Virus record (IMG/VR): IMGVR_UViG_3300009285_000739
Coordinates: 1-40,834 of that record
Source: a virus
Length of the DNA stretch: 40,834 nt
Reading direction: 5' to 3' (one strand)
A program made the position numbers and the translations under genes. The notes below the pieces were generated by a model that was not told where the DNA came from, searched no databases, and worked only from the letters and a program-made list of their open reading frames with translations. Of the stretch, positions 1 to 40,834 are shown piece after piece (the first letter of the stretch is position 1; each line of letters begins with the position of its first letter).

Positions 1-54
1 GTTGGTCTCTAATTTGCCCGAAAACAGGAAATTTTTGCCGGGTGGTGATAATAG

Positions 55-540
55 ATGAGAGGTAGACCGAGAAAACCTACAGCGCAGAAAATTTTAGAGG
101 GGAAACCTGGGCATCGGCCACTGCCAGAGAATGAACCTATGCCGGATCCCGTTAATCTTTTGCCTCATGCTCCAAAGGGGTTGAGATCGGAGTCGAGAAA
201 ATTTTGGCGGGAGGCTGGCGCCGACTTAATGCGATGTAAAACATTGAGCCGATTGGATGTTTTTGCGCTGGAGGAAATGGCCCGTATACATAGCATCAGG
301 CAGGACTATATAGAATTAGCTGCTCAGCAGCGTAAAAAGAGTGGGGTAGAAGCTAACCCTAAGGCGATTCAACGGGAGATCAGATACTGCAATCATGAAA
401 TACTATTGTATATGCGGGAGTTTGGAATGACTCCGGCGTCCCGGGCGCGAGTACAGATGGTCAAAGGGGAGATTGAGGGGGATGAAATGGAGAAGCTGCT
501 GGCGGAGAATAACAAGAAAGTGATTTCTATCGCGGGGTGA
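55..540 (+). CDS. terS: Terminase small subunit, P27-type
   Basis: Recognises phage DNA and hands it to the large terminase for packaging. The 161-aa product opens with the R-G-R-P-R-K-P-T-A and LEGKPGHRPLPE signature typical of P27-family small terminases, followed by a helical region rich in Arg and Glu. It lies 4 nt upstream of the large subunit, the usual order. A weak purine-rich SD (gggtggtg) precedes the ATG. Family membership is recognised from the N-terminal motif and the context; I am fairly sure. Confidence 0.88.
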   Translation: MRGRPRKPTAQKILEGKPGHRPLPENEPMPDPVNLLPHAPKGLRSESRKFWREAGADLMRCKTLSRLDVFALEEMARIHSIRQDYIELAAQQRKKSGVEANPKAIQREIRYCNHEILLYMREFGMTPASRARVQMVKGEIEGDEMEKLLAENNKKVISIAG

Positions 541-544
541 ATGA

Positions 545-2083
545 ATGTTTTGTCCGGAGTTGGCGGATCGGTATGTGAGATTCATTGAGCTTTTGAAATT
601 ATCGAGGGCGGAGTGGCGGGGTAAGCGAATGATTCTCCAACCGTGGCAGAAGGATCAATTGATTCGGCCATTGTTTGGGACTCTACGGGAGGATGGACTG
701 AGGCAATATCGGGAATGCTATATTGAGTTGCCACGGAAGAACACGAAGTCCGAGACGGTGGCGGCTCTTGGGGTAGCAGTGTTGTTTTTGGATCAGGAAC
801 CGGCGGCGGAGAATTATATCGCGGCGACAACGCGAGAGCAGACTCGACATGTTTTTCTTGCGGCAAAATACATGATTCAATCTAATCCATCTCTTGCGAG
901 TAAGTGCAAGATTATTGATTCTCAGAAGCGGATTATTCACGAACCAAGCGGGTCCTTCCTTCAGGGGATATCGGCGGACGAGGGAGGCCGGTGGGGCGAC
1001 CATACCCATACGATTATCTGTGATGAGTTTCATGCGTGGAGGAATGAGGAATATTTCAATGCGATGAGAAGTTCTCAAGGTGCGAGGCGTCAACCGCTGT
1101 TGTTGATCATAACGACGGCGGGGTATGATCGGCATTCGTTGTGTTGGAAATATCATCAGAAAGCCGAATTGGCGCTGCAACACCCGGAGGACTTCCTGGA
1201 TTTCCTTCCAGTTATTTATGGCCTTAAGGATAAAGAGGATTGGAAGGATGAATCGGTTTGGCATCGGGTGAATCCCATGTTGGGCATTTCGGTTAAGTTA
1301 GAGTTCCTCCGCAAGGAATTTCGAGAGGCGATTCAGAATCCGGCTTATGAGAATGTGTTTCGTCGGCTTTATCTGAATCAATGGACTGAGCAAGAGACGC
1401 GGGCATTCAGTATGGATACATGGGATGCTTGCGATTATGGGCCGATTGATCTGAATAGACTGAAATATAAAACCTGTTACGCCGGGCTGGACCTGGGTAG
1501 TGTTTCTGATTTGTCTGCTTTTGTTTTGTTATTCCCCCCGCAGGCGGGAATTGAGAAGTATATCATAGTTGCTTATTTCTGGATTCCTGATGAAGGGATG
1601 AGGGTACGGGTCCATCGGGACCAGGTTCCTTATGACCAATGGGTTGCTCAAGGATTGATTCAAACGACTCCTGGGAACGCGACGGATTATACTTTCATTC
1701 GCAAAATGATATCTGATTTGGCCGGGAAGTATAATCTGCGGGAGGTCGGGTATGATCGGCATGATGCTTTGCAGCTTGCTTCTGAATTGCAAATGAGCGG
1801 GATGAATATGATTCAGGTTCTTCAGAGTGCTGGAGGCATGGCGGGTCCGGTGGCGGATTTCATGAAGTTGTTATTGGGACATGAGTTTAGTCATGGGGGA
1901 AATCCGGTCCTGCGATGGATGGCGAGTAACACGGTGATGAGACAGGATTCGTACGGAAATCTCAGGCCGGACAAGGAAAAGAGCATGGAGAAGATTGACG
2001 GGATCACGGCGCTGTTGAATGCCGTTGATCGATGTATGAGGGTTCCTTCACTGGGAGAGCGCAGAAAGCTGAAGGTGATATGA
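545..2083 (+). CDS. terL: Terminase large subunit (ATPase/nuclease)
   Basis: Packaging motor, 512 aa. An N-terminal ATPase has a Walker A-like segment (ELPRKNTKSE, about residues 61-70; Thr stands where many relatives have Gly) and a Walker B region (HTIICDEFHAW). The C-terminal RNase H-like nuclease starts at YAGLDLGSVSDLSAF, continues through GYDRHDAL, and ends with a late acidic site in EKIDGITALLNAVDR. This is the HK97/P27-partner type, with length typical of the family. It directly follows TerS and its stop overlaps the next start (ATGA). Confidence 0.95.
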   Translation: MFCPELADRYVRFIELLKLSRAEWRGKRMILQPWQKDQLIRPLFGTLREDGLRQYRECYIELPRKNTKSETVAALGVAVLFLDQEPAAENYIAATTREQTRHVFLAAKYMIQSNPSLASKCKIIDSQKRIIHEPSGSFLQGISADEGGRWGDHTHTIICDEFHAWRNEEYFNAMRSSQGARRQPLLLIITTAGYDRHSLCWKYHQKAELALQHPEDFLDFLPVIYGLKDKEDWKDESVWHRVNPMLGISVKLEFLRKEFREAIQNPAYENVFRRLYLNQWTEQETRAFSMDTWDACDYGPIDLNRLKYKTCYAGLDLGSVSDLSAFVLLFPPQAGIEKYIIVAYFWIPDEGMRVRVHRDQVPYDQWVAQGLIQTTPGNATDYTFIRKMISDLAGKYNLREVGYDRHDALQLASELQMSGMNMIQVLQSAGGMAGPVADFMKLLLGHEFSHGGNPVLRWMASNTVMRQDSYGNLRPDKEKSMEKIDGITALLNAVDRCMRVPSLGERRKLKVI

Positions 2084-2376
2084 TGCAATGCAAGGATATT
2101 CCCACGTTGCCCATTCTGGAATTTATTGATGCACAAGATGCCTGGTGCAATTGGTTTCCTATTGATTTAGGAGGATCGGATAATTTGCGAACGGTTAGAT
2201 ATGCTATGCCTCCTGATATTCCAGATAAGTTGATTCATGCGAAAATGAGACAACTTATTAAAAATGGGCTTGTGGATGGTTGTCCGTGTGGGTGTCGAGG
2301 CGATTTCGAGATTACGGAAAAGGGAGTTGAATTTATTAACCAGAGCAAGAAAGAGGGGGTTTCTCATGAATCCTAA
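2080..2376 (+). CDS. Hypothetical protein, winged-helix-like fragment with Cys-rich loop
   Basis: 98 aa, unrecognised. ATG 2080 is chosen because it overlaps the TerL stop (ATGA) and has a gaaggtgat SD; a longer in-frame start at 2032 would lie inside terL. The middle reads like a small DNA-binding module: helices around IPDKLIHAKMRQLIKNGLVDG, then a C-P-C-G-C-R-G turn and EITEKGVEFI, as in short winged-helix proteins. Function unknown; the site between terminase and portal is a common slot for small accessory genes. Confidence 0.6.
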   Translation: MMQCKDIPTLPILEFIDAQDAWCNWFPIDLGGSDNLRTVRYAMPPDIPDKLIHAKMRQLIKNGLVDGCPCGCRGDFEITEKGVEFINQSKKEGVSHES

Positions 2377-2626
2377 GCAGCGAGGTCGGCCAAGAAAGAA
2401 TTATTCTGAAACCATAGAGCCTTCTGGTTCCGCTGGGCATCTAGGGAAAAATGATCCCCGGCTTTGTCCGCTTCTGGAGTGCGGTGGGGAAAGTCGAGTC
2501 TTGAATACCAAGAGTAACGTGAGCAATGGAGTCGTCCAGTATCGGATATGCCTTCAATGCTCATACCGATTTCAGACGGTGGTAATTCGGGAATCGGAAA
2601 GAGAAAAAGTCTATCGGAGCAGATGA
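2366..2626 (+). CDS. Small zinc-ribbon protein with AT-hook-like N-terminus
   Basis: 86 aa. ATG 2366 is preferred because an SD (agaggggg) lies just upstream; it overlaps the previous gene by 11 nt. Near the N-terminus is RGRPRK, an AT-hook-like basic motif. The core has paired cysteines (CPLLEC, then CLQC) separated by a basic beta-like stretch, as in Ogr/NrdR-like zinc ribbons. A DNA-binding or regulatory role is inferred from these motifs only. Confidence 0.6.
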   Translation: MNPKQRGRPRKNYSETIEPSGSAGHLGKNDPRLCPLLECGGESRVLNTKSNVSNGVVQYRICLQCSYRFQTVVIRESEREKVYRSR

Positions 2627-2696
2627 ATAATCTTACCATCCATAGTAAAACAAATCCTATATCTTACTGTAGTTAGTAAATAAAGCTCGCCTTTGG

Positions 2697-2723
2697 TTGA
2701 CATTTCGCAATTCATGATATTGT
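2697..2723 (+). promoter_or_regulatory. Candidate sigma70-like promoter upstream of portal
   Basis: A perfect -35 hexamer TTGACA (2697-2702) is followed, after a short 15-nt spacer, by TATTGT (2718-2723). It sits in the only sizeable gap of the head module (2627-2730). The spacer is suboptimal, so activity is uncertain. Predicted initiation would fall almost at the portal ATG (2731), which lacks an SD. Confidence 0.4.
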
Positions 2724-2730
2724 TGCCCGC

Positions 2731-4080
2731 ATGTTTGCAAGACTTGCGTGGGCATTGGGTGACAGGCTGACGCGCTTCGCTTCGAGTCGGGGCTGGAGTG
2801 TGTTAGATGATCGGTGGTATTCCAATGTTCCTATTCAGACATTAGCCGGGATTGATATTACTCCAGAAAATGCGATGCAGTGTATTGCGGTTTATGCCTG
2901 CAATCGGGTTCTTGCTTCTTCGATTGCCTCCTGCCCGTTGGACTTCTATGAACGAACTTCAAGTGGCCGCCGAAAAGTAGAAGATGATTGGAGGCACAGC
3001 CGGGTTCACAATCGCCCGAATTCACTTCAATCTCCTGGGGAATTCAAAGAATATATTGTGCTTTCTCTCGGACTGCGAGGGAACGCTTATATTCTGAAAG
3101 AACCTACCGACCGATGGGCACTAGATACCGCGCTGGTCCCCATTCACCCGGATCGAGTAAAAGTTAAACTTAACGAATCGGGCCAAAAGATATTTCAAAT
3201 CAGAACTGAACAGGGAGGATGGATTGAGAAGAATACAGAAACAGTTATCCATATCAAGAATTTATCCACGGATGGATTAACTGGGTTATCCCCGGTTCGG
3301 CAAGCGATGGAATCGATTGGGTTATCAGTGGCTGCTGAGCAGACGGGGGCTTCGTTTTTTGGTAATGCGATGCGCCCCGGTGGATACATCAAAACTCCCT
3401 ATCAGATGAACAATAAGCAGAAGCGGGATTTGGCCAAGCAATGGAATGCGGCCTATAGTGGGACTAAGAATACCGGACGAACGCCTATTCTTGAATATGG
3501 TGAGGAGTATGTCCCATTCAAAATCAGTCCAGAGGAAGCGCAATTTCTGGAAACCCGCAAATTCCAGATTGATGAAATCTGTAGGCTTTATGGAGTTCCT
3601 CCGCATAAAATTGCTCAACTAGATCGATCCACGAATAATAACATTGAACATCAGGGGATGGAGTTTCATACCGATACGCTGCTTGCGATTTTCACAAAAA
3701 TCGAAGAGGCATTGTCTTTTGGCCTGATTTCTGATGAGGATCGGGACCGGCTTTATTTTGAATTCAATGCGGATGTATTTCTGCGCGGGGATATCGGGAG
3801 TCGGTATAGCGCGTATGCCACGGGCCGCCAATGGGGCTGGCTGGCCACGAATGATATTTTGAAGCGAGAGAATCTTAGCCCTGTAGAGGATGGGGATGAT
3901 GACCACTTGATTCCTCAGAACATGGTTTTGCGCAGGGACCTGCTCAGTGGGAAGGTTCTTCCGGGCGCGGTGCAGAATCGAAGGAAAGAGGATATGCCGG
4001 ATTCCCAGCGCGGTATGCCCGTGATTGGCGGGAACGGAAACGGGAAAGGGCGAGGTATGGAAAATGACGACGATCAATGA
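2731..4080 (+). CDS. Portal protein, HK97 family
   Basis: 449 aa. Forms the dodecameric ring at one capsid vertex, the DNA entry and exit channel. Typical features are ITPENAMQCIAVYACNRVLASSIASCPLDFYER near residues 47-80 (AVYAC...IAS.P motif), LRGNAYILKE, and FGVPPHKI-like LYGVPPHKIAQLD late in the protein. The C-terminus is Gly/Asn/Lys-rich and disordered. No in-frame upstream ATG or GTG exists after the TGA at 2698, so ATG 2731 is the start although no SD is visible. Followed by an overlapping protease gene, the normal order. Confidence 0.93.
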   Translation: MFARLAWALGDRLTRFASSRGWSVLDDRWYSNVPIQTLAGIDITPENAMQCIAVYACNRVLASSIASCPLDFYERTSSGRRKVEDDWRHSRVHNRPNSLQSPGEFKEYIVLSLGLRGNAYILKEPTDRWALDTALVPIHPDRVKVKLNESGQKIFQIRTEQGGWIEKNTETVIHIKNLSTDGLTGLSPVRQAMESIGLSVAAEQTGASFFGNAMRPGGYIKTPYQMNNKQKRDLAKQWNAAYSGTKNTGRTPILEYGEEYVPFKISPEEAQFLETRKFQIDEICRLYGVPPHKIAQLDRSTNNNIEHQGMEFHTDTLLAIFTKIEEALSFGLISDEDRDRLYFEFNADVFLRGDIGSRYSAYATGRQWGWLATNDILKRENLSPVEDGDDDHLIPQNMVLRRDLLSGKVLPGAVQNRRKEDMPDSQRGMPVIGGNGNGKGRGMENDDDQ

Positions 4081-4987
4081 TAAGCCGACGTGGTTCAGGA
4101 TTCCATCAAGTGAGTTTATTGCAAATCGGATAGACAAAGAGACTCGAATGATTAAGGGCTTAAATGTTCTACAGCGCGGCGAAGCGGTGGGGCATGGAAT
4201 CTGGTTAGATTCTGATTTCCTGGATACTGTTGCGAAGATGGGGAACCAGATCAAGATTGGAGTCAAGAGCCGCTTTTCTCATCCGGGATTGTCTGGGGAT
4301 GGGCTGGGTAAATTTGTAGGCAGGGCCAAGCTGTTTGAATCGGATGGGAATAAGGTGGTCTCAGAGTTTCGATTTTCGCAAGCCGCGAGTAAATCTCCAG
4401 AGGGTGATTTACCGGCCTATTTATTAGCGTTGGCTGAGGAGGACCCGCGAGCATTGGGGATGTCGCTTGTTTTTTCGAGGGACATGGAGGCGGAAGCGAT
4501 GTTCAATGCAAAACATTCCAAGTATGACAAAGAGCAGGATCGAAAAGTTTTTCATTCCCCCGATGAACTGAATACAACGAATATTCCTCACGCGAAGATC
4601 AAGGCGCTGCATGGTGTAGATTTCGTCGATGAGGGCGCGGCGACCGCAGATGGTCTCTTCAGCTTTTCTGAGGGGTCTGAGCTGGCGGCAAGGGCCGATG
4701 CGTTTTTATCTTACGTGTTTGGGCTAACAGAGATTGAACCCCCCCTATTGATCGGTGGGCCTCATCCAGAGCGAGCAAAAAGTTTCGTGAATCAATTTTT
4801 ATCACGAAATCATCTACAGGTAGTGGGCGCGCTACCGGAAGAATCGAAACCCGTGGATGAACAGGAAATCATTGAATCTTTACTGGAGGATCATTCCAGA
4901 GAGTTTGAGAAAATAAAAACAGACCTGGAAATTCTTAAGGACCAGGTCTGGAGAATAAAGAAATCACAAGAAAGGAAAGCGCAATGA
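4064..4987 (+). CDS. Putative prohead protease with C-terminal scaffold-like coiled coil
   Basis: 307 aa between portal and capsid genes, where capsid maturation proteases lie. Candidate catalytic residues are His73 (SRFSHPGLSGDGLG) and Ser134 (RALGMSLVFS), about 60 residues apart, the His-then-Ser pattern of herpesvirus-protease-fold prohead proteases. Residues from about 265 form a charged coiled coil that could serve as scaffold. A TTG start at 4025 is open but ATG 4064 has a better SD (gcgagg). The protease call rests on position plus the His/Ser pattern; a pure scaffold is the alternative. Confidence 0.65.
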   Translation: MTTINDKPTWFRIPSSEFIANRIDKETRMIKGLNVLQRGEAVGHGIWLDSDFLDTVAKMGNQIKIGVKSRFSHPGLSGDGLGKFVGRAKLFESDGNKVVSEFRFSQAASKSPEGDLPAYLLALAEEDPRALGMSLVFSRDMEAEAMFNAKHSKYDKEQDRKVFHSPDELNTTNIPHAKIKALHGVDFVDEGAATADGLFSFSEGSELAARADAFLSYVFGLTEIEPPLLIGGPHPERAKSFVNQFLSRNHLQVVGALPEESKPVDEQEIIESLLEDHSREFEKIKTDLEILKDQVWRIKKSQERKAQ

Positions 4988-6285
4988 ATGCAATAGAGTT
5001 GCGGCAATTAGCAAAGAAGAAAGCCGATGAGAGGGATACTCTCCTCGGCAAAGAGGGGCTTCTGTCTGTGGAAGATAAGACTTTGATTGAGAGTCTTGAG
5101 ACAGAAGTCAATGAATACCTTCAGCGGGCTATTAAGTTAGAGGAGGCAGGAACCAACAAAAGTGCGGGGACTGTTCTGCCCTTCGGGGGTTCTCGGATTG
5201 AAGTCGGAAGGGACCTTGAGGCAGAGAAGCCGTTTGCCTCTCTTGGTGAGCAGATGCTGGCCTGCCTTGAAGTGCAGAGGAATAACGGTTCGATTGTGGA
5301 TAAGCGATTATTGCATATCAATCGAACACAGTTCGCTACGGGGGCAAGCGAAAGCGTTCCCGCCGACGGGGGATTCTTAGTGCAGAAAGACTTCGCCTCG
5401 GAGATATACAAAAATATCACTTCTGGCGGCGAAGTTCTTTCTCGCGTGAACAAGAAAACGATTTCCGGGAATGCCAATGGAATGATACTGAATGCAATCA
5501 ATGAAACAGATCGGGCTAACGGTTCCCGTTGGGGTGGAGTGCGGGCTTATTGGGCCAACGAGGCGGCAAGCGTAACAGCTTCAAAGCCCACATTCCGACG
5601 CATGGAGATGACGCTCAACAAGGTGTTTGCGTTGTACTATGCGACGGATGAAGTGCTGGCCGACGCCGGTATGTTGGGGCAAGAAGCAACAGAAGCGTTT
5701 GAGGGTGAGCTTCGATTCAAGGTTGAGGACGCGATCATCAATGGAGATGGTGCGGGGAAACCCCTGGGGACATTATCTTCTTCGGCCCTAGTTTCGGTAA
5801 CAAAGGAAACTGGTCAGGCTGCCGCAACGGTTAAGTACGAGAATATAGTTAAGATGTATTCTCGGCTTTATGCTCCTTTCCGAAATAACGCGGTTTGGTT
5901 TATCAATCAGGAGGTTGAACCCCAACTGGAATTGATGAGCCTGACTGTTGGAACGGGTGGCGGACCGGTGATGCTTCCTCCAGGTGGGGCTTCGGCGGCT
6001 CCTTATGCAACGATTAAGGGGAAGCCGGTGATTCCGATTGAGTTTTGTGCGGCTCTAGGAACTGTTGGGGATATCATCTTTGTTGATCTATCCCAATACA
6101 AGCTGATTGAAAAAGGGGGCATTCAATCGGCTTTCAGTATCCACGTGCAATTCATCTATGATGAGCTGGTATTTCGTTTCATCTGGCGGGTGGATGGTCA
6201 ACCCCTTTGGGCCAGCGTGCTGACTCCGTTTAAGGGTACATCAAGCACGCTGTCTCCGTATGTTGCGCTGGCCACCAGGGCGTAG
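4984..6285 (+). CDS. Major capsid protein, HK97 fold
   Basis: 433 aa. Residues 1-55 are a charged helical N-arm, the delta-domain or scaffold that HK97-like proteases remove. The mature part begins near SVPADGGFLVQKDFASEIY and includes the E-loop/P-domain stretch with ANEAASVTASKPTFRRMEM and the helix ATEAFEGELRFKVEDAIING, then GKPLGTL. These are strong landmarks of the phage_capsid family. Start overlaps the protease stop (ATGA), implying translational coupling. Ends with TAG. Confidence 0.94.
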   Translation: MNAIELRQLAKKKADERDTLLGKEGLLSVEDKTLIESLETEVNEYLQRAIKLEEAGTNKSAGTVLPFGGSRIEVGRDLEAEKPFASLGEQMLACLEVQRNNGSIVDKRLLHINRTQFATGASESVPADGGFLVQKDFASEIYKNITSGGEVLSRVNKKTISGNANGMILNAINETDRANGSRWGGVRAYWANEAASVTASKPTFRRMEMTLNKVFALYYATDEVLADAGMLGQEATEAFEGELRFKVEDAIINGDGAGKPLGTLSSSALVSVTKETGQAAATVKYENIVKMYSRLYAPFRNNAVWFINQEVEPQLELMSLTVGTGGGPVMLPPGGASAAPYATIKGKPVIPIEFCAALGTVGDIIFVDLSQYKLIEKGGIQSAFSIHVQFIYDELVFRFIWRVDGQPLWASVLTPFKGTSSTLSPYVALATRA

Positions 6286-6322
6286 TGAATGAACGTGAAA
6301 ATCCAAAGAAAGGAATAAAACC

Positions 6323-6790
6323 ATGAAGGGTTTTAACGTAGCAGAATTAGGACACGTAGTGAATATCCTTCCTCCGGTGGATATCGGAGGAGTGGCTAAG
6401 GTGTCGGATTATTTCTCGCTGAAGAATTATGCTCATGTGGATATTATTATTACGTGTGGCGTAACTGGGAATGCGGCGACGATTACGGTTGAGGAATCCG
6501 ATGACGCGAGCGGATCAAGCGCCACGGCGATTGCCTTCGACTATTATCAAGAAACGACGGCAGCCGGGGATACTCTTGCGGCGCGAGCAGCGGCCACTAC
6601 TGCGGGGATTTCAACGGGGACTAATGATAGCACAACGATTGTGATATCTATTGACGCGCAGAAGTTAACTGACGGATATCCTTATCTGGTTGTGAAGGCA
6701 ACCAACGCGGCGGCTAACCTGATTAGTATGGTCGCGATTCTGTCCGGTTCGAGATATGCGAGCGGGATTACTCCTACAGCAATCACTTAG
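6323..6790 (+). CDS. Capsid-decoration-like beta protein
   Basis: 155 aa, just downstream of the capsid gene with SD aaagga. It is Thr/Ala/Gly-rich and predicted all-beta. The stretch with VDIIITCGVTGNAATITVEESDD resembles the recurring phage domain that reads 'TVxVQESDDGST' and is often encoded next to capsid genes. The same theme recurs inside the connector gene (11044-12312). Function as a head decoration protein is inferred from position and this resemblance. Confidence 0.55.
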   Translation: MKGFNVAELGHVVNILPPVDIGGVAKVSDYFSLKNYAHVDIIITCGVTGNAATITVEESDDASGSSATAIAFDYYQETTAAGDTLAARAAATTAGISTGTNDSTTIVISIDAQKLTDGYPYLVVKATNAAANLISMVAILSGSRYASGITPTAIT

Positions 6791-6816
6791 GAGTTGTGAT
6801 GTGGATAATTTCAAGC

Positions 6817-6846
6817 GAGCCTGGTCTGGTGTGCTGGGCCAGGCTC
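6817..6846 (+). terminator. Hairpin, possible terminator after the head genes
   Basis: GAGCCTGG (6817-6824) and CCAGGCTC (6839-6846) form a perfect 8-bp stem around a 14-nt loop, followed by TTAATT. It separates the capsid/decoration genes from the exported-protein block. The short U stretch makes it a weak intrinsic terminator or partial attenuator. Confidence 0.45.
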
Positions 6847-6871
6847 TTAATTCAAATGGAGGTTAAACCCA

Positions 6872-7930
6872 ATGAGCGGTAAATGGATCAAGATAGCTTT
6901 AGCGGTGCTTGCTCTGGTGGGAGTAGGTGTCTTTGCCTGGGCGCAGATTGCGAATGTTACTTCTAGCTGGTCGGGGGGCGACCTTATTTTCTCGGATGTG
7001 GCCACCGGTAATACGGTCATGCAGATCAAGCAGGAAGGGATTGAGATCGGAGCCGGGACCGAGACAGTGACAATGAGCGGCGGTGATGATCTATACGTTG
7101 AGGGCACAAGTGAATTTGACGGGGCAATGCGAATCGATGGTGCGGCCACGTTGACTTCTACTCTAGCGGTAACCGGGGCATTTAGTCCAGCCGGAGATAT
7201 TACGCTGGATGATGGAGTGACGCATAGTCCATCATTGATATTCAAGGACGCAACGGATTCGACTTTCACGTTTCAAAAACAGAATGATGGATTTCTGACG
7301 GGGACTCCGACTGAGGCCACGAAGGGGTTTAATTTACTGACTGGAAATCTGAAAGTTGGAAATGGGACTCCTGGAGTCACGCAAGACGGCGAAGATGGAT
7401 ATGTTGAGGGAACTTTCGAGGTGGATGGATTGAGTACTCTTGGTGCTCTGACGCTTGGAGATGTTCTTACATTCTCAGATGGAGGAACTATTGATAACAC
7501 AAGCGCAACGGTATTAACGATTACAGAAACTACAATCGCGCTTGCAGGCGCAGTAACGGCCAATTCAAACTTAACGGGAGATGGTTCCTCGGTTCTCTAC
7601 GGGTTTACATCGAGCGTCACGGATGCTACAACTGCGATAACTTTAGCTGCTGCGGACAGTGGAAAGGTTTACGCGACGGGGGATACGTCGAGTACATTCA
7701 CACTTCCAACAAGCGCGTCGGGGTTGGTGTATACCGTGAGTATCACATCAGCTACGACTCACTACATTGATTGTGCCGCTGGGGATCGGATTGCCGGGAC
7801 TAATGTGGATGGCGATAGATTGGCCGCTGATGCCATAGGCGAATATATTCAACTGACGGGACGTGGGACTAGTGGAACTATCAATTGGATAGTTACCGGG
7901 ATGTTTGGAACCTGGACCGATTCAGATTAG
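6872..7930 (+). CDS. Fibre-like beta-repeat protein with Sec-type N-terminus
   Basis: 352 aa with SD ggagg. Residues 1-24 (Lys-containing n-region, then IALAVLALVGVGVFAWA) look like a signal peptide or anchor. The rest is a long Thr/Gly/Asp-rich beta repeat (runs such as TLTSTLAVTGAFS and GLSTLGALTLGDVLTF) as seen in phage tail fibres and in the Gly/Thr-rich stem of collar or neck fibres. The C-terminus (from about residue 255) is a compact beta domain with GKVYATGDTSSTFTLP. Lies between capsid and connector genes. Virion fibre or exported adhesin are both possible. Confidence 0.6.
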   Translation: MSGKWIKIALAVLALVGVGVFAWAQIANVTSSWSGGDLIFSDVATGNTVMQIKQEGIEIGAGTETVTMSGGDDLYVEGTSEFDGAMRIDGAATLTSTLAVTGAFSPAGDITLDDGVTHSPSLIFKDATDSTFTFQKQNDGFLTGTPTEATKGFNLLTGNLKVGNGTPGVTQDGEDGYVEGTFEVDGLSTLGALTLGDVLTFSDGGTIDNTSATVLTITETTIALAGAVTANSNLTGDGSSVLYGFTSSVTDATTAITLAAADSGKVYATGDTSSTFTLPTSASGLVYTVSITSATTHYIDCAAGDRIAGTNVDGDRLAADAIGEYIQLTGRGTSGTINWIVTGMFGTWTDSD

Positions 7931-7941
7931 GAGGCTTCAAG

Positions 7942-8379
7942 ATGAAGCGGTTGTTGATAGCGTTGCTTCTGGTGTTTCTTTGTGGTGCTTCTCAGGCCGC
8001 AGGGACAATCACAATTACGTATAGTGAAGTCAATACAGTCAAGGCGGTTGTTTTTTCTTGGGTGTCTGACGCGACAGGAGATGCGGCTGGAACGACCAAG
8101 ATTTTATCTGGGCAGGTTCTCCGATTGGTAGCCAATCCATCGGAGTCAGCTACACCAACTGATAACTATGATGTGGTGATTACAGATACCGATGGGATGG
8201 ATGTTACTGTGGGTTTAGGAACCAACTTGGATGAAACCGTTGAAACTCAAACGGTTCCCTGTGTTACCAATGGGACTGCTGGCAACATGGCCCCGGTTGC
8301 GTTTAATTCGACGTTGACCTGCACCGTGAGCGCGGCGGGTGATACGAAATCTGGAACGATTACGATTTATTATCGCTGA
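7942..8379 (+). CDS. Exported small beta protein
   Basis: 145 aa. ATG 7942 is chosen over 7885 for its SD (taggagg) and because it gives a textbook signal peptide: MKRLLIALLLVFLCGASQAAG with cleavage after SQA. The mature part (TITITYSEVNTVKAVVFSW...) is beta-rich and resembles small phage structural proteins that begin with a 'V.kvtf.wtSda.G' motif. No enzymatic motif. The signal peptide on such a domain is unusual. Confidence 0.65.
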   Translation: MKRLLIALLLVFLCGASQAAGTITITYSEVNTVKAVVFSWVSDATGDAAGTTKILSGQVLRLVANPSESATPTDNYDVVITDTDGMDVTVGLGTNLDETVETQTVPCVTNGTAGNMAPVAFNSTLTCTVSAAGDTKSGTITIYYR

Positions 8380-8389
8380 TATTCCCCCA

Positions 8390-8427
8390 GAGTGGGCGAG
8401 GTCCTTTTTCTCCTTCCTCGCCCACTC
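8390..8427 (+). other. Perfect 12-bp hairpin in intergenic gap
   Basis: GAGTGGGCGAGG (8390-8401) pairs exactly with CCTCGCCCACTC (8416-8427) around a pyrimidine-rich 14-nt loop containing TTTTT. There is no U-run after the stem on the + strand. It starts 10 nt after the stop of the upstream gene and ends 19 nt before the next ATG. Could be an RNA stability or processing element or a weak terminator. Confidence 0.6.
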
Positions 8428-8446
8428 ACTCCTGAAAGGAAATCCC

Positions 8447-8863
8447 ATGTGGAAGAAAATTGCGATTGTTGAAGCGGTACTGATTTTATTGACTCTGGGC
8501 TTTATCTACTCAGGCTATCAGGCTGAGCAGTACGCCTGGGCACAGGCGGGGATTACGGACCAGCGGGCCATTGCATTCACGAATCAATCAGTTCGTACTA
8601 CAGCGGAAAAGTTCCGGGCATTGAAGTACGAAGTTGATTCAATCCTGGTTGTCTGGAATAACGGAATGAATTCACTCATTCCAAACACGACAGCGGTTCT
8701 GGAAGATGGAAGGACGGCAACTGAGGGTGTGAACTCTCTAACTGGAGCGCAGATCAATGCGTTTATGACTGTCCTCACGACCTACCAGACCTTTATGAAT
8801 CAGGCCGGGAATGAACTCACCGTGGCTCGGCCTTGTGTGCGAACACTGGAGGTGACTCGGTAG
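8447..8863 (+). CDS. Membrane-anchored phage structural-like protein
   Basis: 138 aa. ATG 8447 has SD gaaagga; the longer in-frame start at 8339 would run through the hairpin. Residues 1-20 are hydrophobic (MWKKIAIVEAVLILLTLGF), a TM or uncleaved signal. The remainder (AIAFTNQSVRTTAEKFRALKYEVDS, LTGAQINAFM) matches a recurring type of small phage protein near capsid genes whose members usually lack a signal. Function unknown. Confidence 0.6.
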   Translation: MWKKIAIVEAVLILLTLGFIYSGYQAEQYAWAQAGITDQRAIAFTNQSVRTTAEKFRALKYEVDSILVVWNNGMNSLIPNTTAVLEDGRTATEGVNSLTGAQINAFMTVLTTYQTFMNQAGNELTVARPCVRTLEVTR

Positions 8864-10068
8864 TGCGTCGAGTTCTGTTGTGCGCGTTGCTTCTATTCTC
8901 CCTGACCGGATGGTCCGCCATAACGGAACGATACGTCACGGCGGCGGCTCCTGGCGGCGGGGATGGAACGAGCGGGAATCCCTGGACGCTGACTGAAGCC
9001 CTGGCAAATATGGTCGCCGGGGATCGAATCAACGTGAAATCCGATGGAATCTATACGCGCACCGGAACGGATACACCAACAGCCGATGGCTCAGCCTCTT
9101 CCCCGATTATCATTCGAGGCTACCACACAACCATTGACTCGGCATCCGGGGACTTGGATACTGTGGGCAGAAGTGCGGCTTATCAAAAGCTGACGACGAC
9201 AAATTTCCCGGTGATTGCTTATGATTCCACGTTTGGAATGAACGCTTCCGGTGCGGACTATGTGCTCTTCCAAAATTTACGGATTACGGCAACGATCAAT
9301 CAGGGGGCACTTCGCGGAGGGATAAATACATCTATAAAAAACTGCTCGATTGATAATGCTTCTACTGGGGCCGCTGCAACGGGAGTGACGGTGAATACAA
9401 GTGGCTCTGCGATTAACTCTGATCTGGCTCTAACGGGTGCTTCGGGAGGACTGGCTGCAATCTATGTGATTGGAACGAGTGTGGATATTGAACACTGCCT
9501 GGTATGGGACTCTAGTGCGGATGGAATCCAGGCGATTGTCTCTAATGTTACCGTGACCAGCACGACGATTTATGATTGTGCAGGGAATGGATTCAACTTC
9601 AATACCACAACGGTAGGCCGGTCGTTTATTCTCAAGTCCTGCACCATTGCCTATTGCGGGACTGGGGTTGAGACGGCGAACGCGGCTTATACCTCATTAT
9701 CCTACATTCTCAATTGCCACATTACGGATAACTCTGATTATGGGATTTACAATCCGAATGCTACTGGCGGTCCGCTGGTCATCTCTCGCTGCGTGATGGG
9801 CCGAAACACAACGGCAAACATCTCCTGGAATGGGGACTGGGATGATGGCACGAATTATGGATTCATCGCGGCTTCGGCGCTGGCCACTGGGGATTACGTG
9901 GACCCGACTGGAAGTCCGCGTGATTTGACTCTACTCAATACTGCGCCAGGCGCATGGCAAGGGGAAGCGGGGAATGATATTGGATCATTCCAGCATATCT
10001 ATCCGACTCCGACACCGTGCGGGGCATCAGGTGGATTTATTCCGGGGGTGGAACTCTATGGACGTTAA
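8863..10068 (+). CDS. Exported right-handed beta-helix protein (pectate-lyase-like fold)
   Basis: 401 aa. A GTG start at 8863 overlaps the preceding TAG and has SD ggagg (8848-8852). Signal peptide VRRVLLCALLLFSLTGWSA. The mature protein starts with RYVTAAAPGGGDGTSGNPWTL, the usual opening of phage/bacterial parallel beta-helix proteins. Coil repeats follow, each with short strands and Asn/Cys ladders (IKNCSIDN, IEHCLVWDS, LKSCTIAYCG, LNCHITDN). Such folds are found in tail spikes that bind or cleave polysaccharide. A catalytic site cannot be identified by eye. Confidence 0.7.
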   Translation: MRRVLLCALLLFSLTGWSAITERYVTAAAPGGGDGTSGNPWTLTEALANMVAGDRINVKSDGIYTRTGTDTPTADGSASSPIIIRGYHTTIDSASGDLDTVGRSAAYQKLTTTNFPVIAYDSTFGMNASGADYVLFQNLRITATINQGALRGGINTSIKNCSIDNASTGAAATGVTVNTSGSAINSDLALTGASGGLAAIYVIGTSVDIEHCLVWDSSADGIQAIVSNVTVTSTTIYDCAGNGFNFNTTTVGRSFILKSCTIAYCGTGVETANAAYTSLSYILNCHITDNSDYGIYNPNATGGPLVISRCVMGRNTTANISWNGDWDDGTNYGFIAASALATGDYVDPTGSPRDLTLLNTAPGAWQGEAGNDIGSFQHIYPTPTPCGASGGFIPGVELYGR

Positions 10069-11044
10069 GCGGCTTCTTCTCATTATTCTTTTTTTCTGTT
10101 CTCCCTCCTGGGCGCTCTATAAAAATGTAACGAGCCAGAAGGTTCCTATCTATCCCTGGAATATTTCTTCGAGTACCGAGGTTACTGGAGACGCGGCGAA
10201 TATCACCGCAACAATTAGTATTGATGGCGCGGCTTCAAGTCCATTAACAGACACGAATCCAGTAGAGCGGGATCGGGGGGTTTACTTTTTCGACGTTACT
10301 CAGGCCGAAACGAATGGGAATCTGATAACAATCTATGCGTCCTCGACGACATCGGGATGTTATATCCAGCCAGTCTCCATTTACACAATGACCGTGGAGC
10401 GGGGTACGGATAGTGCGGTGCTTGCTTCTAGCTATACCGCACCATCTAATGCAACTGTTGAGTTGATCTATACTGAGGTTGCGGGACTCAATGGTGAAGC
10501 GATGAGGGGCACGGATAGTGCGGTCACGGATATCTCTTCGCTTGCGACCGAAGCAACGCAATATTTGGTCTGGCAGGAGGTGAATGGTCTCAATGGGGCT
10601 GCAATGCGAGGTACAGATAGCGCCTCAACGCATAGTGCCGCCGATGTGTGGGCTGTGGCTACCCGGATATTGACCGCATTGGACGAGGACTCGACGACGA
10701 TTGATCTGAATGGGTCAACAGTTGGAATCGTGACCACGGTGACCAATGCGGTAAGCGTGACCGGAACTGTGGACGCGGACATTGAGAGCGTGAATGAAGT
10801 GGCCGTGACCAATATCAATGATTTTAAGGCGACTGGATTCTCAACTCATTCTGCCGCTGACGTGTGGACATCGGGGACAAGAACATTGACGGCGCTGGAT
10901 GAGGATAGCACAACAATTGATCTGGATAGTACGACCGTTTCAGCTCCAGCCTCGGAGTTGTCGGCAACCACGGAAGCGCAGATTGATGACATTGACGCGG
11001 ATGTTGAGGAAATTAAACTTAGCATTCAGGGCGGGGTGCACTAA
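10058..11044 (+). CDS. Exported Ig-like/repeat protein
   Basis: 328 aa; ATG 10058 overlaps the previous gene by 11 nt. Signal peptide MDVKRLLLIILFFCSPSWA. The next 100 residues (LYKNVTSQKVPIYPWN..., GVYFFDVTQAETNGNLITI) match a common phage beta domain seen in neck/tail accessory proteins. The C-terminal half has repeats: RGTDSA four times, and twice the unit S-T/S-H-S-A-A-D-V-W followed by LTALDEDSTTIDL. Probably an extended trimeric stalk. Placement of a Sec signal on this domain is odd. Confidence 0.6.
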   Translation: MDVKRLLLIILFFCSPSWALYKNVTSQKVPIYPWNISSSTEVTGDAANITATISIDGAASSPLTDTNPVERDRGVYFFDVTQAETNGNLITIYASSTTSGCYIQPVSIYTMTVERGTDSAVLASSYTAPSNATVELIYTEVAGLNGEAMRGTDSAVTDISSLATEATQYLVWQEVNGLNGAAMRGTDSASTHSAADVWAVATRILTALDEDSTTIDLNGSTVGIVTTVTNAVSVTGTVDADIESVNEVAVTNINDFKATGFSTHSAADVWTSGTRTLTALDEDSTTIDLDSTTVSAPASELSATTEAQIDDIDADVEEIKLSIQGGVH

Positions 11045-12312
11045 TGGCCTATGATAAGCTGACTTTTTATAGTGGTTCTGGCACTCCCTACTACTTTCTC
11101 TGGCAGGAGTCTACCGGTTACATCTATGGTGCAAGCGCATTCGGAGCATACGCGGTAGGCTCTATTGCAAATTACGATAGGGCACTGACCAGCCTGGGTG
11201 GCGGTGCTTATGGACTGGTCATGCCGAGTGGCCAATCCGCTGGATATTACGTGATAGATGTCCGGGAGTATGCGTCGGGAACTACTCCATCGACGAGCGA
11301 TATCAAGATATCCCGCGAGCGGTTTTATTGGAGTGGGTCCACGGCAACCGCTGCGGTTGAGGCCGCAGGCGATTCAGAACCAGATATTGAACCCGTGACA
11401 CTTGCCGAAGTGAAGGCTGCTCTCCAGATTGATACGACGATCTTCGAGGACACAATGGATACGGTGGTATCTATTGCTTATGGAACGCAAGATGTGGTCG
11501 CGAGTTATGGGTTGGTTGGGACTGGAGTAGGTGCTACGGGCTATGAGGTTGTGGTAAATTTTACCGTCGGGACGGTTGGAACAAATGGGACAATAGACTG
11601 TAAGGTGCAAGACTCGGATGATGATTCAACCTATACCGACGTGACCAGCGGGGCATTCACGCAGGTTGTGGCAGCCAATGATAATGCAACTTTTGAAAAG
11701 CAATATACGGCAGGGAAGGCTTATGTCCGGGTTGTTTGCACCGTCGGAGTGGCTGCTTCTCCATTCGGCGTTTCCATGATTCGTCGGGCGCACACCTACG
11801 ATCAAGATACGGTGCTTAATGCGTTGATTAAGACGGCCCGAATCGAGGCGGAGGAGTTTACTAATCGGGTATTCATTCGGCGAACATTAACGCTGAGCCT
11901 GGACAAGTGGCCCAATGGGGATTGTATTGAGATTCCCAATGCTCCATTGGTAAGCGTAACATCGATTGTTTACAAGGATACCGATGGAACGGAAGCAACT
12001 TTTTCAACGGACTATTATCTGGTTGAGATCAATCCAGACCCAGAGGCTTATGGGCAGGGGCGGATCGTTTTGGGGTATGGTGATGAATGGCCGACCACAG
12101 TACTCTATCCTTCATTACCGATTACAATAACCTATGTCTGTGGATACGGGACCGCGACCTCGAATGTCCCGGAACCGATTCGACGCGGGATTTTGTTTGA
12201 CATCATGGCTCTCTATGAGAGGACCAATGAGGGGCCGGGGTATTTATCCGCGATGAGGCGGTCAAAGGTTTATCCGTTGTATTCAAAATACAAGGATTAT
12301 AGGTTTGACTAA
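11044..12312 (+). CDS. Composite head-tail connector (gp6-like) with inserted beta domain
   Basis: 422 aa. Residues 1-100 are a phage beta domain ending in FYWSGST. Residues 118-130 (VTLAEVKAALQID) are the classic N-terminal helix of gp6-like connectors. In the family the next segment (DxxLxxLIxxARxxxEEFTxRxF) follows at once; here it resumes only at residue 251 (TYDQDTVLNALIKTARIEAEEFTNRVF) after a 120-residue insert containing GYEVVVNFTVGTVGTNGTI and SDDDSTYTD. The C-terminus is canonical connector. TAATG overlap with the upstream gene. Confidence 0.78.
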   Translation: MAYDKLTFYSGSGTPYYFLWQESTGYIYGASAFGAYAVGSIANYDRALTSLGGGAYGLVMPSGQSAGYYVIDVREYASGTTPSTSDIKISRERFYWSGSTATAAVEAAGDSEPDIEPVTLAEVKAALQIDTTIFEDTMDTVVSIAYGTQDVVASYGLVGTGVGATGYEVVVNFTVGTVGTNGTIDCKVQDSDDDSTYTDVTSGAFTQVVAANDNATFEKQYTAGKAYVRVVCTVGVAASPFGVSMIRRAHTYDQDTVLNALIKTARIEAEEFTNRVFIRRTLTLSLDKWPNGDCIEIPNAPLVSVTSIVYKDTDGTEATFSTDYYLVEINPDPEAYGQGRIVLGYGDEWPTTVLYPSLPITITYVCGYGTATSNVPEPIRRGILFDIMALYERTNEGPGYLSAMRRSKVYPLYSKYKDYRFD

Positions 12313-12767
12313 TGCCAACGACTCCAGATGAGATTCGTTTTTTTGAGTGGGTGCTGCACACCATGAGGGCAGCCAAGGTGGCGCTTGGGTTGAAGGCGGT
12401 TTATGAGCAGACGTTGATTGAAACTAAGCGAATGGATTTCCCATGCTTGAATATTGTGTGGAATAGCTACGGAGATGAATCTCTTGATACCGGGGATGAG
12501 TTCAAGATTCTCGTTTCATTGAATTTCACAATGGAACTGCGGCTCAGAGATTTATCAACACCAGAGCGTACACTTCTCAAGCAGGTCGCGGAGATTCGGA
12601 ATCATTTACGAAGTTCTATCTATTCCGGCTGGACGGGAGATATTTTGCCGGGAACGTTTGTGTTTGGGGCCGTAAGCAAAGTGGAACCGGATGAAACCAA
12701 TGTTGAATTGGGTGCGAATATCCCATTTTCAATCATGATGAAATCCAGTTTGGAGACGGGACTCTAA
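12312..12767 (+). CDS. Neck/tail-terminator candidate
   Basis: 151 aa between the connector and a tail-completion protein, where head-closure or tail-terminator proteins are encoded. Mixed alpha/beta: an N-terminal helix (RFFEWVLHTMRAAKVALGL), a strand with MDFPCLNIVW, then LVSLNFTMELRLRD and a long helix. This alternation resembles tail terminator folds, but I cannot assign the family with confidence. Single-base overlap with the connector stop, and TAATG overlap with the next gene. Confidence 0.5.
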   Translation: MPTTPDEIRFFEWVLHTMRAAKVALGLKAVYEQTLIETKRMDFPCLNIVWNSYGDESLDTGDEFKILVSLNFTMELRLRDLSTPERTLLKQVAEIRNHLRSSIYSGWTGDILPGTFVFGAVSKVEPDETNVELGANIPFSIMMKSSLETGL

Positions 12768-13285
12768 TGGCGCAACCTAAAGGTTTTTTTGTTGAGCTTT
12801 GGTTTACTCCAGAAGAAGTCGCTTTTTTTAAGGAAGTGAAAAAGGAACTTCATGCGTTGCCTCATGATAAGCCAAGACTGAATCGAATGGCCGCCGATGA
12901 GCTGGTTCGACAATTCAATGCGGAGGGAATGCGTGGGGATCAAAGCGGATATTGGCGGGGGCATCCGATGTATCGACGCGGGCGCGCGAAGAGGGAAGGA
13001 AAATATGAGGACGCAAAGATGGCCGCTGGGTATGGCGGCAAGTGGATGTATCGCACGGGAAAACTTTTCAATTCCCTTCTCAAGGGGAAGGCACGGTTCA
13101 ATAAGAGCGGAGATTTATCGGTCTCCTGGGGGGCGCGAGTGACCAATAAAGGTTTTAACTATGCAACTCATTATGCGAGGATTGGGATGGGGTTTTTTCC
13201 AACGAGACATTTTGCTCAACAGATTTTCGGAGAAGGTGGATACATTCATAAAATTTATGAATCACTTGGGAGAAAGTTGAAATAG
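12767..13285 (+). CDS. Tail completion / virion morphogenesis-like protein
   Basis: 172 aa, basic. The segment KWMYRTGKLFNSLL followed by LSVSWGARVTN, YATHYARIGMG and FPTRHFAQQIF follows the pattern of phage virion-morphogenesis and HK97 gp10-like proteins (TGxLxxSL, then Y-A-x-x-H/Q, then P-x-R-x-F). Such proteins join tail to head. The gene position in the neck module agrees. Confidence 0.6.
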   Translation: MAQPKGFFVELWFTPEEVAFFKEVKKELHALPHDKPRLNRMAADELVRQFNAEGMRGDQSGYWRGHPMYRRGRAKREGKYEDAKMAAGYGGKWMYRTGKLFNSLLKGKARFNKSGDLSVSWGARVTNKGFNYATHYARIGMGFFPTRHFAQQIFGEGGYIHKIYESLGRKLK

Positions 13286-13289
13286 GCCA

Positions 13290-13835
13290 ATGAGATGGCA
13301 GCAAAATATTATCAAGCCGCTGAAATTCTGGGACGACCTGCTTTTGCCTTTAGGGAAAAACCGCAATCGGCAAACGGAGCGAGAGGCTGTCGAAAAATAC
13401 TTGGCTGCGTATCCTCAAGGCGTTCCGATCAAGGTAAAAACAGAAATCAAGGGCCGGGTTACTCAACAGGGCGGGACGTTCATCACGTTCCGGAACTGGA
13501 AATCGGGGAAAGAAACGGTCTACATCATCGAGAAGAAAAAAAACATTACGTCTCAATTGCTGATAGAACTAATTGCGGGTAGGCCCAAGCAGCGCATTCG
13601 ATGGTTAGAGCTGACCAGCTTGAGATGCTTGAGAGAATTTGGCGTATTCGGTATTCCGGCGATGGCTGCGGCGTGTACTTTTATGCAAGATGGAACCGAA
13701 CGAGTCTGTCCCATCTGCGGATACATTCATTGGAATCGACACGCGGGGATACTTAATTTGCCGTTGAATTTTCTAACAGAATGGGATGCACAGGATTACG
13801 AAGAAATTTTAACCGGAGGTATAGAAAATGGCTGA
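13290..13835 (+). CDS. Hypothetical protein with single CxxC-H-x-H motif
   Basis: 181 aa, not recognised. Basic N-terminal half (IKVKTEIKGRVTQ, FRNWKSGKETVYIIEKKK), then helices, and near the C-terminus VCPICGYIHWNRH, a possible Cys2His2 metal site. SD is weak. It ends inside the first tail-tube gene (8-nt overlap), so it is probably co-translated with tail proteins. Could be a neck or tail accessory factor. Confidence 0.6.
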   Translation: MRWQQNIIKPLKFWDDLLLPLGKNRNRQTEREAVEKYLAAYPQGVPIKVKTEIKGRVTQQGGTFITFRNWKSGKETVYIIEKKKNITSQLLIELIAGRPKQRIRWLELTSLRCLREFGVFGIPAMAAACTFMQDGTERVCPICGYIHWNRHAGILNLPLNFLTEWDAQDYEEILTGGIENG

Positions 13836-14268
13836 CGTATCAAGTTGTTCATTCAGGCCAAAAACGTGTACATGGGCAGGGGTTGCCTTGAATTCGGCGA
13901 CTGATTTTAATTTCAATGTGTCCGCCGGATCGGAAGTGCGGTTTGATCCCGAAGCTGCTGCAAGTGCCACATTGAAATTGGTGGCCTCTGATTTTCTTGG
14001 GGATTTCTCTCTGGGAACGAATGACCTTGCGTTGGGTTTGTTGTTCGACTGCGAAGCAGCGGCGGCTTATCAACTAGGGGTTTCGGCTGCGCTGGTTGTT
14101 GTGGGGACAGACCTGTTCAATATCTCCGCAACGAATACTTATACGTGTGCCGCAGGGGTTGTCAACGGCTACAATGCAACGATTGGCCGAGGTGCACCGG
14201 GTAGTATTACGATAACAGGCAAAGCCCTGTTCGGAGCCAGTGGCGCGGCTCCAATTATCGAAACCTAA
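13828..14268 (+). CDS. Major tail tube protein candidate, copy A
   Basis: 146 aa. Ala/Ser/Gly/Thr-rich all-beta protein with VSAGSEVRFDPEAAASATLKLV and NGYNATIGRGAPGSITITGKALFGASGAAPII. Position just upstream of the tail assembly chaperone and tape measure fits a tail tube protein. SD ggagg precedes the ATG. A close paralogue follows directly (14284-14730). The call rests on position and size; a tail decoration protein is an alternative for one of the two copies. Confidence 0.6.
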   Translation: MADVSSCSFRPKTCTWAGVALNSATDFNFNVSAGSEVRFDPEAAASATLKLVASDFLGDFSLGTNDLALGLLFDCEAAAAYQLGVSAALVVVGTDLFNISATNTYTCAAGVVNGYNATIGRGAPGSITITGKALFGASGAAPIIET

Positions 14269-14283
14269 GAAAGGATTACGCTC

Positions 14284-14730
14284 ATGGCGGATGTAACTTC
14301 ATGTGCATTCAGGCCGCATACCTGCACATTCAATTCACAAGCGTTGAGTTCGGCCACGGATTTTAACTGTAGTGTCTCTGCGGGATCAGAAGTGCGGTTT
14401 GATCCAGAGGCTGCAACGAGCGCAACATTGAAACTTGTGGCCTCTGATTTCGCGGGGGACTTTTCGCTTGGAGTCCAGGACTTGGCAAATGGACTTTTGT
14501 TTGACTGTGAAGCGGCGGCCACTAGAAAACTTGCGAGCAGCGCGTCTTTGATAGTTAAGTGTAAAGACATTTTCAATCTTGCGACTTTATCGGATATCAC
14601 TTATACGCTCGCGGCGGCGCAGGTCAACGGCTATAACGCAACGATTGGCCGAGGTGCAGCAGGCAGTATGACGATAACCGGAAAAGCCCTGTTTGGAGCA
14701 AGCGGGGCAGCCCCAATTATTGCGTCGTAA
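14284..14730 (+). CDS. Major tail tube protein candidate, copy B (paralogue of copy A)
   Basis: 148 aa, aligned with copy A over its whole length: both start MADV-S/T-SC, share VSAGSEVRFDPEAA, ATLKLVASDF, GDFSLG, GLLFDCEAAA, and the nearly identical C-terminus (NGYNATIGRGA.GS, TGKALFGASGAAPII). The middle (residues 90-115) diverges most. Tandem duplication with the central region free to diverge suggests different surface roles, or a mixed tube. Confidence 0.6.
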   Translation: MADVTSCAFRPHTCTFNSQALSSATDFNCSVSAGSEVRFDPEAATSATLKLVASDFAGDFSLGVQDLANGLLFDCEAAATRKLASSASLIVKCKDIFNLATLSDITYTLAAAQVNGYNATIGRGAAGSMTITGKALFGASGAAPIIAS

Positions 14731-14738
14731 GGAGAACA

Positions 14739-15410
14739 ATGATCGATACTTTGGTCAACGTGAATGGTGTGGATTGGATGTTTCCACAAATCACACTGGG
14801 ATTGCGGCGAAGAAACAATCTGATTGGCAATGCTCTTCGCCGTGCTTCGGAGATTGAACTCCGATATAATCTCAAAGAGCAGGATGTTTTTCGACTCGAT
14901 GAGGATCGAGAGAAGCTGAACGAGGAGTGGCGACAAAGAAGTCTGGACGGCGAGACCGGAAAAATAATGGATGGACTGCGGGCTAGGATCGATTCTCTCG
15001 CGGAAGCGATTCAAAAGTCCGCAGTCCATGACCGGTTCTCTGATGATACCTATGTGGATGCAATTGCGGAGTTTGTTTTTGAGGCACTTAAGGTAAATCA
15101 TCCAGACCTCACGAAAGAAACCTTCGAGGATCAATTTGATATTGATGGGTTGATTCAGATTTATACTCAAGGCTATCTGGCGCAAAAAAAAACGGGGAAG
15201 CAGATCACGCCAGCAGAGGCCCTGATATTCAAGGAAACCCTGAAGCGAATGAGTCCGGCTCAATTGCAGAGTTACTTCAACGATACTCTTGGGCTGACTG
15301 TCTCGAATGTATCGGATGCAAGTATAAGTTCACCACCGGTCATGGAGCCGATGAGCTCACTGAGCGAGGAATACTCCGTTGGTATTGCGCCAGTGGAGGC
15401 ATCCCGATAG
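14739..15410 (+). CDS. Tail assembly chaperone, zero-frame product
   Basis: 223 aa, acidic and helical, SD taaggag. It lies between tail tube and tape measure, the invariant place of the gpG/gpT-type chaperone. An A9 run (15184-15192) within CAA-AAA-AAA-ACG offers an in-frame A-AAA-AAA slippery heptamer. The zero-frame C-terminus (after about residue 185) is Ser/Pro/Glu-rich and of low complexity, while the -1 frame there encodes a structured-looking sequence to 15502. It shares its reading frame with the tape measure gene. Confidence 0.75.
   Translation: MIDTLVNVNGVDWMFPQITLGLRRRNNLIGNALRRASEIELRYNLKEQDVFRLDEDREKLNEEWRQRSLDGETGKIMDGLRARIDSLAEAIQKSAVHDRFSDDTYVDAIAEFVFEALKVNHPDLTKETFEDQFDIDGLIQIYTQGYLAQKKTGKQITPAEALIFKETLKRMSPAQLQSYFNDTLGLTVSNVSDASISSPPVMEPMSSLSEEYSVGIAPVEASR
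15184..15192 (+). promoter_or_regulatory. Candidate -1 ribosomal frameshift site (A9)
   Basis: Nine consecutive A residues. In the zero frame the codons are CAA AAA AAA ACG, so both P- and A-site AAA codons can re-pair one base back. Only shifts within 15146-15407 would enter the open -1 frame, and this run lies inside that interval. A slip nearer 15280-15310 is also possible, because the zero frame still looks coding up to there. Confidence 0.55.
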
Positions 15411-15502
15411 AGGCCATCTGGCTTCAGGGATTAGATGTATTGAGAGTTGTGGCGATAGGAATATTCAATGGCAACGTTCAAAATTCGCGGAGACAACACT
15501 GA
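15191..15502 (+). CDS. Tail assembly chaperone, -1 frame extension (gpT-like)
   Basis: The -1 frame is open from 15146 to the TGA at 15500-15502. If the slip is at the A9 run it adds 103 residues and gives a 254-aa fusion. The second half looks clearly coding: CIGCKYKFTTGHGADELTE, then RGILRWYCASGGIPIEAIW and LQGLDVLRVVAIGIFNG. It ends 35 nt inside the tape measure gene, as gpGT-type extensions commonly do. It would be missed by ordinary gene calling because it has no own start. Confidence 0.62.
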   Translation, partial: NGEADHASRGPDIQGNPEANESGSIAELLQRYSWADCLECIGCKYKFTTGHGADELTERGILRWYCASGGIPIEAIWLQGLDVLRVVAIGIFNGNVQNSRRQH

Positions 15503-17405
15503 GGTTGTTCGGGCGATCAATGATCTTTCCAAACAGTTCCGGCTGGTTGGGCAGCAGGCCAGCGGGGATATGGGGAAGATTTCTCAGTCAGTGGAGAAAA
15601 CGGCGTTCAGCCTGAAGGGTGTGGCTGCTAATGTTCTTGGTGTTGCTGCTGGATTTTTGTCTGCACAAGCAGCGATGGCGGCATGGCATAAGGGAATCCA
15701 GTTTATAAAATCATTTGAGACGGCATTCCGAAAACAAGAAGATGCTGAGGAACGGGTTAGATTTGCACTGATTTCAATTGGCAAGACCGTGTCTCAAGTC
15801 ATGCCGGAGATTAAACGGAAAATAGATGAAGTGCAATTCTCGCGAGGCATCCCCGACGAATCGTCTCTTGAATTGCTATCCCGATTGATTGATGCGACCG
15901 GTGACTACAAGCGGTCTCTGGAGTTAATTGCACCAATCATGGGATACTCGACGTTTACGCACCGAAGCTATTTGTCGATTGTCGAGGCATTACAGCGGGC
16001 CCTAAACACCGGGGAAATGACAGGACTCAGGCGGTATGGAATTGTTCTGGATGACGCATTATGGAAAACGGATAAGCTGGGGGCGGTATTCAAGAGTTTC
16101 GGGAAGTATGATATTGCCAACTTGATTCACATGCAGTCATTCGGCGGCCAGATGGATGCGATTAAAGATATCATGGATGATATGAAGCAGGAGATCGCAA
16201 CGCCGCTATTTCAAGAGATCGGGAAGGGATTAGGCATCTTTGATGCGACTGCGAAAGAGGACAGCCTATCTTTTGCAAAGCAACTTGGGGAGGAACTCCG
16301 AATGCCAGCCCGATATTTTGTGGCCTCCCTGATGACCGGCGCTGAAATTCTCAAGCAGATTGATTTGACTCAATCCTTCTTGAATTTTACAGACAGGCTT
16401 TTTGAACCTGGGTTATGGATTGATCTGGGGACGCTACTTGCAAAGGTGCTCGGTAATGCGTTTGTCGGGACATTTCAGAACATTAAGGAGTTCTGGCGAA
16501 TCGCAACGTTATCCGGGGATATGAGGCAAGCCAAGTCGAGTCTGACGAGATGGGGTGCTGGATTAACAGAAGAACAGCGAGCTAAACTGCAAGAGGTTGA
16601 GGGAAGATTAACAGGACTTCCTGAAACTGATGTCCCTCGGATATTGGGGACTATTTTGAAAAATATCACAGGGGCCGGTATCTTGAAACCAGAAGAGAGA
16701 GAGACGGCTCAAAATTATATACAAGCATTGAGAAATTATAGGAGTGCACAGAAACAAATCGCAGAGGCGGGGACGCGAATCCAAACGGAGACAGTTTATC
16801 CTTTCGATATCAACGCAGAAATAGAATCTATGAAGGCGCGTACGACCGGCGTGTTCGTAGATAAAAGAGGGCGCATAGCGGATATCAACATAAGAGAAAT
16901 ATTTGACTCAAAGATGCAAGAACTGAAAGGCGCTCAGGCTGCCAGAAACGCGCTAGAGAATCAAATGACAAGCGATCGAAGAATTGCGGATTATCAAGCC
17001 TATATAAGAGATTACTCTCAAACGAAGTCACTTGCGCAGTCTGTGCTTTATGGCCAGGCTTACAAGGCACAAGGATTATTCCCGGAGCAGGTTGAATCTC
17101 TTCGAGAGATGGGAATACCGATTTCTTTTGGCCTGAAAAAACCAGCCAATTATAAAGAGTATATGCAGAATCAGGAACTTTTGAAAACCATAAACGAGGC
17201 CGCAGGTTTTGCCTATGGTGTACCGAAGAGTCAAGCAGAGTTTGGGGAAGTATCTGCAAAGATGGAATCTGCAAAACTCGCGGAGGCAATGGACCGGTTG
17301 ACGAAAGCAATTGAAAAGATCAATGAGACTGAAGGGGATCGCGGCGGAGTACCGAAGGAGGATACCTCCTTTATGCCACTCACTGCCTTCTCCTATGCGA
17401 GATAG
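15468..17405 (+). CDS. Tape measure protein
   Basis: 645 aa, start with SD taggaa. Largely helical with an N-terminal domain (FKIRGDNTEVVRAINDLSKQF) typical of tape measure proteins, a hydrophobic helix around residues 45-70 (VAANVLGVAAGFLSAQAAMA), and long amphipathic helices to the end. Sets tail length and is ejected at infection. At about 1.5 A per residue the tail would be near 95-100 nm. Follows the chaperone, as usual. Confidence 0.85.
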   Translation: MATFKIRGDNTEVVRAINDLSKQFRLVGQQASGDMGKISQSVEKTAFSLKGVAANVLGVAAGFLSAQAAMAAWHKGIQFIKSFETAFRKQEDAEERVRFALISIGKTVSQVMPEIKRKIDEVQFSRGIPDESSLELLSRLIDATGDYKRSLELIAPIMGYSTFTHRSYLSIVEALQRALNTGEMTGLRRYGIVLDDALWKTDKLGAVFKSFGKYDIANLIHMQSFGGQMDAIKDIMDDMKQEIATPLFQEIGKGLGIFDATAKEDSLSFAKQLGEELRMPARYFVASLMTGAEILKQIDLTQSFLNFTDRLFEPGLWIDLGTLLAKVLGNAFVGTFQNIKEFWRIATLSGDMRQAKSSLTRWGAGLTEEQRAKLQEVEGRLTGLPETDVPRILGTILKNITGAGILKPEERETAQNYIQALRNYRSAQKQIAEAGTRIQTETVYPFDINAEIESMKARTTGVFVDKRGRIADINIREIFDSKMQELKGAQAARNALENQMTSDRRIADYQAYIRDYSQTKSLAQSVLYGQAYKAQGLFPEQVESLREMGIPISFGLKKPANYKEYMQNQELLKTINEAAGFAYGVPKSQAEFGEVSAKMESAKLAEAMDRLTKAIEKINETEGDRGGVPKEDTSFMPLTAFSYAR

Positions 17406-17407
17406 CT

Positions 17408-17770
17408 ATGTCTGACACAATTACGTTCAGCGGATTAACAGCTTATCTTTCCCCTGGGTTTCGAGAACCCCGGTTGATCCCCATTTTGGCCGTGTCTCAT
17501 CTGACGCGCAGTAATATCAATCGGTACAGCAATATGGGCAAAGCCGGGGACCCGGTGACTCTTACTTGTTTTGTAGATGAAGCGGATGCCGCGACGGCGC
17601 AGACTGTGATTGACTCCTGGCAGGCACTTGAGGGAACCGAGGCAACACTCTCCTGGAGTATCGGGGGTACAGCGGATAGTACTACAAACTGTTTACTGCA
17701 ACGAGTTGAGGTTGTGTCGCGATGGGCCGCGATACGGGCATTCACGGCAACTTTTTTGAAGGTGGCTTAA
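17408..17770 (+). CDS. Small tail protein, unknown
   Basis: 120 aa directly after the tape measure, all-beta with one helix (ADAATAQTVIDSWQAL). Sequence: polar beta strands (TITFSGLTAYLSPG), a central DPVTLTCFVDE, then ATLSWSIGGT and a basic strand ending RAFTATFLKVA. Resembles small distal tail or tail-fibre-socket proteins in size and place, but I do not recognise the family. Ends 1 nt before the next ATG. Confidence 0.55.
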   Translation: MSDTITFSGLTAYLSPGFREPRLIPILAVSHLTRSNINRYSNMGKAGDPVTLTCFVDEADAATAQTVIDSWQALEGTEATLSWSIGGTADSTTNCLLQRVEVVSRWAAIRAFTATFLKVA

Positions 17771-18538
17771 ATGGGCAGACCTTTGGAAAGCAATGGAACG
17801 ACACTCACTCCCTACTTCCCCACGTCGGAAATCATTCAACCGGCGTTTCGCTATCCCGATGAGAGTGGGATCATTGTTAATGATGAGGCGCTAACGGTCA
17901 ACTCAACCGGTAGGGTTCGATTAACCTATCTCCCTGTCTGGCCCGCGAGCGTGCGAATATTCACGGCTGCGGAAGAGGGCGGGAGCCAATTGACAACGAT
18001 TACAGAGGGAACCCCTGGGGCCGGGGAAGTCCTTGTTGAACCCAATGGGAATCTAACTTTTCACTCGGTTGAATATTCCTCCACGGCGTATGCCTGGTAT
18101 ACCGGCAATGGGTCCGCCTGGGGGAAAAGTGATTCAGAGATTCTTTACGGGGAACTTCAACAGCGATGCCGGAATGGGGGTATTGTTTTTGGCCGATGCA
18201 ATACGCCTGCTGGGCAAACCAAAGGGGACCTGGTGACCGTTGTGGGGAAGGCGACGAATTATTGGATATTCGAGAAAACCTCTGACCCGGCTCTGGTTTG
18301 CGCAATGTGCTATGCCGCCGCAACTGAGGGCCAGGCTACCCCCTATTTAGTCTACGGTCCATTTCTTGGGCTAGCTGAGGCGTTTGGGGCGCAGAAAGCA
18401 TTGCTCTGTGGATCAAATGGCAGGCCTACTACGATTGCGCTGGGCAGCGTTCCTACGATTAAGCGGTGGATTGGTATCTCATACACCAACGGCGCAGGCT
18501 GGATTAACTTCGGGAACTTCCTGGGCGAGGCAACCTAA
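17771..18538 (+). CDS. Distal tail protein, unknown
   Basis: 255 aa, no SD resolved beyond coupling with the previous stop. N-terminal half beta-rich (VRLTYLPVWPASVRIFTAAEEGG), likely an immunoglobulin-like lobe. The C-terminal half has four Cys residues and many Gly (GGIVFGRCNTPAGQTKGD, ALVCAMCYAA, AQKALLCGSNGRP) and ends NGAGWINFGNFLGEAT. Probably a tail-tip component. No catalytic motif. Confidence 0.55.
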   Translation: MGRPLESNGTTLTPYFPTSEIIQPAFRYPDESGIIVNDEALTVNSTGRVRLTYLPVWPASVRIFTAAEEGGSQLTTITEGTPGAGEVLVEPNGNLTFHSVEYSSTAYAWYTGNGSAWGKSDSEILYGELQQRCRNGGIVFGRCNTPAGQTKGDLVTVVGKATNYWIFEKTSDPALVCAMCYAAATEGQATPYLVYGPFLGLAEAFGAQKALLCGSNGRPTTIALGSVPTIKRWIGISYTNGAGWINFGNFLGEAT

Positions 18539-18539
18539 T

Positions 18540-20213
18540 ATGGTGAATTATCTCGCTCCCTTTTTTCCGACGCATGATACGCTGGATGCAATGGCCGTAG
18601 ATAACCCATATCGCGGCGAATATGGGTCCTATTGCCTGGATTCGATTAAAAACGTTCGGTTTAGTGAGGCGGCCTTCGACGGCATTCTGGTTGAGTGGGA
18701 CATTATTTCTCCCGATGATACGCTGCGGGTTTTTGTTGCGTTCTATGTGGATGGGATTTTTCATTCATCCACACAGGGCACAGAGATTGTCATCGGCGGA
18801 TTGTCCACGGGAACGCATAGCCTGTTAATCCGTATAGAGCCGAAGCCTCTCCTGGGCCTATGGACCTGGTTCAACCACACCACGGGTTCGCGTGTCAAAC
18901 TGGACTGGAGCAGCAATTCTCAAGGGCACGATGTGGCGAAGTATCTGATCTACTGGGACAACGCGACCGGATCGGTTTCGTTCACAGCGGCTTGGGCCAC
19001 AATCAATCAGATTGAAATAACGCACTTACTCAACGCCGCGCCGGATAGTGGAAGCGGGACAGGATTTCTTTCCAGCTACGGGACGTATGGTGGGGGTAAA
19101 TCCTATTGCAGCTTTGACGTGGTGATAGATACCGCCGGGGCGATCAATGAGTTTGGGGATGGGGCTACGTTCAAGTGGAGAAAAACATATTGGGACAATG
19201 AACTTGGAGCCGATGTTACTACCGATTACGATACGCTGAATCCAATTAAATTCAACGGCGGATATAACTACCTAGATGATGGAATCAGCGTTGCTTTCTC
19301 GAATGATTCGAGCGCGTTTGTGGTAAACGATACCTGGGCTTTGACGTTTGATTGCAGGCAGTGGTATCGGCACACGAAGTCTCTTGACGATGGAACCTAT
19401 AAGTTTGTGATTCGCTCGAGCGATGGAATCAACGAGAGCAATAACACGACGCTTCATGCCACGGTTGCGATTAATGGGATTCCGCCGGAGGCCACGAATC
19501 TTGCAATCAGCGGCTATGATCGGAAAGCAACCATCACGGGAACGGTTCCCAATATCGCGGACCTGGATTCTCTGATTATCGTTTCCAACTGCGGGCACAC
19601 CGACGAGGTTCCTGACCGGAGGTTTCTCCATTCGGCCTACGCGACAATGGGTTTGTTGGACCCCCAGACCTCCTCCCGCTTAACGGGGCTGACCCCGGGA
19701 GGATCATTCAGCTATACCACCGGGGACCTCACGGCGGGGGAATGGGAATTTCTTGTGCTTACTGTGGATACCGCCGGGAATTTCTCGGACGGCATAACTC
19801 TTCTTGAGATTGAATTCTCTGGGAGTCCTGCTGTTTATGTTCTGCATTCGCCTGCACCTACGGGGCTGGACGCGGTTCAACTCGCGGGCGGGAATGTCCG
19901 GTTGGATTTCAATCTTTACGGGAAATCCACGGACACTGACCGAACGATTACGGCGAACATTTATCATGATGCCGGAACGGGGACCGTGGATTATGGGACT
20001 ATCATCGGAACCGTGACTAATACTCAGGCCGCAACGTGGACAAAACACTCCTACACGTTGACCGGATTGGTAGATGGGACCTCTTACAAGATTGGAGTGA
20101 GAGCTGTGAGTAGTACCGGAGACGAAGAAACAAACACGACGACAGTGACTTGCAAGAGCGATGCCTCTGCACCCGTTGCACCCTGGGGTTGCACCGCGAC
20201 TGTGGAACGATAA
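18540..20213 (+). CDS. Tail-tip protein with fibronectin type III-like domains
   Basis: 557 aa. ATG 18540 overlaps the preceding TAA region (taATGg) and is preferred over an upstream in-frame ATG at 18384 inside the neighbour. Beta-rich throughout. Residues from about 310 carry two or three fibronectin-III/Ig-like modules; the last contains GNVRLDFNLYGKS and HSYTLTGLVDGTSYKIGVRAVSSTG, a classic FN3 end strand. Such modules are common in siphophage tail tips and bind carbohydrates weakly. Confidence 0.7.
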   Translation: MVNYLAPFFPTHDTLDAMAVDNPYRGEYGSYCLDSIKNVRFSEAAFDGILVEWDIISPDDTLRVFVAFYVDGIFHSSTQGTEIVIGGLSTGTHSLLIRIEPKPLLGLWTWFNHTTGSRVKLDWSSNSQGHDVAKYLIYWDNATGSVSFTAAWATINQIEITHLLNAAPDSGSGTGFLSSYGTYGGGKSYCSFDVVIDTAGAINEFGDGATFKWRKTYWDNELGADVTTDYDTLNPIKFNGGYNYLDDGISVAFSNDSSAFVVNDTWALTFDCRQWYRHTKSLDDGTYKFVIRSSDGINESNNTTLHATVAINGIPPEATNLAISGYDRKATITGTVPNIADLDSLIIVSNCGHTDEVPDRRFLHSAYATMGLLDPQTSSRLTGLTPGGSFSYTTGDLTAGEWEFLVLTVDTAGNFSDGITLLEIEFSGSPAVYVLHSPAPTGLDAVQLAGGNVRLDFNLYGKSTDTDRTITANIYHDAGTGTVDYGTIIGTVTNTQAATWTKHSYTLTGLVDGTSYKIGVRAVSSTGDEETNTTTVTCKSDASAPVAPWGCTATVER

Positions 20214-22039
20214 TGCCAAATATTGAAATCGGAACGACGGTAAATTATGGAACGACCTGGCCGCAACTTGCGATTAACGGGGTTGGGGTTGATCCGTCTT
20301 ATATCTCTGTCTCGCGGCTGGAAGTCTATTCAGATGGGGTTCCGAATACTCTCTATCTGAAAATCCATAAACCCTTCGACGACCTCTCCTGGTTTACCTG
20401 GGGCAACACAGTTACTCTGGATGCCGGGGGGAAGAGGATATTTATTGGCCCTCTGCTCAACAATCAACCGGAGATATCCGGATATGGGGATCATCAGCTC
20501 ATTGCGATACCAGACTTAACCTGGCATGTGAATCGAAATTACGTGGAGTATGATGCCATTGGTAGACCCGCTGCGGAGATGATGGAAATTATTGTCGACG
20601 GGGTTCCATCCACAAGTAACAGTAAAAAGAATCCCTGGATAGACTCTAAAGTGAATAATGGAATTCTGAGATTGGGGAATGATGGGGCTACCCTAGGAAA
20701 GACGCTTCAGAACTATGCCTTCGAGGGAATGCCCGCTTTCGACGCATTGTGCTCGGTGATTCGGCAAGCGGGGAATCATTTGATCTGGGTGACCTACAAG
20801 GGGGATGTGGGCTATCTCAATTTTATCAAGCGACATACAGGACCTGCGCGGTCCCTGACAATCGGGAATTCCGGGACTAACGATACCACGGCCAACGTAG
20901 TCAGTATTACGGGTACGCGATCAGCGTTGAATATTGCAAACTCATTCGTCGCGCGCGGGGATCGAATGATTTATGAGGTAACAGAGCACACTGACGAGGG
21001 GGACGCGATTGTCTTTAAGCACGACTGGCCGAGTGGTTCTGAAGCAGCTGTTCTCTCGAACCCTGGGGCCGGATTCATTGAAACCCTGGGCGGGGCTACT
21101 GCCAGAGCAGTAGGTCGTCAGTATGTCCTGGAGGAGTCCTCGATTAGCTCTGCAAGTGTTCTCGCAAACCTATCTCAGTTTGTGCATTCATCGGGGAAGC
21201 TTCAGAATACAAGTAACTGTGGCCGGGATGATTCCATTCAGCTCTTCTATAACGAGCCACTGAATGGAAGTGGATGGGAACTCTACAAGGGGAAATGGAA
21301 ATTAGTTCGGAAGCCACCGAAGTATAACATCATGGGAGGAGAGCATATCAACAAAGGGGGAAACCTCTATCTGGTATTCGATTCCCCACAATGCTATAAA
21401 GATACTTCGGCTTCAGAGACCACTTTTGCCGGGTTCCGAGATTACAAGCTGACTTTCGCATACCGAAAAACGGCGGACGATGAATCAAAGAACCGAGGTC
21501 GTATCAGCGCGGAGAGCGGTAAGAAGGGAAAGTTCCAATGGGAAGTCAAGCGATTGATTCACGCGCCGAACTATAAATACATCCAGCGCAGGAACTCTTA
21601 TCGCTATGAGCTCTATTCATCGGGGGGCGGGTCCGGGTATGTCTATCGCACGCTTTCAGTGCAGGATGATCGGGCCAAACTCATGGAGCTGGTTAAGAAT
21701 TTTGCCGATGCGAACTCAGAACCCACCGAGTCATTCCGAATTGTGGTGAAGGGAAATACCTGTCCTGATATTTCCTGGAGTCCGGGGCAGCGGATTATCA
21801 ATATCGTCAATAGCGATGCCTATAGCAATGACGGTGCGCCGGTGTTTGGTGGACCGCAAAAGGGCAATGCCATTGACTGGGATATCGTCGGTGTGATATA
21901 TGATTTCGAGACGGCGGAGACTATTCTTCTGACTGAGGATTTGCAGGCCGCAATGGGAGTCGAGGCGATAATGTCCAGAACAGCGGGGGCGGTGAATCGG
22001 CGATCATTATTCCGGCTTCAACCAGAGAGGAAAATATGA
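20213..22039 (+). CDS. Tail hub / baseplate-like protein
   Basis: 608 aa; TAATG overlap with the FN3 gene. N-terminal half is beta-rich with ISVSRLEVYSDGVPNTLYLK and RIFIGPLLNNQ, as in gpD/gp27-like hub proteins that form the ring at the end of the tail tube. Middle has FEGMPAFDALCSVIRQAGNHL. C-terminal end PGQRIINIV...DWDIVGVIYDFETAETILL looks like a hub C-terminal domain. Assigned by order and fold-like pattern, not by a decisive motif. Confidence 0.6.
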   Translation: MPNIEIGTTVNYGTTWPQLAINGVGVDPSYISVSRLEVYSDGVPNTLYLKIHKPFDDLSWFTWGNTVTLDAGGKRIFIGPLLNNQPEISGYGDHQLIAIPDLTWHVNRNYVEYDAIGRPAAEMMEIIVDGVPSTSNSKKNPWIDSKVNNGILRLGNDGATLGKTLQNYAFEGMPAFDALCSVIRQAGNHLIWVTYKGDVGYLNFIKRHTGPARSLTIGNSGTNDTTANVVSITGTRSALNIANSFVARGDRMIYEVTEHTDEGDAIVFKHDWPSGSEAAVLSNPGAGFIETLGGATARAVGRQYVLEESSISSASVLANLSQFVHSSGKLQNTSNCGRDDSIQLFYNEPLNGSGWELYKGKWKLVRKPPKYNIMGGEHINKGGNLYLVFDSPQCYKDTSASETTFAGFRDYKLTFAYRKTADDESKNRGRISAESGKKGKFQWEVKRLIHAPNYKYIQRRNSYRYELYSSGGGSGYVYRTLSVQDDRAKLMELVKNFADANSEPTESFRIVVKGNTCPDISWSPGQRIINIVNSDAYSNDGAPVFGGPQKGNAIDWDIVGVIYDFETAETILLTEDLQAAMGVEAIMSRTAGAVNRRSLFRLQPERKI

Positions 22040-22470
22040 GCGACTTGGTTCGCATGGTGGAGTCTCTTTCTCAGCGGGTGATAACTCTCGAAGAAGATAT
22101 CCGGCTACTCATGGATCAACGGCAACTGGCCCAAGGCGGCGCGGCATTGGATATAACAACACCCGTGGTGGATAGTAATGGCAGGGCCGGAAGTCTGGCG
22201 CAAGTTATGTATGTCGATTCCACAAATCAATTGAGAGGGTTATTTACTGCTGTTTGTAAAATTACAGCAGGAACCGCTGGAAATTGGACAGCAAAAAAAT
22301 GCTACGCGGACGGGACAACTTATGGAGATGACATTACTGGGTTATCGGTTATCGGGGATCATGGTGAAGTTGGGATCGGGAACATCGTTCAATACGTGGA
22401 ATTGCAAACTTCTTCCGTGGATTCATCTCTTGTTAAAAAGATTTTGAATTATCTTTATATCGGAATGTAA
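22036..22470 (+). CDS. Small tail protein with N-terminal coiled coil
   Basis: 144 aa. Start overlaps the hub stop (ATGA). Residues 1-30 form a heptad coiled coil (VRMVESLSQRVITLEEDIRLLM), as in small phage proteins that trimerise at the tail tip. The remaining beta part has TPVVDSNGRAGSLAQVMYV and ends with a hydrophobic strand. Likely a fibre base or adaptor. Confidence 0.55.
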   Translation: MSDLVRMVESLSQRVITLEEDIRLLMDQRQLAQGGAALDITTPVVDSNGRAGSLAQVMYVDSTNQLRGLFTAVCKITAGTAGNWTAKKCYADGTTYGDDITGLSVIGDHGEVGIGNIVQYVELQTSSVDSSLVKKILNYLYIGM

Positions 22471-22472
22471 TA

Positions 22473-23525
22473 ATGGTTAAGAAAATTGAGGCTTTTTCTG
22501 TTGATCCATTTTTCTACTATTCTGCGGGGAATGCTTATCCAGCAGATAATCCCATCGGAGCATTACCCTATGGTCTTTTGATTCATGCTTTGGCCAACAT
22601 CCAGGATCAATTATGGTTTTTAACCTACTATGCAAAGTATATGTTTGGAAATTTCAACATACCTTCGGGTGAATTGGATACTTTACCTTATTATAATCTA
22701 GTAACACCAGAGGTTACTAGAGCTATTCCAACAGGATTATCTGTGGACGTTGTTACTCATGCCACTGAAAGCATTACGAATATCATGGAATGGATAGATG
22801 TCATTCGGGCTGAATTTTCTTTGCCTGTGTGGGTATGGTCAAGTGAACTTCAACAAGATAAATTTGCGATTAAAGCGGATCACATTAGAGAAATCTTCTT
22901 AGCAATGGGGGGGGTGTACAGACCTTCGTATTTGAATATTCCCACAGTAAATCCCAGCGCCCTGATCTATCGGTTATTCCAATGGTCAGAAGAGGTGGGG
23001 ACCTATTTATATTATGAAAGTTCTTTTGAAGTTCATATTTTTAATTCTGATGGTGGACAAAGCCAACGCAAAATAATCTGTTGTTATTTACCATCTGAGG
23101 AAGGCCCATTCCTAATACATGACTCAGGGAAGAAAGATATTTTGCTATTAAAATCAGAGGGATTAACAATTGAATCGGGGACTCCAGCAATCTCAATTCA
23201 CCGGTTAATAAAAGATAATTTGGTTCCCTTTCCATCTGAAATTAATTATCCAGGGATGGTTATACCGGATGAGTGGAATAATATAACGGGAGAAGAAATC
23301 GCGAACACGGGAGCAATTACAACAACAGAATATCATGCAATAGATTTATCTGCGGGATTTGCAGAGGATGAGAAAGTGGAATTTATTATCTCTTTAACAG
23401 GAGGGTTTGGCAGGGTCGACCTAGAGGGAGTAATATATGATGAAGTAACACAAGGGACATTTCCCGATCGTGATTTTTGGGAACTCGCTTTATGGCAACC
23501 GGGTATTGTTAACCCATATACATAG
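22473..23525 (+). CDS. Hypothetical protein of unusual (AT-rich) composition
   Basis: 350 aa, not recognised. N-terminal half helical and aromatic-rich (FFYYSAGNAYPADNPIG, ALANIQDQLWFLTYYAKY), C-terminal half beta. Third codon positions are visibly richer in A/T than in the flanking tail genes. Position after the tail tip and before the fibre suggests an accessory or host-range protein. Recent acquisition is inferred from composition only. Confidence 0.55.
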   Translation: MVKKIEAFSVDPFFYYSAGNAYPADNPIGALPYGLLIHALANIQDQLWFLTYYAKYMFGNFNIPSGELDTLPYYNLVTPEVTRAIPTGLSVDVVTHATESITNIMEWIDVIRAEFSLPVWVWSSELQQDKFAIKADHIREIFLAMGGVYRPSYLNIPTVNPSALIYRLFQWSEEVGTYLYYESSFEVHIFNSDGGQSQRKIICCYLPSEEGPFLIHDSGKKDILLLKSEGLTIESGTPAISIHRLIKDNLVPFPSEINYPGMVIPDEWNNITGEEIANTGAITTTEYHAIDLSAGFAEDEKVEFIISLTGGFGRVDLEGVIYDEVTQGTFPDRDFWELALWQPGIVNPYT

Positions 23526-23534
23526 GATGATAAC

Positions 23535-24962
23535 ATGAAACGCATTCTCTTTTTTCTCCTGATTCTCTTCACCGCTTCGGCCCTGGCTCAAACCAACACG
23601 CCAACGTTCACATTTACCCCGACTCCGAGTTATACGAACACGCCAACGAAAACCAATACTCCTACGGCAACACATACCCCGACGCCCATTGCAACGCCCG
23701 GAGTCGTGGCCACGAACACGCCGGGTGGGACTTATGAGCCACTCATCATGCGAGGGCTATCCAATGGGGGGCGTGTAATAGATGCCCCGGAAGCGGCGGA
23801 TATTATCAGCATACCGGGGACCCTGAGCGCAGAGCAACTGACATCGACTGATGACGCGACCATCACGGACGCTCTATCGGCGGCCAGTGCATCTATTACG
23901 GGAGGCACACTTAATGTCGGTGTTGCAGACACAACTCGCGGGCTACTCACACTCAAGGGCGCGGCAACCGGTTCAACCAATGGAGGCAGCGCAGTCCTCG
24001 AAACGGGGGATGACCATGATGCTGCGATTGATAGCTATTCCGTTACCGTGTCCTCCGCTAATCTGCTTATTGGCCCGGTCACGGACGCGGATCGAATCAA
24101 ACTTAGCGCGGCGGGGAATCTCACGTTGACCGCAGGGAATATGGGGATTGGGAATATCGTTCCAACCGCGATGCTATCTATTGGGGCGGACTTATCCACA
24201 GCGTATGAACTCATGATCGGCGATGCTGCGGCTGACTGCATGGCGATGCTTGGGCAATCGTCCTCTCGCTTCGGTGGGCTGCGATGGGATTATAATGCAA
24301 CGGCTGGGAATGCGTATCTTGCAATAGAAACTAACAGCAACTTGAATGATCTATTGATAGATGGTCTTACCACAAAGATTCAAACTATTAAGGATGGACT
24401 GACTTACGTTGGTTCTGACCTCAGCACCGGATACAACGCGGCAGACGACGATGACTTCATTTATTTCGATCAAGGGAATGAATCTATTTCATGGGATGAT
24501 AATCCAGGAGAGTTTGATTTTTCCGATGACCTGCAAGTGACTGGAGGAGTGACAACCAGCGGAGACGCGGATATCAACGGGGAACTGTATGGGGCTGTGA
24601 TGAAGGAAGCTTTTAACGTGGCGACCTATGATACAGGAACGGATGGCTATGCGAACCTAACAACAGGAACGCTTTGTACCGCAACGCGAGGATTGATTGT
24701 AGATCGGGCTGGAAGTATTATCGGATATGGGTATAAGGCCGATACGGTCACGGTTGGAACTGCAATGAATTTTGAGATAAGAAAAAATGGAGTAGCCGTC
24801 TGGACGGTTGCCTTTGCGAATGGAGTGTTAACAGGGAATGGGACTCAGGCTAAGGGGACAGACACCTTCGTGGCTGGAGACGTTCTGAATGTTTATATTG
24901 ATACCGGGGTCACGGACGCGATTGCGGTATTGGATATCTGGATTACTTATACGCGGGATTAA
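23535..24962 (+). CDS. Exported fibre protein with Thr-Pro-rich linker
   Basis: 475 aa. Signal peptide MKRILFFLLILFTASALAQ, then about 40 residues rich in Thr-Pro (TNTPTFTFTPTPSYTNTP and similar), a linker type seen in bacterial surface and secreted proteins. From about residue 80 a tail-fibre-like beta region follows: ITGGTLNVGVADTTRGLLTL, GNMGIGNIVPTAML, ending in VWTVAFANGVLTGNG and a globular C-terminal domain. The mix of secreted-protein linker and phage fibre is unusual. Confidence 0.65.
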   Translation: MKRILFFLLILFTASALAQTNTPTFTFTPTPSYTNTPTKTNTPTATHTPTPIATPGVVATNTPGGTYEPLIMRGLSNGGRVIDAPEAADIISIPGTLSAEQLTSTDDATITDALSAASASITGGTLNVGVADTTRGLLTLKGAATGSTNGGSAVLETGDDHDAAIDSYSVTVSSANLLIGPVTDADRIKLSAAGNLTLTAGNMGIGNIVPTAMLSIGADLSTAYELMIGDAAADCMAMLGQSSSRFGGLRWDYNATAGNAYLAIETNSNLNDLLIDGLTTKIQTIKDGLTYVGSDLSTGYNAADDDDFIYFDQGNESISWDDNPGEFDFSDDLQVTGGVTTSGDADINGELYGAVMKEAFNVATYDTGTDGYANLTTGTLCTATRGLIVDRAGSIIGYGYKADTVTVGTAMNFEIRKNGVAVWTVAFANGVLTGNGTQAKGTDTFVAGDVLNVYIDTGVTDAIAVLDIWITYTRD

Positions 24963-24974
24963 AATGGAGAAATC

Positions 24975-26153
24975 ATGAAAGGACTTTTGTTTATTGGGCT
25001 GATATCAACCATAATTCGAGTCGCACCGGATGGAAGCGGAGATTTCATTTCACCCATTGAAGCAATTGAATCAGTAAAACAAATGGCTTCAAGTGAGAGT
25101 CCTGTAGAAATATTCATTGAACCCGGAGTCTATCAATACTCATCGGGATACGGCCAGATAAAACTGTATGATGGTATTCATGTTCAAGGGGCCAATCAAG
25201 ATTCTGTTATTATAAAAGGATTCGGAATATCGGCATCGGATATTGGGGATGCAAGAGCTTCGATTGCGAATCTGACTTTAATACATAGACCAACAGGCAT
25301 CACGGCAATGATGAATCTGGGAACAGATAGTTTTAACGTAGATTACTCATTCCTAAATATCAGATTCATTTCAGAAAGTGCATTCGCAGAACCTCCCAAC
25401 TTAGTGTCAGCTATTCGGATTCATTCAATTAAAGCGAGCGCAATCAATTTGCTGTTTGAGAATTGCTCGTACAAAGGCAAGTCTATTTTTCTGCTCGCCG
25501 GACATCCTCTTACAGGGGTCAGATCAACCTATTTGAACGTGATATTCGATCATTGTGTGATTGAATCCTCCCCGGTTGGTGTTGGTGCACCGGACCCTCA
25601 CTTCATCCTACAGGACTGGCTTCCTGGGCAATTGACGATTCGCAATTGCACAATTAAGTGGGATATGTCTCAGTCAACGCGCGGTGCTGATATGCACCGG
25701 GGCGCGATCCTCATGCAGAACGAAGACGGGAATAATTATGCAGGCAATCAACGACTCGAAATACTCAACAGCAAAATTGAGATGATAGACAATGGATTGG
25801 GAGGACCAGGCAAACCGGCGAGCCTCATCTGTATTGCGGCCACAGCCAACAAAAACCGATGCACGGTGCTCCTTGAGAACACTATCCTACGGCGCGGCGC
25901 AAACGTGTCGTATGGAGTGTTGACAAGCAACCAGAGTCGAGTCGAGTACTCTCAATGCAATCCACTGCGGCCATTGATCCTCGGCCAGCCCGCGACGATT
26001 GTGAACCTGGACGAAGAGCCTGTAATCAATACCGTAAGAAAAGCATACGTTGGAGACCGAAGAATTAAAAGCCAGGCATTGAATTATCGAGGGAATCCTG
26101 TTTACGGGGCAGAGCAAAAAGTACCACAAGTAATTGAGGAAGCAGAAAAGTGA
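24975..26153 (+). CDS. Pectinesterase-like right-handed beta-helix protein
   Basis: 392 aa. A short hydrophobic N-terminus (MKGLLFIGLISTII) is followed by RVAPDGSGDFISPIEAIES, the opening motif of pectin methylesterase/pectate lyase families. Then beta-helix coils (VHVQGANQDSVIIKG-like, INLLFENCSYKGKS, LTIRNCTIKWDMS, LEILNSKIEMID). Likely a tail spike or secreted polysaccharide-binding protein. Catalytic Asp/Gln/Arg of esterases are not assigned. Confidence 0.65.
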   Translation: MKGLLFIGLISTIIRVAPDGSGDFISPIEAIESVKQMASSESPVEIFIEPGVYQYSSGYGQIKLYDGIHVQGANQDSVIIKGFGISASDIGDARASIANLTLIHRPTGITAMMNLGTDSFNVDYSFLNIRFISESAFAEPPNLVSAIRIHSIKASAINLLFENCSYKGKSIFLLAGHPLTGVRSTYLNVIFDHCVIESSPVGVGAPDPHFILQDWLPGQLTIRNCTIKWDMSQSTRGADMHRGAILMQNEDGNNYAGNQRLEILNSKIEMIDNGLGGPGKPASLICIAATANKNRCTVLLENTILRRGANVSYGVLTSNQSRVEYSQCNPLRPLILGQPATIVNLDEEPVINTVRKAYVGDRRIKSQALNYRGNPVYGAEQKVPQVIEEAEK

Positions 26154-26184
26154 AAGGCACAGCAATTCGATGGGAGATAATGGA

Positions 26185-26655
26185 ATGAAATGGGAATATC
26201 TGATAATGATCCTTCTGTTTTTCTTCTTGATCGGCCTGGTGTTTGTGCTGACTGCACCCGCACAAGAGCGGCAAATCCTCGTGACGATGACCTGCTCTGA
26301 GCCAGTGATCCCCTATGCCAGCTCTGCAATGGTGATCTACCTGAACCCGCTTGACAACGCGCAGGTCAAGCAGAAAATCTATCCGATAGTTCTCAAGAGC
26401 ATTGGCCTAGTTCCCAACGCAACAGGGGTTCGCCTGCGAACCGATGGCAGCCCGTACAATATCTATGGCTACACCATGTGGGATGGAATGATCCCCGAAC
26501 TCTATCTCAACTCATGGAAAACGGCGCGGCTTATCGCTTACTGGAATTGCTTTACGGACCTAGCGGGGAATGTCTCTGAAAAAAACATAGTGACGAACAG
26601 CTTTATCCTGGACGCAACGAGTCCAAAAGTTATTGAGCTGCTGGTGACGCGATGA
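26185..26655 (+). CDS. Membrane-anchored Ig-like protein
   Basis: 156 aa. ATG 26185 has SD ggagat; in-frame ATGs at 26134 and 26170 are alternatives. Residues 4-26 form a strong membrane segment (EYLIMILLFFFLIGLVFVL), then a compact Ig-like domain with two Cys (CSEPVIPY, YWNCFTDLAGNVSEKN) and the bacterial Ig ending LDATSPKVIELLV. Last of the exported block. Function unknown. Confidence 0.55.
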   Translation: MKWEYLIMILLFFFLIGLVFVLTAPAQERQILVTMTCSEPVIPYASSAMVIYLNPLDNAQVKQKIYPIVLKSIGLVPNATGVRLRTDGSPYNIYGYTMWDGMIPELYLNSWKTARLIAYWNCFTDLAGNVSEKNIVTNSFILDATSPKVIELLVTR

Positions 26656-26870
26656 ACAAGAAGCCACGAGGAACGTTGAGTCGAGAGGATGCGGAGCACA
26701 TGATGCGAGAGTGCTTCGAGATAATAGAAGGGTTGGGTTATCAGTACCCTTTTTTGTATGATCGAATACGTTTTAAGTTAAGTAGAGTTAGAACGCAAGC
26801 GCGGTCCCGTGAGTATAATCGAGGGAAAAGGGAGAAACCCATTGTTTTACATGACAAAATGGTTGGCTGA
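26652..26870 (+). CDS. Small basic hypothetical protein
   Basis: 72 aa, ATGA overlap with the previous stop. Helical and basic (GTLSREDAEHMMRECFEIIEG; later RFKLSRVRTQARSREYNRGKR). No recognised domain. Coupling suggests it is expressed with the end of the late region. Confidence 0.5.
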   Translation: MNKKPRGTLSREDAEHMMRECFEIIEGLGYQYPFLYDRIRFKLSRVRTQARSREYNRGKREKPIVLHDKMVG

Positions 26871-26982
26871 AAATTTGGTAGATGCTTACATCGAAGAGAT
26901 CAATGAAATTCTGAGCAGATATCCTGAATTGATTGGATTATTCGAGCAACTTGGAGGTTCCTATTATGATGGACAATGCTGA
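26851..26982 (+). CDS. Candidate 43-aa helical peptide
   Basis: Reads MTKWLAENLVDAYIEEIN and ends with GGSYYDGQC. It bridges the end of the previous gene (overlap 20 nt) and the start of the next (overlap 17 nt), filling the 95-nt gap between them. The nearest SD (ggaga) is about 15 nt upstream, so initiation is weak. Amphipathic helix; no known family. Confidence 0.35.
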   Translation: MTKWLAENLVDAYIEEINEILSRYPELIGLFEQLGGSYYDGQC

Positions 26983-27319
26983 ACGCAGAATGGGATATAC
27001 TGAGATAAAGATTGAGCTAGCTGAAATTAAAGGGAAACTCGAAACCATTATTGCGCAGAACGCCGATGGACATTCTAGGATTGAGGAGCGTCATGAGAAC
27101 CTGCAAAAGCAGACGGACAAAAACACCAAGCAGATTGAGGGGAACGGAGAACTTGGCCTTAACCGAGAAGTGCAGAGGCTCAATTCGACTGTCCAGGGGT
27201 TGGCAAAACAAATGCGAAGTTTCAAGCATTTTGCAATGGCGATATTTATTCCCGTGATTGTGGCGGCGATTCTGTGGGCAGCGAAAACCGGATTGGATAT
27301 TCTTATTAGAAGCTTATAG
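26966..27319 (+). CDS. Coiled-coil/TM protein, XhlA- or holin-like
   Basis: 117 aa. ATG 26966 has SD ggagg (26952-26956). Residues 10-85 are charged helical coiled coil with Asn/Gln at core positions. A single membrane helix covers about residues 88-107 (FAMAIFIPVIVAAILWAA), and the C-terminus is short. This layout is that of XhlA-type lysis accessory proteins. It begins a cluster of small lysis-like genes. Confidence 0.55.
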   Translation: MMDNAERRMGYTEIKIELAEIKGKLETIIAQNADGHSRIEERHENLQKQTDKNTKQIEGNGELGLNREVQRLNSTVQGLAKQMRSFKHFAMAIFIPVIVAAILWAAKTGLDILIRSL

Positions 27320-27329
27320 GAGGACATCC

Positions 27330-27683
27330 ATGAAACGATTCACAGGAATTTTGTTGGTGTTTATCTGCATAGGATGTGCTATAACTCGCCCGATCACGCC
27401 GGAGAAATCCTGGCAGATTGCAGCGGATACCTACCTGTCCACGATGAGGCTTATGGTGGAATATCGTGCGGATGGATTGATTGACGACGATGACTATGCG
27501 GCTATTGAAAAAGTGAGGATCACTACACGCATGGCATTGAATCTATTAGGTGCTGCGGCCAGCTTGAATAATGCGACATTATCCAACCAAGCTCGAATTG
27601 ATTTTGCTTCAGCGATTGATGATCTTATCAAAACTTTGGAAGCGGCCAGGAAGGAGAAAATAAATGGACCCGGCAACCGCTAG
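27330..27683 (+). CDS. Putative phage lipoprotein
   Basis: 117 aa with SD aggagg. N-terminus MKRFTGILLVFICIGC is a lipoprotein-type signal with a Cys after Ile-Gly; the -3 residue is Cys, so the lipobox is imperfect. The mature part is helical (SWQIAADTYLSTMRLMVEYR, later FASAIDDLIKTLEAARKEK). Its place between a coiled-coil/TM protein and a holin-like protein suggests a lysis-associated lipoprotein. An o-spanin is possible but unproven. Confidence 0.5.
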   Translation: MKRFTGILLVFICIGCAITRPITPEKSWQIAADTYLSTMRLMVEYRADGLIDDDDYAAIEKVRITTRMALNLLGAAASLNNATLSNQARIDFASAIDDLIKTLEAARKEKINGPGNR

Positions 27684-27855
27684 TCTGATTATCGCAGGGA
27701 TGAAAGCATTAATGGAGGTCTCGCTCTTCTGGTTTCCCCGAATCCGTGAGGCAATTAATAATGATGAATCGCTCACACAAGAGCAGAAAAATGCAATCAA
27801 CAAGGACCTCGACAACATTGATAATAAGTGGGCCAACTTGAAGCCTGGAGATTAG
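27664..27855 (+). CDS. Small hypothetical protein
   Basis: 63 aa; begins inside the lipoprotein gene with SD aaggag. N-terminal hydrophobic patch (TASLIIAGMKALMEVSLFWF), then an acidic Asn/Asp/Lys helix (LTQEQKNAINKDLDNIDNKW). Could be a small membrane-associated lysis protein. Not recognised. Confidence 0.5.
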   Translation: MDPATASLIIAGMKALMEVSLFWFPRIREAINNDESLTQEQKNAINKDLDNIDNKWANLKPGD

Positions 27856-27859
27856 CATC

Positions 27860-28096
27860 ATGTCAATCAAGTCAACCGATGACACCCTGATCAGTCGTCA
27901 GCTATTCCGAATTCAAAATGAGATCGAAGTCCTCCGAACAAACAGCCGCGTGATTGATAAGGCTCTGGAAGAGCATCGGGGCCTGACTCGCAACGAGATT
28001 CTGACCATGCTCAACCCGGCGCGGTATATCCATATCAGTCTGGCGATGCACGACAACCGATTGAAAAACGAAGAGAACAAGGAAGGAAGAGTCTAA
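27860..28096 (+). CDS. Small helical hypothetical protein
   Basis: 78 aa, SD ggagatt. Predicted helical (LFRIQNEIEVLRTNSRVIDKA) with a basic middle. Its stop overlaps the next start (TAATG), so it is coupled with the holin-like gene. No known family. Confidence 0.5.
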   Translation: MSIKSTDDTLISRQLFRIQNEIEVLRTNSRVIDKALEEHRGLTRNEILTMLNPARYIHISLAMHDNRLKNEENKEGRV

Positions 28097-28419
28097 TGGA
28101 AACAGGCATTGACTTAACAAGTATTGGAGGAATTGCAGCGTTTACTTGGGTTTTCGTGGCTATCCTGGGCAGGCTCAAAGGCGCGCATCTGCTCAACCGG
28201 ATCGGAGAATTGGTTCAGGCGAATCAAGAATTGACTGCGCTGATTGTCGCGGTTGGGCTGGCTCTGATTATTAAGGGGACAAATTCCGGGTTCCCGGACT
28301 CAACGTGGATTCAGGTTGCAATCCAGGCAGTGACAGCGGCCATTGTCACAGGGTTCGCGCACGACAAAATTGTAAAGCCAGGCGAAAAAGCGGCCAATAA
28401 AATCATGGGGAAAGAATGA
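28096..28419 (+). CDS. Holin-like membrane protein
   Basis: 107 aa with three predicted membrane segments, about residues 9-25 (SIGGIAAFTWVFVAILG), 46-60 (LTALIVAVGLALIIK) and 70-86, and a charged C-terminus ending in KPGEKAANKIMGKE. Size and topology fit a class I holin. The enzyme partner is not adjacent; the only recognisable muramidase is 10 kb downstream (38336-38761). Confidence 0.55.
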   Translation: METGIDLTSIGGIAAFTWVFVAILGRLKGAHLLNRIGELVQANQELTALIVAVGLALIIKGTNSGFPDSTWIQVAIQAVTAAIVTGFAHDKIVKPGEKAANKIMGKE

Positions 28420-28907
28420 AACTCTCAGAGCTGAAACTCAATCCGGCAAATCCGCGATTCATTCGGGACAATGAATTTGCGAAGCTGAAAAAGTCTATTC
28501 AGCATTTCCCGCAAATGCTGCGGCTGCGGCCTATCGTCGTAGACGAGAATCAAGTCATCATTGGGGGAATGATGCGCTATCGCGCATTGCGCGACCTGGG
28601 GCACGAAGAGGTCCCGGACGAGTGGATCAAGCAGGAATGCGATTTTACCGAGGAACAGAAGCGGTACGATAGGTGTCTACTCCGAGACCTCCGGCCACTC
28701 GCGGCATATCAAATTCCAGTACGCCGCGTTGGGCTGGCAGCGGTTGCTCTCCCATCGCTGCCACTGAACCACCGTGGTTCCGATTGCTGTCGCCATCGCG
28801 CGCTGCGTGGACTGGCAGCGCTGGCGCAGTTGCTTCAGTCGTTCGCCGCGTGTCATTGGTTTTCTCCTGTTTTTATTATCCCCGGAGGAAGTGCTCTTAG
28901 GCAATGA
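28416..28907 (+). pseudogene. ParB/sulfiredoxin-like domain gene, truncated
   Basis: ATGA overlap with the holin-like gene. Residues 1-84 are a clear ParB N-terminal-like domain: LSELKLNPANPRFIRD, LKKSIQHFPQMLRLRPIVVD, VIIGGMMRYRALRDLG, FTEEQKRYD. In relatives this continues into IIKDNVGFG-type sequence; here from about 28668 the frame is simply the antisense of a minus-strand HTH gene and gives Arg/Leu-rich nonsense to 28907. Hence probably a truncated gene at a recombination joint, though the short domain may still fold. Confidence 0.7.
28677..28856 (-). CDS. Small XRE-like helix-turn-helix protein
   Basis: 59 aa. ATG at 28856 with SD aggag about 9 nt upstream; an in-frame start at 28967 has no such support. 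RGERLKQLRQRCQSTQRAM then AIGTTVVQWQRWESNRCQP is a typical HTH_XRE pattern (recognition helix TVVQWQRWE). Last gene of the minus-strand cassette. Its stop lies within 10 nt of where the ParB-like gene breaks. Likely a DNA-binding regulator. Confidence 0.65.
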   Translation of the reverse strand: MTRGERLKQLRQRCQSTQRAMATAIGTTVVQWQRWESNRCQPNAAYWNLICREWPEVSE

Positions 28908-29103
28908 ATCCCCAATGCCTAAGCTTCCGCGCTTGAATCTGCGCGGTCTCCCGCTGAGATATCCCACAGAAGGAACACCGTATTCCAGTGTGGGAATAAT
29001 GGTCGTTGGCGCAATGCCAACGACCTGCCCTGTTTTCCTCTCCCCGATAATTATCAGGGAGAGAATCCGCTTTATCTATCAAAGATCGAAAAACTTCTTC
29101 CAT
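28897..29103 (-). CDS. Small zinc-finger-like protein
   Basis: 68 aa from ATG 29103, chosen for a strong SD (gggaggt, about 8 nt away); ATG 29124 with its own purine-rich SD would add 7 residues. Acidic helix at the N-terminus (MEEVFRSLIDKADSLP), then a metal-site pattern C-x3-H-x2-H...C-x2-C (HCANDHYSHTGIRCSFCG). Basic tail. Function unknown. Confidence 0.6.
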   Translation of the reverse strand: MEEVFRSLIDKADSLPDNYRGEENRAGRWHCANDHYSHTGIRCSFCGISQRETAQIQARKLRHWGFIA

Positions 29104-29151
29104 TGTTTCTACCTCCCTATTCATTTTCTCCCCGAAGGGACTTCTGCAATC

Positions 29152-29182
29152 CCGCCGCCCCGGAGTCGGACCGGGGCGGCGG
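29152..29182 (-). terminator. GC-rich 12-bp hairpin between minus-strand genes
   Basis: CCGCCGCCCCGG (29152-29163) and CCGGGGCGGCGG (29171-29182) pair perfectly around a 7-nt loop. On the minus strand it follows the stop of the 89-aa gene (29198) by 15 nt and precedes the zinc-finger gene. No U-run follows, so it may be an attenuator or mRNA-stability hairpin rather than a full terminator. Confidence 0.55.
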
Positions 29183-29197
29183 CGATCTGGCGGGGGA

Positions 29198-29467
29198 CTA
29201 ATTGATTTTCCGAGCGGGGGCAACAACCCCGCCACGCCCAGGGCGACTAAATGCCGCATATTTCCGATCCGCGATTGCCCGGGCAATCGCATCGGCATCC
29301 GCCCGGGATACTATTTCGGATTCAATCGAAAATCCGCCCGGCTCGCTCCCCGCAAAATTGCGGAATTCATATTCCGTGCCGGGGATGATTTCCTGGGAAA
29401 ATGGGAATTGCAGCAATAATGCTGCCCGGAAATCTGTTCGCCGATTAATCCGTATTTGATCTCTCAT
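29198..29467 (-). CDS. Hypothetical 89-aa basic protein
   Basis: ATG 29467 has SD gaggag; the longer frame from 29524 lacks support. Sequence: RDQIRINRRTDFRAALLL, EIIPGTEYEFRNF, a helix with DADAIARAIADRKYAAF and a Gly/Arg-rich end. Not recognised. GC-richer than the neighbouring + strand genes. Second gene of the cassette. Confidence 0.6.
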   Translation of the reverse strand: MRDQIRINRRTDFRAALLLQFPFSQEIIPGTEYEFRNFAGSEPGGFSIESEIVSRADADAIARAIADRKYAAFSRPGRGGVVAPARKIN

Positions 29468-29508
29468 TGTTTTTCTCCTCGTCAGTTCGTTTTTCTCCCC
29501 GGAGGGAG

Positions 29509-29769
29509 TTATTCCCGCCACCAATCCAGATTATCCTCAAGCCCGGCGGCAGCGCGTTTCCGCCTCGCCGCGAGATAGATGCCCTCCGCCTCGCCACTCA
29601 TCTGATTCTGATTGATTTGTGGAAAAACTTTCCGGAGAATCGCGCCCGGGATGCGCCCGTTTTTCGCCTCAAGACGGCGAAGATTTTTATCTGCTGCCAT
29701 GAATTCTGCGGCTGCGGCGGGATCCATCCCGCTAATCTGATTGATTATTTTTTCGATTTCTGGATTCAT
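29509..29769 (-). CDS. Hypothetical 86-aa helical protein, first gene of minus cassette
   Basis: ATG 29769 preceded by SD gaggaggt. All-helical: MNPEIEKIINQISGMDP, AAAAEFMAADKNLRRLEAK, AEGIYLAARRKRAAAG, ending LDNLDWWRE-like. No recognised domain. It is the first gene downstream of the promoter/operator at 29801-29834, so it may be part of a regulatory or host-interaction operon. Confidence 0.6.
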   Translation of the reverse strand: MNPEIEKIINQISGMDPAAAAEFMAADKNLRRLEAKNGRIPGAILRKVFPQINQNQMSGEAEGIYLAARRKRAAAGLEDNLDWWRE

Positions 29770-29800
29770 TTTCTTACCTCCTCGTTTTTTGATCTAACCA

Positions 29801-29830
29801 CAATGTAGTATACATTAGTATACTACATTG
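29801..29830. promoter_or_regulatory. Perfect 13-bp palindromic operator
   Basis: CAATGTAGTATAC (29801-29813) and GTATACTACATTG (29818-29830) are exact inverted repeats with a 4-nt spacer (ATTA). It covers the -10 element of the minus-strand promoter, so a dimeric repressor bound here would block transcription of the cassette. The HTH proteins at 28677 and 30141 are candidate binders. Confidence 0.75.
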
Positions 29831-29834
29831 TCTA
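29807..29834 (-). promoter_or_regulatory. Sigma70-like promoter of the minus-strand cassette
   Basis: On the minus strand, TAGACA (29834-29829) and TATACT (29812-29807) are 16 nt apart, close to the consensus. The transcript would start near 29800 and run through the four minus-strand genes. The palindromic operator overlaps it completely except for part of the -35. Confidence 0.6.
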
Positions 29835-29942
29835 TTTTTTTTTATTCATTTCTTTGCCTACCCATCGTAAGTTGTTGATAATACTATAGATATGTCCGTA
29901 CGATTTTTCCGTACTCTTCCCGATTTCCAGACACGTTTTTCG

Positions 29943-29970
29943 ATAATATCATATAACCAATTGATATTAT
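29943..29970. promoter_or_regulatory. Second inverted repeat in the divergent control region
   Basis: ATAATATCA (29943-29951) and TGATATTAT (29962-29970) form a perfect 9-bp inverted repeat with a 10-nt spacer. A further 6-bp inverted repeat TCCCAG/CTGGGA lies at 29999-30017. Both are in the 371-nt gap 29770-30140, which has no gene and is AT-rich. Candidate regulator sites or transcript hairpins. Confidence 0.45.
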
Positions 29971-30088
29971 TAGAGATACAAAACAGGGTAAATCTGTATC
30001 CCAGAATCCACCTGGGAAGAATACCTGAAAACAAATATACCTAGTTTGTGGGTTTTTGTGCCGATAGAAAAATGACGATAAAAAAATC

Positions 30089-30114
30089 TTGATAATCCAG
30101 GAATCCGATATACT
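30089..30114 (+). promoter_or_regulatory. Candidate promoter of the rightward early operon
   Basis: A consensus -10 TATACT at 30109-30114 lies 27 nt upstream of ATG 30141. The only -35-like hexamer is TTGATA (30089-30094) at a short 14-nt spacing, so the promoter may need an activator or use another -35. The leader includes the aggag SD of the HTH gene. Confidence 0.4.
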
Positions 30115-30140
30115 CTATCCCTCATTAGGAGTGAATAAAA

Positions 30141-30404
30141 ATGACCAGAGACGAGTTTAACGAGATGATGGATTCTGCGCTTGCCGCGCGAGGCTGGACG
30201 ATCCGGGACTTGGCGAATGCCATCGGGCGCACCGACGCGACCATCTACACATTCCGGCGCGCGGAGACCAATAACTACGGCCTCGCGGTGGATATCTGCG
30301 AGGCGCTAGCTATGCCAGATAGCTGCGCGGCGGCTACCTATCAGTGGCTGCGGAACCAATGGGCAGAATGGGCCGAACCTGAACCGGCGAAACCGGAGGC
30401 ATAA
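30141..30404 (+). CDS. HTH regulator (Cro/CI-like)
   Basis: 87 aa, SD taggag. Residues 18-60 form a helix-turn-helix: GWTIRDLANAIGRTDATIY with recognition helix ATIYTFRR, then NNYGLAVDICEALAM, as in XRE/Cro proteins. The C-terminus is Trp/Glu/Pro-rich. First gene of the rightward early operon, opposite the minus cassette, the classic position of a Cro-like repressor; it may bind the palindromes at 29801 and 29943. Confidence 0.65.
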   Translation: MTRDEFNEMMDSALAARGWTIRDLANAIGRTDATIYTFRRAETNNYGLAVDICEALAMPDSCAAATYQWLRNQWAEWAEPEPAKPEA

Positions 30405-30409
30405 TCCAC

Positions 30410-30474
30410 GGCGGCGCGTGACCGGAAATACCCTCCCCAGGTCCGCGAACATCGCAGCGCGCCGCCCATTTTTT
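30410..30474 (+). terminator. Terminator-like hairpin with U6 tract
   Basis: GGCGGCGCG (30410-30418) pairs with CGCGCCGCC (30458-30466), 9 bp all G/C, followed by CATTTTTT (T-run 30469-30474). The loop is long (39 nt). It starts a few nt after the HTH stop. Likely a terminator or an antitermination target regulating entry into the early operon. Confidence 0.6.
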
Positions 30475-30488
30475 GCGAGGGAAAAATC

Positions 30489-30713
30489 ATGCGTAGAAGG
30501 CCCGTAGAGCCCCGATCCCTGTTTGCCGACCTGGGAGTCAACCAGCCTGGGATCGTGCAGCCACGGGCAGCGCAGGCTGATTCTCCAACTATTCCTGAAT
30601 CATTCTATCGGCTCCGCCTGGCCCTACGGCGGGACCCGGACCATCAGGCCGCTTCGGAGCAACTCAAAAAACGCTGCAGGGAATTCCGGGAGGATGAAAA
30701 TGCAAACAGCTAA
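30489..30713 (+). CDS. Small basic hypothetical protein
   Basis: 74 aa, SD gaggg. Arg/Pro-rich N-terminus (MRRRPVEPRSLFADLG) and a basic helix (YRLRLALRRDPDHQAASEQLKKRC). No known family. Ends inside the Lar-like gene. Confidence 0.5.
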   Translation: MRRRPVEPRSLFADLGVNQPGIVQPRAAQADSPTIPESFYRLRLALRRDPDHQAASEQLKKRCREFREDENANS

Positions 30714-30921
30714 GTGTCCCCGATGCAAAAAGTTACCGGAATATTCCCAGCCCACGAGTGATGTATATGAGCTGTGCTGCAACCATACTTTTGTCCAGGG
30801 AGAGTCCCCGGCTGAAGTGGTGGCCCGCTGGAACCGAAGCGTAGTTGCCCAACTTGCGCGAATGCGGGGGCGCGGACTGAACGGAAAATATCAGAAGAAG
30901 GAGAAGAATAATGAAGCGTAA
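30700..30921 (+). CDS. Lar-like zinc-finger protein
   Basis: 73 aa. ATG 30700 is chosen for the ggagg at 30689-30693. C-P-R-C-K-K near the N-terminus, a later C-C-N-H and the C-terminal FVQGESPAEVVARWNRS match the small phage Lar/restriction-alleviation type fold (two CxxC-like knuckles then 'EAVARWNR'). In known phages Lar-like proteins modulate type I restriction; here the role is inferred from the motif only. Confidence 0.6.
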   Translation: MQTAKCPRCKKLPEYSQPTSDVYELCCNHTFVQGESPAEVVARWNRSVVAQLARMRGRGLNGKYQKKEKNNEA

Positions 30922-31078
30922 AAAATACGGTGACCTGGTATCCATGACAGTGCGAGTGCAGAAAGATTTATTTGTTGAAATCAAAATCGCATCTTTTCGT
31001 GCCGAGCAAACACTAGCCGACTGGTTGACATCTGCTGCGCTTGCGAAATTGAAATTGGAATGCGAGAAGACAAAATGA
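30911..31078 (+). CDS. Ribbon-helix-helix-like small DNA-binding protein
   Basis: 55 aa, missed if only ORFs of 60 aa or more are kept. SD aaggag precedes ATG 30911, which overlaps the Lar-like gene by 11 nt. Layout is the RHH pattern: basic strand (VSMTVRVQKDLFVEIK), helix (IASFRAEQTLADWLTSAALAKL). Probably an Arc/MetJ-type regulator. Its stop overlaps the next start (ATGA). Confidence 0.6.
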   Translation: MKRKKYGDLVSMTVRVQKDLFVEIKIASFRAEQTLADWLTSAALAKLKLECEKTK

Positions 31079-31155
31079 TTGAAATCATCTTCGGCATCTG
31101 GATTGCGCTATTGGTTATTGCCAGTGCAGCCTATAGTCTACTGCGGAGGGGGTGA
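31075..31155 (+). CDS. Candidate 26-aa membrane peptide
   Basis: Starts within the stop of the RHH gene (ATGA). It is almost entirely hydrophobic (IFGIWIALLVIASAAYSLL) ending in RRG, i.e. one membrane helix with a positive cytoplasmic end. Coupled translation supports it; short membrane peptides of this type occur in phage early regions. Confidence 0.45.
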   Translation: MIEIIFGIWIALLVIASAAYSLLRRG

Positions 31156-31161
31156 ATAGCA

Positions 31162-31527
31162 ATGGATATTAAGAATGCTGTTATAGAGTCAGCAACCATA
31201 ACCAACGACGATTATGGGCTTTTATCCGCTTGGGTATTTTTGGATTATGGAGGATTTCATCAAGGGTTCGGGGGATATGCTCTTTATCTGCCAAAGTTAT
31301 TTACTTACCACAAAATCGAAAGCGTTGCTGGACATTTTATTTGGCGCGTGATGGAAGTGGCAGGTGTATCTCGTTGGGAGGATTTGAAGGGCAAGACAAT
31401 CCGAGTGAAAGCAGATCATTCGGGCGTACAATCTATTGGACACATTGTGAAAGAAGATTGGTTCTGTCCTAAAGATGATTTTGAAGGGGGTGAATCGAAT
31501 GCGATTGAAAAATCCGGTATGGCCTGA
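31162..31527 (+). CDS. Conserved phage protein of unknown function
   Basis: 121 aa with SD ggaggggg. [60 protein letters not shown] and [12 protein letters not shown] match a small protein repeatedly found in phage replication regions, easily recognised by the '[13 protein letters not shown]' signature. No biochemical function is established. Confidence 0.65.
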
Positions 31528-31714
31528 TGATGAAAGAATAATCCGAATGCTGACGACTTATGATAAGCGGTTGGGGCAACGGATAGAGCGGATGGTGGAC
31601 AGGCACTTCAACCCAACGCCTAAACAAAATCATTTGCTCGACTGGATGTTTATCTTTTGTGGTGCGCTTACCCTGGGGGCGCTCCTGTGGATCACGTGGA
31701 AACTGATATGTTAA
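31499..31714 (+). CDS. Small protein with C-terminal membrane helix
   Basis: 71 aa from ATG 31499, which has SD aaggggg; overlaps the previous gene by 29 nt. N-terminal half basic and helical ([20 protein letters not shown]), then one TM helix ([19 protein letters not shown]) and a short tail. Tail-anchored type. Role unknown. Confidence 0.5.
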
Positions 31715-31796
31715 ATGAAACTTGCAAACATAAGTGGAGCTTGACTTAGCTGAGAATACTGTTCATCCTAATTTGGATTGCATGGAGGTTAATTTT

Positions 31797-32036
31797 ATGA
31801 TTTTTATTCTAAGAGACTACGTGCGCGACACGATCAATGCAAAATTGGATCAGTGCTATCGAGACTTCCCAGACGCGGCCATTGATCGGGAAATCCATTT
31901 CAACCAGCTTTTGCGTTATGTGGATGAACACGGAACACTGCCGGAATTCACGATGAAAAGGACTGAAAAAAATGGACCTGGCGATACGCAACAAAATCAA
32001 GATGCTGGCAGAACGATTCCAGTGCGAACCGAGTGA
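31797..32036 (+). CDS. Small hypothetical protein
   Basis: 79 aa; ATG 31797 has SD ggagg (31784-31788). Helical (FILRDYVRDTINAKLDQCYRD) with acidic and basic alternation, then a polar, probably disordered C-terminus. Not recognised. Confidence 0.5.
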   Translation: MIFILRDYVRDTINAKLDQCYRDFPDAAIDREIHFNQLLRYVDEHGTLPEFTMKRTEKNGPGDTQQNQDAGRTIPVRTE

Positions 32037-32136
32037 TATTCCCCTGCGATGGATGCAGGCATGCGGATTGGATTTGCAGGAAGCGCTGAACGAGATCAGA
32101 GAAATGATCGAGGAAGAAAAAAGTGCGGATCATTGA
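31972..32136 (+). CDS. Candidate 54-aa helical protein
   Basis: ATG 31972 lies inside the end of the previous gene in another frame. All-helical: MDLAIRNKIKMLAERFQCEP, then DIPLRWMQACGLDLQEALNE and an acidic end. SD weak; overlapped at its end by the next small gene (GTG 32123). Composition looks coding. Confidence 0.5.
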   Translation: MDLAIRNKIKMLAERFQCEPSDIPLRWMQACGLDLQEALNEIREMIEEEKSADH

Positions 32137-32290
32137 ATCGAATTATTCAGAGGGTTGCGAGTGCACGGGAGATGGAGAGCCAATAATCTCATTGAGTCGA
32201 ATGGAGTTGGCCGATATCCGACTCAGAGATAGCCTGGCAGAGCAAAGGTTCCAGCGTCGAGAAGCCGAGCATCTGAACAGAAAATACTAA
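32123..32290 (+). CDS. Candidate 55-aa hypothetical protein (GTG start)
   Basis: GTG 32123 with purine-rich SD (gaggaag). Reads VRIIESNYSEGCECTGDGEP, then a helix ELADIRLRDSLAEQRFQRR. Overlaps the previous small gene by 14 nt. No family recognised; coding looks likely from the overlap pattern and composition. Confidence 0.45.
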   Translation: MRIIESNYSEGCECTGDGEPIISLSRMELADIRLRDSLAEQRFQRREAEHLNRKY

Positions 32291-32359
32291 TGCGATCATC
32301 TGTTGCGATGGCATGAGATAGGGGCAATTAATTACGAACCGTAAAAAGGAGAAAAAACG

Positions 32360-32862
32360 ATGACTTGGAAAGTGGGCGAAGAAAAATCACTCATCCCTGG
32401 TGGAGTCTACCCCGCAATCTGTTATGGGGTCTACGAAATTGGAGAACAGTATAGTCCAGGGGGTGTTTTTAATGGAAAGAGTATTCATGCGGGTTGGCGC
32501 AAGCAGGTTGTGCTTACGTGGGAAATCCCTTCGGAGCGAATTGATGTTGAGCGCGATGGTCAGACGGTAAACTTACCTCGCGCTATATCGAAATTTTACA
32601 CACAATCACTTAATCCAAATGCTCATCTCCGCAAAGACCTAGAAGCTTGGCGTGGAAAACCATTTGATATCAATGCGGAAAAAGAATTCGACCGCTGGAG
32701 TGTAATTCACTGGAAAACGCAAGGCGGCATGGCTAACTTTGCGAAGGGCAATCAACAAGGGAAACTTAATAAACATCAGGAGCGGCTGTGGTGTTCGCCA
32801 AGTTGCGAGAAGGGATCAAAACTATTTTAATGATCTCATATTACTGGAATATCCAAAGATGA
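32360..32862 (+). pseudogene. Replication-region protein, apparently frameshifted near its end
   Basis: SD aaaaggag. The zero frame (stop at 32828-32830, 156 aa) carries a recognisable phage motif: SKFYTQSLNPNAHLRKDLEAWRGKPFD, as in small proteins near phage ssDNA-binding and replication genes. The last 30 residues (KLNKHQERLWCSPSCEKGSKLF) look unnatural. The -1 frame is open from 32772 (TSGAAVVFAKLREGIKT...) to TGA 32860-32862, which overlaps the next ATG as ATGA. A single-base loss near 32765-32775 would restore it. Confidence 0.6.
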
Positions 32863-33665
32863 AACATATCATCTCGCTAGGTGCAGGGGTTCAAAGCTCA
32901 ACAATGTCGCTAATGGCTGCTTGCGGAGAGATTACACCTATGCCAGATGCCGCTGTTTTTGCGGATACCCGCGCAGAGCCACCGGATGTTTATGAATGGC
33001 TGATCTGGCTGAAACGACAATTGCCATTTCCGGTTCATATCGTTAGCGCCGGAGATTTGGAAAAAGAAGCGACCACAGTAAGAAAATCTGCAAAAGGGAA
33101 TTTCTATATTGAATCTCATATTCCCGCTTTCACTTTGGATGGAAGTGGTAAAAAAGGAATGACTCCAAGGCAATGTACTTATAATTTCAAAGTTACACCT
33201 ATTCGTAGGAAAATACGAGAAATGCTATCAATTAAGCATGGAGAGAAATCTGTTATCGTTTTGGAATGGATTGGAATCTCATCCGATGAGATCACGCGGA
33301 TGAAAATATCTCAAGATTCGTGGTTTGAATTTCGATATCCGCTGATAGAGAAAAACATGAGCCGCCAAGATTGCCTCAAATGGATGGAGATAAAAGGATT
33401 CCCTCGGCCACCCCGCTCCGCCTGTTTCTTTTGCCCATTTCATTCGAATGCGGAATGGCGTAAAATCAAACAGAATTATCCAGAGCTATTTGAAAAAGCC
33501 GTCAATATGGAGAAAATTTACTCCAAGGCAAAAGAGATTTATGAGATTAAAGCCTTTTTTCATGCGTCACGAATTCCATTAGATCAAGTTGATTTACGAA
33601 CAGATGTAGAAAAAGGGCAAGGAACTCTTTGGGAAATTGAATGTGAAGGAAGGTGTGGAGTTTAG
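32859..33665 (+). CDS. PAPS-reductase/alpha-hydrolase-like protein
   Basis: 268 aa. LGAGVQSSTMSLMAACG at residue 5 is the PP-loop-like nucleotide site of phage adenine-nucleotide alpha-hydrolases; VFADTRAEPPDVYEWL follows as in PAPS reductases. Late in the protein PRSACFFCPFHSNAEWRKIK carries the CxxC found in this phage subfamily. Possible roles are sulfur metabolism or DNA/RNA modification; relatives include DndC-type proteins. AT-rich compared with neighbours. Confidence 0.7.
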   Translation: MKHIISLGAGVQSSTMSLMAACGEITPMPDAAVFADTRAEPPDVYEWLIWLKRQLPFPVHIVSAGDLEKEATTVRKSAKGNFYIESHIPAFTLDGSGKKGMTPRQCTYNFKVTPIRRKIREMLSIKHGEKSVIVLEWIGISSDEITRMKISQDSWFEFRYPLIEKNMSRQDCLKWMEIKGFPRPPRSACFFCPFHSNAEWRKIKQNYPELFEKAVNMEKIYSKAKEIYEIKAFFHASRIPLDQVDLRTDVEKGQGTLWEIECEGRCGV

Positions 33666-33676
33666 GTGATAAACCA

Positions 33677-33859
33677 ATGACCTCTTATCGCTGGAATTGG
33701 TTGATCGAAGAGTGGGAGCCAGTAGAACCGACTCACCCCTGTATTGCTGAGGCGGTTCAGGCGGCGCGAAAAAAGGGGCTTGACAACCCGGTTGACCTGT
33801 TAGATAGTGACGACGGTGCTAACAACGCCCAGGAGAAAATAGTCAATGAATCCTCTTGA
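33677..33859 (+). CDS. Small hypothetical protein
   Basis: 60 aa; ATG 33677 with SD aggtga; an in-frame GTG at 33653 is the alternative. Trp-rich N-terminus (YRWNWLIEEWEPVEP), then a helix and acidic Asn/Asp-rich tail. The tail-coding DNA forms one arm of an RNA structure (33814-33823). Not recognised. Confidence 0.5.
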   Translation: MTSYRWNWLIEEWEPVEPTHPCIAEAVQAARKKGLDNPVDLLDSDDGANNAQEKIVNESS

Positions 33860-33932
33860 AATAAAATGGCTCGCCCGGTGTCCGCTTCGGCGGGGCCGCT
33901 CCTTTTTCTCCCGGCTTGTTAGCACCGGGCGA
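33814..33932 (+). ncRNA. Structured mRNA element with two exclusive pairings
   Basis: TCGCCCGGTG (33871-33880) pairs perfectly with CACCGGGCGA (33923-33932), enclosing a CCGC-TTCG-GCGG tetraloop hairpin (33882-33893). CGGTGCTAAC (33814-33823) pairs equally well with GTTAGCACCG (33918-33927). The two 10-bp helices share 33923-33927, so only one can form. This looks like an attenuator or switch ahead of the HNH and initiator genes; it could also be chance in GC-rich DNA. Confidence 0.5.
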
Positions 33933-33968
33933 CCTTCGCCCTATCCCACAAATAGAGGCGCAAAATGA
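33846..33968 (+). CDS. Candidate 40-aa basic peptide
   Basis: Starts with SD aggag (about 11 nt away) inside the end of the previous gene and stops in an ATGA overlap with the HNH gene's ancestral ATG (33965). Reads MNPLEIKWLARCPLRRGR then a Ser/Arg/Pro-rich tail. Its DNA holds the hairpin described above, so it may be a leader peptide or no gene at all. Confidence 0.35.
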   Translation: MNPLEIKWLARCPLRRGRSFFSRLVSTGRPSPYPTNRGAK

Positions 33969-34277
33969 CATACCAAGAACAACTAATTAATCCCCAATAG
34001 CAAAAGAAGCGACTTGAAATAATGGAGCGAGATCAATGGAAATGCCGCCGATGTGGTGATGGGGAAAACACACTTACTGTTCATCACGGATATTATTCTA
34101 AAGGGAAAAAATTATGGGATTATCCTAATGATACTCTTTTTACTTTATGTAAATATTGTCATGAAGAAATCCAAAACGAACTAGGATTTGTTCATTATCT
34201 ACTTGCTTGTGAATGTGGATTATACCCTTTTAATTTTATAAATCCAAATCACCATATCAAATATTGCCAGGTCAATC

Positions 34278-34294
<17 letters not shown>
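33965..34294 (+). pseudogene. HNH endonuclease interrupted by an amber codon
   Basis: From ATG 33965 the frame reads MTYQEQLINPQ-stop-QKKRLEIMERDQWKCRRCG. Relatives usually have Trp at the stop position, so TGG to TAG (33998-34000) is the simplest change. The second part can start at ATG 34022 and still contains the complete HNH-like core: CRRCG, LTVHHGYYSKGKKLWDYP, LCKYCHEE. So a functional 90-aa product is possible, but no SD is seen there. AT-rich. Confidence 0.65.
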
Positions 34295-35443
<1,149 letters not shown>

Positions 35444-35447
<4 letters not shown>

Positions 35448-36820
35448 CCGAACGAATATTTCCTCATAACCCAGATGTTGAGCGGGCCATTATTGCGGCA
35501 ATGGTGATGGATGCTGAAGCATTGCAGGTTGGACTGCATCGGCTTAGCGCGATGGACTTTTATTCACCGTCCCACCAGAAAATATTCGAGGCCATTCAAT
35601 TACTTGAGACAGAGGGGTCAGTGGTTGATTTGACGTTGTTGTCTGAACGATTGAGGATGAATGGGGTTTTGGAGCAGGTGGGAGGTGTGCCCTCTCTCGC
35701 GGGAATACTCCAATCGGCAGCGACTTCTGCGAATATCGAATATCACATTGGCATACTCAAAGAAAAATCGGGTTACCAGGAAATCATTCGGCAGGGGACG
35801 CGCGCTGTGGATCGAGCGTTTGCGGAAGAGGATAAGCCCTCAGAGATATTCCGGGCGCTCTCTGATTCGCTTATTAACGTTTCGCTGAATGGCCAGGCAG
35901 AGCAGATGAAACCCATTGGGGATTATCTGGGTGCGGTGCTGGAAGAGATTGAATTAGGCCGCAAGTCGAAAACGTTTCTCTATGGGGTTGAGTCCGGGAT
36001 CGTTCCGTTGGATTATTACATTGGGGGATTTCCTGCGGGGGACCTGTCGATTATCGCGGCGCGGACGGGGATTGGAAAAACGGTTCTTGCGAATCAGATC
36101 GCAGAGAACATGACCCGTGTGGGCAAGCGCGTTTGCTTTTTCCCGCTGGAGATGAACCGAAAGCGGATGATGATGCGACTGCTGACGCAAGCGTCGGGTA
36201 TTTCAACGTCTCATCGGGGATTGAAGTACATGACTGATGAGGACTATCAGAGGATCGTTGCGGCGGCGAATAATATTTCTGATTTCCCATTGTTCTATTA
36301 CGATGGGACGATCACTCTGTCTGGCCTATTGTCGTACGTGAAGCTCATGCACAAGCGATTCCCGATTGACGCGGTTATCGTAGACTACTTGCAACTTGTG
36401 GGAGTGCCGGTTTCTCAGAGGACCAGGGAGAATGATGTTTCTAATATTTCGCGGGGGCTGAAAAATTTATCGCGCGAAATGGATATCCCGGTGATTGCGC
36501 TTTCTCAATTTTCGCGACGGGCGGATGATGATCGAGAACCGCGAATGTCAGACCTCCGAGAGAGTGGCGCGATTGAGCAGGACGCTGGGTTGATTGTTTT
36601 TATTCATCGGAAGGCGCAGAAAAAAAACGAGGAGGGGGACTCAGTCCTTGAGGACGAAACGAAAATCAGTGTGGTGAAATACCGGCACGGTTCAACGGGA
36701 TCATTCCGAGCGAAATTCAACAAGACCTATCTGCGCTTTGATCCAGTGGATGACTGGCACAAAGAAGCGCCGCCGGATTATCAGGATAAAGTCGGAGTGC
36801 AGGATGATCTCCCATTCTAG
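35444..36820 (+). CDS. dnaB: Replicative DNA helicase, DnaB family
   Basis: 458 aa. N-terminal DnaB domain (NPDVERAIIAAMVMD, MDFYSPSHQKIFEAI, GGVPSLAGIL), then a RecA-like core: Walker A ARTGIGKT, Walker B IDAVIVDYLQL, VIALSQFSR (H3), SDLRESGAIEQDAG and the arginine-finger region KYRHGSTGSF. Unwinds phage DNA at the fork with the initiator encoded just upstream (ATGA overlap). An A8 run (36620-36627) lies in the C-terminal third. Confidence 0.93.
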
Positions 36821-36831
36821 GAGTGATGATG

Positions 36832-37023
36832 ATGTATCGCATGGTTCGGAATAAATCGGGGGAATTAAAAAGGCGCTGGTTTTTGCGCTTTGACGTACAT
36901 ACAAAGATGCGCTGCTCCTGTGGTTTGCAAATTGGCAAGCCGTGGTACTGGTCCTGGCCGATTGATGAGGGCCGGATTGATTTATGTAAATCCTGCTTCG
37001 GGAAATTGAAACAGGTAGAATGA
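36832..37023 (+). CDS. Small zinc-finger-like protein
   Basis: 63 aa. Several starts in a row (GTG 36823, ATG 36826, 36829, 36832); 36832 best fits the aggag at 36819-36823. Basic N-terminus (VRNKSGELKRRWFLRFD) and C-S-C-G ... C-K-S-C separated by a Trp-rich loop, so probably binds zinc. Role unknown. Confidence 0.5.
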   Translation: MYRMVRNKSGELKRRWFLRFDVHTKMRCSCGLQIGKPWYWSWPIDEGRIDLCKSCFGKLKQVE

Positions 37024-37037
37024 AAAGGAGAAAATTC

Positions 37038-37643
37038 ATGTTTGATTTCGACGCGTATTGCGAGAAGTATTTCTTGAGGAACGACATTCGACTCGTGCTG
37101 GACGGACGGCGCGTGGGCACAGATGGCCATATCGCGATTCGGTTAAATGATGTAGTCGAGAACGAGGCCAGCCCACACCGATTAGCGGGAAGAGTTGCGG
37201 AGATATTCGCGGATGCTGAGCGGTTGGGAACGGGGGAATGGAAAGAATTGGAATGGGGTAAACCTGAAATGATTGCTTGCCCCTCATGCGAGGGGACGGG
37301 TTATTTGGATGAGTACATCCCCTGTCCGCATTGTAAGGGACAGGGGCACTTCGATTGTCCTTGCGATGACCCCGATTGTCGGGCAGAGTATGAATGCCAC
37401 CGCTGTGATGGGAATAAAGAAATCAAGCATCTTGGAACTCTGCTTTGTCCGATTTGCTTAGGTGGGAAAACAAGTCCAGTTGATCGTCGGTTAGAGAATA
37501 TCACGATTGCCGGGCCATATCTTGTGCGCCTATTTGCGCTGCCTGGGCCGATTGAATACCAGCCACCAAAATCCCCGTATATAAAAACTCTTTACTTTCG
37601 ATTCTCCGGGGGTGATGGAGTGCTGAGAGGATTGGATTACTAA
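37038..37643 (+). CDS. DnaJ-type zinc-finger protein
   Basis: 201 aa; ATG 37038 has SD aaggag, an in-frame ATG at 37020 lacks one. Residues 81-143 have CxxCxGxG-like repeats: CPSCEGTG (81), CPHCKGQG (96), further Cys pairs at 107-123, and CPICLGG (137). This is the DnaJ cysteine-rich domain without a J domain. In phages such proteins occur near replication genes. Chaperone-like or DNA-binding activity is inferred. Confidence 0.65.
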   Translation: MFDFDAYCEKYFLRNDIRLVLDGRRVGTDGHIAIRLNDVVENEASPHRLAGRVAEIFADAERLGTGEWKELEWGKPEMIACPSCEGTGYLDEYIPCPHCKGQGHFDCPCDDPDCRAEYECHRCDGNKEIKHLGTLLCPICLGGKTSPVDRRLENITIAGPYLVRLFALPGPIEYQPPKSPYIKTLYFRFSGGDGVLRGLDY

Positions 37644-37656
37644 AGGAGAGAGCATC

Positions 37657-37920
37657 ATGGATGAACGAGAAGCATCAAAACGGGATTGGAACTGCGATGA
37701 TTCAAGCGCTGTTATGCAAAGTGAAATTGATGGGGGTTCGCTTCAGCGGATTGCAGATGCGGTAGAAGCGATGGCTCAGTATCATGTTCATCTTATCCGG
37801 GACTTGGAAGAGTACAAGGGAAAATACAGGGTAGAACAAGCGCGCTGCGTTAGATTATTGAGATCAAACGCGGGCCTGCGAGGCGTGATAACAAAGATGA
37901 AGGGGGAGAGGGAGAAATAA
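37657..37920 (+). CDS. Coiled-coil hypothetical protein
   Basis: 87 aa with SD aaaggag. Acidic start, then a long basic coiled coil (LIRDLEEYKGKYRVEQARCV). TAATG overlap with the next gene. Not recognised. Confidence 0.5.
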   Translation: MDEREASKRDWNCDDSSAVMQSEIDGGSLQRIADAVEAMAQYHVHLIRDLEEYKGKYRVEQARCVRLLRSNAGLRGVITKMKGEREK

Positions 37921-38162
37921 TGCGCGTTAGGTTTGGACGGGGCAAAACAGAATATGGATCAGGTGTCTCAATTACACTAACTGGAGATGAGGTCGCTAGA
38001 GCAATCATCACCTATTTGGTAGCGCGTGATGTGACTGTTTTTGGTCCACGTACGGTTCGTGTGAATGGAGAGCTTTGTAAAAAGGGCCATGTCTACGTTG
38101 ATCCATCGGGATCAGTTATTGCGCATGGGAGACATTTCTCAGGAGATGGGAATTATGATTGA
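37920..38162 (+). CDS. Hypothetical protein, beta-rich
   Basis: 80 aa in TAATG overlap. Beta-rich (VRFGRGKTEYGSGVSITL, VTVFGPRTVRVNGELCKKG) with a His/Gly-rich end. Resembles other small phage replication-region proteins, unnamed. Confidence 0.5.
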   Translation: MRVRFGRGKTEYGSGVSITLTGDEVARAIITYLVARDVTVFGPRTVRVNGELCKKGHVYVDPSGSVIAHGRHFSGDGNYD

Positions 38163-38358
38163 CTTCACAGAAAAACCGATATGCCCGAAGTGCAGAAACC
38201 AAAACTTCTACTGGCGGATGGTTTATGAGATTGATCCGAAGCCCACATCTTATGAGGGGGATTATCTTTCCCTTCAGTGCCTTCGGTGTGGCCATGTTTT
38301 GAAAATGAAGCCCGCCGATGTGGAGAATGAAGCGAATGAACCTACAGACATTTCTTGA
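38155..38358 (+). CDS. Small zinc-ribbon protein
   Basis: 67 aa from ATG 38155 with SD aggagat. Two CxxC knuckles (CPKCRNQNFYW and CLRCGHVL) separated by a beta stretch, a typical zinc ribbon. Possibly transcription- or replication-related. Overlaps the lysozyme start. Confidence 0.55.
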   Translation: MIDFTEKPICPKCRNQNFYWRMVYEIDPKPTSYEGDYLSLQCLRCGHVLKMKPADVENEANEPTDIS

Positions 38359-38761
38359 GCGGATGGAAGGCCGTAAGAGTACTATCTACTACGTGGATGG
38401 AGTCCCACACATCGGCATTGGGCACAATATCAATGAGCCGATTAGCGAGCGTTCCATTGATGAAATTTATCTGGATGATGTGAAGCGGGTTTATGATGAT
38501 CTTTCGCATGTATTTTCTCGCGGCTGGTACTGGGCTATTGGAATTAATCGAGAGAACGCACTGGTTTCAATTATGTTCACTCTGGGGCTTCCGCGATTTA
38601 TGGGCTTTGAGAAAATGATCGATGCAATCAAAGCCCACGACTGGCCATTGGCGGCAAAGGAATTGCTTGACTCAGATCGAGGACGAGAATTGCCGGAGCG
38701 CAGTGCGGTGGAGGCGTACATGCTGGAGCATAATGCGATGCCGGAAGGATGGGAGGAGTAA
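38336..38761 (+). CDS. GH24 lysozyme (T4 lysozyme-like), atypical active site
   Basis: 141 aa. N-terminal catalytic signature: LERMEGRKSTIYYVDGVPHIG then IGHNI. Glu11 corresponds to T4 lysozyme Glu11, Asp21 to Asp20, and His25 stands where T4 has Thr26. The rest follows the family (ALVSIMFTLGLPRFMGFEKM, AIKAHDWPLAAKELLDS). Cleaves peptidoglycan at lysis. It lies 10 kb from the holin-like gene, inside the replication region, so lysis genes are split. No signal peptide. Confidence 0.75.
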   Translation: MNLQTFLERMEGRKSTIYYVDGVPHIGIGHNINEPISERSIDEIYLDDVKRVYDDLSHVFSRGWYWAIGINRENALVSIMFTLGLPRFMGFEKMIDAIKAHDWPLAAKELLDSDRGRELPERSAVEAYMLEHNAMPEGWEE

Positions 38762-38763
38762 TA

Positions 38764-38991
38764 ATGGAAAAATATCTTTGGCATGTTTGGTTCCGTGATT
38801 GCGATGGACATCTTCGGAAGGTGATGTTTATTTGCGAACAAGAGGAGATGGGCGCGGCTTTAATCGCATTTCAATCTGATATGCCTGCGGGGTGGCCGAA
38901 TACGGCGCATTGCTATCAGGTTATTAGGATGCAGTATCTTTTTGCGGTGCATGTGCACCAGGAATGTAATCGAAAAGAGGTCTTAAACTAG
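38764..38991 (+). CDS. Hypothetical protein
   Basis: 75 aa, SD ggaggag. Trp/His-rich beta protein (YLWHVWFRDCDGHLRKVMFI, later YLFAVHVHQECNRK). Not recognised. Confidence 0.5.
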   Translation: MEKYLWHVWFRDCDGHLRKVMFICEQEEMGAALIAFQSDMPAGWPNTAHCYQVIRMQYLFAVHVHQECNRKEVLN

Positions 38992-39207
38992 ATGCAGATC
39001 ATCACAAATCAGCTCAGAAATAAATATGCTCGTCGCGGGGATTTTACCCCGGCGGGTTCGCGGGATGTCCGTGACCTGTGTGATTGCGTGGATCGGCTGA
39101 TCCGGGTGATTGAAATGGTTAGCTTGCGGTTTCATGGAGAGGATAAATTCCTGGCAGAAATTCGGAAATCAGTCTTTCTGGCCCTGGAAAGGGATTCGGA
39201 GGGTTAA
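38992..39207 (+). CDS. Hypothetical helical protein
   Basis: 71 aa directly after the previous TAG, SD gagg. Basic N-terminus (NQLRNKYARRG), then helix VRDLCDCVDRLIRVIEMV. Its stop overlaps the start of the next small ORF (TAATG). Confidence 0.5.
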   Translation: MQIITNQLRNKYARRGDFTPAGSRDVRDLCDCVDRLIRVIEMVSLRFHGEDKFLAEIRKSVFLALERDSEG

Positions 39208-39335
39208 TGAGAATTTCTACAAACCTCGTTTTTGCCACGATACAGTTCCAAGGCTCAACGTTTGAGCCTCTCGGTGGGGGTAAGCTAGGGGTTCGCGAAA
39301 TTGAAACGCTTCAATGGGGTAAAATAGCACTATGA
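39207..39335 (+). CDS. Candidate 42-aa peptide with internal hairpin
   Basis: Coupled at both ends: start in TAATG with the previous gene, stop in ATGA with the VRR-NUC gene. Reads MRISTNLVFATIQFQGSTFE, then a Gly-rich turn and VREIETLQWGKIAL. The DNA holds a perfect 8-bp hairpin AGGCTCAA/TTGAGCCT (39251-39269) with a 3-nt loop, which may slow translation or act as an attenuator. Confidence 0.5.
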   Translation: MRISTNLVFATIQFQGSTFEPLGGGKLGVREIETLQWGKIAL

Positions 39336-39667
39336 AAACGAGAGAATCCGGGATGTATACTCCGATTCTGGAGTATCTCAGACTTCGGGGCGTCCGGGCC
39401 TGGCGAAATAATACCGGCGCGGTAGAGCGAGAGTACAAAGGCAAAAAGCGATTCATCCGGTTCGGCTATCCGGGTATGAGTGACATTGTTGGGATACTCC
39501 CGGGTGGCCGATTCTTGGCGATTGAGGTCAAGCGGGAGGGAGAGAAGCCAACTCCTAAACAACAGGTATTTCTCGCAATGGTGAACGGCGCTGGTGGACT
39601 GGGATTCGTGGCGCATGAAGTTTCCGATGTGATTTTTGTGCTGGAGAAAATGTTCAGGGCGGTTTAA
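39332..39667 (+). CDS. VRR-NUC nuclease
   Basis: 111 aa. Typical VRR-NUC: EYLRLRGVRAWRNNTGAV, GYPGMSDIVGILPGGRFLAI, EVKREGEKPTPKQQVFL. Active-site acidic residues are the Asp in MSDI and the Glu/Lys in IEVKR. PD-(D/E)XK-type nuclease used in phage DNA processing or recombination. ATG overlaps the previous stop (ATGA). Confidence 0.85.
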   Translation: MKTRESGMYTPILEYLRLRGVRAWRNNTGAVEREYKGKKRFIRFGYPGMSDIVGILPGGRFLAIEVKREGEKPTPKQQVFLAMVNGAGGLGFVAHEVSDVIFVLEKMFRAV

Positions 39668-39690
39668 TAAAATGAAAAAGGAGAAAGATC

Positions 39691-40057
39691 ATGAGTAAAA
39701 CACCAATACCGGATCTGGCAAGCGAGGGAAATTATCCGGGTCACCGTAAACATCATCCCCAATGTCAAAGAGCCGGTTTCGGTTTTTGTCTCGCTGGTGG
39801 ATGACCGCACTGAGCCGGGTGGCGGGTATCGCAGAATGACCGATGTTCTCTCCGATGAGAAACTGACAGCGCGGTTATTGGATCAGGCATTAACAGAGTT
39901 AAAAGCGTTGCAGCGCAAATACAAAATGATCCAGGCATTGATCCCCGTATTCCGGCAAGCCGAAAAGCTGCGATTGCAAATTGAGAAGCAGAAACAAAAG
40001 TCAAAGCATTGGCCGATTATTCCGAAGCGCGGTCCGGACTTATCGGCAACGACTTGA
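39691..40057 (+). pseudogene. Small coiled-coil gene with apparent +1 frameshift
   Basis: ATG 39691 with SD aaaggag reads MSKTPIPDLAS and then unconvincing residues to a stop at 39802. One frame over, the sequence is open from 39695 to 40057 and reads protein-like from about 39719: REIIRVTVNIIPNVKEPVSV, then FVSLVDDRTEPGGGYRR and a long coiled coil. No ATG starts that frame early. One extra base near 39715-39740 explains both, giving about 121 aa. Confidence 0.6.
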
Positions 40058-40058
40058 A

Positions 40059-40183
40059 GTATCTGACAAGGTGTGGCTTGATGTGGTACGGGAAGATGCG
40101 GTCTGGCGGGGTTTGGTATGGCGACGCAGGTAGGTGGTATCTGACATGGCCCGGCGAGTAAGGCGAGGCGAGGTCCGGCGGGG
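40059..40183 (+). repeat. GG-every-5-nt array in two units, each headed by GTATCTGACA
   Basis: GTATCTGACA occurs at 40059-40068 and 40137-40146. Each is followed, after 1 nt, by GG (40070; 40148). GG then recurs with a strict 5-nt period: 40070, 75, (80 G-A), 85, 90, (95 G-A), 100, 105, 110, 115, 120; and 40148, 153, (158 G-T), then 162, 167, 172, 177, 182. No gene occupies the stretch on either strand that I would accept. Confidence 0.75.
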
Positions 40184-40219
40184 TAATGATACTTCGCGTA
40201 AAGGAAGGAGGAAAGTCGA

Positions 40220-40438
40220 ATGACGAAGAAAAATAGCAATGTGCCACCACCTGATATCAGCAAGAAGCCGCCTGCTCCAGTGGGGCCACCATCCCCGTAC
40301 AGAATAATAGATTGTACATTTCCCTGTGAGTATGGCAGAATTCAAATCAGGATCGATAATGATGGGGCAACGATTGATCTATTCCCCAATGAGGGAAAGA
40401 CAACGCTTCCACATCAAGAGAAGAGAACGTATCTCTAA
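40220..40438 (+). CDS. Hypothetical protein
   Basis: 72 aa, strong SD ggaagga. Pro-rich N-terminus (NVPPPDISKKPPAPVGPPSP) and a beta C-terminus. Ends in TAATG overlap with the HNH gene. Not recognised. Confidence 0.5.
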   Translation: MTKKNSNVPPPDISKKPPAPVGPPSPYRIIDCTFPCEYGRIQIRIDNDGATIDLFPNEGKTTLPHQEKRTYL

Positions 40439-40833
40439 TGCCGTACATGCGAACCCATAAAGCTTGTATCACTCACGGATGCTCTGGAACTGCCATTCGA
40501 GGATTTTACTGCGATGAGTGCTATTCGATTCAATCTGCAATGAAGGCTCAATCTGAATTGCGCAGGCCCAAACAATTGTATCGGAAAACAGCAGAGCGAG
40601 GATATGATGCGCGTTGGCAACGATACTCAAAGAGATACCTGGTACTAAATCCATATTGTTGCAAGTGTGGGGATCGATCAACCAAAACAGATCATATTAT
40701 TCCGCACAAGGGACCTGGAGACCCCAACTTTTGGAATCCACTCAATCATCAACCGATGTGCGCGAGGTGTCACGGGCGCAAGAGTGGGCGAGAAGGGGGT
40801 AGGGGGGTGAAATCCTTTAGGGATAAACCCTGA
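40438..40833 (+). CDS. HNH endonuclease (terminase-linked type)
   Basis: 131 aa. N-terminal Cys knuckle (CITHGCSG, FYCDECYS), then the HNH core: LVLNPYCCKCGDRSTKTDHI, IPHKGPGDPNFWNPLNHQP, MCARCHGRKSGREGG. Such HNH proteins lie next to the terminase genes in HK97-like phages and aid packaging cleavage. The stop is the last codon before the window end, which together with TerS at the window start suggests a circular join. Lys/Arg-rich C-terminus. Confidence 0.85.
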   Translation: MPYMRTHKACITHGCSGTAIRGFYCDECYSIQSAMKAQSELRRPKQLYRKTAERGYDARWQRYSKRYLVLNPYCCKCGDRSTKTDHIIPHKGPGDPNFWNPLNHQPMCARCHGRKSGREGGRGVKSFRDKP

Positions 40834-40834
40834 C

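Follow-up and report, generated by a model that had tools for sequence, protein, structure and literature searches.

What kind of element is a noncoding tract in which GG dinucleotides recur every five nucleotides? Such a tract lies near the right end of the virus record IMGVR_UViG_3300009285_000739 (40,834 bases, classed as linear), the whole of which was analysed here and is referred to below as the window. The original prediction had described two strictly phased units, each opened by the same 10-mer, which neither protein coding nor any known phage control site would explain. Our analysis indicates that the periodicity is real and that the tract is, judging by its sequence features, probably a guide array of the vrRNA type, the kind that characterizes the VIPR systems of phages.

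A pentameric array near the end of a phage contig

The segment 40059-40186 carries the strongest GG period-5 signal of the entire contig. Within 40059-40195 there are 11 GG pairs at a distance of 5, 8 at a distance of 10 and 9 at a distance of 15, with 1-5 pairs at each of the other lags up to 14. Autocorrelation against dinucleotide shuffles, the check that had been proposed, establishes that the array is real: the shuffles of this segment average 3.9 lag-5 pairs and none of 5000 reaches 11, while 17 of 5000 reach 11 if the best lag from 3 to 15 is allowed for each shuffle. In the rest of the contig the lag-5 count attains at most 7 per 127 nt, the genome mean being 0.8. A GGYNN profile of 12 pentamers scores 27.7-28.0 bits at the array, and the highest score in 450 Markov-simulated genomes of 40.8 kb (order 1, 3 or 5; both strands) is 22.6 bits.

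The pentamers decode as a GGY triplet followed by two variable bases (NN). Block 1 (Table 1) keeps a single phase across its 12 pentamers, eight of which have a perfect GGY triplet and four an imperfect one (GAT, GGG, GAT and CGC); 10 of its 12 NN letter pairs are distinct. The shorter block 2 slips by 1 nt at 40158-40161 and is not in phase with block 1; its profile score of 16.4 bits is the second best in the contig. The phasing that had been called strict is thus found in the single phase of block 1, but not in its four imperfect triplets, nor across the slip in block 2, nor between the two blocks. The shared 10-mer is present as described: GTATCTGACA forms an exact direct repeat with a spacing of 78, and the 13-mer around both copies aligns with one mismatch.

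Table 1. Coordinates of the array and of the genes discussed in the text
Feature	Position	Strand	Remarks
Noncoding gap holding the array	40058..40219	+	162 nt; between the ORF ending at 40057 and the RBS/start of the ORF at 40220
Leader GTATCTGACA, copy 1	40059..40068	+	Exact direct repeat of 40137-40146; precedes block 1
Possible weaker extra unit GAC-AA	40065	+	Ahead of block 1
Repeat block 1, vrRNA-like	40070..40129	+	12 pentamers; 28.0 bits, profile start 40065
Block 1 pentamers			GGT-GT GGC-TT GAT-GT GGT-AC GGG-AA GAT-GC GGT-CT GGC-GG GGT-TT GGT-AT GGC-GA CGC-AG
Block 1 guide letters (NN), predicted			GT TT GT AC AA GC CT GG TT AT GA AG
Leader GTATCTGACA, copy 2	40137..40146	+	Precedes block 2
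Repeat block 2, vrRNA-like, short	40148..40186	+	7 perfect GGY units, 1-nt slip
Block 2 units			GGC-CC GGC-GA GTAA GGC-GA GGC-GA GGT-CC GGC-GG GGT-AA
8-bp stem-loop GCGGGGTA-ATGA-TACTTCGC	40178..40197	+	At the 3' end of block 2; weak candidate for a tail
72-aa ORF	starts 40220	+	Downstream of array
HNH gene	40438-40833	+	After the 72-aa ORF
VRR-NUC nuclease gene	39332..39667	+	Pfam PF08774 above cut-off; ~400 nt upstream of array
DnaD-like loader and DnaB	34278-36820		Early-gene region carrying the array
Lysozyme	38318-38761		Early-gene region carrying the array
TerS	55-540		Opposite contig end from array
TerL	545-2083		Opposite contig end from array

Several familiar explanations were set aside. 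Coding is rejected on the 5-nt period and the noncoding location, in agreement with the earlier view that no 3-nt code lies behind the pattern. Tandem Repeats Finder does not report the array, and the diversity of the NN letters, in block 1 as in the other arrays described below, argues against a plain microsatellite. A CRISPR array is excluded by the lack of near-identical repeats with unique spacers, only a 10-mer recurring, and that twice; the array has no match in Rfam, to a CRISPR family or any other. TRAP-binding sites consist of (G/U)AG triplets with 2-3-nt spacers, and they resemble the array in combining a triplet with a short spacer at a pitch of nearly 5 nt, which a repeating protein reads; however, the triplets of the array are GGY, GAT, GGG or CGC, not (G/U)AG, and we know of no TRAP here. 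RNA folding of the whole array region is no better than that of shuffles (z=-0.25), which speaks against the G-rich RNA structure offered earlier as a possible role. The hairpin at the end of block 2 taken alone reaches -9.7 kcal/mol (z=-3.2), but was picked after viewing the fold; in a 56-nt context it is not significant (z=-0.58), and block 1 has no such hairpin.

The gap contains no terminator and no promoter-like site, and its neighboring genes are all on the + strand, in the same direction as the array. The array had been placed between a small gene and the HNH and terminase genes; the small gene and the HNH gene do lie on its two sides, the latter beyond the 72-aa ORF, but TerS and TerL are at the other end of the contig. 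The small ORF immediately upstream (39691-40057) has a good RBS and an ATG at 39691, and its open frame, 39695-40054, is in a different frame from that ATG, an apparent frameshift near the start that is either an assembly error or real; its protein is predicted to form a long helix. Relatives were found for neither of the ORFs flanking the array. One base separates the HNH stop codon from the right contig end, TerS starts at 55, and a second contig of 9,275 bases (L361) encodes a 100% identical TerL that is equally far from the left end of that contig; taken together, these positions suggest that the contig is near complete, and its ends may be the natural ones of the genome, falling between HNH and TerS. 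The closest terminases (44-46% identity) are found in phages of Lachnospiraceae and other Clostridia. No segment of array strength is present in the contigs of the TerL relatives (L361-L370), in which the top score is 10.6 bits.

GGYNN arrays and their association with Vipr

VIPR (Viral Interference Programmable Repeat), as first described in a preprint in 2026 (PMC13142463), is an RNA-guided DNA-binding relative, and possible ancestor, of CRISPR in phages. It consists of Vipr, a RAMP protein carried by the phage, together with an accessory vap and guide RNAs (vrRNAs) with a 3' tail. According to the same preprint, vrRNAs are defined by 9-16 tandem GGY/NN (YNNGG) pentamers with hypervariable NN letters and an invariable, structured 3' tail; the NN letters skip one base as they read double-stranded DNA, whereby competing phages are repressed; Vipr proteins fall into seven types of high sequence diversity; and the arrays of SUSP1 are expressed (PMC13142463). 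Given this account of GGY/NN arrays as VIPR guide RNAs, the assertion that no known phage control site fits the pattern is out of date.

The link between such arrays and Vipr can be established independently. We scanned IMG/VR with six GGYNN pentamers followed by GG, a choice made on repetition alone, and obtained at least 120 loci, in which the NN positions use all 16 dinucleotides and the GGY periodicity runs on past the searched core; the constraint is on the triplet and the 5-nt pitch only. Loci from a period-7 pattern scan (119 of the matches listed) served as the control, and the two sets were compared by their Vipr content only, not by locus counts. In the SUSP1 genome (KT454805) four such arrays occupy noncoding gaps at about 27.5-28.0 kb and 29.1-29.5 kb, and a 195-aa protein encoded between them matches PDB 36pp, 'SUSP1 Vipr protein', over its full length; it falls in phrog_4652, a family without annotation. 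An iterated profile search seeded with this protein, which reaches members at 10-20% identity to it, detected a Vipr homologue in 75 of 120 period-5 loci versus 1 of 119 period-7 loci among the matches listed. Of 1042 matches, 1035 have the array on the strand of vipr, and the median distance between the two is 195 nt. The difference in Vipr content, the shared strand and the short distance together show that in viral contigs the GGYNN array marks VIPR. The suggestion that the pattern be sought in other phages has accordingly proved fruitful, and the scan provides a simple finder of new VIPR loci among viral sequences.

The sole Vipr among the control loci listed (L207:4753-5397) belongs to a VIPR locus with GG-rich arrays that was caught by chance. 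A scan of bacterial genomes for 11 repeats found Vipr in only 5 of 119 loci, which implies that most of the long GGYNN runs in cellular genomes are of another kind, or belong to VIPR types that the profile misses. In a set of 14 control genomes, phrog_4652, the Vipr family, gave a signal in Caulobacter vibrioides and Thermotoga maritima, which comes either from a Vipr, of the cell or of a prophage, or from cross-matching CRISPR RAMP proteins. A BLAST search of a long array against INPHARED returned nothing useful, probably on account of the low-complexity query. In five loci (L033, L118, L004, L014 and L027) the repeat tracts alternate with recurring hairpin-like spacers, one of which is shared by L033 and L118; these spacers are probably structured vrRNA tails.

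How does the array of the window compare with these? Block 1, at 28.0 bits, is within the span of scores of the four arrays of SUSP1 (35.3, 29.3, 22.4 and 20.9 bits). The 95th percentile of the control-locus maxima is 16.8 bits, and only one of the 119 reaches the score of the window, presumably the Vipr-bearing L207. Like the SUSP1 vrRNA arrays, it is built of GGY and two variable bases at a 5-nt pitch, has more than one tract at the locus and a conserved sequence ahead of each tract, and is noncoding, phage-borne and oriented in the operon direction. The 12 units of block 1 are within the published length range and the 7 of block 2 below it; the NN letters of block 1 show the hypervariability expected of vrRNAs, and the intergenic gap runs in the direction of the neighboring genes. 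As the SUSP1 vrRNAs likewise have imperfect triplets and a conserved pre-tract sequence, neither the imperfect units nor the 10-mer leader of the window are odd. Unlike SUSP1, however, the window genome has no recognizable vipr or vap, its second tract is short, no target is matched, and a structured 3' tail common to both blocks is lacking, the one candidate being the contextually weak hairpin behind block 2. The nearby VRR-NUC gene gains no support as a vap accessory, such genes being found beside 14 of 120 arrays and 9 of 119 control loci among those listed (p=0.38).

The missing Vipr and alternative explanations

Vipr was detected neither among all the window ORFs by iterated HMM search, nor in the record by a 30-member alignment or by phrog_4652, nor among the 148 window ORFs by hhalign, in a setting in which weak true Vipr members, themselves part of the profile, scored at least 99%. 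The best hhalign value, 6.5%, fell on the upstream ORF, which was rejected as a mini-Vipr on this score and its long predicted helix. As vipr is not recognizable in this phage, we call the array an 'orphan'. It has counterparts: 36 other array records lacked Vipr at the fetched locus, 6 of which have Vipr or a fragment of it elsewhere and 30 none. Comparing loci with diverse NN letters and at least 2 kb on each side, we found solitary arrays in 10 of 15 Vipr-less versus 3 of 31 Vipr-positive loci among the matches listed (p=1.4e-4). Solitary arrays of other phages, with no Vipr detected, are found in L023, L030, L035, L038, L039, L065, L070, L075, L107 and L117; the array of L065 is just upstream of recT, and that of L023 is between Sak4/SSB-like and HNH genes. 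The array of the window belongs either to this recurrent orphan class or to VIPR types whose Vipr is invisible to the profile. That such arrays recur without Vipr, and mostly alone, suggests an ability of vrRNAs to move or act apart from their protein. The main text of the preprint makes no mention of arrays in Vipr-less genomes, and the words 'orphan' and 'decoy' are absent from it (PMC13142463).

The most likely interpretation is a guide array that needs an external Vipr, or else the relic of a lost locus. That it works in trans with the Vipr of another element is a possibility that we favor only tentatively. Somewhat less probable is a decaying remnant that does nothing, a full VIPR locus having lost vipr and its array being in the course of degeneration; the imperfect third of block 1, the slip and low unit number of block 2, the lack of a tail common to the blocks, the absence of a detectable Vipr in the window and the apparent frameshift directly upstream are all in keeping with such decay. 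Nevertheless, imperfect units occur as well in the SUSP1 arrays, which the preprint reports as expressed and two of which (22.4 and 20.9 bits) have lower scores than block 1, and the leader GTATCTGACA has stayed identical in its two copies. An ordinary VIPR locus with a Vipr too divergent for the profile, or encoded beyond the contig, appears quite unlikely: the diversity of the seven published types (PMC13142463), the linear record and the 30 of 36 comparable records equally devoid of a match leave room for it, but the reach of the profile to 10-20% identity and the poor best hhalign value argue against a missed protein, and the positions of the HNH and TerS genes, with the same first base in L361, suggest that little sequence is missing.

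It is also conceivable, though distinctly improbable, that the array is an RNA decoy, a look-alike of vrRNA that would tie up the Vipr belonging to a rival, be it phage, satellite or host, in the way that RNA anti-CRISPRs engage Cas proteins. This idea draws on the recurrence of mostly solitary Vipr-less arrays, which recalls the RNA anti-CRISPRs (Racrs), solitary repeat units that mimic the repeat of a Cas system (PMC10651486). The resemblance, a repeat-unit mimic carried by a phage that lacks the corresponding protein, is by analogy only. The array of the window has no CRISPR repeat, its diverse guide letters may simply encode targets, and other Vipr types may have escaped the search. The broader conjecture that solitary vrRNA-like RNAs of Vipr-less phages might capture the Vipr of a rival, whether as trans guides or as decoys, is speculative and on balance unlikely, but if true it would amount to a hijack by RNA alone, or an 'anti-VIPR' that parallels the RNA anti-CRISPRs. 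Finally, we doubt that the array is unrelated to vrRNA, being a product of chance or another G-rich signal such as a single-strand-protein landing site, a recombination or packaging signal, a ribosome-binding decoy or a structured element. The want of a Vipr, a target match and close relatives would agree with this, as would the ten of the 120 period-5 loci listed that consist of simple repeats or show little NN diversity. Yet the score exceeds those of all the simulated genomes and is matched by a single control locus, and the region shows no fold signal. Nor are recombination-type genes clearly enriched: ERF, Sak4, YqaJ, DUF669 and VRR-NUC are no more frequent beside arrays than at period-7 loci, against the proposed recombination or landing role, while RecT occurs beside 8 arrays and 1 control locus among those listed (uncorrected p 0.036). 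The packaging-signal and ribosome-binding-decoy roles gained no support.

Proposed mode of action and accompanying features

If the array is a vrRNA-type guide, an RNA would be produced from the + strand, in the operon direction, with one tract of about 12 pentamers and another of about 7; in these pentamers the GGY triplets would act as a protein-bound scaffold and the NN pairs as guide letters. A Vipr protein would bind this RNA along the repeats, and, following the published rule, the NN pairs would read double-stranded DNA as xNN xNN. The Vipr would have to be supplied in trans by the host, a prophage or a co-infecting element. The array would be expected to have a target: block 1 would specify GTnTTnGTnACnAAnGCnCTnGGnTTnATnGAnAG and repress transcription there in a competing element. 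Written out by the rule of one skipped nucleotide, the predicted target of block 1 is GTnTTnGTnACnAAnGCnCTnGGnTTnATnGA(nAG). Its 22 bases have no exact match in the viral contigs and no match within 3 mismatches inside the window. A search on the 16 bases specified by the perfect-GGY units gave 18 loci, the best agreeing at 20 of 22 bases and lying in a recurrent gene family; this is about what the 16-base selection and chance give.

Two further features of the contig deserve mention. A truncated-looking ORF of the ParB/nuclease type (28416-28907, + strand) overlaps an ORF for an XRE-type regulator (28677-28967, - strand), and the region 28416-29298 is possibly a lysogeny-control or broken region. 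Within the DnaD-like gene (34278-35447), perfect tandem repeats of AAGCCCCTCCG (3.5 copies) and CAGGAG (7.5 copies) stand back to back at 34692-34773 and encode a Pro-rich followed by a Gly-Ala linker.
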